From Pelagibacterales bacterium SAG-MED05 (lineage in GTDB: Bacteria > Pseudomonadota > Alphaproteobacteria > Pelagibacterales > Pelagibacteraceae), in contig JACWDC010000003.1 in assembly GCA_014654415.1 (NCBI GenBank), positions 42,255 through 106,254 on the forward strand: 64,000 nt of DNA. The letters are read 5' to 3'. A model generated the notes under the pieces. The model made no database searches, was not told where the DNA came from, and saw nothing but the letters and a program-made list of their open reading frames with translations. The translations under genes were made by a program, and so were the position numbers. This document shows positions 1-64,000 of this stretch, piece after piece; the first letter of the stretch is position 1, and each line of letters opens with the position of its first letter.

Positions 1-1506
1 ATTAAATTCTTTAGGAATTGTAAATCCATCTTTAGCCAATGATTCAACCAAAGCTAGATCTTTAGCTGAAAAAAAATATTTTCTATTTTTTTTAATTTTT
101 TTATATATTTTAATAAAATCTTTCTGGGCTTTTTTCTGATTTATCTCGTTTTTAAAATATTTCAATAATCTTGATCTATGCAAAATTTTGTCATCAAATT
201 TAATTTTTCCTAACTTTAATTCTTCTTCGCTAGTTATATTTTTTTGCACAACTTCTTTGTAAGATTCTGGAACATCATCAAGATTTATTTCTTTAAGCCG
301 ATCACTTAAAAATTGTGCAAAAATATTTGATAGATTGTCTTTTTGAAATAAGTCCTTAAGTAAAAACAATAATTTAATTTTATTTTCTTCATTATCTGAA
401 AGTAAATATTTTTGATAAATTAAAGCTCTGGCATCAATATTATCAAATGTTTGATAAGTGTCTTGGGCTTTTATCAAACTATTTAAATCAAAAGTAATAT
501 TGGAATAAATATTAAATATTTTTTCTTTGTCAAATTGATTTTGGTTGGCTGCGATCTCTAAGCTCTTTAATTTTTCTTTATCTCTGTCATCATCTAACTT
601 AATCAAATTGGCAGCATTTAAGTATTCCCATATTATCTTTTGTGTATTTTTTTTTGGTTCATATTTAAAATTTTTAATAGTCACACTTGAAAGATAAAAG
701 TTAAGCAAGTTATCATCTTTAATTTTTTTTGAAGTTTTGCTTGTCACGCCCAAAAGAAAATTTATTTTATCTTCAAAAAATTTATCTGACTGATTTTCTT
801 CTCTCAAAATATCAAATTGAAGCTGTGCTTCATTTTTCTTTTTATTAAAAACTAAGCAATAAATTTTAAACTTTTCTAAATATGAATCTTTTATATTTTT
901 ATCCAAAAAGTTTATTTTATTGCAGCCTTCTTTAATATTTGCTTGGGCTATACTATTATCAACCAAATATTGGATAAGTTTTTTTTTATTAGGAAAAGTA
1001 TTATTTTGTTTTAGAAATTTCTCTATCAGATCTATTCTTTTATTTTCTATCATCCAATCAATTTTTAAATTAACAAATTCTTTTTCATCCATTCCTTTGG
1101 GGGGATATGCAAAAGATAAAATTGTATTCTCGAATAATTTTGTAGCTGTATTTGAAAGTTGAATTTTATTAATTCTTTTAATGCTTGATCTAATATCCTC
1201 AGCTTCTGTTGTCGACCACATATTCAAATCAAAATCGTTTTCAGCAGGATCATAAATACCAAATATTTTTATATCTTGAGAAACTTTTGATATTTCATTT
1301 TCAATTTCAATATTGTTGTTAATTTGAGTTGGGATATTTATCTTGGGAGTTGCTGTTATATTGTTGCTATTAATATTTTGATTGGAATTAGAGTTTTCTT
1401 TATTTTCTTTGTTCCAAATATCTATTTCCTCTTCTGCATGCAAAGGCAGAAATGAAATAATTAAAATTAATAAGCTTATATATCTATTTAAGCTTATTAA
1501 TTTCAT
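1..1506 (-). CDS. hypothetical exported protein, partial (3' end beyond window)
   Basis: Not in ORF track because it runs off the window edge. Reverse-strand translation is open from ATG at 1506 (MKLISLNRYISLLILIISFLPLHAEEEIDIWN...) to position 1; signal-peptide-like N-terminus. Confidence 0.75.
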   Translation of the reverse strand, partial: MKLISLNRYISLLILIISFLPLHAEEEIDIWNKENKENSNSNQNINSNNITATPKINIPTQINNNIEIENEISKVSQDIKIFGIYDPAENDFDLNMWSTTEAEDIRSSIKRINKIQLSNTATKLFENTILSFAYPPKGMDEKEFVNLKIDWMIENKRIDLIEKFLKQNNTFPNKKKLIQYLVDNSIAQANIKEGCNKINFLDKNIKDSYLEKFKIYCLVFNKKKNEAQLQFDILREENQSDKFFEDKINFLLGVTSKTSKKIKDDNLLNFYLSSVTIKNFKYEPKKNTQKIIWEYLNAANLIKLDDDRDKEKLKSLEIAANQNQFDKEKIFNIYSNITFDLNSLIKAQDTYQTFDNIDARALIYQKYLLSDNEENKIKLLFLLKDLFQKDNLSNIFAQFLSDRLKEINLDDVPESYKEVVQKNITSEEELKLGKIKFDDKILHRSRLLKYFKNEINQKKAQKDFIKIYKKIKKNRKYFFSAKDLALVESLAKDGFTIPKEFN

Positions 1507-1666
1507 CAGTAATATCAATTTTATACTTTTGCTCAGGGCTAGGAAAATTTATTTTTTCAATTAAAAAAATTACCACAATCATAAAAATTAAAACCAAAAT
1601 TAATTTGATTAAAATTCTTCCTATAGAGCTTCCAATGCTTGGTTGTCGATTGTATTTCAGTTGCAT
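1484..1666 (-). CDS. small single-TM hypothetical protein (60 aa, start trimmed to internal ATG)
   Basis: MQLKYNRQPSIGSSIGRILIKLILVLIFMIVVIFLIEKINFPSPEQKYKIDITDEINKLK; overlaps the start of the downstream exported CDS by 23 nt. Confidence 0.55.
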   Translation of the reverse strand: MQLKYNRQPSIGSSIGRILIKLILVLIFMIVVIFLIEKINFPSPEQKYKIDITDEINKLK

Positions 1667-1740
1667 AGTAAAAAAAATATATTTAAACTCAAAAAATAAG
1701 ACATATTTATGATAAATCAAATTTAAAATTGGTAGCATAA

Positions 1741-2262
1741 TTGAAAAAAAACCTTTTATTAACTGGAATGATGGGTGTTGGTAAATCAACTGTAGGTAAA
1801 AAGCTTGCAAAAAAGCTAAAATTTAATTTTATCGATATTGATCAGATTATTGAAAAAAAAGAAAAAAGGACAATCAAAGAAATTTTTGAAGATAAAGGTG
1901 AAAATTATTTTAGAAAGATTGAAAAAAAAATTAGTCTTGAAGAACTAAAAAAGAGTAATTCAGTTATAGCTCTTGGTGGTGGAGCATTTATGAACTCATC
2001 AATTCGTAAAGAAGCAAAGAATTTCTCGATGAGTTTCTGGCTAGATCTTAACTTAAAGTCCCTATTAATTAGATTAAAAAATGTTAAAAAAAGACCTCTC
2101 CTTAATCAAGATAGCTTAGAACAATCAGTTAATAAAATTTACTCTGAAAGAAAGAAAATCTATAATAAATCTGACTTTAAAATTAAATGTAATTCAACGA
2201 ATGTTGATCAAATTGTAAATAAAATTATAAAATTATATGAAAATTCAGAAAATAAAATTTAA
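1741..2262 (+). CDS. aroK: shikimate kinase
   Basis: P-loop LLTGMMGVGKSTVGKKLAKKL, DIDQxIE, ALGGGAFMNSSIR; followed by aroB; apparent TTG start. Confidence 0.93.
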   Translation: MKKNLLLTGMMGVGKSTVGKKLAKKLKFNFIDIDQIIEKKEKRTIKEIFEDKGENYFRKIEKKISLEELKKSNSVIALGGGAFMNSSIRKEAKNFSMSFWLDLNLKSLLIRLKNVKKRPLLNQDSLEQSVNKIYSERKKIYNKSDFKIKCNSTNVDQIVNKIIKLYENSENKI

Positions 2263-3349
2263 AAATTTAAATAAAGATTATTCTATATTAATCGGAAATA
2301 ATATTTTAAAAATATTATCATTAAAAGTTAACTCTCTTTGTCCACAGACAAAAAAAATAGCTTTAATTTTTGATAAAGGTGTTCCTTCCAAATATAAAAA
2401 AATTATATTAAAAAATTTAAAGAAGTATGAAGTTTATGTTTATAATTTCAATGCAAATGAAAAAACAAAGTCAATAAAGTCAGTAACTTTTCTATTAAAC
2501 AAATTGCTCTTAAAAAATTTTAATAGATCAGATTTAATTATTGGAATAGGTGGAGGAATTACAGGTGATTTCAGTGGATTTGTTGCAAGCATTTTAAAGA
2601 GAGGTATAAATTTTATAAGTATACCCACAACATTATTATCTCAAGTGGATGCTGCTGTAGGAGGAAAAACTGGAGTTAATTCTAAGTATGGTAAAAATTT
2701 AATAGGATCTTTTTCTCAACCAAAATTAGTAATTAGCGATACATCTTTTTTAAAAAGTCTGCCAAGAAAAGAAATGATATGTGGTTATGCAGAAATATTA
2801 AAGCATGCGGTTATAAATGATAAAAAATTTTTCAACTGGTTAAAATTAAATACAAAATATATTTTTTCCCATCATTCAAAGAAATTAATTTATGCTATAA
2901 AAAAAAGTTGTAATATTAAATTATTTTTTGTTAATAAAGACGTTAATGAAAAAAATTTAAGAATGATTCTCAATTTTGGTCATACTTTTGCTCACGCCAT
3001 TGAAGTAAAAAATAATTACTCAAAAAATACTACACATGGTGAAGCTGTTCTCGCAGGCATGATTTTGGCTACAAAACTCTCAGTAATAAAAAAAGTTTGT
3101 AATAAAAAAACTTTGAAGGATCTTATGGGAATTTACAGAGCAAATAATCTAAACTATTCATTTAACAAATATACAACGACCAAAGAAATCAATAAATTAA
3201 TTCCTTATTTAAAAAATGATAAAAAAAATGATGATGAAAAAATAAATTTTATATTGTTAAATAACATTGGTAAAACAACTTTGCCTAACAAATGCAAAAT
3301 TTCTATTAATGAATTAAAAAAACTTGTTAAGCTCTTTACTCAATACTAA
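2237..3349 (+). CDS. aroB: 3-dehydroquinate synthase
   Basis: GGGITGDFSGFVASILKRGINFISIPTTLLSQVDAAVGGKTGVN and FGHTFAHAIE motifs. Confidence 0.95.
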   Translation: MKIQKIKFKNLNKDYSILIGNNILKILSLKVNSLCPQTKKIALIFDKGVPSKYKKIILKNLKKYEVYVYNFNANEKTKSIKSVTFLLNKLLLKNFNRSDLIIGIGGGITGDFSGFVASILKRGINFISIPTTLLSQVDAAVGGKTGVNSKYGKNLIGSFSQPKLVISDTSFLKSLPRKEMICGYAEILKHAVINDKKFFNWLKLNTKYIFSHHSKKLIYAIKKSCNIKLFFVNKDVNEKNLRMILNFGHTFAHAIEVKNNYSKNTTHGEAVLAGMILATKLSVIKKVCNKKTLKDLMGIYRANNLNYSFNKYTTTKEINKLIPYLKNDKKNDDEKINFILLNNIGKTTLPNKCKISINELKKLVKLFTQY

Positions 3350-3590
3350 TTTCTAAAGCATGAATTTTAGTTTTCAGATCTTCTTTTAAAAGATTCATAA
3401 TTAATTTTTGAGCACTCAATCTTGATATCGATTTAAGATACAAAGATTTTATTTTTAAATGTAAATGATATTTTTCTTCAGAAAAAAATTTATGCCCCTT
3501 ATGTTTTTGTGAGTTGTCAATAATTTCTAATTTTTCAAAATTAATTTTTTCTTTTAATTTTTTTTCAATATCTTTAAAATAATTTTCCAT
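3336..3590 (-). CDS. bolA: BolA family protein (start trimmed from track)
   Basis: MENYFKDIEKKLKEKINFEKLEIIDNSQKHKGHKFFSEEKYHLHLKIKS...; BolA-like length and pattern; ATG at 3590. Confidence 0.8.
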   Translation of the reverse strand: MENYFKDIEKKLKEKINFEKLEIIDNSQKHKGHKFFSEEKYHLHLKIKSLYLKSISRLSAQKLIMNLLKEDLKTKIHALEISIE

Positions 3591-3624
3591 TTTAACAAAT
3601 TTACTATATAGAATTAGAATTAAT

Positions 3625-4140
3625 ATGAAAGTAATCTGTGATTGGAAAGACTGTAAAGAAATAGGCGCATATAAAGCACCTATTGAAAGAGATAATAGCA
3701 AAAAATTCAGATTACTTTGTTTAAATCATATAAAGATTTTTAATAAAAATTGGAATTATTTTGAAAATATGAATGATCAAGAAATAGAATTTTTTATAAA
3801 ATCAGATTTAACTTGGCATAAGTCTACTAAAAATTTTGGCTCTTCTGAAAATTTCTTCAATATTTTATGGAACAATGCTTTAGATGATAAGCTTAATATA
3901 TTCAAAAGCTCAAATTTTAAAGAATTCAAAAAAGCAAAAATTTCACGCACTGATAGAGACGCTCTTGAGGTTATGGAGATAAATGATGAGACAAAATGGG
4001 AGGAAATTCATGCAAAATTTAAAAGCCTTGTGAAAAAATATCATCCTGATAAAAACCAAGGAAATAAAAAGTTTGAAGATAAGCTTAAAAAAATCACATT
4101 AGCTTATAGTCAACTAAAAAAAACATTAGGGAAAAAATGA
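3625..4140 (+). CDS. DnaJ domain-containing protein
   Basis: C-terminal J domain: ALEVMEINDETKWEEIHAKFKSLVKKYHPDKNQGNKKFEDKLKKITLAYSQLKK (HPD motif). Confidence 0.88.
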   Translation: MKVICDWKDCKEIGAYKAPIERDNSKKFRLLCLNHIKIFNKNWNYFENMNDQEIEFFIKSDLTWHKSTKNFGSSENFFNILWNNALDDKLNIFKSSNFKEFKKAKISRTDRDALEVMEINDETKWEEIHAKFKSLVKKYHPDKNQGNKKFEDKLKKITLAYSQLKKTLGKK

Positions 4141-5114
4141 GCACAGAACAATTTATTTCAAAACCAGATATGAAAATTTCTGTAAAACAAACTTTTGGTT
4201 TTGATAGTGAAATGCAGATCGATGCTTTTTCAAAAAAAAATGAATACGTGCCTAAAATAGACCCAGATTATAAATTTAACAAAGATACCACTCTAGCAAT
4301 TCTTGCTGGTTTTGCTTTTAATAAAAGAGTCCTTATTCAAGGTTATCATGGAACGGGTAAGTCAACTCATATTGAACAAGTGGCAGCCAGATTAAACTGG
4401 CCTTGTGTTAGAGTAAATTTAGATAGTCACATAAGCAGAATAGATTTAATTGGTAAAGATGCAATTGTATTAAAAGATAACAAACAAATCACAGAATTCA
4501 AAGAAGGCATATTACCTTGGTCAATCCAAAATCCAATGGCATTAGTTTTTGATGAATATGATGCAGGTCGACCTGATGTAATGTTTGTTATTCAAAGAGT
4601 TTTAGAAAGTGATGGTAAATTTACTTTATTAGATAAAAATAAAGTTTTAGAACAACATGATTTTTTTAGAATATTTGCAACAACAAATACTGTTGGGCTT
4701 GGAGACACTTCTGGGTTGTATCATGGAACACAGCAAATAAATCAAGGTCAGATGGATCGATGGAATATTGTTTCTGCTCTTAATTATCTGCCTTTTGAAA
4801 AAGAATTAGAAATAATTTTAGCTAAAAATAAAAAATTAAATAATAAAGAAGGTAAAGAAATATTATCTAATATGATTAAAGTTGCCGATCTCACGAGAAA
4901 AGGTTTTATGAATGGAGACATCTCAACGGTAATGAGTCCAAGAACTGTATTGCATTGGGCAGAAAACATGTCTATTTTTAAAGATCAGGGTTATGCTTTC
5001 AGAGTTACTTTTTTAAATAAATGTGATGATTTAGAAAAGAAAATCATATCTGAGTATTACCAAAGATGTTTTGGTGAAGACCTTCCAGAGTCTTCAATAA
5101 ACGTTACTTTATAA
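4137..5114 (+). CDS. cobS: CobS-like AAA+ ATPase (cobaltochelatase subunit family)
   Basis: [67 protein letters not shown]; paired with CobT-like VWA gene. Confidence 0.88.
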
Positions 5115-5118
5115 AAAA

Positions 5119-6912
5119 GTGGAAAAAAAGTCTGAAATACTAGAAAATTTTAAAATTGCCATTGGTTCTACAGTAAAATCTTTATCAAATTCTGAGGATG
5201 TGGAAGTTTCATTCGGTGATCAAAATTCTCAATCAAAAAATAATTCAATTAAATTGCCAGAGATTGAGCAAGTAAATAACAAAATCAATTATAGTCAAAT
5301 TAGAGCATTGGCAGACTCAAAGTCTCTTAAATTAAGATTTAGCGATGAAAAAACTTTTAAGACATATGAACCTCATGGAAACATCTCAAAGAAATTATAT
5401 AGAATTGCTGAAAAAATTAGATGTGAAAAACTAGGGTCAGATCAATTTAAGGGGGTAAAAAATAACATAGAAAAATATTACCAAGAAAGAACCAATTCTT
5501 TAGATCTTAAAAACAGTGAAGATAAAATAATAGAATCTTTTGAAAATTATTTAAGAGTTAAGTTCTTTGCATCAAAAAACAGCAAAGAATTAGAAAAAAA
5601 ACTTAAGACATATCAAAAAGATTTAAATGAAAAATTTAAAGGAAAAATTAAACAACTAAACAATTTAACTCATGATCAAGCTCAATATAACTCAATTATT
5701 TCAGATTTAATTTCAAATATGAATTTAGATGAAAATCTGGAAAAAGAGGAAAAAAATGAAGATAATAAAGAAAGACAACAAAAAGACCAAAAAAATCAGG
5801 ATCAAAAAACAAAAGAAAAAGAACAAGAACAACAAGAAATGTCTATAGATTCTGGTGTTCCAGACTTAGAGGATCAAGCTAAGGAATCAGATCAAGAAGT
5901 AGAAGAAATTGAAATAGAAGATAAGTCTCAATCTGATTTTAGAAAAAATATTAGAAACAGTTTAGGAGACCTTAAATACAAATCTTATACAGAAGAATTT
6001 GATGAAATAATTAAAGCAACAGACTTAGAAAATGAAGAAGAGCTCATCAGGCTAAGAAAAAATTTAGATCAACAATTATTGCAGCTTAAAAATTTTGTTT
6101 CTAAACTTGCCAATAAACTTCAAAGAAAACTTTTAGCAAAACAAAATAGATCTTGGAATTTTGATTTAGAAGAAGGTTTGTTAGATAATTCAAAATTACC
6201 AAGAATAATAATCGATCCTTTTAATTCGCTTTCGTTTAAAAAAGAAAAAGATATCGAATTTAAGGATACTTTAGTTACAATTTTAATTGATAATTCAGGT
6301 TCTATGAGAGGCAAACCAATTTCCGTGGCTGCTATTTGCGCAGACATACTTGCTAGAACTTTAGAACGCTGTTCTGTTAAAGTAGAAATTTTAGGATTTA
6401 CTACTAAACATTGGAAGGGAGGTTCGTCCAGAGAAAAATGGATGAAAAATGATAAACCAAATTTACCCGGTAGATTAAATGATCTAAGACATATAATTTA
6501 TAAATCAGCTGATATGCCTTGGAGACAAGAAAAAAATAATATGGGTTTGATGTTAAAAGAGGGCCTACTAAAAGAAAATATTGACGGGGAAGCTTTAAAA
6601 TGGGCTTACAATAAAATGTCTAAAAGAAAAGAAGAAAGAAAAATTTTGATGGTAATTTCAGATGGAGCTCCAGTTGATGACTCAACATTGTCAACTAATT
6701 CAAGTGACTATTTAGAAGCTAATTTAAAAAATACTGTTAAATGGATTGAAAACAGAACGAATATAGAATTGTTAGCCATCGGCATTGGTCATGATGTAAC
6801 TCGATATTATAATCAAGCAATTAAAATTACAGATGTGCAAGATTTAGGTGATGTGATGATTAATCAATTAACTGATCTTTTTGTTGAAAAAAATAAAAAA
6901 ACTCTACATTAA
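5119..6912 (+). CDS. cobT: CobT-like VWA-domain protein (cobaltochelatase subunit family)
   Basis: Acidic central region, MIDAS-like [39 protein letters not shown]; follows cobS; GTG start. Confidence 0.87.
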
Positions 6913-7487
6913 ATTTTTCTTGCTTTAGAAATTCTATTCTCAGAAAAATCAGTAATTTTTGATAATAAAAGTCTAAAAGGTATTAACATTAATAAAGTTA
7001 TAAAAAACTTAACAGCTAAATCTCCAAATGCTAAAGAAACCCAAGAAATACCTGTTGAATAAAAAGCAATTGAAAAAAATAAAAAAGTATCAACTATTGA
7101 GCCAAAAACTGACGAGGTGAGTGGAGGAACATACCAAGATCTTTTTCGTAGCATACTAAAGATTGTTACATTCAAGTTCTGTGCAATAAAAAATGCAACA
7201 CCTGATCCAATAGCTATTCTAATAGAAATTATATCTGAAAAATTTGTAGAAATAAATAAAGTTAAAAACACACCAATAAAAAATCCTACATATACAACTT
7301 TTCTTGCTACAATTTTTCCATATGCTCGATTAGCTAAATCTGTAATTAAAAATGTAATTGGATAACTAAAAGCACCGTAAGTTAAGATTTTACTTAAACC
7401 AAAATATTGAATAGGAAATTGAACTAGATAATTTGAGGCAACTACTACCAAGCCCATTATAATTGATAGTTTATAAAAAAAACTCAT
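6909..7487 (-). CDS. VUT/YhhQ-family queuosine precursor transporter
   Basis: Multi-TM, ~190 aa, [35 protein letters not shown] (DUF165/VUT pattern). Confidence 0.78.
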
Positions 7488-7498
7488 TACTTAAATAA

Positions 7499-7777
7499 CT
7501 AGCCTTTGGAATAAATAGAAGATTTTAGTTTCTTCACTTTTTTTGATAATTTTTTGCTTTTAGCTGACATAAGATATTTGTCTAGCCCACCTTTAAAATC
7601 TACAGTTCTTAAAGCGGCATTGGTTACATTTAATTTAATGTTCTTTTTAAGAATATCGCTTTTAAAAGTCACTTTTTTTAAATTAGGTAAGAATCTTCGC
7701 TTAGTTTTATTTTTGGCATGACTTACGTTATGACCTTTTAACGGTAAAACTCCTGTTAGTTCACATCTTTTGCTCAT
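7499..7777 (-). CDS. rpmB: 50S ribosomal protein L28
   Basis: MSKRCELTGVLPLKGHNVSHAKNKTKRRFLPNL. Confidence 0.95.
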   Translation of the reverse strand: MSKRCELTGVLPLKGHNVSHAKNKTKRRFLPNLKKVTFKSDILKKNIKLNVTNAALRTVDFKGGLDKYLMSAKSKKLSKKVKKLKSSIYSKG

Positions 7778-7818
7778 AATATTTTCCTAAGGCTATATAG
7801 TTCCTGCAAGATCACTGG

Positions 7819-8865
7819 TCAAGTGTTAATTCCAACAGCATCGCTTATATTTTTGATTTTATCATTCTTTAAAATTGAAATTAATTCTTTTTTAATTTCT
7901 TTTACTATTCCTGGGCCTTTATAAACCATACCTGTATATAATTGGATCACATCTGCTCCAGCGGTTATTTTTTCAAATGCACTTTTTCCAGAATCTATAC
8001 CTCCAACGCCAATAATAGTAATTTTTCTATTTAATTCTTTATAAAATTTTTTAATTAAATTTGTGGAAATGTCTTTTATGGGCTGCCCAGATAAGCCACC
8101 CGCTTCATCTTTTTTACTATCTAATAATTTCTCTCTATTTTGATTTGTAGTATTTGAGATAATAACTCCATTAATCTTATACTTTTTTATAATTTCCACA
8201 ATATTGCTTATTTCTTTTTCATCAATATCCGGTGAAAGTTTTATTATCAGAGGTTTATTAATATTTTTATTTTTTTTTAATTTATTCAATCCTTCTAATA
8301 ACTCTATCATTGAATTTTCTTCATGAAAGTCTCGCAAGCCTTCAGTGTTAGGGGATGAAATATTAATTGTTATATAATCTGCATAAGAATAAAGTCTAGA
8401 TAAACAAATATAAAAATCTTCTGATTTATTTTTGGTTTCTCGATTTGGACCAATATTAATTCCTAGAATTCCCTGGGGTTTATTTTCATTAATTCTCCGA
8501 GCAACTATTTCTGATCCATGGTTATTAAATCCAAGTCTATTAATTAAAGCTTCATCTTTTTCTAATCTAAAAATTCTTGGTTTGGGGTTACCTAGCTGTT
8601 TTTTAGGTGTAATTGTCCCTACCTCTACAAAACCAAACCCTAGTCTAAAAATTGAATTGTAAACTTCAGCACTCTTATCAAAACCAGCAGCTAAACCAAT
8701 TGGGTTTTTAATTTTTTTGTTAAACAAATTTGTTTCTAATAATTCTTCTTGTTTAACTCTAAAAAAACTTTCAGGTAAAAAATTTGCTTTAAGTGATTTG
8801 ATCGCTAGATCATGAGCTGTCTCTGGATCTAATGAAAAAATATAAGGTTTTAAAATTGAAAACAT
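7819..8865 (-). CDS. pyrD: dihydroorotate dehydrogenase (quinone)
   Basis: NPIGLAAGFDKSAEVYNSIFRLGFGFVEVGTITPKKQLGNPKPRIFRL, INISSPNTEGLR, GVGGIDSGKSAFEKITAGADVIQLYTG. Confidence 0.95.
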   Translation of the reverse strand: MFSILKPYIFSLDPETAHDLAIKSLKANFLPESFFRVKQEELLETNLFNKKIKNPIGLAAGFDKSAEVYNSIFRLGFGFVEVGTITPKKQLGNPKPRIFRLEKDEALINRLGFNNHGSEIVARRINENKPQGILGINIGPNRETKNKSEDFYICLSRLYSYADYITINISSPNTEGLRDFHEENSMIELLEGLNKLKKNKNINKPLIIKLSPDIDEKEISNIVEIIKKYKINGVIISNTTNQNREKLLDSKKDEAGGLSGQPIKDISTNLIKKFYKELNRKITIIGVGGIDSGKSAFEKITAGADVIQLYTGMVYKGPGIVKEIKKELISILKNDKIKNISDAVGINT

Positions 8866-8867
8866 AA

Positions 8868-10430
8868 TTACTTTATTTTATTATTAATTAAATTAATTGT
8901 TTCTTTTAGGCCAAAAAAACTAATAAAAAAACCCATTCTTGGCCCATCTTCTTCACCAAATAATACTTGATAGATTAATTTAAACCAATCTCGAAGACTT
9001 TTTTCGTAACCATTTTCTTTTCCCACAGAATATACAACAGTTTGAATATCCTCTGGATTTAATTTTTGATCAACCTTTTCTAATTTCAAAACTAAATTTT
9101 TTAAAGCTTCTTTTTCTTTATCATTTGGAATTTTAAATTTTTTATTTGGCTCTACTTTATCCTTGAAATAATTAATGGCATATTCAGTAAGACCATCTAA
9201 AATTGGGTAATTTTGAGGTTTTATTTCTTTATGAAATCTATTAATAAACTTCCATAATATTTCTTTATTGTCAGCATTACTAGATCCAACTAAATTTAAA
9301 AGCATAGAAAAAGGCATAACTGATTTTTCTTTTGGTGGTTTTCCATTATGCACATGCCACACTGGATTAATTATTTGATCTTTTTCTTTTTGGTTTGGGT
9401 ATTTTTCAATTAAAGACAAATATTCATCAACTGTTTTAGGAACAACTTCTGGGTAAAGCTTTTTAGCTCTTTTAGGATTGGGATACATATATAAAGATAG
9501 ACTTTCTGGCGATGCATATCTAAGCCATTGTTCAATCGATATACCGTTTCCTTTAGATTTAGATATCTTCTCACCTTTTTCATCTAAAAATAATTCATAG
9601 GCGAATCCATTCGGTGGAATTTTTCCTAACGCTCTACAAATTTTATTAGAAAGTATCGCGCTTTCAGTTAGATCTTTGCCATACATTTCAAAATCAACAT
9701 CAAATGTAAACCATCTCATTGCCCAATCAACTTTCCATTGTAGTTTGCAATTTCCATTTAAAATATTAGTTTCAAGTTTTTTATCATTGTTGTTGAAAAT
9801 AACTGTTCCTTTTTTTGCATCCATGCTTATTAATGGAATTTGTAAAACTTTACCTGTATCTGGACAAATTGGTAGAAAAGGACAGTAAGTTTTTCTTCTC
9901 TCCTCTCGAAGAGTGGGTAAAACGATATTCATAATCTCTTCATATTTTTCTAGAACTCTAATCAGGGAATCATTAAAAACACCTTCTTTGTAGTTTGAGG
10001 TCGAGCTTTTAAAAGTAAAATTAAAGTTAAATTTTTTTAAAAATTCTTTTAACATTTCATTGTTATGTTCACCAAAACTTCTATATTTACCAAAAGGATC
10101 TGGAATGTCTGTTAAAGGCTTTCCCAAATTTTTTTTTAAAACTTCATCATTAGGTATATTTTCTGGAACTTTTCTAAGTCCATCCATATCATCAGAAAAT
10201 GTAATTAACTCATGGTCAATTTTTTGAATATGTTTTAAAACATTAATCATCATGCTTGTTCTTGCAACCTCTCCAAAGGTTCCAATATGAGGTAAGCCGC
10301 TAGGACCATAACCTGTTTGAAAAGTAATTTTATTTTTAGCCTTAATTATATCTTTTCTATCTTTTAAAAGTTTTCTAATTTCTACAAAAGCCCAGGAAGA
10401 GGTTGATTGAATTAAGTTGTTATCAAGCAT
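8868..10430 (-). CDS. lysK: lysine--tRNA ligase, class I
   Basis: TGYGPSGLPHIGTFGEVARTSMM (HIGH-type), EKISKSKGNGIS (KMSKS-type); class I LysRS length and pattern. Confidence 0.9.
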   Translation of the reverse strand: MLDNNLIQSTSSWAFVEIRKLLKDRKDIIKAKNKITFQTGYGPSGLPHIGTFGEVARTSMMINVLKHIQKIDHELITFSDDMDGLRKVPENIPNDEVLKKNLGKPLTDIPDPFGKYRSFGEHNNEMLKEFLKKFNFNFTFKSSTSNYKEGVFNDSLIRVLEKYEEIMNIVLPTLREERRKTYCPFLPICPDTGKVLQIPLISMDAKKGTVIFNNNDKKLETNILNGNCKLQWKVDWAMRWFTFDVDFEMYGKDLTESAILSNKICRALGKIPPNGFAYELFLDEKGEKISKSKGNGISIEQWLRYASPESLSLYMYPNPKRAKKLYPEVVPKTVDEYLSLIEKYPNQKEKDQIINPVWHVHNGKPPKEKSVMPFSMLLNLVGSSNADNKEILWKFINRFHKEIKPQNYPILDGLTEYAINYFKDKVEPNKKFKIPNDKEKEALKNLVLKLEKVDQKLNPEDIQTVVYSVGKENGYEKSLRDWFKLIYQVLFGEEDGPRMGFFISFFGLKETINLINNKIK

Positions 10431-10523
10431 AAATAAGGTTTATTAAATTTTATGTATAAAATACAGATATTATTACACGATATTAAGTTGAATTTTATAT
10501 CTATTTAAATAATCTCAAAAACT

Positions 10524-11972
10524 ATGGCAACAAACAAAACTGTTTTTTTCATGATTGGGGTGCTGCTTGTTGTCCTTGGGGTTTTTATGCTTGCTCCATA
10601 TATTATGCAGTTAGTATATAATGAAAATAATCACAGCTTTATTTCATCAGCATTTGTAACAATTTTTATAGGAATATTATTCATTCTATCTAACTTAGAA
10701 GAAGAGTTTAAACTTAACTTACGACAAACTTTTTTATTTTCAACACTAGCGTGGTTAATGGTTGCAATTTTTGGAAGCTTGCCTTTCCTTCTTTCTCCTG
10801 AAAAATTTACCTTTAGTGAGGCATTTTTTGAAAGTATGTCTGGCATCACTACTACTGGGGCAACAATAATTACTAATTTAGATAATAGCCCAAAAAGCAT
10901 TCTGTTATGGAGAGCAATAATGCAATGGCTTGGGGGAATTGGAATAGTTGTTATGGCAATTACAATTTTACCATTATTAAAAGTAGGAGGAATGCAATTA
11001 TTTAAAATGGAAGGGCCAGATACAACTGAAAAAATTTTACCTAGAACAATTGAAGTTGCTACTATTATTATCTCAACATATTTAGCTTTGACTTTACTAT
11101 GTGTGTTTTTCTACTGGCTATTTGGAATGTCAATATTTGACAGCATTTCTCATGCTATGACAACTATTGCTACTGGAGGATTTTCAACTCATAACGATTC
11201 TATAGGTTTTTTTAAAAATCCAAATATTGAAATTACAGCAAGTATTTTTATAGTCTTAGGGAGTATACCTTTCATTTCATACTTAAAATTTGTTAAAGGT
11301 AACAAAAAAATTTTTTTTCAAGATTTCCAAATTAAAGGCTTCGTTTACCTAATTCTTGTTTCTACATTAATTATGTTTTTGTATTTATTATTTATTAATT
11401 ATGAAAGCAATGTCTTGGATAAAGTTAGAATATCATCTTTTAATGTTATCTCTATTTTATCGGGGACAGGATATGTTACAGATGATTTTGGGTTGTGGGG
11501 AAATTTTTCTCTAATCTTTTTTTTATTCTTAATGTTTATTGGTGGGTGTGCTGGATCCACAGCATGTGGTATTAAAATTTTTAGACTACAAATGCTTGTT
11601 ATTTTTTTAAAGAATCAAATTAAAAAATTATTTTATCCAAATAGCGTAATAATAAATAAATATAACAATCAGAAAATATCAGATGAATTTATTAACTCGG
11701 TTATAGTTTTCATTTTTTCTTTCTTATTTATTTTTTTTATTATTGCTATGCTGCTATCTATCTCTGGGTTAGATTTTTTAACAGCTATTTCTGGTGCGGC
11801 AAGCGCAATATCAAATGTAGGGCCTGGCTTGGGAGGTGTAATTGGTCCAGACGGGAACTATAAAACTATTCCTGATCTATCAAAATGGATATTGTCAATA
11901 GGAATGTTGCTTGGAAGATTGGAATTACTTGCAGTGTTAGTATTGTTTTTTCCATCTTTTTGGAGAAATTAA
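10524..11972 (+). CDS. trkH: Trk/Ktr-type potassium uptake protein TrkH
   Basis: FFESMSGITTTGATIITNLD, GGCAGSTACGIKIFRL, SNVGPGLG selectivity-filter-like repeats. Confidence 0.93.
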   Translation: MATNKTVFFMIGVLLVVLGVFMLAPYIMQLVYNENNHSFISSAFVTIFIGILFILSNLEEEFKLNLRQTFLFSTLAWLMVAIFGSLPFLLSPEKFTFSEAFFESMSGITTTGATIITNLDNSPKSILLWRAIMQWLGGIGIVVMAITILPLLKVGGMQLFKMEGPDTTEKILPRTIEVATIIISTYLALTLLCVFFYWLFGMSIFDSISHAMTTIATGGFSTHNDSIGFFKNPNIEITASIFIVLGSIPFISYLKFVKGNKKIFFQDFQIKGFVYLILVSTLIMFLYLLFINYESNVLDKVRISSFNVISILSGTGYVTDDFGLWGNFSLIFFLFLMFIGGCAGSTACGIKIFRLQMLVIFLKNQIKKLFYPNSVIINKYNNQKISDEFINSVIVFIFSFLFIFFIIAMLLSISGLDFLTAISGAASAISNVGPGLGGVIGPDGNYKTIPDLSKWILSIGMLLGRLELLAVLVLFFPSFWRN

Positions 11973-11987
11973 AAAAAATAATTAATT

Positions 11988-13361
11988 ATGGAAATATATA
12001 AAAAACAAACATTATCTGAAACTTTCTCTGTTTATTTTGATAAACGAATGATTAGAATATTATTGCTTGGAGCTATTAGTGGATTTCCATGGGTATTAAT
12101 AGGCAGTAGTTTAAGTTTATGGCTTAAAGAAGATGGGTTAAGCCGTAGTACCATTGGCTGGGCTGGATTAATTTTTGCTGTTTATGCTTTTAATTATTTG
12201 TGGGCACCAATAATCGATAGAATTAGAATTCCTTGGTTGACTGATAAAATTGGTCACAGACGTGGATGGATTGTTACAATGCAAACTATAATTTTATTAA
12301 GTCTAGTTTGTTGGAGTTTTGTAAATCCAACTGCAAATTTAGCTTTGGTTATTAGTATTGGATTAATAATCGCTATTGCTTCAGCCACACAAGACATCAC
12401 TGTTGATGCTCTTAGAATTGAACAAATCGGAGAACATGAAGGAAAGTCAATGCAAGCTGGTGCGGCTATGGCTGTTGTTGGATGGTGGACTGGCTATAAG
12501 TTGGGTGGAGTTATAGCATTAAACTTTGCAGAGTTTTTTGAATTAGCAGGATTTGAAAATTACTGGCAAATTACTTTCTTGGTTTTAGGTATAGTAATTA
12601 TAGCCTGTAATATAGGATTGATGTTTGTGCACGAACCACAACCAACTGATAGAAAAGAATCTCAAGCAAAAACTGATAAATTGATCGAAGATAAGTTGGG
12701 TTCCTCTAATTTTGCAACAAAAACTTTGGCATGGATTACAGGAACAGTTGCTGGTCCTGTGATGAGTTTTTTCAAAAAAAATGGTTTTAATATTGCCTTA
12801 GCTATCTTAGGATTTGTTTTTCTTTTTAAAATTGGTGAAGCATTTCTAGGTAGAATGTCGGTAATATTTTATAAAGAAATAGGTTTTACTAAATCAGACA
12901 TCGCGCTTTATTCTAAAGGATTAGGATGGATAACCACTGTGATATTTACTTTGCTTGGAGGTTTGTTTGCAATTCGCTCTGGCGTTATAAAAGCAATGTT
13001 TGTCTCTGGTATATTGATGGCATCTACTAACTTGTTATTTTCTTTGTTAGCTTGGTCTGGAAAATCTGAATTACTTTTTGCGATAGCTGTAATTTTTGAT
13101 GATATGGCAGCAGCATTTGCAACTGTTGCTTTTGTAGCATTTATTTCAATGCTAGTTGATAGAACTTATACCGCTACTCAATACGCTCTTCTTGCTTCGA
13201 TCGGAACTGCAGGTAGAACTACTTTAGCAGCATCATCTGGTGCATTGGTCGATTGGTTAAATGGAGATTGGGGTATTTTCTTTATAATTACTGCTGGAAT
13301 GGTAATACCTTCATTGATTTTTCTTTATATTATTAAAGATAAACTTAAGTTGAATGACTAA
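11988..13361 (+). CDS. MFS transporter, AmpG-like
   Basis: ~12 TM; GFPWVLIGSSLSLWLKEDGLSRSTIGWAGLIFAVYAFNYLWAPIIDR, SATQDITVDALRIEQI. Confidence 0.8.
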   Translation: MEIYKKQTLSETFSVYFDKRMIRILLLGAISGFPWVLIGSSLSLWLKEDGLSRSTIGWAGLIFAVYAFNYLWAPIIDRIRIPWLTDKIGHRRGWIVTMQTIILLSLVCWSFVNPTANLALVISIGLIIAIASATQDITVDALRIEQIGEHEGKSMQAGAAMAVVGWWTGYKLGGVIALNFAEFFELAGFENYWQITFLVLGIVIIACNIGLMFVHEPQPTDRKESQAKTDKLIEDKLGSSNFATKTLAWITGTVAGPVMSFFKKNGFNIALAILGFVFLFKIGEAFLGRMSVIFYKEIGFTKSDIALYSKGLGWITTVIFTLLGGLFAIRSGVIKAMFVSGILMASTNLLFSLLAWSGKSELLFAIAVIFDDMAAAFATVAFVAFISMLVDRTYTATQYALLASIGTAGRTTLAASSGALVDWLNGDWGIFFIITAGMVIPSLIFLYIIKDKLKLND

Positions 13362-14094
13362 ATATCTTACAAATAATTTTGTAGTTATAAATCTTTACAA
13401 AAAACCCTCAAGTAAATCTGAAGTCGTAACACAAATGATTTATGGAGATAGCTTTTCGGTATTCAAAAAAACTAGAAAATGGCTTAAAGTAAAAATTAAA
13501 GAGGATAATTATAAAGGCTATGTACAAAATAAAAATTTTTCTCATTTTTTAAAACCAACTCATAAGATAAATGTTTTAAAAGCAAAAGTGTACGAATTTC
13601 CAAACAAAAAGAAAAAAACTAATGAAATATCATTTGGTTCAAAAATAAAAGTCATAGAAAATAAAGCTAGGTTCTTTAGGTTTTCTAAAGGGTGGATAAG
13701 CAAAAATGATGTAAAACCTATTTCGTATAAAGAAAAAGATCCTTTTAGAAGAATATCTATATTTAAAAATATTAAATATAAATGGGGTGGAAAATCTTTT
13801 AAAGGAATTGACTGCTCAGCTTTGATACAGTTGTTTCTAAACTTTAATAATAAGTTTTGTCCAAGGGATGCAAAAGATCAAGTAAAATATTTTAAAAAAA
13901 ACATAAAATTAAAAAATATTAAAAAAAATGATATTATTTATTGGAAAGGTCATGTTGCTTTAGCTCTTTCAAAAAAAAAGCTTATCCATGCTTATGGACC
14001 GATGAAAAAAACCCTAATCATGGACATTGATCAAACAATTAAAAGAATAGACCGAACTGCTAAATTAAAAGTAATTGGAATAAAAAGGGTATAA
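13354..14094 (+). CDS. NlpC/P60 family peptidase with N-terminal SH3b-like domains
   Basis: SH3-like YKGYVQNKNF repeats, then YKWGGKSFKGIDCSALIQLFL and GHVALALSKKKLIHAYG (Cys/His catalytic motifs). Confidence 0.88.
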   Translation: MTKYLTNNFVVINLYKKPSSKSEVVTQMIYGDSFSVFKKTRKWLKVKIKEDNYKGYVQNKNFSHFLKPTHKINVLKAKVYEFPNKKKKTNEISFGSKIKVIENKARFFRFSKGWISKNDVKPISYKEKDPFRRISIFKNIKYKWGGKSFKGIDCSALIQLFLNFNNKFCPRDAKDQVKYFKKNIKLKNIKKNDIIYWKGHVALALSKKKLIHAYGPMKKTLIMDIDQTIKRIDRTAKLKVIGIKRV

Positions 14095-14192
14095 ATAGCA
14101 AAGGCAGCTTCAGTCTCCCTCCACTGCCCTTGAATTCAATTTAATTGATTCGAGCTTTTAATTTAAGACTCTTTTTAATTGTATGTTAATAA

Positions 14193-14429
14193 CTATTTTA
14201 ATAATTTTCTGTAGGCAAATATTACCGCAAATACAATTATCAATGCTGCTATACCTTGACTTCCCAAACTATTGAGTAGTCTAATTAAATTCTCAGTAAC
14301 TTGAGTGCCAAAAAAAGCAACATTAGGTCCAAATATTACTTCTGCAATAACTGATACAGCTAGTAAAAGAACACCGACTTCTAAGAAACTATTTAAATAA
14401 TATTTAATTTTAGATATCCATTTATTCAT
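14193..14429 (-). CDS. small hydrophobic membrane protein (78 aa), paralogue of 14539..14754
   Basis: ORF track; aligns with 71-aa neighbour over ...GPNVAFFGTQVTENLIRLLNSLGSQGIAALIIVFAVIFAYRK. Confidence 0.65.
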   Translation of the reverse strand: MNKWISKIKYYLNSFLEVGVLLLAVSVIAEVIFGPNVAFFGTQVTENLIRLLNSLGSQGIAALIIVFAVIFAYRKLLK

Positions 14430-14446
14430 AATTTTATCTCTTCACA

Positions 14447-14497
14447 CTTATTGCCCCGACTTAAATCAATAAGAGGAGGAAAAGTTGGGGCAATAAG
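14447..14497 (-). other. 16-bp hairpin between the two small membrane-protein genes
   Basis: CTTATTGCCCCGACTT (14447-14462) / AAGTTGGGGCAATAAG (14482-14497), one G.T position; 19-nt loop. Confidence 0.7.
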
Positions 14498-14538
14498 CAA
14501 ATTGCAGTTACTTTGGGAGTTCACTGCGAGTATTTTAT

Positions 14539-14754
14539 TTACTTATAAAATCCTAGGATGACTATAGCTGCTACTAAACCAACTATTCCCGCATCCCCTA
14601 GAGCTTGCACTAGTCCAATAATATTGTCGGCTATTCCGCCAACAAATGGAACATTGCCGCCCAATAATGAAACAACGATACCTAAACCAAGTAGTGATAT
14701 CACCACTGAAGTTAAAGAGTTTACCGTTGAATTTAATCCTGATAACATTTTCAT
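14539..14754 (-). CDS. small hydrophobic membrane protein (71 aa)
   Basis: MKMLSGLNSTVNSLTSVVISLLGLGIVVSLLGGNVPFVGGIADNIIGLVQALGDAGIVGLVAAIVILGFYK; SD-like AGAGAGG upstream. Confidence 0.7.
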   Translation of the reverse strand: MKMLSGLNSTVNSLTSVVISLLGLGIVVSLLGGNVPFVGGIADNIIGLVQALGDAGIVGLVAAIVILGFYK

Positions 14755-14782
14755 AGCTACCTCTCTTTTTTGTTCACAGTAA

Positions 14783-14806
14783 ACAAAACGAACTGATTCG
14801 TTTTGT
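14783..14806 (-). promoter_or_regulatory. 5'-leader hairpin (perfect 10-bp stem, 4-nt loop)
   Basis: ACAAAACGAA-CTGA-TTCGTTTTGT, located between the SD of ORF 14539..14754 and its upstream region. Confidence 0.7.
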
Positions 14807-14928
14807 ATTTAATACTTTATCATTTTCGGAATCCAACATCCTCTATTAAGGTTGTTCATTTTGAGTCTTTGTGACTCATTATTGAGCTATTATTAATAAT
14901 TTTGACTCATTTTGGTCATTACTAATAA

Positions 14929-15002
14929 TGGCGGAGAGAGTGGGATTCGAACCCACGAAACGGTTTCCCGTTTACACACTTTCCAAGCGTGCGCCTTCAA
15001 CC
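14929..15002 (-). repeat. truncated tRNA-Ser copy 1 (3' 74 nt incl. CCA; lacks 5' acceptor/D-arm side)
   Basis: tggcggagagagtgggattcgaacccacgaaacggtttcccgtttacacactttccaagcgtgcgccttcaacc; 3 differences from intact tRNA 17661-17734. Confidence 0.9.
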
Positions 15003-15056
15003 TAGCGGCTTAGAATCGTTGATTAACTTTCAATTTATTTTTAAGACTTTAAAAAA

Positions 15057-15088
15057 ATTGGTCTAGCGACGACCATATGGCGACCAAT
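15057..15088 (-). terminator. Rho-independent terminator of autotransporter gene
   Basis: Minus strand ATTGGTC ... GACCAAT followed by TTTTTTT; just past stop of 15094..16833. Confidence 0.65.
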
Positions 15089-15093
15089 CTTAA

Positions 15094-16833
15094 TTAAAAA
15101 TTTAGTTTAAATCCTAAATTTCCACTTAAGCTTTTAACATCCTGATTAGTATTTTTTGCAGAAATACTAGCAGTAAATTTTCCATTATCTGTAATCTTTT
15201 TTTCGTAACCTAAATTAGCAACTAATGAAATCTCTCTTGTAAGAGCATTATCTTGTTTGTACGTGGCGCTTGTGCCATTAATTGAATAAACTTGAGATTT
15301 GTCTCCTACCAAATTTCTAAAATCTAATAACCAACCTAGATTAAAATTATTATTATCATTATTTATAAGATTGTATTTATCAGAAAAAAATACAGACACG
15401 TTTCCCACTTTTCTATTTCTCCATGAATAATATTTGCTCTCATCATAACTTGGAGTAATTGAAAAACTTCCAGTTAATCCAACATTTGGAATAAGCTTGG
15501 GGTTAGTTTTTGTTACACCAGAATGTACTTCGAAAGTTTGGTAATTACTGTCTATATCTAATTTACCTGATGATGTTGTGTTTGTTAAAATTGTTCTCTC
15601 ACCCTCTTTTAAAGTAATTCCACCTAAAATAAAAGAGTCTAAGTTTAAAAGATATTTATTGCTTGGAAAATACAATCCAGCAGAAACATTTTGATATGTT
15701 ATTTTATGATCTTTTTCAAAATCTTGAACTCCAGCTTCAAAAGCAAGAATGAAATCTGAATTTTCTAAAGGTGAAATTAAATTAGCTCCCACATTAAATA
15801 AATCGTACTCTAAAGCCAGATTTGTAGCATGTCCTTTTCGATTTAAAAGAGAGGTATAAGTTTCTCCCCAACCATTACCATCATATAAATTTTCTGAGTC
15901 TTTGTATCTGTTTAAAAATTGTCTTATGTTTAGAGATTTATAACTTAAAAGTTCATCTAACGTCTCGCTTCCTCCTTGACCAACTGATCCTGCCGATCCT
16001 TTTACTACTTGATTGCCATCTAAATCTTGTAAAGTGAAGCTACCTGCAGTTTCATAAAAGTAACCTTGACCAACACCATGTTGAAATTTTAATGTGTTTC
16101 CAGTTGTTGTTCCTCCATCAATTTTACCAACTAAAATACTTTTATCTTTAAGTGTAATAGTGTTGTTGTTACCTACTATTGCTATACCTGCATTGGAGGG
16201 GCTGTTTCTATTATCTATAGTCCCGCTGTTAACTAATGTTGAACTTGTATCTATTTGTACTGTTGCAAATGTTGATGTGTTGTAAATAATTCCTCCAGAC
16301 TCATTTGTAAAAGTTGCATCTGTTGCTCCATCATAAAAATATATAGCTCTGTTCTCCACACTATAAATTGTGCCTGCATTAGTAATTGATGCACCAGTAG
16401 CATCCTCAGTCCCAACAGATTGTTGTACAATTGCATTTGTATCGGCAAATATTAAACCTCCGGATTTATTTGTAATAGTAGCATTTTGAGAGTCTTGTAG
16501 TTGAATTGCTTTGGATGAAGTCGCTTCAATGGTTCCGGAGTTGGTCACAGTCAAACCACTTGTCTCTCTCCCCATTATAGCGTTGCTTTTACCTTGAATA
16601 ACTCCACCAGACTCTACAACTACCGTAGCATTATCAATTTCATTTCCAGCAGCAATATATCCTCGAACAATATTATTTAAATCGCCATCGAGCGTCCCGC
16701 TTATAGTTAGTGTTGAGCTTGCTTGAAGATCTTCCCTAGTTGCTTGCGTTCCAGAAATTTCGACATCGGCAGCATATAACTGCTTAGGTGAATTCAAATA
16801 GATAAAAATTATTACTAATATTAAAATACGCAT
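15094..16833 (-). CDS. autotransporter-like outer membrane protein (beta-helix passenger + C-terminal beta-barrel)
   Basis: Signal peptide; repeated N(S/A)GTI / ESGGxI passenger motifs; ~280-aa C-terminal region of alternating strands ending in ...GNLGFKLNF (terminal Phe). Confidence 0.8.
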
Positions 16834-16899
16834 AATCTTTTATTTTTTTAATAGGTATACCTTAATATTTATAAAACTGAAGCATTTCAAAATGGATAT

Positions 16900-16976
16900 A
16901 AATGGCGGAGAGAGAGGGATTCGAACCCTCGAAACGGTTTCCCGTTTACACGCTTTCCAAGCGTGCGCCTTCAACC
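16900..16976 (-). repeat. truncated tRNA-Ser copy 2 (perfect 77-bp direct repeat of 17658..17734)
   Basis: aaatggcggagagagagggattcgaaccctcgaaacggtttcccgtttacacgctttccaagcgtgcgccttcaacc identical to tRNA 3' part; then diverges (tagcactc vs actcggcc). Confidence 0.93.
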
Positions 16977-17064
16977 TAGCACTCTAAAGTTATTAATTAG
17001 TGCTAATTAATTTTTTGAAATTTGATAAAATTTTAGCTGGTGACAGCAATACGGAGTCAGACAT

Positions 17065-17352
17065 TTATTGAGCACGATATCCTTTTTGAATCATGCATCT
17101 ATCATAAGCTGCATTATTTTGAGCTATACGTTCCATAGCTATACCAAGTTCATCTGGGGCACACATTAAAGGATTTCTGCAAATATAAGTTGGAGCTACT
17201 GCGTTAGCAGTTGCACCACAATATCTTTTATCAGTATCTAAATTAGAGTTATTCCCAGATTGATGTGACCAGGTAGTTGCACAACTAGTAAATAAAACAC
17301 CTACCGCAAGCAAAGCTAATATTTTGTGTATTCTCATATAAAGCACCAACAA
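17065..17352 (-). CDS. small lipoprotein-like Cys-containing protein (start possibly at 17337)
   Basis: MRIHKILALLAVGVLFTSCATTWSHQSG... lipobox-like FTSC, then YCG..ICRNPLMC..RCMIQKGYRAQ. Confidence 0.65.
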   Translation of the reverse strand: MLVLYMRIHKILALLAVGVLFTSCATTWSHQSGNNSNLDTDKRYCGATANAVAPTYICRNPLMCAPDELGIAMERIAQNNAAYDRCMIQKGYRAQ

Positions 17353-17354
17353 AC

Positions 17355-17564
17355 TTAACCGTTAATTGATAACGGACAAAGATCAGTACTTTTTAGTGTT
17401 AAAGCTCTATCTGATCCTAAGCAATCGTATATGCAAATTTTGTTAAATCCAGATGTGTATTCACCTTTTTTAAAACAAGTTGCAGCATTTGCTATAGCTA
17501 TAGGATAAGCATAACTAATCAAAGTGATAGTTATAAAAGCTATTATGTTTCTAAGAGTTTTCAT
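17355..17564 (-). CDS. small secreted Cys-rich protein (69 aa)
   Basis: MKTLRNIIAFITITLISYAYPIAIANAATCFKKGEYTSGFNKICIYDCLGSDRALTLKSTDLCPLSING; signal peptide; 4 Cys in mature part; 2 bp from next ORF. Confidence 0.65.
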   Translation of the reverse strand: MKTLRNIIAFITITLISYAYPIAIANAATCFKKGEYTSGFNKICIYDCLGSDRALTLKSTDLCPLSING

Positions 17565-17660
17565 AAAAATTAAAAAAGCTTAGCAAATCTTAATCTAGAC
17601 AGCAATACGTCATCAAAAATAAATTTTAATATATTTGAGGTTGTATAAGGCTACTTGAAA

Positions 17661-17750
17661 TGGCGGAGAGAGAGGGATTCGAACCCTCGAAACGGTTTCC
17701 CGTTTACACGCTTTCCAAGCGTGCGCCTTCAACCACTCGGCCACCTCTCC
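17661..17750 (-). tRNA. tRNA-Ser(GGA), intact, CCA encoded
   Basis: GGAGAGGTGGCCGAGTGGTTGAAGGCGCACGCTTGGAAAGCGTGTAAACGGGAAACCGTTTCGAGGGTTCGAATCCCTCTCTCTCCGCCA; anticodon loop TTGGAAA. Confidence 0.97.
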
Positions 17751-17825
17751 GATATATCAATTTAATACTAAAAAGAGTAAGATAAAACAAATTTCAAACA
17801 TTATTGGAAATTAAAAATCTATTTA

Positions 17826-18743
17826 ATGAAAAAAGGTAAATATCTTATAACTGGAAGTGCTGGATTTATTGGGTCTCACTTAGTTAAAAAAATTTCCAAT
17901 GAATATGATCTTATTCTAGTAGATGATCTTTCGAAAGGGTCTCTGAAGTTTATTCCAAAAAAATACAGAAAAAAATTAATTAAGAAAAAAATTCAAGATC
18001 TTCATAAAGTTAACATCAAAAAGCTTAAAGGTATATTTCATTTAGCCGCTCAATCATCAGTTCCTTTTTCTCTAAAAAATTTAAACGAAAGTAGCACCAA
18101 TAATCTTTCAAGTTCTATTAAAGTTTTTGATTTAGCAAAAAAATATTCAGTGCCCATAGTCTATGCTTCTTCATCTGCAATTTATGGACATTTATCTAAA
18201 GGAAAAGACTCTGTAAAAAGATATTCAATTACTTCCCCATATGCGCAAGATAAATTGACTTTAGAAAATTACGCTAAAATGAGTTTTGATGTTTTCAAAA
18301 TTTCTTCCGTTGGCTTAAGATTATTTAATGTATACGGACCAGGACAAAATCCAAATAACCCTTATTCTGCGGTAATACCAATATTTTTAAACAAGATGAA
18401 AAAAAACATTTCAGTTACAATAAATGGTGGATATCAAACTCGAGATTTTATCTTTGTAGATGATGTAATTAAAATAATGCTTCTTTCTATGAAAAAAGTT
18501 CAAAATAATAAAAAATATGAAATTTTTAATGTTGGTACTAATAGATCTGTAACAATTAATTATTTGTATAGTTTGATAAAAAATAAATTAGGATCGAAAA
18601 GTAAATTTAAAAGAAGGAAACTTGATAAATTTGACCCTAAAAAATCCTCTGGAACTTTTAAAAAAATGAATAGGTTTTTAAATTTAAAAAAATCTTTTTT
18701 TACGAAATTAGAGGATGGAATTCAAAAAACTATAGATTATTAA
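17826..18743 (+). CDS. NAD-dependent epimerase/dehydratase (UDP-glucose 4-epimerase-like)
   Basis: ITGSAGFIGSHLVKKI, YASSSAIYG, YAQDKL, RLFNVYGPGQNPNNPYSAVIP. Confidence 0.88.
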   Translation: MKKGKYLITGSAGFIGSHLVKKISNEYDLILVDDLSKGSLKFIPKKYRKKLIKKKIQDLHKVNIKKLKGIFHLAAQSSVPFSLKNLNESSTNNLSSSIKVFDLAKKYSVPIVYASSSAIYGHLSKGKDSVKRYSITSPYAQDKLTLENYAKMSFDVFKISSVGLRLFNVYGPGQNPNNPYSAVIPIFLNKMKKNISVTINGGYQTRDFIFVDDVIKIMLLSMKKVQNNKKYEIFNVGTNRSVTINYLYSLIKNKLGSKSKFKRRKLDKFDPKKSSGTFKKMNRFLNLKKSFFTKLEDGIQKTIDY

Positions 18744-18747
18744 AATT

Positions 18748-20556
18748 TTAAGTTTCTTTATTGATTTTAAGTACGCCTATAAATGCTTCTTGAGGAATTT
18801 CAACTTTACCAAATTGTTTAGATCTTGCTTTTCCTCTCTTTTGTTTTTTCAATAATTTTTTCTTTCTGTCTGCTGCACCACCGCCATGAATTTTAGTCAA
18901 AACATCTTTTGAGAATCCCTTGATTGACTCTCTTGCCACAATTTTTCCTCCAATCGCTGCTTGGATTGGAATCATAAAATTATGTCTTGGGATTAAATCT
19001 TTTAATTTTTCACAAACTTGTCTGCCAGTAGATTGAGCAAAATCTTTATGAATAATCATTGCTAAAGCATCAACTGGTTCAGCATTTACTAATATACCAA
19101 GCTTCACTAAGTTGCCTTCCTTATGTCCAGTGATTTCGTAATCAAAGCTGGCATATCCGCTTGAAATAGATTTTAATCTGTCGTTAAAATCAAAAACAAC
19201 CTCGTTAAGTGGCAAGTCATAAGACAAAACTGCTCTATTGCCAGAATAAGTTAAATTGGTTTGAATTCCTCTTTTATCTTGGCAAATTTTTATAATTGAA
19301 CCTAAATATTCATCAGGAGTTATTACTGTAGCTTTGATCCAAGGTTCTTCAATTTTTATAATTTGTGTTGGGTCCGGCATGCTAGAGGGGTTTTGCAAGT
19401 CTATAACTTCACCTTTAACTTTATGCACTTTATAAATAACGCCTGGAGTTGTAGTAATTAGATTTACATCAAATTCTCTCTCTAATCTTTCTGTTATAAT
19501 TTCTAGGTGTAACAAGCCAAGAAAACCACATCTAAAACCTAAGCCTAAAGCACTTGAAGACTCTGCTTCGTAAGAAAAACTAGCATCATTAAGTTTCAAC
19601 TTTCCTAAACCATCTTTCAATTTTTGATACTCCGAACTATCTACAGGAAATAAACCACAAAAAACAACTGGTTTGCTTGGTTTAAATCCAGGCAGTGCTG
19701 TTTCAATTGGATCTGATGCATCACAGATTGTGTCTCCAACTTTTGTTTCTGATAAAGATTTAATCCCAGTTATTATAAAACCAATTTCTCCAGAATTTAA
19801 TTCCTCTATATCATTGGGTTTTGGAGTAAATATCCCTACTTTTTCAATAATATGTTCCTGTCCATTAGACATTAGTTTAACTTTCATATTTCTTTTAATT
19901 TTCCCATTTATCACTCTCACTAAAATAACAACACCTAAATAGCTATCGTACCAACTATCAACTAATAAAGATTTGAGTTTTTCTTCTTGTGTACCTTTTG
20001 GAGCAGGTAAATTTTTTATAATTGACTCCAAAATATCGTCGACTCCTTCACCTGTCTTTCCTGAGCATTTAATTGCATTTGAAGTGTCAATGCCCACCAC
20101 ATCTTCGATTTCTTTTTTCGTTTTATCAATATCCGATGCTGGTAAATCTATTTTATTTAAAACAGGTATAACCTCGTGATTAATTTCTAAAGCTTGATAT
20201 ACATTTGCCAATGTCTGTGCTTCAACTCCTTGAGTGCTATCTACTATCAATAATGAGCCCTCACAAGCAGATAAAGATCGACTGACTTCATAGCCAAAAT
20301 CAACATGCCCTGGTGTGTCTATAATATTTAAAATATAATCTTTTCCATCTTTGGCTTTATAATTAAGCTTTACTGTTTGTGCTTTAATAGTAATTCCTCT
20401 CTCTCTTTCAATGTCCATAGAGTCTAAAACTTGAGTTTTCATCTCTCGATCAGTTAATCCTCCACATTTATGAATAATTCGATCTGCAATTGTAGATTTA
20501 CCGTGATCTATGTGCGCAATTATTGAAAAATTACGAATTCTATTTATGTCTGACAT
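18748..20556 (-). CDS. lepA: elongation factor 4 (LepA)
   Basis: [38 protein letters not shown]-terminal [25 protein letters not shown]. Confidence 0.97.
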
Positions 20557-22958
20557 TAGGACCTGATTGTTGCGCCAGTTTTTTCTCTCACAACATCGAT
20601 TATTTTTTGACTTACCTGATCTAAATCTTTTTCACTTAAAGTTTTGTCTAAAGCTTGGAGTGTTATATTAATAGCTACTGATTTTTTATCCTTAGGAATA
20701 TTTTCTCCTTCAAAAATATCAAATGTAACAACTTTTTGAATAATATTTTCGTCTACTTTTTTAATCAATTTTTCAAGCAAACCCACTTTAAAAGATTTAT
20801 CAATTACAAATGCAAAATCTCTTTCTGACTTTTGAAAATCTGAAACGGTATAATTTATTTTTGTCTGTCTTGCTTTTTTATTAGATTGAGGGATATTTTT
20901 TAAGAAAATCTCAAATCCAAAGATATTTTTATCTTTAAAATCTAATTTTTTTATAATAGCAGGATGCAATTCTCCAAAATATGCAAGATGAGGTCCTTTA
21001 TCTGACTTTAAGTTAATAGAACCTGATCGACCAGGATGATAACTGTTTTTTGTTAAATCACTTATAAAAAGATTTTTTTCATCTATACCTAATTCAACTA
21101 GTGTTCTTAATGCATCGCTTTTAACATCAAAGACATCAATATTTCTTGCCTTATCAGACCAACTTTTCCTATTAACTTGGCCCGATTTTATTCCTCCAAC
21201 AACTATCTGCTGTTCGCCAGGATTTTTTCCAAAAAATGTCGGTCCTATTTCAAAAAGAGATAAATCGCCATATCCTCTATCTTGGTTTTTTTTCAAATGA
21301 ATAGAAAGATTGGAAAATATTGATCTTCTCAAAACATCTAAATCTGATGATATAGGGTTATAAATTTTTATTTCTTTTTCACCTTTTGAAAATTGTGCAT
21401 CAACATTTGAGTCAGTGAATGACCAAGTAACTGTTTCCATATAACCTTTAGACGCTAAAGCTCTTTGAGAAAGGTGAAACAGTTTCTGATTAAAATTTAA
21501 AGTCTCCTTTTCTCTTCTTTTTTCAGGTTCAATCACTTTAATCTTATCAAATCCTTTAATCCTTATTAGTTCCTCAATTAAATCAACATCTTGTAAAATA
21601 TCTGGTCTCCAAGAAGGAATTTCAACTTTTAAATTTTTTTTAGTTTTTTTAACTTTAAAGCCTAAAGATGATAGAATTTTATCAGCTTCCAAAATTGAAA
21701 TTGATATACCAATTAAATCTTTAAATTTTTCAATATTAAAATCTATAAGTTTGTTTTTCTGAGAAGCTTGACCAGTAATAACAAATTTGCTAGCTACTCC
21801 ACCGCAAATCTTAATTATTAACGCTGCAGCTATTTCTAAGCCTTCTTGTATAGAATTAGGGTCTATACCTCTTTCAAATCTATATTTTGCATCTGTGTTA
21901 ATGTTTAATTCACGAGCTGTTTTTCTAATAGATGAAGGTAAAAAATAAGCAGACTCTAATAATATGTCTTTTGTATCAAACTCGGTTGATGTTTTTGTGC
22001 CTCCAATAACACCTCCGAGTCCAAGAATGCTGCTTTTGTCTGTAATAATACACATCCCTTTTTTTAATTTATATGTCTTGTTATCTAATCCTTCAAACTC
22101 TTCACCTTCTTTGGAATTTCTAACAATAATTTCTTTATCTATTTTTTTCGCATCATATGCATGTAAAGGCCGATTTAAATCAAACATTACATAATTTGTA
22201 ATATCAACAACAGTAGAAATGGGCTTCAAACCTAAGGCTAGAATTTTATCTTTTAACCATTCCGGACTTTCTTTGTTTGTAATATTTTTTATATAACAGC
22301 TTCCAAAAGATAAACAGCCTTGGTTGTTCTCCTTTGAAATCGAAACCTTAACGGGTTGTTTTAAGGTTTGTTTTATAGATTTTTTCTTTAACCTTAAAAG
22401 ACTACCAAGTCCAGATGAGGCAAGGTCTCTTGCTATCCCTCTTACTCCTAGGCAGTCAGCTCTATTTGGTGTGATAGAAATATCTAAAGCCTTTTCTGAT
22501 TTAGTTTTAAAATAACTTTTACCAATTTCTTTTTCTTTATTCGTTAATTCTATGATACCAGCACTTTCATTTGATAAATTCAATTCATTTTCTGAACAAA
22601 GCATTCCTCTAGACTCTACTCCTCTAATTTTAACTATTTTTAATTGTAACTTTGTCTTAGGAATAACTGACCCTGGAGGCGCATAGATAGTTACCAGTCC
22701 ATCTCTGGCATTTGATGCTCCACAAACTACTTTAATAATTCTATTATCACCTAAACTTACATCACAAACTTTTAGCTTGTCGGCGTTAGGATGTTTCTCT
22801 GCTTTTAAAATTTTTGCAATTTTGAAATCTTTTAATTCTCCTGAATTCTCTTTTATATTTTCAACTTCAAGTCCAATATTTGTTAGCTGATCTATTATCT
22901 TGGCTTCGTTTGCTTTTGTTTTTAAGTGTTCTTTAAGCCAAGGGATTGTAATAATCAT
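20556..22958 (-). CDS. pheT: phenylalanine--tRNA ligase beta subunit
   Basis: Tandem with phe[41 protein letters not shown]-terminal anticodon-binding fold. Confidence 0.96.
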
Positions 22959-24022
22959 TTACTTAAACCTCTATAATTAGTTGGAACGTCCAAAGGATCA
23001 AAGCCAAAATGACTTAACCATCGGTAGTCAGTTTCAAAAAATGCCCTTAGATCATTAATTCCATATTTTAACATTGCTAGCCTGTCGATGCCGATACCAA
23101 ACGCATAACCTTGATATTTTTTTGTATCTACTTTGACATTTTTTAAAACATTAGGATGTACCATTCCGCAACCCAAAATTTCTAACCATTTATCCCCTTC
23201 CCCAATGACTATTTTATCATTCTCTAACCTATATCCAATATCTACCTCGGCTGAAGGTTCGGTGAATGGAAAATGACTTGGTCTAAATCTCATCTTAACA
23301 TTTTTGACTTCAAAAAATTCCTTAATGAAATAATCTAGACATCCTTTCAAATGACTCATGGTAATATTCTTATCTATATGAAGACCTTCTAATTGATGAA
23401 ACATAGGTGAGTGGGTTTGATCACTATCAGATCGATAAGTTCTACCAGGAACTATAATCTTAAAAGGTGGTTTTTCATTTAACATTGTTCTAATTTGCAC
23501 TGGCGAAGTATGTGTCCTTAATAAAAGTCTTTTATCTTTATCCAAATAAAAAGTATCATGCATATCTCTTGCTGGATGATCTTCCGGTGTATTAAGTGCG
23601 GTAAAATTATTATACTCTGTTTCAACATCAGGGCCTTCTGCAACTGAAAATCCAATCTCTGAAAATATAGAAGAAATTTCATCAATCACTTGCGAAACTG
23701 GATGAATTTTTCCTTGTCTGTAAGATCTTATAGGCAGAGTTACATCAATTTTTTCATTTTTTAATTTTTCATTAATTTCTTGTGTTTCAATTTCTAAATT
23801 CTTATTCTCAATCTGTTTTGATAAACTGTCTTTTAATTTATTTAATCTAGAGGCAAATTCTTTCTTGTCCTCTGCAGATAAAGATCCTAAATTTTTAAAC
23901 TGATTTGTAATTTGACCATTTTTACCAAAAAAATCTGTTTTTAAATTTTGTAATTCATCTTTTGATTTAACAGAATCTATTTTAGCATTAAAAATAGAAT
24001 TTATTTTTTCTAAATCACTCAT
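22955..24022 (-). CDS. pheS: phenylalanine--tRNA ligase alpha subunit
   Basis: [54 protein letters not shown], class II motifs. Confidence 0.97.
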
Positions 24023-24072
24023 AGGGTATTATGATTTTTTATATTAAGTTGAGATTAAATCAAAGACTCTTA

Positions 24073-24429
24073 TTAGTTAAGAGATGATTGAACCTTTTTT
24101 ACTATAGATTTGAAGACTTCTGGATTATTATAAGCCAATTCTGCTAACACTTTTCTATCTAACTTAATCTTAGATTTAGCCAAACCATTAATAAATTTTG
24201 CATATGTGAGACCTTCCATCCTTACGCCAGCATTAATTCTTTGTATCCACAAAGATCTAAATTCTCTCTTTTTTGCTTTTCTATCTCGATAAGCATATTG
24301 CATTGCTTTCTCCATCGCTTGACGAGCTATTCGAATAGTGTTTTTTCTTCTTCCATATTGACCTTTAACAGATTTTAAAATTTTTTTATGTTTTGCTCTA
24401 CTGACAACACCTCGTTTTGTTCTAGCCAT
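24073..24429 (-). CDS. rplT: 50S ribosomal protein L20
   Basis: [39 protein letters not shown]. Confidence 0.97.
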
Positions 24430-24430
24430 A

Positions 24431-24636
24431 TTATCCTCTTAAATTATATGGCATATACGATTTAACAATTTTTGAATCTTGCTTAGTCATTATCGTAGTG
24501 CCTCTTTGTTTTCTAATTTGTGAATTCGTTCTTTTAATCATGCCATGTCTTTTTCCAGCTTGAGGCATTTTAATTTTACCAGAAGCAGTAAATCTAAATC
24601 TTTTTTTGCAGAACTTTTAGTTTTTAATTTTGGCAT
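24431..24636 (-). pseudogene. rpmI: 50S ribosomal protein L35 gene with apparent -1 nt frameshift in A7 run (sequencing error, slippage or programmed -1 frameshift)
   Basis: 206 nt between ATG and stop. Frame 0: [17 protein letters not shown]...; -1 shift at GCA AAA AAA gives ...[59 protein letters not shown]. Absent from the ORF track although 68 aa would exceed its 60-aa cutoff. Confidence 0.88.
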
Positions 24637-24695
24637 AAATATTTTGATTTTATATAGTCAATGATTAATCTTTACAAGGTGATATTATCTTTAAT

Positions 24696-25241
24696 TTAGA
24701 TGGGTTGAATTATCATTACCATTTGCCTTCCTTCAAACTTAGGCTGGCTTTCAACTTTTGCAATATCTTTTGTTTCTTCAATAATTCTGTTCATTAAATC
24801 TTTTCCAAGCTGAGTATGTTGCATTTCTCTTCCTTTGAATTTAACAGTAAATTTAACTTTATCACCTTTAGTTATAAATTTTTTGGCATTTTTAATTTTA
24901 AAATTATAATCATGAGCTTCTGTTCCTGGTCGTAATTTGATCTCTTTAAGAGAGACTATTTTTTGTTTTTTTTTGGCTTGATTAGCTTTCTTTTGCAAAT
25001 CATATTTATATTTTCCCATATCCATAATTTTGCAAACTGGTGGGTTTGCATTAGGAGATATCTCTATTAAATCTAATCCCTCTTGTTTGGCTATTTCGAT
25101 TGCTTTGTTTAATGGCATCGCGCCAAGATTGCCGCCATCACTACCAATTACTTGAACGTCTAAAGCTCTAATTCTTTCATTAGCTTTTGGGCCTTGAGGC
25201 TTGCTTCTTCTTTGGAAATAGTTTGGTTTAAAATGTGACAC
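24696..25241 (-). CDS. infC: translation initiation factor IF-3
   Basis: RIRALDVQVIGSDGGNLGAMPLNKAIEIAKQEGLDLIEISPNANPPVCKIMDMGKYKYD. Confidence 0.97.
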   Translation of the reverse strand: MSHFKPNYFQRRSKPQGPKANERIRALDVQVIGSDGGNLGAMPLNKAIEIAKQEGLDLIEISPNANPPVCKIMDMGKYKYDLQKKANQAKKKQKIVSLKEIKLRPGTEAHDYNFKIKNAKKFITKGDKVKFTVKFKGREMQHTQLGKDLMNRIIEETKDIAKVESQPKFEGRQMVMIIQPI

Positions 25242-27161
25242 TTAATTTAAGGGCAGCTTATTTTCTTGAATCATATTTTTAATCAAATCTTCTCGTTTCA
25301 TCTTCTCTTGTTTTTCAGATCCTAGCCTTCTGATTGTCACAGTGTTATCGGAAACTTCTTCTTTCCCACAAACAATGATCACTGGAACTTTTGCTAGAGA
25401 GTGTTCTCTAACTTTATAATTTATTTTCTCGTTTCTTAAATCCACTTCGCATTTTATACCTTCTTTAAATAAATCTTCAAATAATTTTTTTACATATTCA
25501 TTGTTCTCTTCTGCTATAGTACACACTACAGCTTGTGATGGTGACAACCAAAAAGGCAATTTTCCTGCATAGTTTTCTATTAAGATTCCTATAAATCTCT
25601 CAAGGGAACCGAACAAAGCTCTATGTAACATAACTGGGACCTTTTTTGTTCCATCCTTATCAACAAATGTGGCGCCTAATCTATTAGGTAAATTTAAATC
25701 AACTTGTAAGGTTCCACATTGCCAGTCGCGACCGATTGCGTCTCTTAAAACAAATTCTATTTTAGGTCCGTAGAAAGCTCCTTCGCCTTTATTAATTGTA
25801 TAATCAAGTTTTGATTTTTTTATTGCAGTTAATAGAGCCGCTTCAGATTTATCCCAAACACTGTCTTCACCCACTCTCTTTTCTGGTCTATCTGAATACT
25901 TTAATATTACATTTTCAAATCCAAGAGCTTTATAAATTTCTATAATCAAATTAGTAACAGTTAAAGTTTCTTGAGTTATTTGATCCTCAGTACAAAAAAT
26001 ATGAGCATCATCCTGAGTAAAAGCTCTTACTCTCAATAACCCATGCAATGCTCCTGAAGGTTCATACCTATGTACTTTTCCAAACTCTGATAATTTTAAA
26101 GGTAAATCTCTGTAACTTTTTAAGCCTTGGTTAAAAACTTGAACACATCCAGGACAGTTCATCGGTTTTATTGCAAAAGTTTTTTCATCAGGTGTCTCCG
26201 AAGTAAACATGTGTTCACCAAATTTTTCCCAGTGACCAGATTTTTCCCATAATGTTTTGTCTAAAAGTTCAGGCGTATTTATTTCTTTATAACCTGCCAA
26301 GCGCTGCTTCATTCTCATGTATTCAACTAATCTTAGAAATAATAACCAGCCTTTCTCATGCCAAAAAACTGATCCAGGACTTTCTTCTCTAAAATGAAAT
26401 AAATCCATTTCTTTACCAAGTTTTCTATGATCTCTTTTTTCTGCCTCTTCTAGTCTATGTAAGTAATCATCTAATTCTTTTTTGGAACTCCAACACGTCC
26501 CATAGATTCTTTGTAACATTTCATTATTAGAGTCTCCTCGCCAATAAGCGCCTGATACTTTGGTTAATTTAAAAGCTTTTCCTATTTTACTTGATGATGT
26601 TAGGTGAGGACCTCTGCACAAGTCATGCCAAGTATCTCCATGATGATATACAGAAAGTTCTTCATTTTTAGGAATACTTTCAATAATTTCAGCTTTATAT
26701 TTTTCCCCCATTTTTTTAAAGTGAGCAATAGCTTTATCTCTTTTCCAAACTTCTCTTCTTGTTTTGACATCTCGGTCAATTATTTCTGACATTTTTTTTT
26801 CTATCTTTTTTAAATCGTCACTTGTGAATGGCTCTTTTCTAGCAAAGTCATAATAAAAACCATTTTCAATAACTGGCCCTATAGTTACCTGGGTTCCTGG
26901 AAATAATTCTTGAACTGCCATTGCCATTATATGTGCTGCATCATGTCTAATGACTTCTAAGCCCTCCTTGTCTTTTGAAGTGATAATTCTTACTTTTGAG
27001 TCTTTTGTAATTTCATGGCTTAAATCTTTTAATTGTCCATTAACCTCCATAATAAGAGCTGTCTTTTCCAAAGATTTACTAATTTTTTGTGAGAGTTCTA
27101 GACCGCTGATTGATTTTGTAAATGGAATTTTTTTTCCATCTAATAATTGAATTTGAGGCAT
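25242..27161 (-). CDS. thrS: threonine--tRNA ligase
   Basis: TGS domain, HDAAHIMAMAVQELFPGTQVTIGPVIENGFYYDF, class II motifs. Confidence 0.97.
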   Translation of the reverse strand: MPQIQLLDGKKIPFTKSISGLELSQKISKSLEKTALIMEVNGQLKDLSHEITKDSKVRIITSKDKEGLEVIRHDAAHIMAMAVQELFPGTQVTIGPVIENGFYYDFARKEPFTSDDLKKIEKKMSEIIDRDVKTRREVWKRDKAIAHFKKMGEKYKAEIIESIPKNEELSVYHHGDTWHDLCRGPHLTSSSKIGKAFKLTKVSGAYWRGDSNNEMLQRIYGTCWSSKKELDDYLHRLEEAEKRDHRKLGKEMDLFHFREESPGSVFWHEKGWLLFLRLVEYMRMKQRLAGYKEINTPELLDKTLWEKSGHWEKFGEHMFTSETPDEKTFAIKPMNCPGCVQVFNQGLKSYRDLPLKLSEFGKVHRYEPSGALHGLLRVRAFTQDDAHIFCTEDQITQETLTVTNLIIEIYKALGFENVILKYSDRPEKRVGEDSVWDKSEAALLTAIKKSKLDYTINKGEGAFYGPKIEFVLRDAIGRDWQCGTLQVDLNLPNRLGATFVDKDGTKKVPVMLHRALFGSLERFIGILIENYAGKLPFWLSPSQAVVCTIAEENNEYVKKLFEDLFKEGIKCEVDLRNEKINYKVREHSLAKVPVIIVCGKEEVSDNTVTIRRLGSEKQEKMKREDLIKNMIQENKLPLN

Positions 27162-27164
27162 GTA

Positions 27165-28322
27165 TTATATATCTAACAATTTTTTATACTCTCTTAAAGT
27201 TGAATCACACATGGCTTCTACATCAAATTTATTTGTTATGTTTTTTCTACCTTCGTTTCCCATAGAATTCAATGTATCTTGATCTAATTCAATAACAGTA
27301 TTTAAGGCTTTAGCAAGCTGACGAGGATCATCATGTTTGTATAAAAAACCTGATTTTCCTTTTAAAATTGTTTCCTTTGATCCACCTAGATCACTTGCTA
27401 TAATGGGTTTTCCCATGGCCTGCGCTTCAACTGACACTCGCCCAAATGCTTCTGGCTGTATTGAAGCAGAGACCACTACATCTGCCAGTGAATAAGCTAA
27501 TGGCATTTCTTTACAGTGATCAATCAATTTTATCTTGTGACCTAATCTATACCTTTGAACTAAATCAATAAGTTTTTTTTTGTATACTTTTCTACCTTGA
27601 TCAGATCCAAGGATTACAGCTTGAAAATTAGAATTATTATAATCTTCAATTAAAATATTTAATGCTTCGATCAATTTTTCCTGGCCTTTCCAATATGTCA
27701 ATCTTCCAGGCATTAGAATGGTAAATTTGTCTTGAGAAAGTTTCCAGTCTTGCTTTATATTTTCCAACTTTAAAATTGAAATATTTTTTTGATTATAATA
27801 ATCAATATTTATTCCTCTAAAAATAACTCTTAATTTTTTTTTTCGATTTAAATACTCACTATAATTTTCATTAATGTGATTGAAAATAAAATTTGATCCA
27901 GCTATTGTTAATTTTGATCTTAACATAATACTATTATAAAATTTTTTTAACTTGTTTTCAAAATTATAGGTTCCATGAAAAGTAGTAACAAAATTTCTTC
28001 TTGTTATTAGGCATGCTAAGTAACATGCCCATGCTGGAGCTCGACTTCTAGCATGAACAATATTTATATTTTTGATCAGTATTATTATAGATAAAATTAT
28101 TGTGTTAAAAATAATTAAAAGAGGATTTTTTGAATGAACAGGTAAACGGAATATTTTTACTTTTTTTTTTTTAACAAATTTTATTAACTCACCGCCAGAA
28201 GTGGCGATGAAAGAACCGCAATCTTTCTCTGCTAGATAATGGGCAATATCGTAACAACCTGTTTCTGCGCCTCCATATCCCAATTTAGGAATAACTTGAA
28301 GAACTTTTATTTTTGAAGCCAT
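27165..28322 (-). CDS. glycosyltransferase family 4
   Basis: VIPKLGYGGAETGCYDIAHYL, MPGRLTYWKGQEKLIEAL, SIQPEAFGRVSVEAQAMGKPIIASDLGGSKETI. Confidence 0.88.
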   Translation of the reverse strand: MASKIKVLQVIPKLGYGGAETGCYDIAHYLAEKDCGSFIATSGGELIKFVKKKKVKIFRLPVHSKNPLLIIFNTIILSIIILIKNINIVHARSRAPAWACYLACLITRRNFVTTFHGTYNFENKLKKFYNSIMLRSKLTIAGSNFIFNHINENYSEYLNRKKKLRVIFRGINIDYYNQKNISILKLENIKQDWKLSQDKFTILMPGRLTYWKGQEKLIEALNILIEDYNNSNFQAVILGSDQGRKVYKKKLIDLVQRYRLGHKIKLIDHCKEMPLAYSLADVVVSASIQPEAFGRVSVEAQAMGKPIIASDLGGSKETILKGKSGFLYKHDDPRQLAKALNTVIELDQDTLNSMGNEGRKNITNKFDVEAMCDSTLREYKKLLDI

Positions 28323-28362
28323 ATATATTGTTATATATTAATAAATTAACTTATAACCTTAT

Positions 28363-29118
28363 ATGAAAAAATTTAAGTACCAAAAAATCTCAAAGACTAA
28401 AAAACTTAGGTATATTCACAATTATTACAAAAAAAAACTTTATATTGTTTTTCTTCCTGGTTTTATGTCTGATGTTGAGGGAAAAAAACCTCAATTATTA
28501 AAACGTTATGCTGTAAAAAAAAAGTTAGGTTTTTTAGCGTTGGAATATTTTGGTCATGGAAAATCTTCTGGGGAATTTACAAAAGGAAATATAACTATTT
28601 GGTCTAAAAATACGAAATTATTAATTAAAAAGATAATTAGAAAAAATAATTTTATAATGATCGGTTCAAGTATGGGTGCTTGGATTGCTCTTAAACAATT
28701 TACATATTTTAAAAAACAAATTAAAGGATTTCTTGGAATAGGATCAGCTCCTGAATTTTTGACAAGACTTATGTGGAATAAATTTCCAAAAAAAATTAAA
28801 AATGAAATTATTACAAAAGGTATTAGCACCATTAAGAGTGGGCAATATAAATATCCTATTACTCATCAATTAATAAAAGATGGTAGAAAAAATAAAGTTT
28901 TATCAAGAAAAGTAAAATCTAAAATTAATGTTACTATGATCCATGGACAAAAAGATGAAATTGTTCCAGTTTCATTTTCTAGAAAAGTTTTAGCTATTTT
29001 TATTAAAGCAAAAAAGAAACTGATGGTTATTAAAAATGGAGATCATAGTTTGTCAGATAAACAATCACTGAACAAAATTGTTAAAGAATTAAATAGAGTT
29101 GTTGTTAATATAATCTAA
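28363..29118 (+). CDS. alpha/beta hydrolase
   Basis: YIVFLPGFMSDVEGKK, GHGKSSG, IMIGSSMGAWIAL (GxSxG), GDHSLS. Confidence 0.82.
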   Translation: MKKFKYQKISKTKKLRYIHNYYKKKLYIVFLPGFMSDVEGKKPQLLKRYAVKKKLGFLALEYFGHGKSSGEFTKGNITIWSKNTKLLIKKIIRKNNFIMIGSSMGAWIALKQFTYFKKQIKGFLGIGSAPEFLTRLMWNKFPKKIKNEIITKGISTIKSGQYKYPITHQLIKDGRKNKVLSRKVKSKINVTMIHGQKDEIVPVSFSRKVLAIFIKAKKKLMVIKNGDHSLSDKQSLNKIVKELNRVVVNII

Positions 29119-29964
29119 TCCTTCAATATAAGTGGGATATTTTAATTCAAAATTGAAACAATTTTTCATTTTTTTGTTACTGACTTTTTTTGAATCTTTA
29201 TAAAAATTTTTTAACATTTCACTTTCTATCTCATTAATCTCTATAGTTTGTGGTTCATCAACACCTAATAATTTTATGCCATACATTATAACTTCTTTAT
29301 TAGAAGCTGGTTTATCATCCGAAATATTATAAATTTCATTCTTTTTAAAATTATCCAAAGACTTAGATAATGCGCTGGCAATATCCTCAACATGGATTCG
29401 TGAGAAAAAATGATTCTTCTTATTTATTATTTTTACTTCTCCTGTCTTTAATCTTTTTAAAACATTATATTGATTTGAATAAATTCCTGACAATCTAAAA
29501 ATTTGTAATGGCAAATTATATTTTTGTGATAATTCTATCCAATTTTTTTCAACTTTTAGTCTGTTAATTCCATTTATTGATGTTGGGTTTGTTTTACTTT
29601 TTTCATCAACCCATTCTCCTCCGTGATCTCCATAAACACTGGTTGCGGATAGATAAGTAATCCATTTAAATTTTTTTTCTTTAAATTTTTCTTTAAAGTT
29701 TTTTATTACTATATCTTCACCATTAACTGGAGCTATTGATATTAAAATATGGTCTGCCTCATCTAGATTCTTAATCAAGTTATTATCAAATTGCTTTTCA
29801 TTAAATTGAAAGCTTTGATAATCGGTATCTTCAAAATTTTTACTTTTAGTTTCCTGTCGCGATGTTGTGGTTAACTGAAAGGGAATTTTTTCAATTTTTA
29901 GTCTTTTAACAAAATTTTTTGCTACTTGGCCAAAACCAAAACAAAAAACATTTATTTTATTCAT
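29089..29964 (-). CDS. NAD-dependent epimerase/dehydratase family protein (YeeZ-like)
   Basis: NVFCFGFGQVAKNFVKRL, YLSATSVYGDHGGEWVDE, RLSGIYS. Confidence 0.8.
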   Translation of the reverse strand: MNKINVFCFGFGQVAKNFVKRLKIEKIPFQLTTTSRQETKSKNFEDTDYQSFQFNEKQFDNNLIKNLDEADHILISIAPVNGEDIVIKNFKEKFKEKKFKWITYLSATSVYGDHGGEWVDEKSKTNPTSINGINRLKVEKNWIELSQKYNLPLQIFRLSGIYSNQYNVLKRLKTGEVKIINKKNHFFSRIHVEDIASALSKSLDNFKKNEIYNISDDKPASNKEVIMYGIKLLGVDEPQTIEINEIESEMLKNFYKDSKKVSNKKMKNCFNFELKYPTYIEGLDYINNNSI

Positions 29965-32900
29965 TTAACTAGCTTTCTTAATCTTTGATTTTAAAGTAAT
30001 AGGGTTATCTAATTTATCAAGCATTTCAATTGGGCACACTTGTTTAAATTTCTTAATTTCCATTTCAAAATTTTCTAGTATTTTTTTTGCTATGAGAGAA
30101 CTGGTTTCTTTAAAAAAATCTTTAATATTTTCTTTTAAAAAATTTTTCCAATATTCAGTCTCTATTGATTGCCATATAATAGAGGAAGGGTTAACGTAGC
30201 TTTCAAAATTATTTTTCTTATCATAAACAAACGCCATTCCACCTGTCATTCCAGCTCCAAAATTATCTCCAATTTGTCCGAGCATGATAGCTGTGCCACC
30301 AGTCATGTACTCACATCCGTGAGCTCCGCATCCTTCAACTATCCCTAGGCTTCCGGAGTTTCTTACTGCGAATCTTTCCCCAGCTTGTCCAGAAGCAAAT
30401 AATTTTCCAGATGTGGCTCCATATAAAACGGTATTGCCGATAATAGAATTCTCGTATGAAATGAGTTTACTCTTAGATGAAGGGTAAACAACTATAGATC
30501 CTCCAGAAAGTCCTTTGCCCACATAATCATTACAATCCCCTTCAACTATTAACTTTATTCCTTTCATCAAGAAACCTCCTAGTGATTGTCCTGCAGACCC
30601 ACGTAGTTTAATTTTTATAGTATCAGGATTTAACTTTTCATTACCAAATTTTTTATAAGTATAATGAGATAACCGAGTTCCAACTGATCTAAAGGTATTT
30701 TTAATATCGTACTCAAAATCATTTTGTTTTGTGACTTGAATTTTATTTTCTATATCTGACCAAATTTTTTCGTCTAATGTTTCAGGAACTTTATTGATAA
30801 TCTTATCTTTGCAATATCTTGGGTTCTCTCCTGGGTCTGCTTGAACTAATAAAGGATTTAAATCTAAATCGTCTAGATTAGAAGCTCCTTTGTTAACTTG
30901 AGATAGTAAATCTGTTCTACCAATAATTTCATTAATTGATTTATGTCCTAGAGAAGCTAAAATTTCCCTTACTTCTTTAGCTGCAAATGTGAAAAGATTT
31001 ACTACTTTTTCAGGGGTGCCGGTAAATTTTTCTCTTAATTTTTTATCTTGGCTACAAACACCAACAGGACAAGTATTCGAGTGACATTGTCTTACCATAA
31101 TACATCCCATGGCTACCAAAGAGGATGTCCCCATTCCATATTCTTCAGCGCCCATCATCGCAGCAATTACAATGTCCCTTCCAGTTTTTATTCCACCATC
31201 AGTTCTCAGTGTAACTTTGTGCCTTAGATTATTTAAAGTTAAAATTTGATTAACTTCAGTTAATCCCATCTCCCATGGTACTCCAGCATACTTAATGCTT
31301 GTTTGAGGGCTAGCACCAGTTCCTCCAGAGTGACCAGAAATTAAAATTATATCAGCTTTTGCTTTAGCAACGCCTGCAGCAATTGTTCCAATTCCTGTTG
31401 AAGCAACTAATTTCACACCAATTCTTGCTATTGGATTAATTTGTTTTAAATCGTAGATTAGTTGAGCCAAATCCTCAATAGAATAAATATCATGGTGAGG
31501 TGGAGGCGAGATTAAAGTAACACCAGGAGTTGAATGTCTTAATCTTGCGATTTCATCAGTTACCTTAAATCCAGGTAACTGACCTCCTTCACCTGGTTTT
31601 GCCCCTTGGGCTATTTTTATTTCTATTTCATTTGCATTATTCAAATAATCAACGGTAACACCAAATCTTGCGGAAGCAATTTGTTTTACTCTAGAATTTG
31701 CCGAGTCTCCATTTGGTAAAGTTTTAAACCTTTTAGCATCTTCTCCACCCTCTCCACTGCAAGATGCTCCTTTAATTCTATTCATCCCAGTAGCTAAAGC
31801 TTCATGTGCTTCTGCTGACAAAGCTCCATGTGACATGCTTCCGCTACCAAATCGCTTCAAAATATCCTCGATCGGTTCTACTTCATTTATATCAATAGGT
31901 GTTCTTCTCTTTTTAAATTGCAAAAGGTCACGTAAATTTATAGGTGGCAGATTATAAATGCCATTCGAATATTTTTTGTATTGTTCGTAGGACCCAGTTC
32001 CTACTGCACTTTGCAATAAGTGAATTAAGCTACCATCATACTGGTGATTTTCTCCACTTTTTCTATAACGATAAAGTCCTCCTATCGGCAAAGTATAAAT
32101 ATTTTTTTTAGAAAACTTACTATGTAACTCTTTTATTTTATCTTCTATTCCACTTATTCCTATTCCAGAGATTCTGGAAGACATGCCTGGAAAATAATCT
32201 GATACTATAGCTCTGCTTAATCCCACAGCCTCAAAGTTGCAACCTCCTCTATAAGAGCTGATTACTGAAATTCCCATTTTTGACATTATTTTTAAAAGGC
32301 CAGAATCAATTGATTTTTTAAATTTAATTACACAACTTTCAAAATCTGATTTACCAAAAAGTTTCTTCTCAAATCTTTGATAAATACTATCTATAGCTAA
32401 GTATGGATTTATAGTTGTAGCCCCAACTCCAATTAGTACAGCAAAAGAGTGTGTATCGAGTGCGTCGGAACATTCAACATTCAAAGAACAATAACCTCTT
32501 AGTCCATTTTTAACTAGATAAGAATGAACAGCTCCTACTACTAGTGCGCTTGGTATACTTGTTTTTTTATCTGAAATATCTTTGTCTGATAATATTAAAG
32601 CAGAACTTCCTTCTCTTACAGATATCTCACATTCTTCTTTTATTCTTTCTATCCTCTCTTTTAAAGATGAACTAACATCAAAAGTACAGTCTATAACTTT
32701 TATTTTTTCAGAAAAAATTTTATTAAATTTTTTAAATTGAGAATTAGTTAAAATTGGACTGTCTAATACATAAATATCTTCCTTAGTTAAATTATCAAAG
32801 TCAAGAATATTTCCAAGATTTCCAAATCTTGTTTTTAGACTCATAACTTTATTCTCTCTCAAAGAATCAATTGGTGGATTAGTTACTTGACTAAAATTCT

Positions 32901-34461
32901 GTCTAAAATAATGTGACACGGGTCTATAATGGCTGGACAAAACTGCTACTGGTGTATCGTCGCCCATTGAGCCAGAAGCTTCCTTTCCTTCCTCTGCCAT
33001 TGGATGTAAAATTAATTCCAAATCTTCTATGCTTAATCCAGATAAATATTGTCTTTTTTTTAGTTCTTCTCCAATAAATTTTGGTTGTTCGCTATCTGTT
33101 GAAATTTTCTTTTCAAGGTCAATTATTTGTTTGTTATATTTTTTATAGTCCTTCGCTAAAAAATCTTTAATTTCTTTATCTCTAAAAAGTTTTCCTTTTT
33201 TTAAATCAATTGCAATTATCTGGCCGGGTCCTAATTTTCCTTTTTCAATAATTTTTTCTTCTGGAATTGTAATCATTCCTGACTCTGATCCAGCAAAAAA
33301 TAAATTATCAGATGTCTTTGCATATCTTAATGGTCTTAATCCATTTCTATCCATTGAAGCTAAAACCCATTTAGCATCGGTAGCACAAATTGCTGCTGGT
33401 CCATCCCAAGGTTCAATAGTGCTGTTAAGAAAATTAAATAGATCTTGATGATTTTTAGGAACTGTTTTACTCCTCTTAGACCAAGCGTCAGGAATCATCA
33501 TTAATTTAATTAATGGAGCTAATTTTCCTGAATGTGTAAGTAATTCAAATACATTATCAAGAGCTCCTGAGTCAGATGAGCTTCTTATAACTGGCTTTAA
33601 ATCTTTTACATTTTTAAATAATGAACTCGACATATCCTGTTCATGAATTTTCATCCAATTAATATTTCCTTTTAAAGTATTAATTTCACCGTTGTGCGCT
33701 AAAGTTCTAAAAGGCTGAGCTAAATCCCAACTAGGAAAAGTATTTGTCGAGTATCTTTGATGAAAAATTGCAAATCTTGAAGTTAATTTTTCATCATTTA
33801 GATCAGGATAAAACTCAGCCAACATTTCAGCTAGAAACATTCCTTTATAAACTATCGATCTAGAACTAAATGAACAAATATAAAAGTTTTTAAGTTGATT
33901 TTTTCTAGCTAGTTTTTCTATTTTTTTCCTTGCCTCAAATAAGTTTCTTTCTAGATCATTTGTTTCTAAATTTTCATTTTTCTTAAACATAACTTGAGCT
34001 ATTTCAGGCCGACTTTGTTCAGCCGTTTTTCCTAATACACTTGAATTAAAGGGAACTTGTCTCCATCCATAAATAGAGTAATTTTCCTCAAGCAATACGG
34101 ACTCTATTATTTCTCTACATTTTTCTTGCTCCAAATAATCTGTTCTTGGAAGAAATACCATTCCAACGCAGATCCTTTTTGAATCATCAGGATCATGTCC
34201 TGTGGCTATGATTTTCTCTTTAAAAAATTCTTTTGCTATTTCTATTTGAATCCCAGCTCCATCTCCTGACTTTCCATCTGCATCAACTGCTCCTCTATGC
34301 CAAATAGCTTTTAGAGCTTCTATTCCATACTCAACTATCTTTCTTGATTTTTTTCCATCAGTTGCTGCGATCATGCCAACACCACAAGCATCATGTTCCA
34401 TGCTTTGATCGTAGTTATTACTTTCAGTAAGAAGTTTTTTATTTTTTTCGTATCTATTCAT
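29965..34461 (-). CDS. gltB: glutamate synthase large subunit
   Basis: ~1500 aa; HDACGVGMIAATDGKKSRKIVEYGIEAL, GxGGEDAKRF, VKLVASTGIGTIAAGVAKAKADIILISGHSGGTGASP, GXGXG-repeat C-terminus. Confidence 0.97.
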   Translation of the reverse strand: MNRYEKNKKLLTESNNYDQSMEHDACGVGMIAATDGKKSRKIVEYGIEALKAIWHRGAVDADGKSGDGAGIQIEIAKEFFKEKIIATGHDPDDSKRICVGMVFLPRTDYLEQEKCREIIESVLLEENYSIYGWRQVPFNSSVLGKTAEQSRPEIAQVMFKKNENLETNDLERNLFEARKKIEKLARKNQLKNFYICSFSSRSIVYKGMFLAEMLAEFYPDLNDEKLTSRFAIFHQRYSTNTFPSWDLAQPFRTLAHNGEINTLKGNINWMKIHEQDMSSSLFKNVKDLKPVIRSSSDSGALDNVFELLTHSGKLAPLIKLMMIPDAWSKRSKTVPKNHQDLFNFLNSTIEPWDGPAAICATDAKWVLASMDRNGLRPLRYAKTSDNLFFAGSESGMITIPEEKIIEKGKLGPGQIIAIDLKKGKLFRDKEIKDFLAKDYKKYNKQIIDLEKKISTDSEQPKFIGEELKKRQYLSGLSIEDLELILHPMAEEGKEASGSMGDDTPVAVLSSHYRPVSHYFRQNFSQVTNPPIDSLRENKVMSLKTRFGNLGNILDFDNLTKEDIYVLDSPILTNSQFKKFNKIFSEKIKVIDCTFDVSSSLKERIERIKEECEISVREGSSALILSDKDISDKKTSIPSALVVGAVHSYLVKNGLRGYCSLNVECSDALDTHSFAVLIGVGATTINPYLAIDSIYQRFEKKLFGKSDFESCVIKFKKSIDSGLLKIMSKMGISVISSYRGGCNFEAVGLSRAIVSDYFPGMSSRISGIGISGIEDKIKELHSKFSKKNIYTLPIGGLYRYRKSGENHQYDGSLIHLLQSAVGTGSYEQYKKYSNGIYNLPPINLRDLLQFKKRRTPIDINEVEPIEDILKRFGSGSMSHGALSAEAHEALATGMNRIKGASCSGEGGEDAKRFKTLPNGDSANSRVKQIASARFGVTVDYLNNANEIEIKIAQGAKPGEGGQLPGFKVTDEIARLRHSTPGVTLISPPPHHDIYSIEDLAQLIYDLKQINPIARIGVKLVASTGIGTIAAGVAKAKADIILISGHSGGTGASPQTSIKYAGVPWEMGLTEVNQILTLNNLRHKVTLRTDGGIKTGRDIVIAAMMGAEEYGMGTSSLVAMGCIMVRQCHSNTCPVGVCSQDKKLREKFTGTPEKVVNLFTFAAKEVREILASLGHKSINEIIGRTDLLSQVNKGASNLDDLDLNPLLVQADPGENPRYCKDKIINKVPETLDEKIWSDIENKIQVTKQNDFEYDIKNTFRSVGTRLSHYTYKKFGNEKLNPDTIKIKLRGSAGQSLGGFLMKGIKLIVEGDCNDYVGKGLSGGSIVVYPSSKSKLISYENSIIGNTVLYGATSGKLFASGQAGERFAVRNSGSLGIVEGCGAHGCEYMTGGTAIMLGQIGDNFGAGMTGGMAFVYDKKNNFESYVNPSSIIWQSIETEYWKNFLKENIKDFFKETSSLIAKKILENFEMEIKKFKQVCPIEMLDKLDNPITLKSKIKKAS

Positions 34462-34471
34462 TTTTTTAAAA

Positions 34472-35911
34472 TTATGCTGCTATAATAGTTTTTTTGTCTT
34501 TTTTTTCTAAATACTTTTCAATTTGAAGAGCCGCATCTCTTCCATCTTTAATAGCCCAAACAACTAGTGATGCCCCTCTAACTATATCTCCTGCAGCAAA
34601 CACTCCATCTAAATTTGTTTGCATAGACTCTAAATCTATTTTAATTGTTCCCCATTCTGAAATAGATAGTTCTTCAGCATCAAATAATTTTGGCAAGTTT
34701 TCGGGATCAAAACCTAAAGATTTTATAACCAAATCTGTTGAAAGTTTAAATTCAGAGCCAGATTTAATAGCTGGTTTTTTCCTACCAGATGAGTCTGGTT
34801 CTCCTAAAATAATCTTATTTGCCTCAACTTCTTTAACTTCATTTTCGCCTAAAAAACTTTTTGGACTGCTTAACCAAATAAACTCTACCCCCTCTTCTAT
34901 GGCATTTTTTACTTCTCTAGCAGAACCTGGCATATTTTCTTGATCTCTTCTATATAAACACTTTACAGATTTTGCTTTTTGTCTAACAGCGGTTCTAACG
35001 CAATCCATTGCAGTATCTCCCCCTCCAATAACAACAACATTTTTTCCTTCTGCATTTAAGGTTCCATTGTCAAAAAGTTCAACATCATCTCCCAATCCTT
35101 TTCTGTTAGAGGCGGTTAAAAATTCCATTGCAGGAAAAATATTTTTTAAATCCTGACCAGGAACTTTTATTTCTTTTGGTTTATAAACACCGGTTGCAAT
35201 TAATATTGAATCATGAGATTCTCTTAATTGGCTTAAAGTTTTATTTTTTCCAACCTCAAAATTTTGTACAAATTTAATTCCACTATCTTTTAAAAGTTTA
35301 GTCCGTCTTTCAACAACAAATTTTTCTAATTTAAAATTAGGAATACCATAAATTAATAATCCTCCTGGTCTATCGTATCTATCGTAAATAGTAACTTGAT
35401 ATCCTGATTTTCTTAATTCCTCTCCACATGCCAATCCTGCAGGTCCCGCGCCTATAATTCCAATCGATTGTTTTAATTCTTTTTTAACTTTTAGTGGTTT
35501 AATCCAACCCTTTTCCCAAGCTGTATCTGTAATGTATTTTTCAACAGAACCAATGGTAACTGTTCCATGACCAGATTGTTCAATTACACAGTTGCCTTCA
35601 CATAATCTGTCTTGAGGGCAAATTCTTCCACAAACTTCTGGCATATTATTTGTACTTTGAGCCACTTCATAAGCTTCCTGTAATCTTCCTTCTGCGGTAA
35701 GTTTCAACCAATCAGGAATATTATTGCTTAAAGGACAATGAATTTGGCAAAAAGGCACGCCACACTGCGAACATCTGCTAGACTGCTCTTTTGCTTTAGT
35801 ATTAATGAATTCATCATATATTTCATTGAAATCTTTACGCCTCTTACTGGTATCTCTTTTAAGAGGAGACTCTTTTTTTAAATCAACAAATTTTAACATT
35901 TTATTATTCAT
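34472..35911 (-). CDS. gltD: glutamate synthase small subunit
   Basis: CSQCGVPFCQIHCPLSNNIPDWL, GIIGAGPAGLACGEELRKSGYQVTIYD, NVVVIGGGDTAMDC. Confidence 0.97.
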   Translation of the reverse strand: MNNKMLKFVDLKKESPLKRDTSKRRKDFNEIYDEFINTKAKEQSSRCSQCGVPFCQIHCPLSNNIPDWLKLTAEGRLQEAYEVAQSTNNMPEVCGRICPQDRLCEGNCVIEQSGHGTVTIGSVEKYITDTAWEKGWIKPLKVKKELKQSIGIIGAGPAGLACGEELRKSGYQVTIYDRYDRPGGLLIYGIPNFKLEKFVVERRTKLLKDSGIKFVQNFEVGKNKTLSQLRESHDSILIATGVYKPKEIKVPGQDLKNIFPAMEFLTASNRKGLGDDVELFDNGTLNAEGKNVVVIGGGDTAMDCVRTAVRQKAKSVKCLYRRDQENMPGSAREVKNAIEEGVEFIWLSSPKSFLGENEVKEVEANKIILGEPDSSGRKKPAIKSGSEFKLSTDLVIKSLGFDPENLPKLFDAEELSISEWGTIKIDLESMQTNLDGVFAAGDIVRGASLVVWAIKDGRDAALQIEKYLEKKDKKTIIAA

Positions 35912-36077
35912 AATTTTTACAAAATAATGGAAAATTCATGGATTTGATACTCTATTTAAGTAAATAATCTTTACCTATTATATCGAAAATCCTTATTTTA
36001 AGTGATTAATTTGAGCATACCTGCTATGCATTTCTGTGTCATTAAATGAACAAGCATAAATTTTAAAATCTTTAATC

Positions 36078-36836
36078 ATGGTTGAAATAATTATTCTATC
36101 GTTAATACAAGGGGTAACAGAATTTTTACCAATAAGTTCCTCTTCCCACTTAATAATTGTTTCTGAATATTTAGAATTTAACAATAGAAATTTAGAATTT
36201 GATGTAAGCTTACATATTGGTTCATTTTTGGCAGTAATGGTTTTCTTTAGAAAAGATATTTTTAACTTTGTTCAAAATAAAGATTTATTTTTAAAAATTT
36301 TAATTGCTTCATTGCCAGTAATGATCGTGGGATATTTATTAATAAGATTAAATTTAATTGATCAAATTAGAAATATCAAAGTAATTGGCTGGACAACATT
36401 AATTTTTGGAATATTGCTCTATTTAAGCGATAGATCTGAAATCAAAAAAAAAATCAATTCAAATTTTACTTTAAAATCAGCAGTTTTGATTGGTTTTCTG
36501 CAAATTTTGTCGTTGCTTCCGGGAGTAAGTAGATCGGGCATCTCTATAACTGGTGCAAGAATGTTAAAGTTCAATAGATTTGACTCTGCTAAAATATCAT
36601 TTCTATTATCTATTCCAACTTTGGCTGCAGTCTCTGTCTTTGGATTAAATAATTTATTAAAATCTGAAAATTTCAATTTTTCATTTTTAATAATTCTTTC
36701 TATAATATTCTCTTATTTATTTTCCTTCATTACAATAAAGTATTTTTTAAACTATATTAAAAAATCAAGTTTGAATATTTTTGTAATTTATAGAATTTTA
36801 TTGGGTTTAATTTTGCTGATTTTGGCTTATTTATAG
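36078..36836 (+). CDS. uppP: undecaprenyl-diphosphatase
   Basis: IQGVTEFLPISSSSHLIIVSE, LPGVSRSGISITGARML. Confidence 0.95.
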   Translation: MVEIIILSLIQGVTEFLPISSSSHLIIVSEYLEFNNRNLEFDVSLHIGSFLAVMVFFRKDIFNFVQNKDLFLKILIASLPVMIVGYLLIRLNLIDQIRNIKVIGWTTLIFGILLYLSDRSEIKKKINSNFTLKSAVLIGFLQILSLLPGVSRSGISITGARMLKFNRFDSAKISFLLSIPTLAAVSVFGLNNLLKSENFNFSFLIILSIIFSYLFSFITIKYFLNYIKKSSLNIFVIYRILLGLILLILAYL

Positions 36837-36968
36837 TATGAATGTAAGGCTAATTAAGATTATAAATACAAACAAAAAAAACAGAATAACTGACTTTTGT
36901 AGTGATATGTTATTAAAAATTTTCATTATTATAATTTATATTCCCTTTAATTTATTTCAAGGTAAATA

Positions 36969-37045
36969 TGGTGCGCCTGCTAGGATTTGAACCCAGAACC
37001 TCCTGGTCCGTAGCCAAGCGCTCTATCCAGTTGAGCTACAGGCGC
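36969..37045 (-). tRNA. tRNA-Arg(ACG)
   Basis: GCGCCTGTAGCTCAACTGGATAGAGCGCTTGGCTACGGACCAGGAGGTTCTGGGTTCAAATCCTAGCAGGCGCACCA; anticodon loop CTACGGA. Confidence 0.96.
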
Positions 37046-37085
37046 AATATAGTAAAAAATTTGTTTTATTTTTTTACTTCGATTA

Positions 37086-38441
37086 ATGTTATATTTAAAT
37101 TATCATAAATTTAAAAAAATGTACTTACTTTTCAAAAATAATTTAACAAAAACAAACCTTTTTAACTTATTATTAGCATTAATGCCATTTGCTTTCATAG
37201 CAGGCAATATGATAATTAACATTATCACAATTCTAATTATATTTTTTACTATAATTTTATTTGGTAAAGATTTGTTTAAAATTAAATATCGATTGTTAGA
37301 TAAAATAATTTTTCTTTTTTTTGGTTTTATAATATTTACGGCTTTAATAAATGACGTATTTTATTTAAATAAGTTATCTTGGGGAACACCTTTTGCAACA
37401 ACGTTAAGATCAATCTTATTTTTAAAATATCTTTTATTATTTATTGTTTTAAAATTTTTGGTTGAAAAAAATATCATTAATTTTAAAATATTTTTCTTAT
37501 CTTGTTCTTTTGCAGCTTTATTTGTTTGTTTTGATATTTTTTATCAATATATTTTTGGAAAAGATATTTTTGGCTATGAGATGATGGAAGGTTTTAGAAA
37601 ATTAAGTGGTCCATTCGGTGATGAGCCAATTGCAGGTGGTTATATTCAAAGATTTTCAATATTTGCTCTTTTTACGATTCCTTTGTTCTATGAGAATGTT
37701 TCTTCTAAAATTTTAAAGTTTCTTATTCCTCTTTTATTAATAATTGTATTTTTAGCTTTAATTTTATCAGGAAACAGAATGTCATTTATTTTATTTATTT
37801 TTTTAATCACTTTAGTAGTTTTTTTTCACGGACAAACTAGAAAATATTTTTTACCATTTATTTTAAGTTTGCTAGTCATTTTTTTATTAGTGTTTAATTT
37901 TAATCAAAAAGTAAAAAATAATTTTGGAAATTTTTATGGTCAAATTTCAATCATGACCAAAACCCTACTTAATCTGGAAATAGATAAAGGTAAGAAATCT
38001 ACCTATTTAAAAGATTTTGCAACCTCTTATGGTACTTGGTCAATGAATAAATATATTGGTGGTGGAATTAAAAGTTTTAGATATTATTGTCATGTAAGAC
38101 CTAGTATAGATAAAAATCCTAAGATTGGATGCAATATGCACCCACATAATTATTATTTGGAAATATTAACTGAGACTGGACTAATTGGTTTTTTCTTAAC
38201 AATAACTATTTTTAGTATAATTCTTTACAGAACTTTTTACAAAAAATATTTTGTCGACTCCTCTCATTTAATTAATAATAAGATTATTATTCCTTTCATA
38301 TTTTTATTCATCGCAGAGATATTTCCAATAAAAAGTACAGGAAGCTTTTTTACAACAGGAAATGCCACCTATATTTTTTTAATAATGGCAATATTAATTG
38401 GATTAGCGGGCAAGGAAAAAATTATTGAAAATAAATTTTAA
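37086..38441 (+). CDS. O-antigen ligase/polymerase family protein (start possibly internal)
   Basis: ~10-12 TM; YGTWSMNKYIGGGIKSFRYYCHVRPSIDKNPKIGCNMHPHNYYLEILTETGLIGFFL. Confidence 0.85.
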   Translation: MLYLNYHKFKKMYLLFKNNLTKTNLFNLLLALMPFAFIAGNMIINIITILIIFFTIILFGKDLFKIKYRLLDKIIFLFFGFIIFTALINDVFYLNKLSWGTPFATTLRSILFLKYLLLFIVLKFLVEKNIINFKIFFLSCSFAALFVCFDIFYQYIFGKDIFGYEMMEGFRKLSGPFGDEPIAGGYIQRFSIFALFTIPLFYENVSSKILKFLIPLLLIIVFLALILSGNRMSFILFIFLITLVVFFHGQTRKYFLPFILSLLVIFLLVFNFNQKVKNNFGNFYGQISIMTKTLLNLEIDKGKKSTYLKDFATSYGTWSMNKYIGGGIKSFRYYCHVRPSIDKNPKIGCNMHPHNYYLEILTETGLIGFFLTITIFSIILYRTFYKKYFVDSSHLINNKIIIPFIFLFIAEIFPIKSTGSFFTTGNATYIFLIMAILIGLAGKEKIIENKF

Positions 38442-38459
38442 AAATATAAGTTAAACACA

Positions 38460-39632
38460 ATGAAAGATATAATTATAACATCTTGTTCCAGAACAGCGGT
38501 AGGGTCTTTAGGAAAAACATTGAAAAATGTTAAAAGTGAGGATTTAGGGGCTGCGGTTATCTCCAATGAAATAAAAAAATCTAAACTTAAATCTGAAGAT
38601 GTTGATGAAGTTATAATGGGACAAGTATTAACTGGCGGCACAGGGCAAAATCCAGCGAGGCAAGCGGCTATGAAATCTGGAATACCTAAAGAAAAACCTG
38701 CATACATTGTCAATCAAGTCTGTGGGTCTGGAATAAGGTCTGTAGCATCTGGTTTTCAAAGTATTAAATCGGGTGACTCAAAAATTGTTATTGCTGGGGG
38801 ACAAGAAAGCATGTCTTTAGCTCCTCATGCTATACACCTTAGAGATGGTAAAAAACTTGGAGATGCCGAAATAATTGATACGATGATTAAAGATGGTCTA
38901 TGGGATGCATTCCATGGTTATCACATGGGCATTACTGCTGAAAATGTTGCAGAAAAATTTCAGGTAACTAGAGAAGAACAAGATAAATTTGCACTTAAAT
39001 CACATGAAAAAGCACTAAAAGCTCAAAAAGAAAATAAATTCAAAGACGAGATTATAGACTTTAAAATTAAATTAAAAAAAGCTGAGACAGATTTTAATAA
39101 AGATGAACATCCAAGAGAAGAAATAAATTTAGAAGCTTTATCTAGATTAAAACCTGTGTTTAAAAAGAATGGTACAGTGACGGCTGGAAATGCGTCTGGT
39201 ATAAACGACGGAGCAGCTGCAGTTACTCTGATGTCTAGTGAAGAAGCAGATAAACGTGGTGTTAAAAAATTAGTATCAATTAAATCATGGGCTAGTTGTG
39301 GGGTTGATCCTGCTTTAATGGGAACTGGTCCAATACCTTCATCAAAAAAAGCACTAGAGTTAGCTGGTTGGTCAATAAAAGATGTGGGTCTATTTGAAGT
39401 TAATGAAGCTTTTGCTGCTCAAAGTTTAGCGGTTTTAAAATCACTTTCTATTCCAGAGGAAAAGGTGAATGTAAATGGTGGTGCGATAGCTTTAGGCCAT
39501 CCTATTGGTGCATCAGGCACTAGAATACTCGTAACTTTAATTCATGAAATGATTAAGAGAGATATTAATAAGGGTCTAGCAACTTTATGCATTGGTGGCG
39601 GTATGGGTATTACTATGTGCGTTGAAAGATAG
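38460..39632 (+). CDS. acetyl-CoA C-acetyltransferase (thiolase)
   Basis: VNQVCGSGIRSV, GGQESMSLAPH, NVNGGAIALGHPIGASGTRILVTL, CIGGGMGITMCVER. Confidence 0.95.
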   Translation: MKDIIITSCSRTAVGSLGKTLKNVKSEDLGAAVISNEIKKSKLKSEDVDEVIMGQVLTGGTGQNPARQAAMKSGIPKEKPAYIVNQVCGSGIRSVASGFQSIKSGDSKIVIAGGQESMSLAPHAIHLRDGKKLGDAEIIDTMIKDGLWDAFHGYHMGITAENVAEKFQVTREEQDKFALKSHEKALKAQKENKFKDEIIDFKIKLKKAETDFNKDEHPREEINLEALSRLKPVFKKNGTVTAGNASGINDGAAAVTLMSSEEADKRGVKKLVSIKSWASCGVDPALMGTGPIPSSKKALELAGWSIKDVGLFEVNEAFAAQSLAVLKSLSIPEEKVNVNGGAIALGHPIGASGTRILVTLIHEMIKRDINKGLATLCIGGGMGITMCVER

Positions 39633-39633
39633 T

Positions 39634-41562
39634 CTACTTTAGTTCTCTTAAATTTATAAAATATTTAAGACTATCTGGATTGGCTATAGCCTCTTTGTTA
39701 TTTAATTCTTCTCCATTAATTAACTTTTTGACAGCAAGCTCTACAATTTTTCCGCTTTTAGTTCTTGGAATTTCTGGAACTTTTATAATTATTTTTGGAA
39801 CGTGCTTTGGTGAGCAATTTTTTCTTATTCTATTCTTAATTAATTTAATTTTTTCATCATCTAAATCTTCATTATTTTTTGTTGTGATAAATAAAATTAT
39901 TCTCACATCATCATTGTAATCTTGTCCTACAACCAGGCCTTCAGTAATAAAATTAATATTTTCAACTTGTTGATAAATTTCTGATGTTCCAATTCTAACG
40001 CCTCCAGGATTTAAAGTAGCATCGGACCTACCTCTCACAATAAATCCATTATTTGAAGTTCGTTCTATAAAGTCACCGTGATGCCAAATATTTTTAAATC
40101 TTGTAAAGTAAGCTTCGTGGTATTTTTTGCCATCATCGTCATCCCAAAATTTAATTGGCATTGATGGAAATGGTTGTTTTACCACAAGTTCACCCTTTTC
40201 ATTATCTTTTGCACTTTTCCCATTATCAGTAAAGACATCAACATCAATACCAAGACTTTGACCTTGGATTTCTCCTTTATATACATTTGAAAATAAATTT
40301 CCCAAAACTAAACAACCAACTAAGTCAGTTCCGCCAGCTATAGAGGCTAAATGAACATCTTTTTTAATATTATTATAAACATATTCAAAACTTTCTGCGG
40401 CTAAAGGAGATCCGGTTGAGGTTATTATTTTAATCGAGCTTAAATCTAAATTTATGGCGTTAAAATTTTCATTTTTTAAATGATCAATATATTTAGCGCT
40501 AACACCAAACAAATTAATCTTTTTGTTTTGACAATATTCTAGAAGAACATCTATTTTTGGATACACTGGTGCTCCGTCAAATAAGTATATAGATGAACCT
40601 GTTGCTAGTCCTCCTACTAACCAATTCCACATCATCCAACCAGTAGTCGTATAATAAAATAATTTTTCATTATCTCTTACGTCACAATGGAGCATGAATT
40701 CTTTGTTGTGCTCAATTAAAACATTGCCAGCTCCATGAGTGATACATTTTGGTTTGCCTGTAGTTCCGCTAGAATAGAGAATATAAATTGGATGATTAAA
40801 CTCAAAACGTTCAAATGTTTCATCTAATTCTGACTGATTTAAAACTTCATCGAAATCTTGAAAATCATTTAAATTCAATTTTTCTTTTTTATTATAAGAA
40901 AATACTAAAACCTCAGCTATGGATGGAATTTCCTCTAAAATTTTATTTACATTTTTTAAAATATTTATCTTTTTTCCATTATAAAAATAATAATCACTCG
41001 TTATCAAAATTTTTGGTTTAATTTGTTTAAATCTATCAATAACGCCTTGGGCACCAAAATCAGGTGAACACGAAGACCAAATTATCCCATTCTTAGCGCA
41101 TGCTAAAAAGCTTACTACAGACTCTATTTTATTTGGAACATATGCTCCAATTCTATCCCCTTTTTTTACACCTAAAGTTTTCAAATAAGCAGATAGCTTG
41201 CAAACTTTTTTATATAAATCATTCCAAGTAATATTTTCTTCATATCCAGTTTCGGACAAAAAACCTATAGCATTTAGATCTGATTTTTTTTTAAGAATAT
41301 TTTCTGAGTAATTTAACTTTGAATCATAAAAAAATTTTGTTTTGTTAAAAACTTTATCTTTTAAAATAATTTCTTTTCCTTTGTTGCCGATGATTTGAGA
41401 ATAATCCCAAAACTTAGACCAAAATACATCAGGATTTTCAACGCTCCATTTCCATAAATCTTTAAAATTATTTGAATTTTTTAAATTTATAAATTTTGAA
41501 AAATCCTTCAGTAAAGAATCTTCTTTTTTTTGTTTGTTAAGTTTCCAAAGTGGTGTGTTCAT
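39634..41562 (-). CDS. acetoacetate--CoA ligase
   Basis: ANL superfamily: ILYSSGTTGKPKCITHGAGNVL, GWMMWNWLVGGL, RGRSDATLNPGGVRIGTSEIY; 642 aa. Confidence 0.9.
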   Translation of the reverse strand: MNTPLWKLNKQKKEDSLLKDFSKFINLKNSNNFKDLWKWSVENPDVFWSKFWDYSQIIGNKGKEIILKDKVFNKTKFFYDSKLNYSENILKKKSDLNAIGFLSETGYEENITWNDLYKKVCKLSAYLKTLGVKKGDRIGAYVPNKIESVVSFLACAKNGIIWSSCSPDFGAQGVIDRFKQIKPKILITSDYYFYNGKKINILKNVNKILEEIPSIAEVLVFSYNKKEKLNLNDFQDFDEVLNQSELDETFERFEFNHPIYILYSSGTTGKPKCITHGAGNVLIEHNKEFMLHCDVRDNEKLFYYTTTGWMMWNWLVGGLATGSSIYLFDGAPVYPKIDVLLEYCQNKKINLFGVSAKYIDHLKNENFNAINLDLSSIKIITSTGSPLAAESFEYVYNNIKKDVHLASIAGGTDLVGCLVLGNLFSNVYKGEIQGQSLGIDVDVFTDNGKSAKDNEKGELVVKQPFPSMPIKFWDDDDGKKYHEAYFTRFKNIWHHGDFIERTSNNGFIVRGRSDATLNPGGVRIGTSEIYQQVENINFITEGLVVGQDYNDDVRIILFITTKNNEDLDDEKIKLIKNRIRKNCSPKHVPKIIIKVPEIPRTKSGKIVELAVKKLINGEELNNKEAIANPDSLKYFINLRELK

Positions 41563-41616
41563 AAAAGCTAATTTAGCCTCTATGAATTTATCTTAACAAG
41601 TATTTTTTTAATAGGA

Positions 41617-41673
41617 TTTTTTGAACAATTAACGCTCTATTTGATTTAATTGCTTTTTTTTTGAACAATAAAC
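41617..41673. promoter_or_regulatory. pair of 17-bp near-identical direct repeats, 40-bp phased, upstream of aceE
   Basis: TTTTTTGAACAATTAAC (41617-41633) and TTTTTTGAACAATAAAC (41657-41673). Confidence 0.55.
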
Positions 41674-41831
41674 TTATTAGCCATTTCATATCTTATCTGA
41701 CTAAATTTAATTGACTAAAAATAGGATAAAATATGTCCAAAAATGTACTTATCAAGCAATTTGTCCTACTATTTATAGTTTATTATTAGAGCTCTTTTTA
41801 ATATGTTCCAACCAGTTTATAATAGATAATT

Positions 41832-44800
41832 ATGGCTCAAAATATTTCTGTTCCTGATATTGGTGATTTTAAAGATGTGGAAGTAATTGAAGTTTTGGTC
41901 AAACCTGGAGACAGGATAAATAAAAACGACCCAATCGTTACTATAGAAAGTGATAAATCTAGTCTTGAGATCCCTTCTCCCTCTTCTGGTGAAATCAAAG
42001 ATTTGAAAGTTAAGATAGGAGACAAAGTTTCGGAAGGAAGCATATTGGCAACTATAGAAAATGGTCAAGCCAAATCAGCTCCAGAAGAAGAAAATGAAAA
42101 GATAGAAAAAAAAGTTTCAATTCAGAAAAACCAAAAAACTAATGGTGAGGTAAGTCAAATAAGAGAGGTTAAGAAAGTTTTTGCTGAGCCTGCATCTAAA
42201 GATGACATTGATCCGATCGAAACTAACGAGTGGATTGATTCTCTTAATTCAGTTATTGAAAATGATGGTTCTTCACGAGCAAGTTACTTGTTAAATAAAG
42301 TGATTGATCAAGCCTATAAGTCAGGTCTAGTACTTCCAGATACCCGAACAACACCTTACATAAATACTATTCCGCCAGAGGCTGAGATAAAATCACCAGG
42401 AGATCAAAATATCGAAAAAAAACTTCGAGCTTATGTAAGATGGAATGCAGCTGCGATGGTTGTTAAAGCTAATAAAAAGAGCGCTGAACTAGGAGGTCAT
42501 ATTGGAACCTTTGCATCTGCTGCTACACTTTACGATGTAGGGATGAATCATTTCTGGAGAGCAAAAAACAATAAATTCGGTGGAGATTTAATTTATTTTC
42601 AAGGACACTCTGCGCCTGGAATGTATGCAAGAGCTTTCTTAGAAGGAAGGCTAACCACAAAACAATTAGATGGTTTTAGACAAGAGGTTAATAAAGGAGG
42701 TTTATCTTCATACCCACACCCTTGGTTAATGCCAAAGTTTTGGCAATTTCCTACAGTATCAATGGGTCTTGGTCCTATCATGGGAATTTATCAAGCAAGA
42801 TTTTTAAAATACTTAATCAACAGAGGGTTAGTTAAAGATGAAGGAAGAAAAATCTGGGTTTTCTTAGGCGATGGTGAGATGGATGAACCGGAGTCTTTAG
42901 GTGCAATAGGCTTAGCTGCTCGTGAAAAATTAGATAATCTAATTTTTGTAGTTAATTGTAATTTACAAAGACTTGATGGTCCTGTTAGAGGAAATAGCAA
43001 AATTATTCAAGAACTAGAGGGTAGTTTTAGAGGTTCAGGTTGGAATGTAATAAAAATTATTTGGGGATCGTATTGGGATCAATTGTTAGCTAAAGATAAA
43101 ACAGGTCTATTAATTAAACGTATGAATGAATGTGTAGATGGCGAGTATCAAGCTTTTAAAGCAAAAGGTGGTTCTTACGTTAGAGATAAATTTTTTGGAA
43201 AATATCCAGAACTTAAAGAACTTGTTTCATCTTTGACAGATAAAGACATTTGGAGATTAAATAGAGGAGGCCATGATCCGCATAAAGTTTACGCAGGATA
43301 TGCTGCTGCAATGCAGCACACAGGTTCGCCTACAGTTATATTGGCAAAAACTATTAAAGGATACGGGATGGGCAAGACTGGAGAAAGTGTTAATACAACT
43401 CACCAACAAAAAAAATTAGATGAAGAAGATCTGCTTTATTACAGAGACAGATTTAAAGTTCCTTTAACTGACAAACAAGTTAGAAATATTGAGTATTATA
43501 AACCAGAAGAGAATTCAGAAGAGATAAAATATTTAAAAGATAAAAGATTAAAACTTGGAGGTTTTATACCTGAAAGATCCTCTTTTGCTAAACAAATCAA
43601 AGCTCCTCCAAAAGATATTTTTCAAGCATTTATGAAATCAACTGGTAAAAAAGAAATGTCAACCACGATGGCTCTTGTAAGAATGATGACAGCTTTACTA
43701 AGAGACAAGAATGTTGCGCCTAGACTAGTTCCCATTATTCCAGATGAAGCAAGAACTTTTGGAATGGAGGGTTTCTTTCAGAAGATTGGTATTTATGCTC
43801 ATGAGGGTCAAAAATATGAACCAGTAGACTCTGAGCAGTTAAGTTCATACAGGGAAGATAAAAGTGGTCAAGTTTTAGAAGAAGGTATTAATGAATCTGG
43901 AGCAATGTCATCTTGGATTGCAGCAGGAACCGCTTACTCTAATCATGATATTGAAATGATACCAATTTATATTTTCTATTCTATGTTTGGCTTTCAAAGA
44001 GTTGGGGATCTGGCTTGGGCAGCTGGGGACTCTCAGGCTAGAGGGTTTTTAATTGGAGCAACAGCAGGTAGAACAACTTTAGCTGGTGAAGGTTTGCAAC
44101 ATCAAGATGGACACAGTCAACTATTAGCATCAAACATTCCAAATTGTATTAGTTACGATCCAACTTTCGCTTATGAACTGGCAACAATATTTAGAGAGGG
44201 ATTAAGAAGAATGCATGAAAAGAAAGAAAAGGTCTTCTACTATATCACGGCTATGAATGAAAATTACTCTCATCCCGAAAAACCTAAGGGATGTGATGAT
44301 GGAATTTTAAAAGGAATGTATTTATTTAAAGAGGGAGCAAATAAAGGTAAAACAAAAATTCAATTATTAGGTTCTGGAACAATTTTAAGAGAAATTATAG
44401 CTGCTTCAGAAATCTTGTCTAAAGAATATAATATTGATGCCGATATTTGGAGTGTAACGAGTTTTAATGAGTTAAGAAGAGATGGTATGGAGACCGAAAG
44501 ATTAAATCTTTTAAACCCAAATAAAATAGCAAAAAAATCTTACGTTCAAGAATGCTTATTTAAAAGAGATGGGCCAATTATAGCTGCTTCAGATTACACA
44601 AGAGCATTCACAGATCAAATTAGACCTTATACAGACAAAAAATTTTATTCATTTGGAACAGACGGATATGGCAGAAGTGACACTAGAAAAAATCTTAGAA
44701 GATTTTTTGAAGTAGACAAAGAACATATAGTAGCTTTTACTCTTAGCGCATTAGCTAAAGAACAGTTAGTTGGTTCTGAAGAAGCAGAAAAAGCGATAAA

Positions 44801-44846
44801 AAAATATAAAATAGATAAAGAGAAAGAGTTTCCAGCAAATTTGTAA
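41832..44846 (+). CDS. aceE: pyruvate dehydrogenase E1 (homodimeric AceE type) with N-terminal lipoyl domain
   Basis: aa 1-~77 lipoyl domain (PDIGDFKDVEVIEVLVKPGD...ESDKSSLEIPSP), then AceE: AELGGHIGTFASAATLYDVGMNHFWRAK, VFLGDGEMDEPESLGAIGLAAREKLDNLIFVVNCNLQRLDGPVRGN. Confidence 0.93.
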   Translation: MAQNISVPDIGDFKDVEVIEVLVKPGDRINKNDPIVTIESDKSSLEIPSPSSGEIKDLKVKIGDKVSEGSILATIENGQAKSAPEEENEKIEKKVSIQKNQKTNGEVSQIREVKKVFAEPASKDDIDPIETNEWIDSLNSVIENDGSSRASYLLNKVIDQAYKSGLVLPDTRTTPYINTIPPEAEIKSPGDQNIEKKLRAYVRWNAAAMVVKANKKSAELGGHIGTFASAATLYDVGMNHFWRAKNNKFGGDLIYFQGHSAPGMYARAFLEGRLTTKQLDGFRQEVNKGGLSSYPHPWLMPKFWQFPTVSMGLGPIMGIYQARFLKYLINRGLVKDEGRKIWVFLGDGEMDEPESLGAIGLAAREKLDNLIFVVNCNLQRLDGPVRGNSKIIQELEGSFRGSGWNVIKIIWGSYWDQLLAKDKTGLLIKRMNECVDGEYQAFKAKGGSYVRDKFFGKYPELKELVSSLTDKDIWRLNRGGHDPHKVYAGYAAAMQHTGSPTVILAKTIKGYGMGKTGESVNTTHQQKKLDEEDLLYYRDRFKVPLTDKQVRNIEYYKPEENSEEIKYLKDKRLKLGGFIPERSSFAKQIKAPPKDIFQAFMKSTGKKEMSTTMALVRMMTALLRDKNVAPRLVPIIPDEARTFGMEGFFQKIGIYAHEGQKYEPVDSEQLSSYREDKSGQVLEEGINESGAMSSWIAAGTAYSNHDIEMIPIYIFYSMFGFQRVGDLAWAAGDSQARGFLIGATAGRTTLAGEGLQHQDGHSQLLASNIPNCISYDPTFAYELATIFREGLRRMHEKKEKVFYYITAMNENYSHPEKPKGCDDGILKGMYLFKEGANKGKTKIQLLGSGTILREIIAASEILSKEYNIDADIWSVTSFNELRRDGMETERLNLLNPNKIAKKSYVQECLFKRDGPIIAASDYTRAFTDQIRPYTDKKFYSFGTDGYGRSDTRKNLRRFFEVDKEHIVAFTLSALAKEQLVGSEEAEKAIKKYKIDKEKEFPANL

Positions 44847-44847
44847 A

Positions 44848-46098
44848 ATGAAAATTCAAAAAATTTTAGTTCCTGATATGGGTGACTTCAAAGATGTAGA
44901 AGTTATTGAAGTTCTTGTAAAAGAGGGTCAGCAAATTAAAAAAAATGACTCTTTAATTACTTTAGAAAGTGACAAATCTAGTGTTGAAGTACCTTCTACT
45001 CATGAAGGAGTAATAGAAAAAATTAATATAAAAGTTGGTAATAAAGTGAATCAAGGAGATCTCATTCTTGATTTAAAATCTGAAAATCAAAAAGAAGCTG
45101 TAAATAAAGATAAAAAGATTGAAAAAAAAATTGAAGTTAAAAAGCAAGAAATAATTAAACAAAAAGAGATTATACCAGCCGCTACTACTTCAAAAAGCAG
45201 AACTAAGTCTGCTAGCCCAAAAGTTAGAAAATTTGCTAGAGAACTAGGTGCTAACGTACTTGAAATACCCGGATCACAAAGAGCAGGAAGAGTTTCTGAG
45301 GAAGATGTAAAAAATTTCATTAGATCACAAGTTGCTGTTAATGGTGGCAAAATAGAGAAAAAAATACATAAAGAAGAATATGCTCACGAAGAATTTGGAG
45401 AAATTGAGTTAAAAGATATACCGCGAGTAAAAAGATTATCAGGACCTCAGCTAGTAAGATCTTGGACGGAGATCCCTCATGTTACTCAACATGAAGAAAT
45501 TGATATTACAGAAATGGAACAATTTAGATCGTCATTGTATGATTATTATTCAGGAGAAATGTTAAAAGTGACTCCCCTTGCGTTCATTTCAAAAGCTTTA
45601 ATAAGCGCACTTAAAGCTTTTCCAAATTTCAATGCCTCAATAGACCCTAATCAAAATAAGATTATTTATAAAAAATATTTTCATTTAGGTTTCGCGGTTG
45701 ATACGCCTCATGGCTTAATGGTCCCTAAGATTAGAAATGTAGACCAAATGAGTATTAAAGAAATAGGTGAGGCACTAAAAAAAACTAGTAAACTTTGCAG
45801 AGAATTAAAAATAGATAAAAAAGAATTCTTTGGTGGTTCCATGACAATATCAAGTTTAGGAGGCATTGGAGGAACATTTTTTACTCCAATAATTAATCCT
45901 CCAGAAGTGGCTATACTAGGTGTTGGAAAAAGTTTTGATAAATTAATAAGATTAAAAGGTAAAGTTGTTTCTAGAAAAATTTTACCAATTTCTTTGTCTT
46001 ATGATCATAGAATAATTGATGGGGCAGAAGGAGCAAGATTTTGCGTCTATTTAAGTAAATGTTTGGGTAAAGATTTCGCTTTCAAGCTTGCTGTTTAA
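44848..46098 (+). CDS. aceF: dihydrolipoamide acetyltransferase (PDH E2)
   Basis: Lipoyl domain ESDKSSVEVPS, E3-binding SPKVRKFARELGANVLEIPGSQRAGRVSEEDV, catalytic LPISLSYDHRIIDGAEGARF. Confidence 0.95.
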   Translation: MKIQKILVPDMGDFKDVEVIEVLVKEGQQIKKNDSLITLESDKSSVEVPSTHEGVIEKINIKVGNKVNQGDLILDLKSENQKEAVNKDKKIEKKIEVKKQEIIKQKEIIPAATTSKSRTKSASPKVRKFARELGANVLEIPGSQRAGRVSEEDVKNFIRSQVAVNGGKIEKKIHKEEYAHEEFGEIELKDIPRVKRLSGPQLVRSWTEIPHVTQHEEIDITEMEQFRSSLYDYYSGEMLKVTPLAFISKALISALKAFPNFNASIDPNQNKIIYKKYFHLGFAVDTPHGLMVPKIRNVDQMSIKEIGEALKKTSKLCRELKIDKKEFFGGSMTISSLGGIGGTFFTPIINPPEVAILGVGKSFDKLIRLKGKVVSRKILPISLSYDHRIIDGAEGARFCVYLSKCLGKDFAFKLAV

Positions 46099-46121
46099 TA
46101 TAATTTACAATAATAAACATC

Positions 46122-47018
46122 ATGAATAAAAAATTAATCTCCCTTGTTTGCGCTGTCTCATGCTCTTTTATATGGGGTTCAGCTTTCATTGCTCAGGACA
46201 TGGGAATGGATTATATCGGTCCCTTTTCGTTTACTACAGGAAGAATGTTTCTGGGGTTTATAGCATTAATTCCATTTTTTTTGATTTTTGAATTTAAAAA
46301 AATCAAAGAAAAAAAATTTTCTTATAACATTATTTTATTTTATCTATCTCTTCTTGGTTTTTTTCTCAGTGGGGGAAATGCATTACAGCAGTACTCATTG
46401 CTTTATACAGATGTTGCTAATTCTGCAATCTTTACAATATTCTATGTTCTTATTGTTCCTGCTATATCTTATTTTTTATTCTCTAAAAAGATCCACTGGT
46501 CTGTATGGCCGTCAGTTTTTGTTTGTATTATTGGAGGATTTTTACTCACTGAAATAAATAACGTAACAGTAAGATTAGGAGATTCCTTAGTTTTGGTAGG
46601 AGCTTTTTTTTGGGCTTTTCATATTGTTTATTTATCAAAATTTTTAAAATTATTTAATTATCCAATTGCTATAACTATGGGAGCTTGTCTGATTGGTTCA
46701 ATAATTACCTTTATTCCTTCTTTAGTCTTTGAGAATCTTACATTAGGAAATTTATTGATGGAAAAAAATGAACTTCTCTACGCTGGTGTTTTATCAAGTG
46801 GAATAGCCTTTTTATTGCAAGCTTATAGTCAACAAAATTTGTCTCCTGCTCCAGTAGCAATTATTTTTTCTTTAGAAGGTGTTTTTGCGGCAATATTTGG
46901 ATGGCTACTTTTAAATCAATTCTTAAGTGATCTTAAAATATTTGGAATAGTATTAATATTAATAGCTGTAATTTTCTCTCAACTAGCGCCAATTTATGGT
47001 AAAAAATCTCATGGATGA
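46122..47018 (+). CDS. EamA/DMT family transporter
   Basis: ~10 TM; SFIWGSAFIAQDMGMDYIGPFSFTTGRMFLG, SLEGVFAAIFGWLLLNQ. Confidence 0.88.
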   Translation: MNKKLISLVCAVSCSFIWGSAFIAQDMGMDYIGPFSFTTGRMFLGFIALIPFFLIFEFKKIKEKKFSYNIILFYLSLLGFFLSGGNALQQYSLLYTDVANSAIFTIFYVLIVPAISYFLFSKKIHWSVWPSVFVCIIGGFLLTEINNVTVRLGDSLVLVGAFFWAFHIVYLSKFLKLFNYPIAITMGACLIGSIITFIPSLVFENLTLGNLLMEKNELLYAGVLSSGIAFLLQAYSQQNLSPAPVAIIFSLEGVFAAIFGWLLLNQFLSDLKIFGIVLILIAVIFSQLAPIYGKKSHG

Positions 47019-47385
47019 AACTAAAAAAGGTTTTATGCAAAATATTGGTGATTTATCTTTTAAAAAGATAGATGAAGTTAATTTTGAATACAGTATCAAA
47101 ATTTTAGAAAATTTTCTTAATACTGGAGGTATAGCGCACGGAGGTTTTATAGCAACTATCGCTGACACAGGAATGGGAAATGCAGCCCATATCACAGCTG
47201 GTAATAAAAGATGTGTAACGATAAATTTAGACATCAAATTTATTTCAGCTGGAAAATTAAATGAAAAATTAGTTGGTAAAGTTAAAGTTTTAAAAAAAAC
47301 AAAGTCACTAGTTTTTATCTCAAGTGAAATATTTGGTGCAGAAAAAATTGTTGCGACTGCCTCGGGAACTTGGAAAATTCTTTAA
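46996..47385 (+). CDS. PaaI-like hotdog thioesterase
   Basis: NTGGIAHGGFIATIADTGMGNAAHITAGNKRCVTINLDIKFISAG. Start probably at ATG 47011. Confidence 0.85.
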   Translation: MVKNLMDETKKGFMQNIGDLSFKKIDEVNFEYSIKILENFLNTGGIAHGGFIATIADTGMGNAAHITAGNKRCVTINLDIKFISAGKLNEKLVGKVKVLKKTKSLVFISSEIFGAEKIVATASGTWKIL

Positions 47386-47558
47386 CCCTTTTTTCTTAAT
47401 TTTTTAATACCACAATCTTTACATTTTATCGTCTCGGTTGAACCTCCTGGTCCAAAACTAAAACTAATATCTATCTTTTCATATCTATGTAGCCCAATGT
47501 AGCAAAATATTAAATACAACCACTTAATCATAGTTTTACCAAAATGATATTTTAACAT
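47382..47558 (-). CDS. small hypothetical protein (58 aa) with one CxxC
   Basis: Below ORF-track cutoff: MLKYHFGKTMIKWLYLIFCYIGLHRYEKIDISFSFGPGGSTETIKCKDCGIKKLRKKG. Confidence 0.45.
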   Translation of the reverse strand: MLKYHFGKTMIKWLYLIFCYIGLHRYEKIDISFSFGPGGSTETIKCKDCGIKKLRKKG

Positions 47559-47648
47559 TTTTTTGGAGGTAATTAAATATCATGTTAGAAATACTAATAG
47601 TGATTGTTGTTATAGCTGCAATAGTTTAAAAAAAAATTAAAATTTATT

Positions 47649-49997
47649 TTAGGTACTTTTTTCTAAGGGAGAACTTTTTCCAAATTTATAGTTTGTGTAT
47701 CCAAACAAGAACAATAGAATTAAAGCAAAAGGGTAAACAATAGACTTATTTGGGCGATCTGGATTTTCGATTTTAAAATTACTAATAACATCTCCCATTT
47801 GTATTCCAGATTTTTTTGCTAGTCCTTTCCAATTTAACTTATCAACTGTGACTTGGTCATTTTCATCTATTAAATTCATACCAAACTCTTTTAAATCATA
47901 TTCATTTTCAAAACTGCCTTTTTCAATTACAAATAATTTATATCTTTCTCCATATTCAGTATATCTAGTTACTTTAATATGAACTTCTTTAGATGGATCA
48001 AGAGTCAATTCTTGTATCTTATTTGAAGATAATATTTGCTCATTAAACTTGGGATAAAATTTACCTAATACAAAATCAGGAGCCAAAAAAGAAATAGATA
48101 TGATTAAAAAAGCAATTATCTCATACCAGCTTAATCTATTGATGAACCATCTTTGTGTTGCAGCTGTAAAGACTAATATACCAGTCAAAGAAGTTATTAT
48201 AACTAATAATGCTTGCCAAATACTTTCAATCCCTATCAAAAGTAGTTCGTGGTTGAACAAAAATACTATTGGCAATATTCCTGTTCTTAAGCTGTACCAA
48301 ATAGCTTGAAGACCTGTTTTCAAAGGATCTCCTCCTGAAATTGCTGCAGCCGCATAAGATGCCAAACCTACAGGAGGCGTAACATCAGCCATTAATCCGA
48401 AATAAAAAACAAATAGATGAACTGCTATAAGTGGAAAAATAAATCCAGATGCATTTCCAACATCAACTAATACTGTCGCCATTAAAGATGCAACTACCAC
48501 ATAGTTAGCTGTGGTTGGTAAACCCATTCCTAAAAGCAAACATAATATTATTGTAAGAAAAATTAGAATAACTACGTTATCTCTAGCAATTGTCTCGATT
48601 ACTATAATCAAGTTAGTGCTTAGTCCTGTTGATCCAACAGCTCCAACTATTATCCCAGCTGTAGCAATAGCAATTCCAACCCCCACCATATTAATTGCAC
48701 CTTTTTGAAGACCTACAATAGTTTGATTATACCACTCGATTAATCCTATTTTTAAATTTTGATTTTTAATAATTCTACTTACTAAATTAACTGCTATTAA
48801 AGAAATCGTTGCATAAAAAATTGAAAAACCTGCGGTGTATCTCATATAAACTAATAAAAAAATTAAAACAAAGATAGGAATTAAAAAATGCAAGCCAGAT
48901 AAAAATGTTTTCTTTAAATGAGGCACATCCGCATCATCCATTCCTTTAAGACCTAATTTAAGAGCTTCTAAATGAGATATATAAAACAAAGCAATATACG
49001 AAATCACTGCTGGCAAAAAAGCATGCTTAACAACTTCAAAATAAGTAACTCCGATAAAACTTGCCATAACAAAAGCGGCAGCACCCATTACTGGAGGCAT
49101 TATTTGTCCATTAACTGAAGAAGAAACTTCTATGGCTCCTGCTTTTTCCTTAGAGAAACCAGTTTTTTTCATAATAGGGATAGTAAAGGTTCCGGTTGTA
49201 ACAGTATTTGCAATTGATGAACCTGAAATCATACCTGTCATTCCAGATCCCAAAATAGCCGCCTTGGCTGGCCCTCCTCGCATCTTACCTACCATTGCAA
49301 ATGCTAAATCTAAAAAATATTTTCCACCTCCTGCAGTTTCTAATAAAGCTCCAAACAGTACGAATAAAAATATAAAATCTACTGAAACACCTATGGGTAT
49401 CCCGAATATTGCTTCTTGATCAAACCATTGAAATCCAACTAATCTTTTTAATGAAAGACCTCCGTGAGAAATAATATCAGGAGCATATTTTCCAAAGTAA
49501 GAAAATAAAAGAAAACAGATAGCAATGATTACCAAAGGCATGCCTATGGCGCGTCTCGTTGCTTCTAATAGAATCAATATTCCCACAGAACCTATCACAA
49601 GTTCTACAGGGACTTTAAATCCAAATAGTTCTTTAACTAAAAGTATTCCTCCCCTGTTGACGAGGTCATCGTAGAAAAAGTAAATATATAGACAACAAAA
49701 TGCTGCGATAATACTAATGAGAATATCAAATGCTGAAATTTTTTTTCCTCTAACCATAGGGAAGATTAAAAAAGTTAATGTTAAGGCAAAACCTAAATGT
49801 ATAGCTCTAGCAGGCAAGCCTTTAAACATCCCAAAGTTTAACCAAAAAGGGAATGGTGAAGCGTACCAAAGCTGAAATAGCGTCCAAAGAATAGCAATAC
49901 TAAAAACTATTTTTAAATGAATACCGGATAAATTTCGAGTAGGTGAAATATCTTCTTGAATTTTGTCTTTAATCTTATTTTGAACTTTTTGACTCAT
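47649..49997 (-). CDS. TRAP transporter fused permease (4TM/12TM, TAXI-type)
   Basis: ~780 aa, many TM; GGGKYFLDLAFAMVGKMRGGPAKAAILGSGMTGMISGSSIANTVTTGTFTIPIMKK, next to TAXI SBP. Confidence 0.94.
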   Translation of the reverse strand: MSQKVQNKIKDKIQEDISPTRNLSGIHLKIVFSIAILWTLFQLWYASPFPFWLNFGMFKGLPARAIHLGFALTLTFLIFPMVRGKKISAFDILISIIAAFCCLYIYFFYDDLVNRGGILLVKELFGFKVPVELVIGSVGILILLEATRRAIGMPLVIIAICFLLFSYFGKYAPDIISHGGLSLKRLVGFQWFDQEAIFGIPIGVSVDFIFLFVLFGALLETAGGGKYFLDLAFAMVGKMRGGPAKAAILGSGMTGMISGSSIANTVTTGTFTIPIMKKTGFSKEKAGAIEVSSSVNGQIMPPVMGAAAFVMASFIGVTYFEVVKHAFLPAVISYIALFYISHLEALKLGLKGMDDADVPHLKKTFLSGLHFLIPIFVLIFLLVYMRYTAGFSIFYATISLIAVNLVSRIIKNQNLKIGLIEWYNQTIVGLQKGAINMVGVGIAIATAGIIVGAVGSTGLSTNLIIVIETIARDNVVILIFLTIILCLLLGMGLPTTANYVVVASLMATVLVDVGNASGFIFPLIAVHLFVFYFGLMADVTPPVGLASYAAAAISGGDPLKTGLQAIWYSLRTGILPIVFLFNHELLLIGIESIWQALLVIITSLTGILVFTAATQRWFINRLSWYEIIAFLIISISFLAPDFVLGKFYPKFNEQILSSNKIQELTLDPSKEVHIKVTRYTEYGERYKLFVIEKGSFENEYDLKEFGMNLIDENDQVTVDKLNWKGLAKKSGIQMGDVISNFKIENPDRPNKSIVYPFALILLFLFGYTNYKFGKSSPLEKST

Positions 49998-50023
49998 TAT
50001 GATTAAGATACATTATTCTAAAA

Positions 50024-50052
50024 AAAAAGGCCCAAAAAATTTGGGCCTTTTT
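50024..50052 (-). terminator. Rho-independent terminator/attenuator between TAXI SBP and TRAP permease
   Basis: AAAAAGGCCCAAA-AAA-TTTGGGCCTTTTT perfect 13-bp stem with A/T flanks. Confidence 0.85.
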
Positions 50053-50072
50053 AATTTAATCAAGTAATTGGA

Positions 50073-51089
50073 TTACATTAATCCAGCTTCTTTATAGTAC
50101 TTAATTGCTCCTGGATGTAATGGAGCCGATAAACCATCAGCTATCATGTTTTTCTTTTCCAGAGGTCCAAAAGCAGGATGTTGTTCTCTAAAAGAGTCAA
50201 AATTTTCCATAACTGCTTTAGTTACCAAGTACACTAGCTCTTCAGAAACATCTGCACTTGTTACAACGGTAGCTTTTACACCAAACGTAGTAGCATCTTT
50301 TTTCTGATTTGAGTAAGTTCCTTTTGGAATTACTGCTTTAGCATAATAGTCAGCTCCGTCTATTAAACCTTGAATTGGCGCACCAGTAAGATTAATTGGG
50401 CTTGCTTTGGCTTTACAAGTTGCTGCTTGTTCCATAGCACCATTTGGAAATCCTACTGAATATCCAAACGCATCTATTTTACCATCACAAAGAGCTTTTA
50501 CTTGCTCAGAGGAAGTAAGTTCAGTAGTTGCTTTAAACATGCTGTTGTCTGCTCCCATAGCTTTCATTAATTCTTCCATAGTTCCTCTTTGACCAGAACC
50601 AGGATTACCAATGTTAACTGTTTTTCCTTTTAGACCTTTAAAATCTTTAATTTTAGATTTTTTACTAGCCCAAATTTGAAATGGTTCATTGTGTACTGAA
50701 AATACAGCTCTTAAGTTGCTGAACTGATTTCCTTCCCATTTGCTTGATCCATTATAAGCATGGAATTGCCAGTCAGACTGAGCTACACCAAATTGAAACT
50801 CACCATCTTTAATTTGACCAATATTATAGTTTGAACCACCTGTAGAAGGCGCAGTACATCTATATGCTTTAGCTGTACCTTTTTTTCTACCGTGATCAGC
50901 ACTTATTGCTGATTTATGAAGCATTTTACAAATAGCATTACCTGTTTGAAAATAAACTCCAGTTGGTCCACCAGTTCCTATTGTGAAGAACTCTGCAGAT
51001 TTCGCGATTGAAGTAATTGGGCTTGATAAAGCAAAAGTTACTAAAATAGCAGAAATCATTGATATTATTTTTTTCATGTGATCCCCCAT
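50073..51089 (-). CDS. TAXI family TRAP transporter solute-binding protein (start possibly 51077)
   Basis: Signal peptide; FFTIGTGGPTGVYFQTGNAICKMLH, VNIGNPGSGQRGTMEELMKAMG. Confidence 0.94.
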   Translation of the reverse strand: MGDHMKKIISMISAILVTFALSSPITSIAKSAEFFTIGTGGPTGVYFQTGNAICKMLHKSAISADHGRKKGTAKAYRCTAPSTGGSNYNIGQIKDGEFQFGVAQSDWQFHAYNGSSKWEGNQFSNLRAVFSVHNEPFQIWASKKSKIKDFKGLKGKTVNIGNPGSGQRGTMEELMKAMGADNSMFKATTELTSSEQVKALCDGKIDAFGYSVGFPNGAMEQAATCKAKASPINLTGAPIQGLIDGADYYAKAVIPKGTYSNQKKDATTFGVKATVVTSADVSEELVYLVTKAVMENFDSFREQHPAFGPLEKKNMIADGLSAPLHPGAIKYYKEAGLM

Positions 51090-51141
51090 TTGTTAATGGA
51101 ATAATTTAACTATGGATAAAGGTGAAGGTCAAAGAGAATCT

Positions 51142-52377
51142 TTATAGATTTTTAGCCCAATTTGATAATCTTTTTACTCCTTCAACCACATTTGGTGCAT
51201 ATTTTTCTATGATTTTGTCATCCAGAATTTTTCCGTTTATCGGAGCTTTGAGAAATTCATTTCCATCAAAATCAATATAACAAAGTCTAGTAAGCATCTT
51301 TTTTGAACTAAAACCAAAATCAGATGCTGGTAACATTGCTACACCAGTTTCATCTAATATACTTTCGCACAACTCTGTTGAAGTTTTATATTTCTTGTTA
51401 GGAAATTCTGGCATTAAATAAAATGCCCCTTGAGGCGGATTAATTAAAACTTTATTCGATTTAAGATTATTATAAACATAATTGCCTACTGATCTCAAAA
51501 TATTTAAAGTTTTTGATTTATATTCGCTGAAATCTCCTTCATAAGCTTTGACCGCAGCAAATTGTGCTGGACTATTAACTGTAGAGTAAGACTCACTAGC
51601 TAGAGTTTTTATATTTTCTAAAAGTTCTGATAACTGATTTGGTACAGCAAAAAATCCTACTCTCCAGCCGCCTGCACCACACCATTTACTTAAACCTCCG
51701 CTAATAAATGTTCTCTCTGGATAATATTGTGATATTGATTCATATTTATTACAGAAAGTTAAATCTGTATAAATTTCATCTGATAAAACTATAAGATTAT
51801 TTTTTTTTGCAACTGAAGCCAATTCCTTAAGATTTTTACATATTGTTCCTGAAGGATTATTGGGAGAATTAAGAATAAGTATAAGATTTTTTTTCTTTAT
51901 TGATTTAATTTTTTTTTCAAGTTGTTTAGCAGTTGGAAACCAGTTATTTTCTCTTGAAGTTTGTATCCAGTGAACCTTGTTTCTACCAATAATTGCTTGA
52001 GGTTCGTAGGAGACCCAGCTTGGAGCTGAAAGAATAATTTCTCCATTAAATGCAACATGCAACAGAAGCATAGCTTCTTTTGAGCCAGGTGTAATAACAA
52101 TATTCTCCTTAGGATAATTAATTCCTATTTTTTTTTTTAAATTCTTAGATATCGACTCTCTTAATTTGCTTAGTCCTTGTATCGGTAAATACTCTTTTCT
52201 ATGGGCATTATTTTTTAACTCGGTTACAATTTTTTCTGGAACGGGAAATGGTGACTGTCCAAATCCAAATTGATAAACTTTTTTTCCCTGATTGATAAGT
52301 TTTTTACACTTTTCGTTAATTACTAAAGTTGAAGATTGTTTGAGTTTTAAAATATTTTGCTTAGTTAAATTTTTCAT
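51142..52377 (-). CDS. class I/II pyridoxal-phosphate aminotransferase
   Basis: ILILNSPNNPSGTICKNLKELASVAKKNNLIVLSDEIYTDLTF, GGLSKWCGAGGWRVGFF. Confidence 0.9.
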   Translation of the reverse strand: MKNLTKQNILKLKQSSTLVINEKCKKLINQGKKVYQFGFGQSPFPVPEKIVTELKNNAHRKEYLPIQGLSKLRESISKNLKKKIGINYPKENIVITPGSKEAMLLLHVAFNGEIILSAPSWVSYEPQAIIGRNKVHWIQTSRENNWFPTAKQLEKKIKSIKKKNLILILNSPNNPSGTICKNLKELASVAKKNNLIVLSDEIYTDLTFCNKYESISQYYPERTFISGGLSKWCGAGGWRVGFFAVPNQLSELLENIKTLASESYSTVNSPAQFAAVKAYEGDFSEYKSKTLNILRSVGNYVYNNLKSNKVLINPPQGAFYLMPEFPNKKYKTSTELCESILDETGVAMLPASDFGFSSKKMLTRLCYIDFDGNEFLKAPINGKILDDKIIEKYAPNVVEGVKRLSNWAKNL

Positions 52378-52459
52378 AATAACTTTTTTGCAAAAGCTAT
52401 TCCTGACCTTACGGGGACTAAGGGTTTTAAGTCAATTCAAATCTTGAGAATTAGAACAT

Positions 52460-52488
52460 TTGACAAATTGATTCGGTCATGTTTTAAT
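52460..52488 (+). promoter_or_regulatory. putative sigma-70 promoter for helicase operon
   Basis: TTGACA - 17 nt - TTTAAT upstream of 52548. Confidence 0.4.
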
Positions 52489-52547
52489 CTTATTTTGTTC
52501 TCAACAACGACCTATATATAGTATAAAAAAATTTACCTAACACAAGA

Positions 52548-55016
52548 ATGACAAATCACCCTCAAAAAATTGTAGCTCTTTTAGGACCAACAAATACTGG
52601 CAAAACTTATGTTGCGATAGAAAAAATGCTTCAATTCGATTCTGGCATATTTGGTTTACCTTTAAGACTTCTGGCGCGAGAAGTTTATGATACCTGTGTC
52701 AAAAAAATTGGTCTAGATAAAGTCGCTTTAATTACAGGTGAAGAAAAAATTGTACCAAGTTCTGCTGACTATTTTATCTGTACTGTAGAATCCATGCCAA
52801 AAAATAAAACTGTAGACTTTGTTGCTATTGATGAAATTCAGATGTGTGCTGATCGTGAAAGAGGACATATCTTTACAGAGAGATTGTTGCACTCTAGAGG
52901 AGAAAAATTAACGATGTTTCTTGGGTCTCAAGTGATGGCCTCTATAATTAATGATTTAATTAAAAATGTTGAATTTGAAAAAAAAGAAAGATTCTCAAAA
53001 TTAAGTTACGCTGGTTACAAAAAGATTTCTAGATTAGATAGGAAAGTAGCTATTATCGCATTTTCGATTGAAGAAGTTTATGCTATTGCAGAATTAGTTC
53101 GTAGGCAAAAAGGCGGGGCTGCAGTCATTATGGGGTCTTTGAGTCCTAAAACTAGAAATTCACAAGTTGGTCTTTACCAGTCAGGAGACGTAGACTATTT
53201 AATTGCGACAGATGCTATTGGTATGGGTCTGAATATGGATATCGATGAAATTTATTTTTCAAATTTAAAAAAATTTGATGGAAAGAAAACTAGGAGACTA
53301 AACTTAATAGAAATGTCTCAGATAGCTGGGCGAGCAGGAAGGTACAAAAACGATGGAGGATTTGGAACAACTGGAGATTGTGAAAGTCTAAATTCTGATG
53401 AAATTGAAAATATAGAAAAACATCATTTACCAGAAACTAAAATTATTTATTGGAGAAATTCTAAATTAGATTTTAAAAGCCCTAATAAACTTATTTCATC
53501 TCTTGAGTTAAAACCTGATAAAAAAAATCTTTTAAGAACTAACGACTCTCTTGATGAGAGCGTGTTAAGACATTTTTTAAAAAAAGGTGCAAATAATATT
53601 ATTTATTATAAAAATTTAGAATTACTTTGGGAGTGTTGTCAAATTCCTGATTTTGAGAAAAAAGCTTACGGCCAACATATAAATATCATAGATAAAGTAT
53701 TTCAATTTTTATCAACTCGAAAAAAAAAAATTCCTAGCAATTTTATGAAAGAACAATTGAAAGGTCTTGAAAAAGATCATGGAAATGTTGACCTTTTATC
53801 ACATAGACTATCAAACGTAAGAACCTGGTCATATGTAGCAAATAAAAAAAATTGGGTTGAAAATTCTGACTATTGGGTTCAATTAACTAAAGATATTGAA
53901 GATAAATTATCAGATAAATTGCACGAAGAACTCACTAAAAGCTTTATTGATAAAAAAATTAGCATTTTGTCACGTAGCCTAAAACAAGATTTGATTTTAA
54001 AAACTAAAATCAGCGAGGAAAATAAAATGTATATTGACGGACAATTAATAGGGGAATTAAAAGGACTTAAATTTATAATTGAGCTAACCTCTAAAACATT
54101 AGATACCGATATTAAGTCTATAAAAAAGGCTGCTCGAAAAGGAGTAAAAGAAGAATTGGATAAAAGGGTCAATAAAATTATTGAAGGTCAAGAAATATCT
54201 GTTGATACAGACAGCAAAATTATTTGGAGAGGCAATCCTGTAGGAAGACTGAAAAAAGGGCATGACTATCTCAGCCCTGAAATCGAAATTGTTGCTGATG
54301 AATCTATTGAATTAGAGACAAAGCTTAAATTAGAAAAATTTTTAAAAAAATGGTTTGATAATTATATACATCAAATCCTTGGAGACCTAATTAACTTATC
54401 AAAACAAAAAAAAGATAATCAGTATTTAAGGGCTTTAGTATTTCAGCTGTATGAAAAAAATGGAGTTATAAAAAGAAGCGAAATAGACAACATTGTAAAA
54501 TTGATTCCTACAGAGGAAAGAAAAAAATTGTGGGGAATGGGGATAAAAATTGGAAGATATCATGTTTATCTACCTAAAATGTTAAAACCCAAAGCAGTAG
54601 AGTTCAGAGTATCTTTGTGGAAAATATTTTATAATCTTACAAAAAAATACGAAATACCTAGATCAGGGCTAAATTTTATTATTAATAAAAATTATGAAAA
54701 AAATTTTCTTTTATTATGTGGTTTCGAAAGATTTAACGATTATTTTATTAGAATTGATATTCTAGAAAAATTATTTATTAAGATATTAGACAACAGTAAG
54801 GACCGTAAATTTAAAATTAACTCTGAAATGATGAATTTACTAGGTTGTAAAAAAGAAAATCTCTATAAACTAATGACTTATATGGATTATAAAAAAGACA
54901 AAGCTGAAGATACTTATATTTTTAAAGGAGAAAGGAAGAAAAAAACAGATAAATTTATTAAGTTTGACAAAAAAGAAAACCCATTTAAAAAGCTTTTATC
55001 TTTAAATATTAAATAA
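52548..55016 (+). CDS. SUV3-like superfamily 2 helicase
   Basis: ALLGPTNTGKTYVAIEKML, VDFVAIDEIQMCADRERGHIFTERLLHSRG, TDAIGMGLNMDIDEIYFSNLKKFDG, MSQIAGRAGR. Confidence 0.92.
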   Translation: MTNHPQKIVALLGPTNTGKTYVAIEKMLQFDSGIFGLPLRLLAREVYDTCVKKIGLDKVALITGEEKIVPSSADYFICTVESMPKNKTVDFVAIDEIQMCADRERGHIFTERLLHSRGEKLTMFLGSQVMASIINDLIKNVEFEKKERFSKLSYAGYKKISRLDRKVAIIAFSIEEVYAIAELVRRQKGGAAVIMGSLSPKTRNSQVGLYQSGDVDYLIATDAIGMGLNMDIDEIYFSNLKKFDGKKTRRLNLIEMSQIAGRAGRYKNDGGFGTTGDCESLNSDEIENIEKHHLPETKIIYWRNSKLDFKSPNKLISSLELKPDKKNLLRTNDSLDESVLRHFLKKGANNIIYYKNLELLWECCQIPDFEKKAYGQHINIIDKVFQFLSTRKKKIPSNFMKEQLKGLEKDHGNVDLLSHRLSNVRTWSYVANKKNWVENSDYWVQLTKDIEDKLSDKLHEELTKSFIDKKISILSRSLKQDLILKTKISEENKMYIDGQLIGELKGLKFIIELTSKTLDTDIKSIKKAARKGVKEELDKRVNKIIEGQEISVDTDSKIIWRGNPVGRLKKGHDYLSPEIEIVADESIELETKLKLEKFLKKWFDNYIHQILGDLINLSKQKKDNQYLRALVFQLYEKNGVIKRSEIDNIVKLIPTEERKKLWGMGIKIGRYHVYLPKMLKPKAVEFRVSLWKIFYNLTKKYEIPRSGLNFIINKNYEKNFLLLCGFERFNDYFIRIDILEKLFIKILDNSKDRKFKINSEMMNLLGCKKENLYKLMTYMDYKKDKAEDTYIFKGERKKKTDKFIKFDKKENPFKKLLSLNIK

Positions 55017-55406
55017 ATGAAAACTTTAGATCAAAAAAGTATTATAGGAATTGCTGCTTTGCTAATTAACGCTGCTAAGATTGATGAACAATATTCTGAT
55101 CATGAAAAAATACTTATAAAAGAATTTATTAAATCTTATTTAAAAAACATCAATTATGATGAAATCTTAAAAAAAGCTGAAGAAATAGAACATAATTCAA
55201 ATCAATTATTAAATTTTACTAATCTAATTAAAAAAAATACTATAGAAGTTAAATCAGACATTATAGAACATTTATGGAAAATAATTATCTCTGATAATAA
55301 AATCGATCAATATGAATCAAATTTAATGCGAAGAATTTGTGGGTTAATTTATTTTCCAGATAAAATGTGTGCAGAAATTAAATTAAGATTATTAAATAAT
55401 AAATGA
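55017..55406 (+). CDS. TerB-like protein
   Basis: [36 protein letters not shown] ... [28 protein letters not shown] (TerB-like D/E repeats). Confidence 0.65.
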
Positions 55407-55747
55407 CATATATTGTAAAAGATGAATGTATTAAATGTAAGCTTACAGACTGCGTCGAAGTTTGTCCTGTAGATTGTTTTTATGAAGGAGAGAACTTCTT
55501 GGTAATCCACCCAGAAGAATGTATAGACTGTGGGGTTTGTGAACCTGAATGCCCAATAGATGCTATAAAAGCAGATACGGATGAAAACGTAAAAGATATG
55601 GATAAATGGTTATTGATTAATAAAAAGTTTTCTGCAATATGGCCTAGCATTACTGAAAGAAAAGAACCAATGAAAGAACATGAAAAATTTAGAAATATCA
55701 AAAATAAGTATGAAGAACACTTTTCAGAAAAGCCTGGAAAAAAATAA
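55403..55747 (+). CDS. fdxA: 7Fe/8Fe ferredoxin FdxA
   Basis: [47 protein letters not shown]. Confidence 0.96.
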
Positions 55748-55749
55748 AT

Positions 55750-56418
55750 ATGCCAAAAAAGAAAAAAATTAAAAAAGTCAAAATTCTAAAAAAAGGAAAA
55801 ATTGGTAAAACTAAAGCTAAATTAAAGCTCCAGGTTCCTGATAAAAAGACAATAAATGCAAGTCAGGAGGAAAAGCCAGAAATAAAAAAAATAAAAAAAC
55901 AAGCGACTGAAAAACGTATTTATAATCTTAAAGATTATGTCGTTTATCCAAAACATGGGGTAGGTAAAATTACAGCAATTGAGAAAGCTACAGTTGGAGA
56001 AATAGATATTCAATTCTATAAAATTTTTATTGAAAAAGAAAAACTCACTTTAACGGTGCCTATTAATCAGCAGTCCAAATTGAGACATATATCGTCTATT
56101 AATCAAATTAATAAATGTATCTCTATTCTAAAAACCAAACCTAAAATTAAAAGAACCATGTGGAGTAGACGTGCGCAGGAATATGATCAAAAAATTAATT
56201 CTGGTAAAATTTATGAATTGGCTGAAGTTGTTAAAGATTTAAATAAGAATACAGATATCATTGCAGACCAATCTTATTCTGAAAGACAACTTTTTGAAAA
56301 AGCATATGAAAGATTGAAATCAGAATTTGAGGCAGTCTTACAAGTTGGTCCTGAAGATGTTCAAAAAAAAATGGATAAAGCCCTTGGAAGAACAACTTCT
56401 TTAGAAATTACAGAATAA
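55750..56418 (+). CDS. carD: CarD family transcriptional regulator
   Basis: YNLKDYVVYPKHGVGKITAIEKATVGEIDIQFYKIFIEKEKLTLTVPINQ. Confidence 0.92.
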   Translation: MPKKKKIKKVKILKKGKIGKTKAKLKLQVPDKKTINASQEEKPEIKKIKKQATEKRIYNLKDYVVYPKHGVGKITAIEKATVGEIDIQFYKIFIEKEKLTLTVPINQQSKLRHISSINQINKCISILKTKPKIKRTMWSRRAQEYDQKINSGKIYELAEVVKDLNKNTDIIADQSYSERQLFEKAYERLKSEFEAVLQVGPEDVQKKMDKALGRTTSLEITE

Positions 56419-56421
56419 AAA

Positions 56422-56459
56422 AAACGCCCTTTTTAAAAAAATAATTAAAAAGGGCGTTT
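56422..56459. terminator. bidirectional Rho-independent terminator
   Basis: Perfect 15-bp AAACGCCCTTTTTAA / TTAAAAAGGGCGTTT between convergent carD and polybasic micropeptide gene. Confidence 0.9.
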
Positions 56460-56473
56460 ATAAAAAAGCGAAA

Positions 56474-56545
56474 TTATCTTCTTCTTCTTCTTCTTTTTTT
56501 TGCTTTTTTAGCTTTTTTAGCTTTTTTTCTTCTACGTTTAGCCAT
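56474..56545 (-). CDS. 23-aa polybasic micropeptide MAKRRRKKAKKAKKAKKRRRRRR
   Basis: ATG at 56545, SD-like GGGAG upstream, sigma-70-like promoter (TTGACA-16-TAATGT), terminator 15 nt after stop; too short for the ORF track. Confidence 0.75.
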   Translation of the reverse strand: MAKRRRKKAKKAKKAKKRRRRRR

Positions 56546-56596
56546 CTTATTCTCCCTTGTTTTAAACAAATCTTAATGATTCGTTTGTTACTTTAA

Positions 56597-56624
56597 ACAT
56601 TAATTAATTTAAGATTCATGTCAA
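56597..56624 (-). promoter_or_regulatory. putative promoter of polybasic micropeptide gene
   Basis: Minus strand TTGACA (56624-56619), 16-nt spacer, TAATGT (56602-56597). Confidence 0.5.
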
Positions 56625-56756
56625 TTGTTAAATGGTTTGTTATTTTTGATTCAAAATTAATAATCTTATCTAATTTTTAATTTTTTTATAAAATTTTAAA
56701 AAAGTTAGCAATACCAATGTTTTTTTAAGCAATTAAATAAAGAATTTATTTAAATT

Positions 56757-58433
56757 TTAATAAAGATTTTCTAATTGTTGTTTATAATTTTTAATTATTT
56801 CTTTTCTTTTTAACTTTAAAGTTGGCGTTAACATTCCATTATTAATTGTAAATTCTTCATAAATTAATAAGAACTTTTTAATTTTTTCTATTAAAGTTAA
56901 ATTTTTATTTATGTTTTCAATTATAAGTTTAATTGTTTCTTTTTTAATTTCTTTTTCAGCAACTACAAGTGCAACTAAATAATTTTTTTTATCTCCATAA
57001 ACAAAAGATTGTTTAATTTTGTTATTTAAACATAAAATGTTTTCTATCTTACTTGGTGAAATATTGTCTCCACCAAGATTAACAATAATATCTTTTTTTC
57101 TGTCAGTAATTTTTAAATAGTTATTATTATCCAACTCTCCAATATCTCCAGTATGTAACCATCCATCTTTAATTGCTCTTTCCGTCTCCTCTTTTAAGTT
57201 CCAATACCCTAACATTACATTTTCACCTTTAATTAAAATTTCACCATCATTTGCTATTTTTACTTTGTTTGTTCTAAAAGGCGGTCCTACAGATTCCACT
57301 TTAACTAAATCTGGTAAATTACAACTAACTACAGGTGATGCCTCAGTAAGACCATAACCTTGGAGCGTAGGTAAACCGACGGCATTCAAAAACTCTCCAA
57401 TACTTTGATCTAAAGCTCCTCCTCCAGAAACGAATGCTTGAAGATTTCCACCAAATTGATTTCTTATTTTTTTTCGTACTAATTTTTCACATAAAAAATT
57501 GATAATTTTTTCATTTAAACTTAATTCATCTTTTTTAAGTATTTTTTTTCCTAAAATTAAAGTAAAATCTATTAGTTTTCTTTTAAAGCCAGTTTGTTTT
57601 TCAAAATTCATATTTATTTTTATAAATAGATTTTGGTAAAATCTTGGAACTGCTGTCATGATTGTGGGTTTAGCAATTTCCATATTAGATATTAATTTTT
57701 CCAAACTTTCAGCGTAATAAACTTTAGCCCCAACAATGATTTGTATAAATTGAACGGTATGTTCATATGAGTGTGATAATGGTAACCAAGTTAAAAAAAC
57801 TGGATCTTTTTTTTTTGTTAAAGATTCAAGTAGTTCCACTGCGCCTTCACAATTAGATAAAATGCCACCATGGCTAAGTACTACCCCTTTTGGATTTCCT
57901 GAAGTTCCTGAAGTATAAATAATACAGGCAGGCATTTGCCTTTTTAAATTTTTATTTATAATTTTATCATTTATTTTTTCATCTAAAATATCTTGTACCT
58001 GTAAAATATCTTCATCTATTTTTTCAAAAGATATAATTTTTTTAACATCTTTGCTTATAAATTTTTTAATTTTCATGAATTGATCCTGATTTGAAACAAA
58101 TATCAAAGAAGGCTTACAATCATTTAGAATATATTCGTAGTCTTTTGCGGAATAAGTTGTAAATATAGGAACAGAAATGCCTCCTGCGTTCATAATAGAA
58201 ATGTCTGCCATTAACCAGTAAGGTCTATTTTCTGATAGAATTAAACATCTATCGCCATCATTTATCAATGATTTAATTTTAGAAGTTAATTTATAAATTT
58301 TTTCAGTTATATCTCCCCAAGTGTAATTTGGTTTACCCGGTTTTAACCACTTTAAAAATGGTTTGTTGCTGTCAATATTTTCTATCTTTTTAAAATAAAG
58401 TTCAACTAGACTATTTAATTTGTTTATATCCAT
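56757..58433 (-). CDS. AMP-dependent long-chain acyl-CoA synthetase
   Basis: CIIYTSGTSGNPKGVVLSHGGIL, GYGLTEASPVV, GWLHTGDIGELD, DRKKDIIVNLGGDNISPSKIE. Confidence 0.93.
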   Translation of the reverse strand: MDINKLNSLVELYFKKIENIDSNKPFLKWLKPGKPNYTWGDITEKIYKLTSKIKSLINDGDRCLILSENRPYWLMADISIMNAGGISVPIFTTYSAKDYEYILNDCKPSLIFVSNQDQFMKIKKFISKDVKKIISFEKIDEDILQVQDILDEKINDKIINKNLKRQMPACIIYTSGTSGNPKGVVLSHGGILSNCEGAVELLESLTKKKDPVFLTWLPLSHSYEHTVQFIQIIVGAKVYYAESLEKLISNMEIAKPTIMTAVPRFYQNLFIKINMNFEKQTGFKRKLIDFTLILGKKILKKDELSLNEKIINFLCEKLVRKKIRNQFGGNLQAFVSGGGALDQSIGEFLNAVGLPTLQGYGLTEASPVVSCNLPDLVKVESVGPPFRTNKVKIANDGEILIKGENVMLGYWNLKEETERAIKDGWLHTGDIGELDNNNYLKITDRKKDIIVNLGGDNISPSKIENILCLNNKIKQSFVYGDKKNYLVALVVAEKEIKKETIKLIIENINKNLTLIEKIKKFLLIYEEFTINNGMLTPTLKLKRKEIIKNYKQQLENLY

Positions 58434-58437
58434 AATT

Positions 58438-58524
58438 TGGTGGGCGAAGAGAGACTCGAACTCTCAAGGTATTGCTACCACCGGATTTTGAGTCCGGCGC
58501 GTCTACCAGTTCCACCATTCGCCC
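58438..58524 (-). tRNA. tRNA-Leu(CAA)
   Basis: GGGCGAATGGTGGAACTGGTAGACGCGCCGGACTCAAAATCCGGTGGTAGCAATACCTTGAGAGTTCGAGTCTCTCTTCGCCCACCA; anticodon loop CTCAAAA. Confidence 0.96.
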
Positions 58525-58541
58525 ATTTTTTAATTATTAAT

Positions 58542-59390
58542 TTAATTGATTTTTCTGACTATTAGAACAAAAAATATCGACGTTACAAACATTATAAGTG
58601 CATATGCAGCTGTTGGAACCATAAATGCTAGCTCATCAAACAACTGGCTTGCCACGAAAACAGCTAATGTACCGTTCTGCAAACCACATTCAAGTGAAAT
58701 ACACTTTCTTTGAGCTACTCCAGTTGTTAAATATTTTGCTACGTAGTAACCCACAAAAATCATAATAATGTTTAAGATAAAAGCTACTAAACCTGCTCTT
58801 GTTACAAAGCTTATAATTTTGCCCCACTCCTCTACCCAAATTGAGATAAAAACTATTATAAATAAAATAACTGAAATTCTTTGTATTATAAGAGTCTTGC
58901 TCACTATAAAATCTTTCATTAAACTTCTAACTATCATTCCAAATATTACCGGAACTGTTACCACAAAGAGCATTTTCATAGACATATTTATCATTGAAAT
59001 TTCACTATTAATTTCACTAACACCCAATAAGTCTGCGGAAGTAAAAATTATAAAAGGTACGGTAATAATGCTAAGAATGCTTACAATTCCAGTCAAACTC
59101 ACAGATAAAGCTACATCACCATTTGCAAATTTTGTTAGTACATTTGAAGTAATTCCTCCCGGAGCTGCAGCAATTATCATTACGCCTAATGCAATTTCAA
59201 CAGGCATTGGTATAATTTTGATTAAAAGAAAAGCAATAATTGGTAATAGGATAACTTGACAAAAAAAACCAACTATAAAATCTCTAGGAATTCTAATTAC
59301 ACGTAAAAAATCATTAATAGTCAAACCAAGACCTAAACCAAACATAATAATTGCTAGAGCTAAAGGAGCAATTTTAGTAGCTGTTTCCAT
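58542..59390 (-). CDS. bile acid:sodium symporter family protein
   Basis: ALAIIMFGLGLGLTINDFLRV, AAAPGGITSNVLTKFANGDVALSVSLT, LECGLQNGTLAVFVA. Confidence 0.92.
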   Translation of the reverse strand: METATKIAPLALAIIMFGLGLGLTINDFLRVIRIPRDFIVGFFCQVILLPIIAFLLIKIIPMPVEIALGVMIIAAAPGGITSNVLTKFANGDVALSVSLTGIVSILSIITVPFIIFTSADLLGVSEINSEISMINMSMKMLFVVTVPVIFGMIVRSLMKDFIVSKTLIIQRISVILFIIVFISIWVEEWGKIISFVTRAGLVAFILNIIMIFVGYYVAKYLTTGVAQRKCISLECGLQNGTLAVFVASQLFDELAFMVPTAAYALIMFVTSIFFVLIVRKIN

Positions 59391-59395
59391 TTTGA

Positions 59396-60415
59396 TTATA
59401 ATTTGAAATTTGAATTTTTCATATAATCAAATATATCTGTCAAAAACTCAGCTACATAATCTTGATTTAACATAAAATTTTCATTAATTTTTTTATTCAA
59501 TTTTCCTTTACTTTTCATTTGGTATTCTAAAAATTTATTCTTTTTAATGACATCTTGATTTGATAGCCATTTTAGTTTTCTAATTACTGTTGCTCTTGGA
59601 ATACGTGAAATATCTGATATTGAAGAAGCATTTATTCCACGATTTGTTCTAATATTAGTTACATTTCTATAATAGTTATTAATTTTAATTTCTTCTTTAA
59701 TAAGGTTTTTTTCTGAAGCTTTATGCAAATGATATTGATGGTTTAAAGCAATATTTCCCCAAACGATCCATGTTTCAAGATCTTCAAATGTATCTCTATG
59801 TCTAATTAAAAAAGGTATTTGCATCTTAAAGTATCTAAGCCAAACTACAGTAAAATATTTTTTGATAAAAGATTTAATTTCTTCTTTTTCTAGGGCTTCA
59901 CCAAACCATTCATTTCCATGCATCATTTTAGATTTTTTTTCAATAAATGTTGATAAAAGTTCAATTGTATCTATAGGTTTTTGAAATTCTATTCCCTTTC
60001 TATTGAATGTTATTCTTTTTCCATCCCTAGCCAAAATATTATCTTTTTGGAGTTCGTTAACTTTTCTTCTAATGGTTTCTTTGGGAATATTAAGTTCTTC
60101 CGATATACGAATTAAGTTGATCTTATCAAGTTTAACCTCTTCTAATGCATAAAATTCATCCAATGAAAGATAATTAAATTTACTGGAAAGATTTTGCCAA
60201 AAATTACGCAATAAATACATCATGACAATATACTTATCTAAATCTTTAAAAGTTTTATAAGCTCGATTGGTCCAAGTTTGTTGAAATTTTCCCCACGTAT
60301 CCCAATGGCTTAGTATATTTTGTTCCAAATTCGAAAGTACCAAGCTTTTATCAAACTTATTAGTTTTGATTGAAGGTATTGTTTTTTTTGAATTTATATC
60401 AATCGGTTCACTCAT
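59396..60415 (-). CDS. hypothetical regulator with two winged-helix/MarR-like HTH segments
   Basis: IRISEELNIPKETIRRKVNELQKDNILARDGKRITF and SSISDISRIPRATVIRKLKWLSNQDVIKKN. Confidence 0.7.
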   Translation of the reverse strand: MSEPIDINSKKTIPSIKTNKFDKSLVLSNLEQNILSHWDTWGKFQQTWTNRAYKTFKDLDKYIVMMYLLRNFWQNLSSKFNYLSLDEFYALEEVKLDKINLIRISEELNIPKETIRRKVNELQKDNILARDGKRITFNRKGIEFQKPIDTIELLSTFIEKKSKMMHGNEWFGEALEKEEIKSFIKKYFTVVWLRYFKMQIPFLIRHRDTFEDLETWIVWGNIALNHQYHLHKASEKNLIKEEIKINNYYRNVTNIRTNRGINASSISDISRIPRATVIRKLKWLSNQDVIKKNKFLEYQMKSKGKLNKKINENFMLNQDYVAEFLTDIFDYMKNSNFKL

Positions 60416-60463
60416 AAAATCTCCATTTAGAAGAATATTAAACTTGCAAGGTCCCTAAGTAAT

Positions 60464-61078
60464 GTGCATTTTAAATTCATGTTTTTAAAAAAATTATATG
60501 ATAGATGTGTAAAGCTTGCTAGTCATAAATTTTCAAAACCTTTATTAGGTTTTGTGTCATTTATAGAAAGTTTCTTTTTCCCCGTTCCACCCGACTTAAT
60601 GATCATACCAATGGTTGTTGCTAAAAGAGAGGATTATTTAAAAATTTTTTTAATAGCTACTATTGGATCAGTTTTAGGTGGGTTGTTTGGATATATGTTA
60701 GGCGTATTTTTTTTAGATGCCTCTATGGTCATTATCGAATTTTATGGGTACGAGGAAAAAGTTTTTGAAATGCAAGATAAGATGTCTACAAAAGGAGGAT
60801 TTTTAGCTTGGCTTGGAATTATGTTTTTAGCAGGATTCACACCTCTTCCTTTTAAAGTATTTACTATTACAAGTGGAGTTATTAATTACAATCTTCCAGT
60901 TTTCTTTCTAATTTGCCTTTTTACAAGAGGACTTAGATTTTTTTTAGTTGCATATTTAACAAACCTCTTTGGTAAAAAGTTTGGTGAATTCATTGAGAAA
61001 AATGGTGCTTTTTGGTTTACTATTGCAGGAATACTTATTGTAATTTTATCTGTCCTCTTATACATAATTTTTACTTAA
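60464..61078 (+). CDS. DedA/VTT (SNARE-associated, YqaA-like) membrane protein
   Basis: ESFFFPVPPDLMIIPMVVAKRED, GSVLGGLFGYMLGVFF, FTPLPFKVFTITSGVINYNLPVFF. Confidence 0.88.
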   Translation: MHFKFMFLKKLYDRCVKLASHKFSKPLLGFVSFIESFFFPVPPDLMIIPMVVAKREDYLKIFLIATIGSVLGGLFGYMLGVFFLDASMVIIEFYGYEEKVFEMQDKMSTKGGFLAWLGIMFLAGFTPLPFKVFTITSGVINYNLPVFFLICLFTRGLRFFLVAYLTNLFGKKFGEFIEKNGAFWFTIAGILIVILSVLLYIIFT

Positions 61079-61557
61079 TGTCAGATAATAAATTTTTATT
61101 AAAGGGAATTTTAACTTTTAGCATATTGTCTTTATTAATAGCATATTTCATACAATATATTCTTGGACACAAACCATGTAATCTTTGTTTAATTGAAAGG
61201 ATTCCTTATTTATCAACTGTAATATTAATTTCGCTAATTTTTACAATAAGAAGATTTGAAATGCTTTTTTCTACAATTATCTTAATATTTTTTATATTTG
61301 GAGGGATAATTTCATTTTATCATGTCGGAATAGAACAGGGGTTTTTTAATGAGTCGCTTGTATGTAATTTAGAAAATTCAGGAGAAAATTTATCTAAAGA
61401 AAAACTTCTCAAACAATTGGGAAACACTCCAATTAGTTGTAAAGAAGTTACTTTCAGATTTTTAGGACTATCGCTTGCTACAATAAATACCATTATTTCA
61501 ATTATTTTAAGTGGTATAATGATTAAAATAATTAAAAATTATGGACAAAACAAATAG
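61078..61557 (+). CDS. dsbB: disulfide bond formation protein DsbB (start trimmed)
   Basis: MSDNKFLLKGILTFSILSLLIAYFIQYILGHKPCNLCLIERIPYL (CxxC); ATG overlaps upstream stop TAATG. Confidence 0.88.
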   Translation: MSDNKFLLKGILTFSILSLLIAYFIQYILGHKPCNLCLIERIPYLSTVILISLIFTIRRFEMLFSTIILIFFIFGGIISFYHVGIEQGFFNESLVCNLENSGENLSKEKLLKQLGNTPISCKEVTFRFLGLSLATINTIISIILSGIMIKIIKNYGQNK

Positions 61558-62074
61558 AAAAACTTTAGAAGAGATAATAAGAGTAGATCATGCGGGTGAA
61601 CGAGGTGCTATTAAAATTTATGAAGGTCAATTACTGGCTTTAAAAACTTTTAAACAAAATACTTCTCTTAAAAGAAAGATAGAAGATATGAAAGAGCATG
61701 AAAGAGAGCATTATGAATATTTTGACAATGAAATTAGGAAAAGAAATATAGAACCTACAAAGTTTCTTCCTTTATGGGATGTAATGGGTGTTGCTTTGGG
61801 ATTTGGCACAGCTATGATTGGTGAAAAGGCAGCAATGTTATGCACCGCATCTGTCGAAGAAGTTATAGATGGTCATTATAAAGATCAAACATACAAATTA
61901 GGTAAAGACGAACAAAAATTAAAAGAAAAGATAATGAAATTTAGACAAGATGAATTAGATCATAAAGACATTGCTTATGATAATGGAGCAACTAAAAAAG
62001 GTTTGTTTGGTGTTTTAGATAAAATAATTAAAACTTCATCACGTATTGCAATAACTATATCAGAAAAAATTTAA
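61541..62074 (+). CDS. coq7: demethoxyubiquinone hydroxylase family protein (Coq7)
   Basis: IRVDHAGERGAIKIYEGQLLAL, MKEHEREHYEYFD, VEEVIDGHY, DELDHKDIAYDNGA di-iron motifs. Confidence 0.94.
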   Translation: MDKTNRKTLEEIIRVDHAGERGAIKIYEGQLLALKTFKQNTSLKRKIEDMKEHEREHYEYFDNEIRKRNIEPTKFLPLWDVMGVALGFGTAMIGEKAAMLCTASVEEVIDGHYKDQTYKLGKDEQKLKEKIMKFRQDELDHKDIAYDNGATKKGLFGVLDKIIKTSSRIAITISEKI

Positions 62075-62644
62075 TTAAGGTTCTAGCTCAATATCCCAGT
62101 AGAGATAATCCATCCAACTTTCGTGAAGAAAGTTTGGGGGGAAATTTCTTCCATTCTTATGTAAATCTTGAACTGTTGGGGCGTAAGGTCTTGTAGTTAG
62201 TTTTAAATCACAGGTTTCATAAAGCTTTCCTCCTTTTTTTACATTACAGTTTGAACAAGCTGTAACAACGTTATTCCAATCTGTAAGACCGCCTTTGGAT
62301 TTTGGCAATAAATGATCAAATGTTAAATCTTTTTTGTCTCCACAATACTGACATGTAAATTTATCTCTTAAAAAAACATTAAATCTAGTGAAGTTCGGAT
62401 TTTCAGAAGGTTGAACAAAATTTTTCAATGCAATAACACTTGGTAAATTCATTTCAAATGAAGGACTTCTAATTTTTCTTTTGTAGTTTGAAACAATACT
62501 AACTCGATCTAAAAAAACCGACTTTACAGTATCTTGCCAGCACCATAATGAAAGAGGATAGTAACTCAAAGGCCTAAAGTCAGCATTAAGAACTAAAGCT
62601 GGGCATTTTTCTAGCGGCACTTTATCCAATGAGGAAATAATCAT
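62075..62644 (-). CDS. HNH endonuclease
   Basis: CQYCGDKKDLTFDHLLPKSKGGLTDWNNVVTACSNCNVKKG. Confidence 0.93.
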   Translation of the reverse strand: MIISSLDKVPLEKCPALVLNADFRPLSYYPLSLWCWQDTVKSVFLDRVSIVSNYKRKIRSPSFEMNLPSVIALKNFVQPSENPNFTRFNVFLRDKFTCQYCGDKKDLTFDHLLPKSKGGLTDWNNVVTACSNCNVKKGGKLYETCDLKLTTRPYAPTVQDLHKNGRNFPPNFLHESWMDYLYWDIELEP

Positions 62645-62710
62645 TAATGAAAGCTAACTGAAACTGAAAATTATATCAAGTTATAATTATGTTACACTAG
62701 TCTAAATAAA

Positions 62711-63364
62711 CTAATACAAATGTTTTTTTATAAATTGTAGGCCTAAACTAGATCCCTCAGTCGGTATTCGATGTTCGCAATTTTTAAAAATTTGTGTTTC
62801 AATTTCATAATTATTTTTGCTAAAAAAATTTTTAGCCTCTAATAATCCATCAATTGTAACGACTTGATCTATATCTCCATGCATCAGAATGATGTTTGGT
62901 CTTGAAGCAATATTTTTACCTAAATGTTCAGTGTCAATAATTTTACCAGAATATCCTATGATTGAATTAATTTTATCTTTTCGTTTAATCCCCGTTTGTA
63001 AACTAATCATACATCCTTGGCTAAATCCACCAATTATGATTTGATCAGCTAATAAACTATTTTTCTCTTTAACTTCATCAATAAGTTTATTTAATTTAAT
63101 TTCAGCAACTAAAGATTTAGATAAAATTTGTTCAGGAGTTTGATCTATTAAATCAAACCATTGAAATCCTGATGGACTGGCATCACACTTTTCTGGAGCA
63201 TCTGGGCAAATGAATATTGTTTCAGGCAAATAAGATCTCCAATAACCTGCTAGAATAGAAATATCTTTTCCATCACCACCATAACCATGACAAAGTATTA
63301 CAGCGTTTTTAGGTTTTACTTTTGATAACGGTTCTAAAATAATTGTATTCAATGAGTAATTCAT
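62711..63364 (-). CDS. carboxylesterase/phospholipase family alpha/beta hydrolase
   Basis: AVILCHGYGGDGKDISILAGYW, IIGGFSQGCMISLQTGIK (GxSxG), LMHGDIDQVV. Confidence 0.9.
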   Translation of the reverse strand: MNYSLNTIILEPLSKVKPKNAVILCHGYGGDGKDISILAGYWRSYLPETIFICPDAPEKCDASPSGFQWFDLIDQTPEQILSKSLVAEIKLNKLIDEVKEKNSLLADQIIIGGFSQGCMISLQTGIKRKDKINSIIGYSGKIIDTEHLGKNIASRPNIILMHGDIDQVVTIDGLLEAKNFFSKNNYEIETQIFKNCEHRIPTEGSSLGLQFIKKHLY

Positions 63365-63376
63365 ACTTTTTAAAAA

Positions 63377-63904
63377 TTAAATATATAGTTTTAACAATTT
63401 TATAAAATCTTTATTCATAAAGTTAATTTCACCAACAACTCTTCCAAATTCTTTTCCATTTTTATCTATTAATATACTTGTGGGTAAACCTCTCATTTTA
63501 AATTGTTTTACCAATTTAAAATCTGGATCAAAATAAATATCTAAACTTGCAACTCCTACGCTTTGAAAAAAATCTCTAGCTGTAATTTTGTTAGGTTTTT
63601 CCATATTTATAGCATAAACTTTAATTTCAGGATATTTGTGAGTTAACTTCTCTAATGAAGGCATTTCTCGTCTACATGGGATACACCAAGAAGCCCAAAA
63701 ATTAATTATCATGATATTGCCTTTTTTACTCGTTAGATCAACATCTTGAAGATTAAAATCTTTAAATTTAAGCTCCTTAATTACCTTTGGTTTTTCGTGA
63801 ATAACTATATTTTTAGAAAAACTATCGTCAGCAAAAAGGTTTTTGCTGATTAAAAATACAAATATTATGTGAATATAGATTTTAAAAGATTTACTAATTT
63901 TCAT
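63377..63904 (-). CDS. TlpA/ResA-like thioredoxin family protein
   Basis: Signal peptide; IMIINFWASWCIPCRREMPSLEKL (WCxPC), GLPTSILIDKNGKE. Confidence 0.92.
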   Translation of the reverse strand: MKISKSFKIYIHIIFVFLISKNLFADDSFSKNIVIHEKPKVIKELKFKDFNLQDVDLTSKKGNIMIINFWASWCIPCRREMPSLEKLTHKYPEIKVYAINMEKPNKITARDFFQSVGVASLDIYFDPDFKLVKQFKMRGLPTSILIDKNGKEFGRVVGEINFMNKDFIKLLKLYI

Positions 63905-63934
63905 ATTAATTTAAATTAAAATTAACACAGTAAA

Positions 63935-64000
63935 ATGAAAAATAAAACTATATGGTCAAATAGATTTAAAGGTAAAACCTCTAAATCTTTTCAAAGAATA
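63935..64000 (+). CDS. argH: argininosuccinate lyase, 5' partial
   Basis: MKNKTIWSNRFKGKTSKSFQRI... runs off window; ArgH N-terminus-like WSxRF motif and gene context. Confidence 0.6.
   Translation, partial: MKNKTIWSNRFKGKTSKSFQRI

Follow-up and report, generated by a model that had tools for sequence, protein, structure and literature searches.

Annotation with ARAGORN identified an intact tRNA-Ser(GGA) gene in the window, the 64,000-nucleotide stretch of the SAR11 genome Pelagibacterales bacterium SAG-MED05 analysed here, and its 3' part was found to recur in two truncated copies on its 3' side, with spacings of 758 bp and 1974 bp between successive copies and tRNA (Table 1). Both copies end after TTCAACC, and TAGC comes next in both. 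A sequence-only reading of this DNA had proposed the tRNA gene, a far 74-nt copy with three differences, the common end with its junction, and both spacings, all of which were confirmed. The perfect near copy that it had described was also recovered, but with a length of 74 nt and not 77 nt, the extra AAA being flank bases common by coincidence.

Table 1. Features of the tRNA-Ser(GGA) locus, in window coordinates.
Feature	Position	Strand	Basis or remark
Chromosomal 3' flank on the NlpC/SH3 gene side of the slot, conserved	14100..14192	.	Adjoins tRNA-Ser directly where the slot is empty
Resident segment C, two small hydrophobic ORFs (78 and 71 aa), empty-site allele	14193..14928	-	Alignment with G101
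Islet B, 1974 bp, left attP end and tRNA copy	14929..16902	-	
Far tRNA-Ser 3' copy, 74 nt	14929..15002	-	100% identical to genus g2 tRNA-Ser(GGA), differs from host's
Left attP end of B, arm GACGACCATATGGCGACC at 15068-15085	15003..15092	.	R1 E 2.9e-18
Cargo B, 579 aa, autotransporter-like surface protein	15094..16833	-	ORF; assigned by eye
Islet A, complete two-armed mini-islet, 758 bp	16903..17660	-	tRNA copy at one end, intact tRNA at the other
Near tRNA-Ser 3' copy, 74 nt	16903..16976	-	100% identical to intact gene
Left attP end of A, comprising the TAGC junction, a spacer and the arm GACAGCAATACGGAGTC at 17042-17058	16977..17061	.	R1 E 1.9e-20
Cargo A1, 95 aa, lipoprotein-like small secreted protein	17065..17352	-	Only weak PHROG match (function unknown)
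Cargo A2, 69 aa, signal-peptide-like small protein	17355..17564	-	
Right attP end of A, arm GACAGCAATACGTCATC at 17598-17614	17586..17660	.	End model
Intact tRNA-Ser(GGA), insertion target, host (g1) type	17661..17750	-	ARAGORN; most of the 120 other loci match it at 100%

A second "tRNA-Ser" call by ARAGORN, at 16903-16985, corresponds to the truncated near copy. Outside this locus, the genome search returned only a different tRNA-Ser as a match to the tRNA segment (73%), and the occurrence of three copies within 2.8 kb thus excludes chance. The far copy differs from the window's intact gene at 3 positions over 74 nt, and these agree letter for letter with the tRNA-Ser(GGA) of g2, one of the other SAR11 genera (g2, g3, and g9) compared with g1, the genus of the window; two of the three form a compensated T-stem pair. 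Across its full 74 nt, the far copy showed no mismatch to the intact tRNA-Ser(GGA) in 14 genus g2 genomes, while its three changes were found in none of the intact g1 tRNA-Ser genes examined. Judged from these alignments, the three differences represent genus g2 sequence and not decay. In genus g1 as a whole, 22 full copies of the 74-nt segment were found in 21 genomes, together with one decayed copy.

The two islets delimited by these copies differ in completeness. Comparison with the end models recovered both ends of islet A, at E 3e-15 on the left and E 2e-8 on the right (islet A was itself among the sequences used to build the models), and the CAATACG arm subtype is present at both of them. 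For islet B, the same comparison gave no recognisable right arm in the window. The earlier proposal of two islets, each ended by a tRNA copy, therefore holds for both copies, but only A is a complete two-armed unit. Cargo B was characterized by eye as having a signal peptide, repeats, a C-terminal barrel-like part and a final Phe, and had no match in Pfam, NCBIfam or PHROG. It is present at the same site in many relatives, and two-armed forms of B, 2072-2074 bp long, occur in the genomes G089, G139, and G132. Some other copies of B (loci L084, L105, and L180, among others) are without the left arm and tRNA copy, and homologous recombination may thus explain part of its spread. The left end of B, which in the window lies beside a g2-type copy, is identical to left ends adjoining g1-type copies in other genomes, indicating that tRNA copy and element have been re-assorted at least once.

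Occupancy of the site was measured as the distance from the NlpC gene to the tRNA in 121 g1 loci including the window, 116 of which were measurable. The site was empty in 53 of the 116 (103-280 bp) and occupied in 63 (561-8366 bp), and inserts ended by an intact 74-nt tRNA copy were present in 21 g1 genomes. Among the 121 g1 loci, the window was the only one with two tRNA copies in one genome; tandem copy pairs were found elsewhere in G198 (genus g2) and G268 (genus g3). The slot is empty in the near relative G015, and in G101 segment C abuts the intact tRNA directly, so that this genome shows the allele of the window exactly as it would have been before insertion. Empty, one-insert and multi-insert states, which the sequence-only reading had named as those to be sought by alignment across relatives, were all found, and the arrangement is thus not a fixed one.

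Segment C itself, which has no att ends, also occurs in about ten to twelve genomes from two genera, and its interpretation as a third islet was dropped, as the tRNA copy never accompanies it in relatives. Its ORFs (14193-14754) are paralogous-looking and gave no credible family match. In three further loci (L077, L082, and L093), the gap between NlpC and the tRNA is taken up by larger inserts (5.6-8.4 kb), whose genes are of envelope polysaccharide, acyl-carrier and glycosyltransferase type; tRNA copies and complete arms are missing from them. G081 (L217) has a decayed islet, both ends of which can still be recognised, beside degenerate tRNA-Ser fragments instead of an intact gene. In G210 (genus g9; L230, 1501-2300), a separate 733-bp islet carries a 67-nt tRNA copy, one small ORF and differing arm repeats (GGCGGCGCTGTGACGGCGC).

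Alignment of the inserts revealed that more than 10 unrelated cargoes have common left and right ends, placed at a fixed distance from the tRNA copy and the intact tRNA, respectively. The ends comprise the junction TAGCCTTCTAGAATTATTGATTAG, spacers and one arm-like repeat per side, the left being GACGMCCATRCGGAGTC and the right GACGMCCATAYGACGMCCA, a direct repeat with 11-bp spacing. The arm motif takes the form GACGMCCATRYGACGMCCA, with CTGCCGTCRCTGTGCCGTCGG as the genus g2 form; genera g2, g3, and g9 have a related end architecture with other sequences. From element to element, the left arm varies together with the right (Mantel r 0.58, p 0.0001), and this was also observed on 8 distinct cargoes (r 0.49, p 0.017). 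In the 169 g1 genomes, the arm pattern occurred 8 times in 7 genomes, always at the tRNA-Ser(GGA) locus, while the reversed pattern, used as a control, gave 0 matches. Strong matches to the left-end model were likewise confined within the genus to this locus, bar the decayed element of G081, and one further match was a genus g9 element. Both ends and the tRNA copy are intact in well over a dozen genomes and with more than 10 cargoes. By its organization, a core formed by the tRNA 3' end with flanking arm-type repeats, this structure is a predicted attP of the kind found in tyrosine-recombinase integrative elements. The target differs from that of IMEX, which use XerC/XerD at dif.

Among the proteins encoded by inserts of the slot are trypsin-like secreted proteases (Pfam E 2e-27), autotransporter-like proteins, small secreted or membrane proteins, and a type II restriction enzyme of the methyl-directed kind (PADLOC E 1e-30). 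The last of these was observed in the islet of G033 (L064) beside a second possible nuclease, indicating that defence genes travel as cargo. Genes for replication, packaging, regulation or interference with a helper were not found in the cargoes scanned. Cargo and tRNA point the same way in 13 of 15 distinct cases (hand count, p 0.004); in the trypsin family, the arm extends over the start of the called reading frame. As the cargo usually reads in the direction of the tRNA and starts close behind it, expression by read-through from the tRNA promoter is plausible.

The movement of the inserts was further examined in relation to their flanks. The B copies of G089, G139, and G132 are 99.3-99.7% identical, with differences at 0-1% of four-fold sites, whereas in the flanking NlpC, AmpG, TrkH, and LepA genes 50-68% of four-fold sites differ. 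Flanks about 80% identical surround these near-identical inserts, and identity falls at the element boundaries. Such a pattern is not what homologous exchange of the surrounding region would produce, and the inserts therefore move independently of that region. Movement also extends across genera: a 1258-bp insert of G216 (genus g9) is 99.4% identical to one in G163 (genus g1), and in G216 a g1-type tRNA copy stands beside a g9-type intact tRNA, with flanks unrelated to those of G163. This combination of copy and tRNA types places the crossover at the CCA side, in the last 12-13 bp of the tRNA, and indicates that the fragment came with the element. A 191-aa cargo is, in addition, 91% identical between G079 (genus g1) and G222 (genus g2), compared with 55% for NlpC between the two genera.

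The distal fragment had earlier been taken for the displaced 3' end of the host gene. The foreign-genus copies correct this assumption, since they show that the element can bring the fragment. For the far copy of the window, arrival with the element is the simplest reading, although an earlier g2-derived element that changed the 3' half of the tRNA, followed by standard displacement, would also account for it, in which case a crossover in the anticodon loop would fit. Two histories thus fit the far copy, and the window by itself agrees with either crossover position. The 34A tRNA variant of G076 was considered as a second crossover diagnostic and set aside as recurrent and uninformative.

In agreement with the sequence-only reading, no ORF between the tRNA copies of the window matched a recombinase. 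None was found in any insert scanned, and the shortest inserts, of 514 bp, hold a single ORF. The only Phage_integrase match of the genome is a 320-aa protein, Xer-like in length. The 169 g1 genomes contain 14 non-Xer integrases (PF00589), located at tRNA-Leu(TAG), tRNA-Leu(CAA), tRNA-Pro or tRNA-Val or with no tRNA nearby, and none near tRNA-Ser(GGA); given these locations and arms that do not match, they were rejected as helpers. Mobilisation in trans is thus the probable conclusion by elimination, with no recombinase in the inserts, one Xer-like protein in the genome, and no integrase near this tRNA in the 169 genomes. The earlier proposal of sequentially integrated, cargo-only cassettes mobilised in trans accordingly gained support from the polymorphism, the cargo content, the att-like ends and the flank-independent movement, its trans component being reached by elimination only.

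The search for a helper integrase with matching arms covered 169 genus genomes, 397 family genomes, the phage collection and viral contigs, and gave no candidate. Scans of the viral contigs with the tRNA core, the core plus junction, the g1 and g2 arms, gapped right- and left-end patterns and cargo B gave nothing relevant; the two core matches (L047 and L048) are tRNA-Ser genes in GC-rich non-SAR11 contigs. The contig L047, from a GC-rich bacterium, contains a tyrosine integrase, and the fragment of a second integrase adjoins its tRNA-Ser(GGA) (features at 5508-6659 and 9797-9886), which may be an example of integrases using this tRNA in other bacteria. Searches of the phage collection returned unrelated phage tRNA-Ser genes only, and the scan of genome contigs gave 11 SAR11 loci, all within those from the genome searches. 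Integrase-bearing SAR11 elements were repeatedly observed at tRNA-Leu(TAG) (L285, L287, L289, and L293), with two tRNA-Leu(TAG) predictions around the junction in L287.

The tRNA-Ser(GGA) gene is therefore very probably a one-sided slot for minimal integrase-less cassettes that are mobilised in trans by a tyrosine recombinase and pass between genera. These cassettes measure 0.5-2 kb (up to 3.3 kb in other genera) and hold about one to three cargo genes. The left end comprises arm repeats together with the 74-nt copy of the tRNA 3' part, and at the right end arm repeats follow directly on the CCA. In the proposed mechanism, a tyrosine recombinase would be supplied in trans by a temperate or abortively integrating pelagiphage, by another mobile element or by DNA arriving with one, and would bind the arms of a circular cassette, whose tRNA segment would pair with the chromosomal gene before the crossover. 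For G216, the crossover would fall in the last 12-13 bp (CTCTCTCCGCCA), leaving the host gene whole and the tRNA copy distal. Each new cassette would enter between the tRNA and the previous one, generating a tandem array ordered by age; in the window, segment C would have been resident, followed by B with its g2 tRNA fragment, and A would have entered last. A broader reading, advanced tentatively as possible but short of probable, is that SAR11 sustains an integron-like but unrelated cassette economy, in which a dedicated helper captures recombinase-less cassettes serially behind the promoter of tRNA-Ser(GGA). This helper would be a pelagiphage or another integrase that recognises the arms in a genus-specific way, and the tRNA fragment would serve each cassette as a passport of the genus it last left.

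Other explanations were weighed against the trans-mobilised slot. SAR11 recombines heavily, and the inserts could have spread by homologous recombination between the conserved flanking genes and the tRNA, with no present-day site-specific recombinase, which would agree with the mosaic att-less forms of B and with the larger envelope gene sets, of up to 8.4 kb, that occupy the same site without att ends. This route is very unlikely as the general one, since NlpC, only about 100 bp from the tRNA when the slot is empty, and LepA are as diverged as the rest while the insert is near-identical, G163 and G216 have only the element in common, and recombination of this kind would not keep co-varying arms at both ends of unrelated cargoes.

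It is also unlikely that the inserts are CIME-like, immobile remnants of integrase-bearing islands or prophages that decayed and lost the integrase. CIMEs and tandem accretion are well documented (PMC5704250), and the B copies lacking one or both ends, the single armed end of B in the window and the decayed element with degenerate tRNA in G081 would suit such a history; remnants would, however, hardly yield 99% identical copies across lineages with saturated flanks and even across genera, nor ends and tRNA copies still intact in so many genomes and cargoes, and no integrase-bearing parent occurs at tRNA-Ser(GGA) in the 169 genomes. The copies, being partial tRNA genes in tandem, also resemble truncated pseudogenes produced by local duplication without mobility, an origin that carries almost no probability: it is refuted by the presence/absence polymorphism and by copies matching other genera, and it is contradicted as well by the empty sites, the common arms and the recurrence with different cargo.

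SAR11 are the most abundant bacteria of the ocean and combine small, streamlined genomes and few known mobile elements with a large flexible gene pool. The tRNA cassette slot offers a concrete and testable route for gene flow in this group, and the 99%-identical inserts together with the genus type of the fragment point to recent transfer between genera. The conserved arms provide a handle for the search for the helper integrase and for mining cassettes in metagenomes, while the cargo (autotransporter-like proteins, trypsin-like proteases, restriction enzyme, and small lipoproteins) points to surface and defence functions.

Among known systems, CIMEs are att-flanked, integrase-less elements stacked at a tRNA 3' end and described as decayed ICEs/IMEs, such as those related to ICESt1 (PMC5704250). 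The SAR11 inserts are similarly att-flanked (B of the window at one armed end), without integrase or transfer gene and in tandem at a tRNA 3' end, but they differ in being 0.5-2 kb, near-identical independent units in many lineages and genera; the 169 genus and 397 family genomes yielded no integrase-bearing relative with the insert arms that could be an ICE/IME parent. Ca. Actinomarinales are reported to have additive flexible-island cassettes at tRNAs, with inter-genus transfer that is older, at about 75% similarity (PMC7771536), and Methylopumilus fGI-2 has gene cassettes at a tRNA with direct repeats (PMC10872708). These resemble the SAR11 inserts as small cassettes of streamlined aquatic bacteria with direct repeats of a partial tRNA gene, and differ in belonging to another phylum or class and using other tRNAs, while the SAR11 inter-genus copy is 99.4% identical. 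Conserved arms, a foreign-genus tRNA fragment and an analysis of the lack of integrase do not appear in the portions of these two descriptions compared (PMC7771536, PMC10872708).

Tycheposons of Prochlorococcus (Hackl et al., 2023), as described in papers citing them (PMC10872708, PMC11389934), are also cargo elements at tRNA genes of marine oligotrophs, but are 4-200 kb and associated with a tyrosine recombinase, whereas the SAR11 inserts are 0.5-2 kb without one. With integron cassettes and CALINs (PMC11389934), they would have in common promoterless-looking cargo, the newest unit nearest the fixed end, and a recombinase in trans. Their sites, however, are made of a tRNA and arm repeats, an organization resembling that of lambda-type integrases, and no attC site or IntI was noted. 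PICMIs, an example of phage satellites, are small marine hitcher elements that use a helper according to the abstract of PMC10803314, a mode of spread proposed here for the SAR11 inserts too; these differ in often having a single cargo gene, and the cargoes scanned contained none for replication, packaging or regulation. Integrase-encoding tRNA elements carry an integrase of their own, which the SAR11 inserts lack. Compared with these att-flanked elements, with tycheposons judged through the citing papers, what appears new in the SAR11 inserts is their minimal size, the arms that co-vary across unrelated cargoes, the lack of an integrase-bearing relative at the site, and the tRNA fragments of donor genera that they carry.
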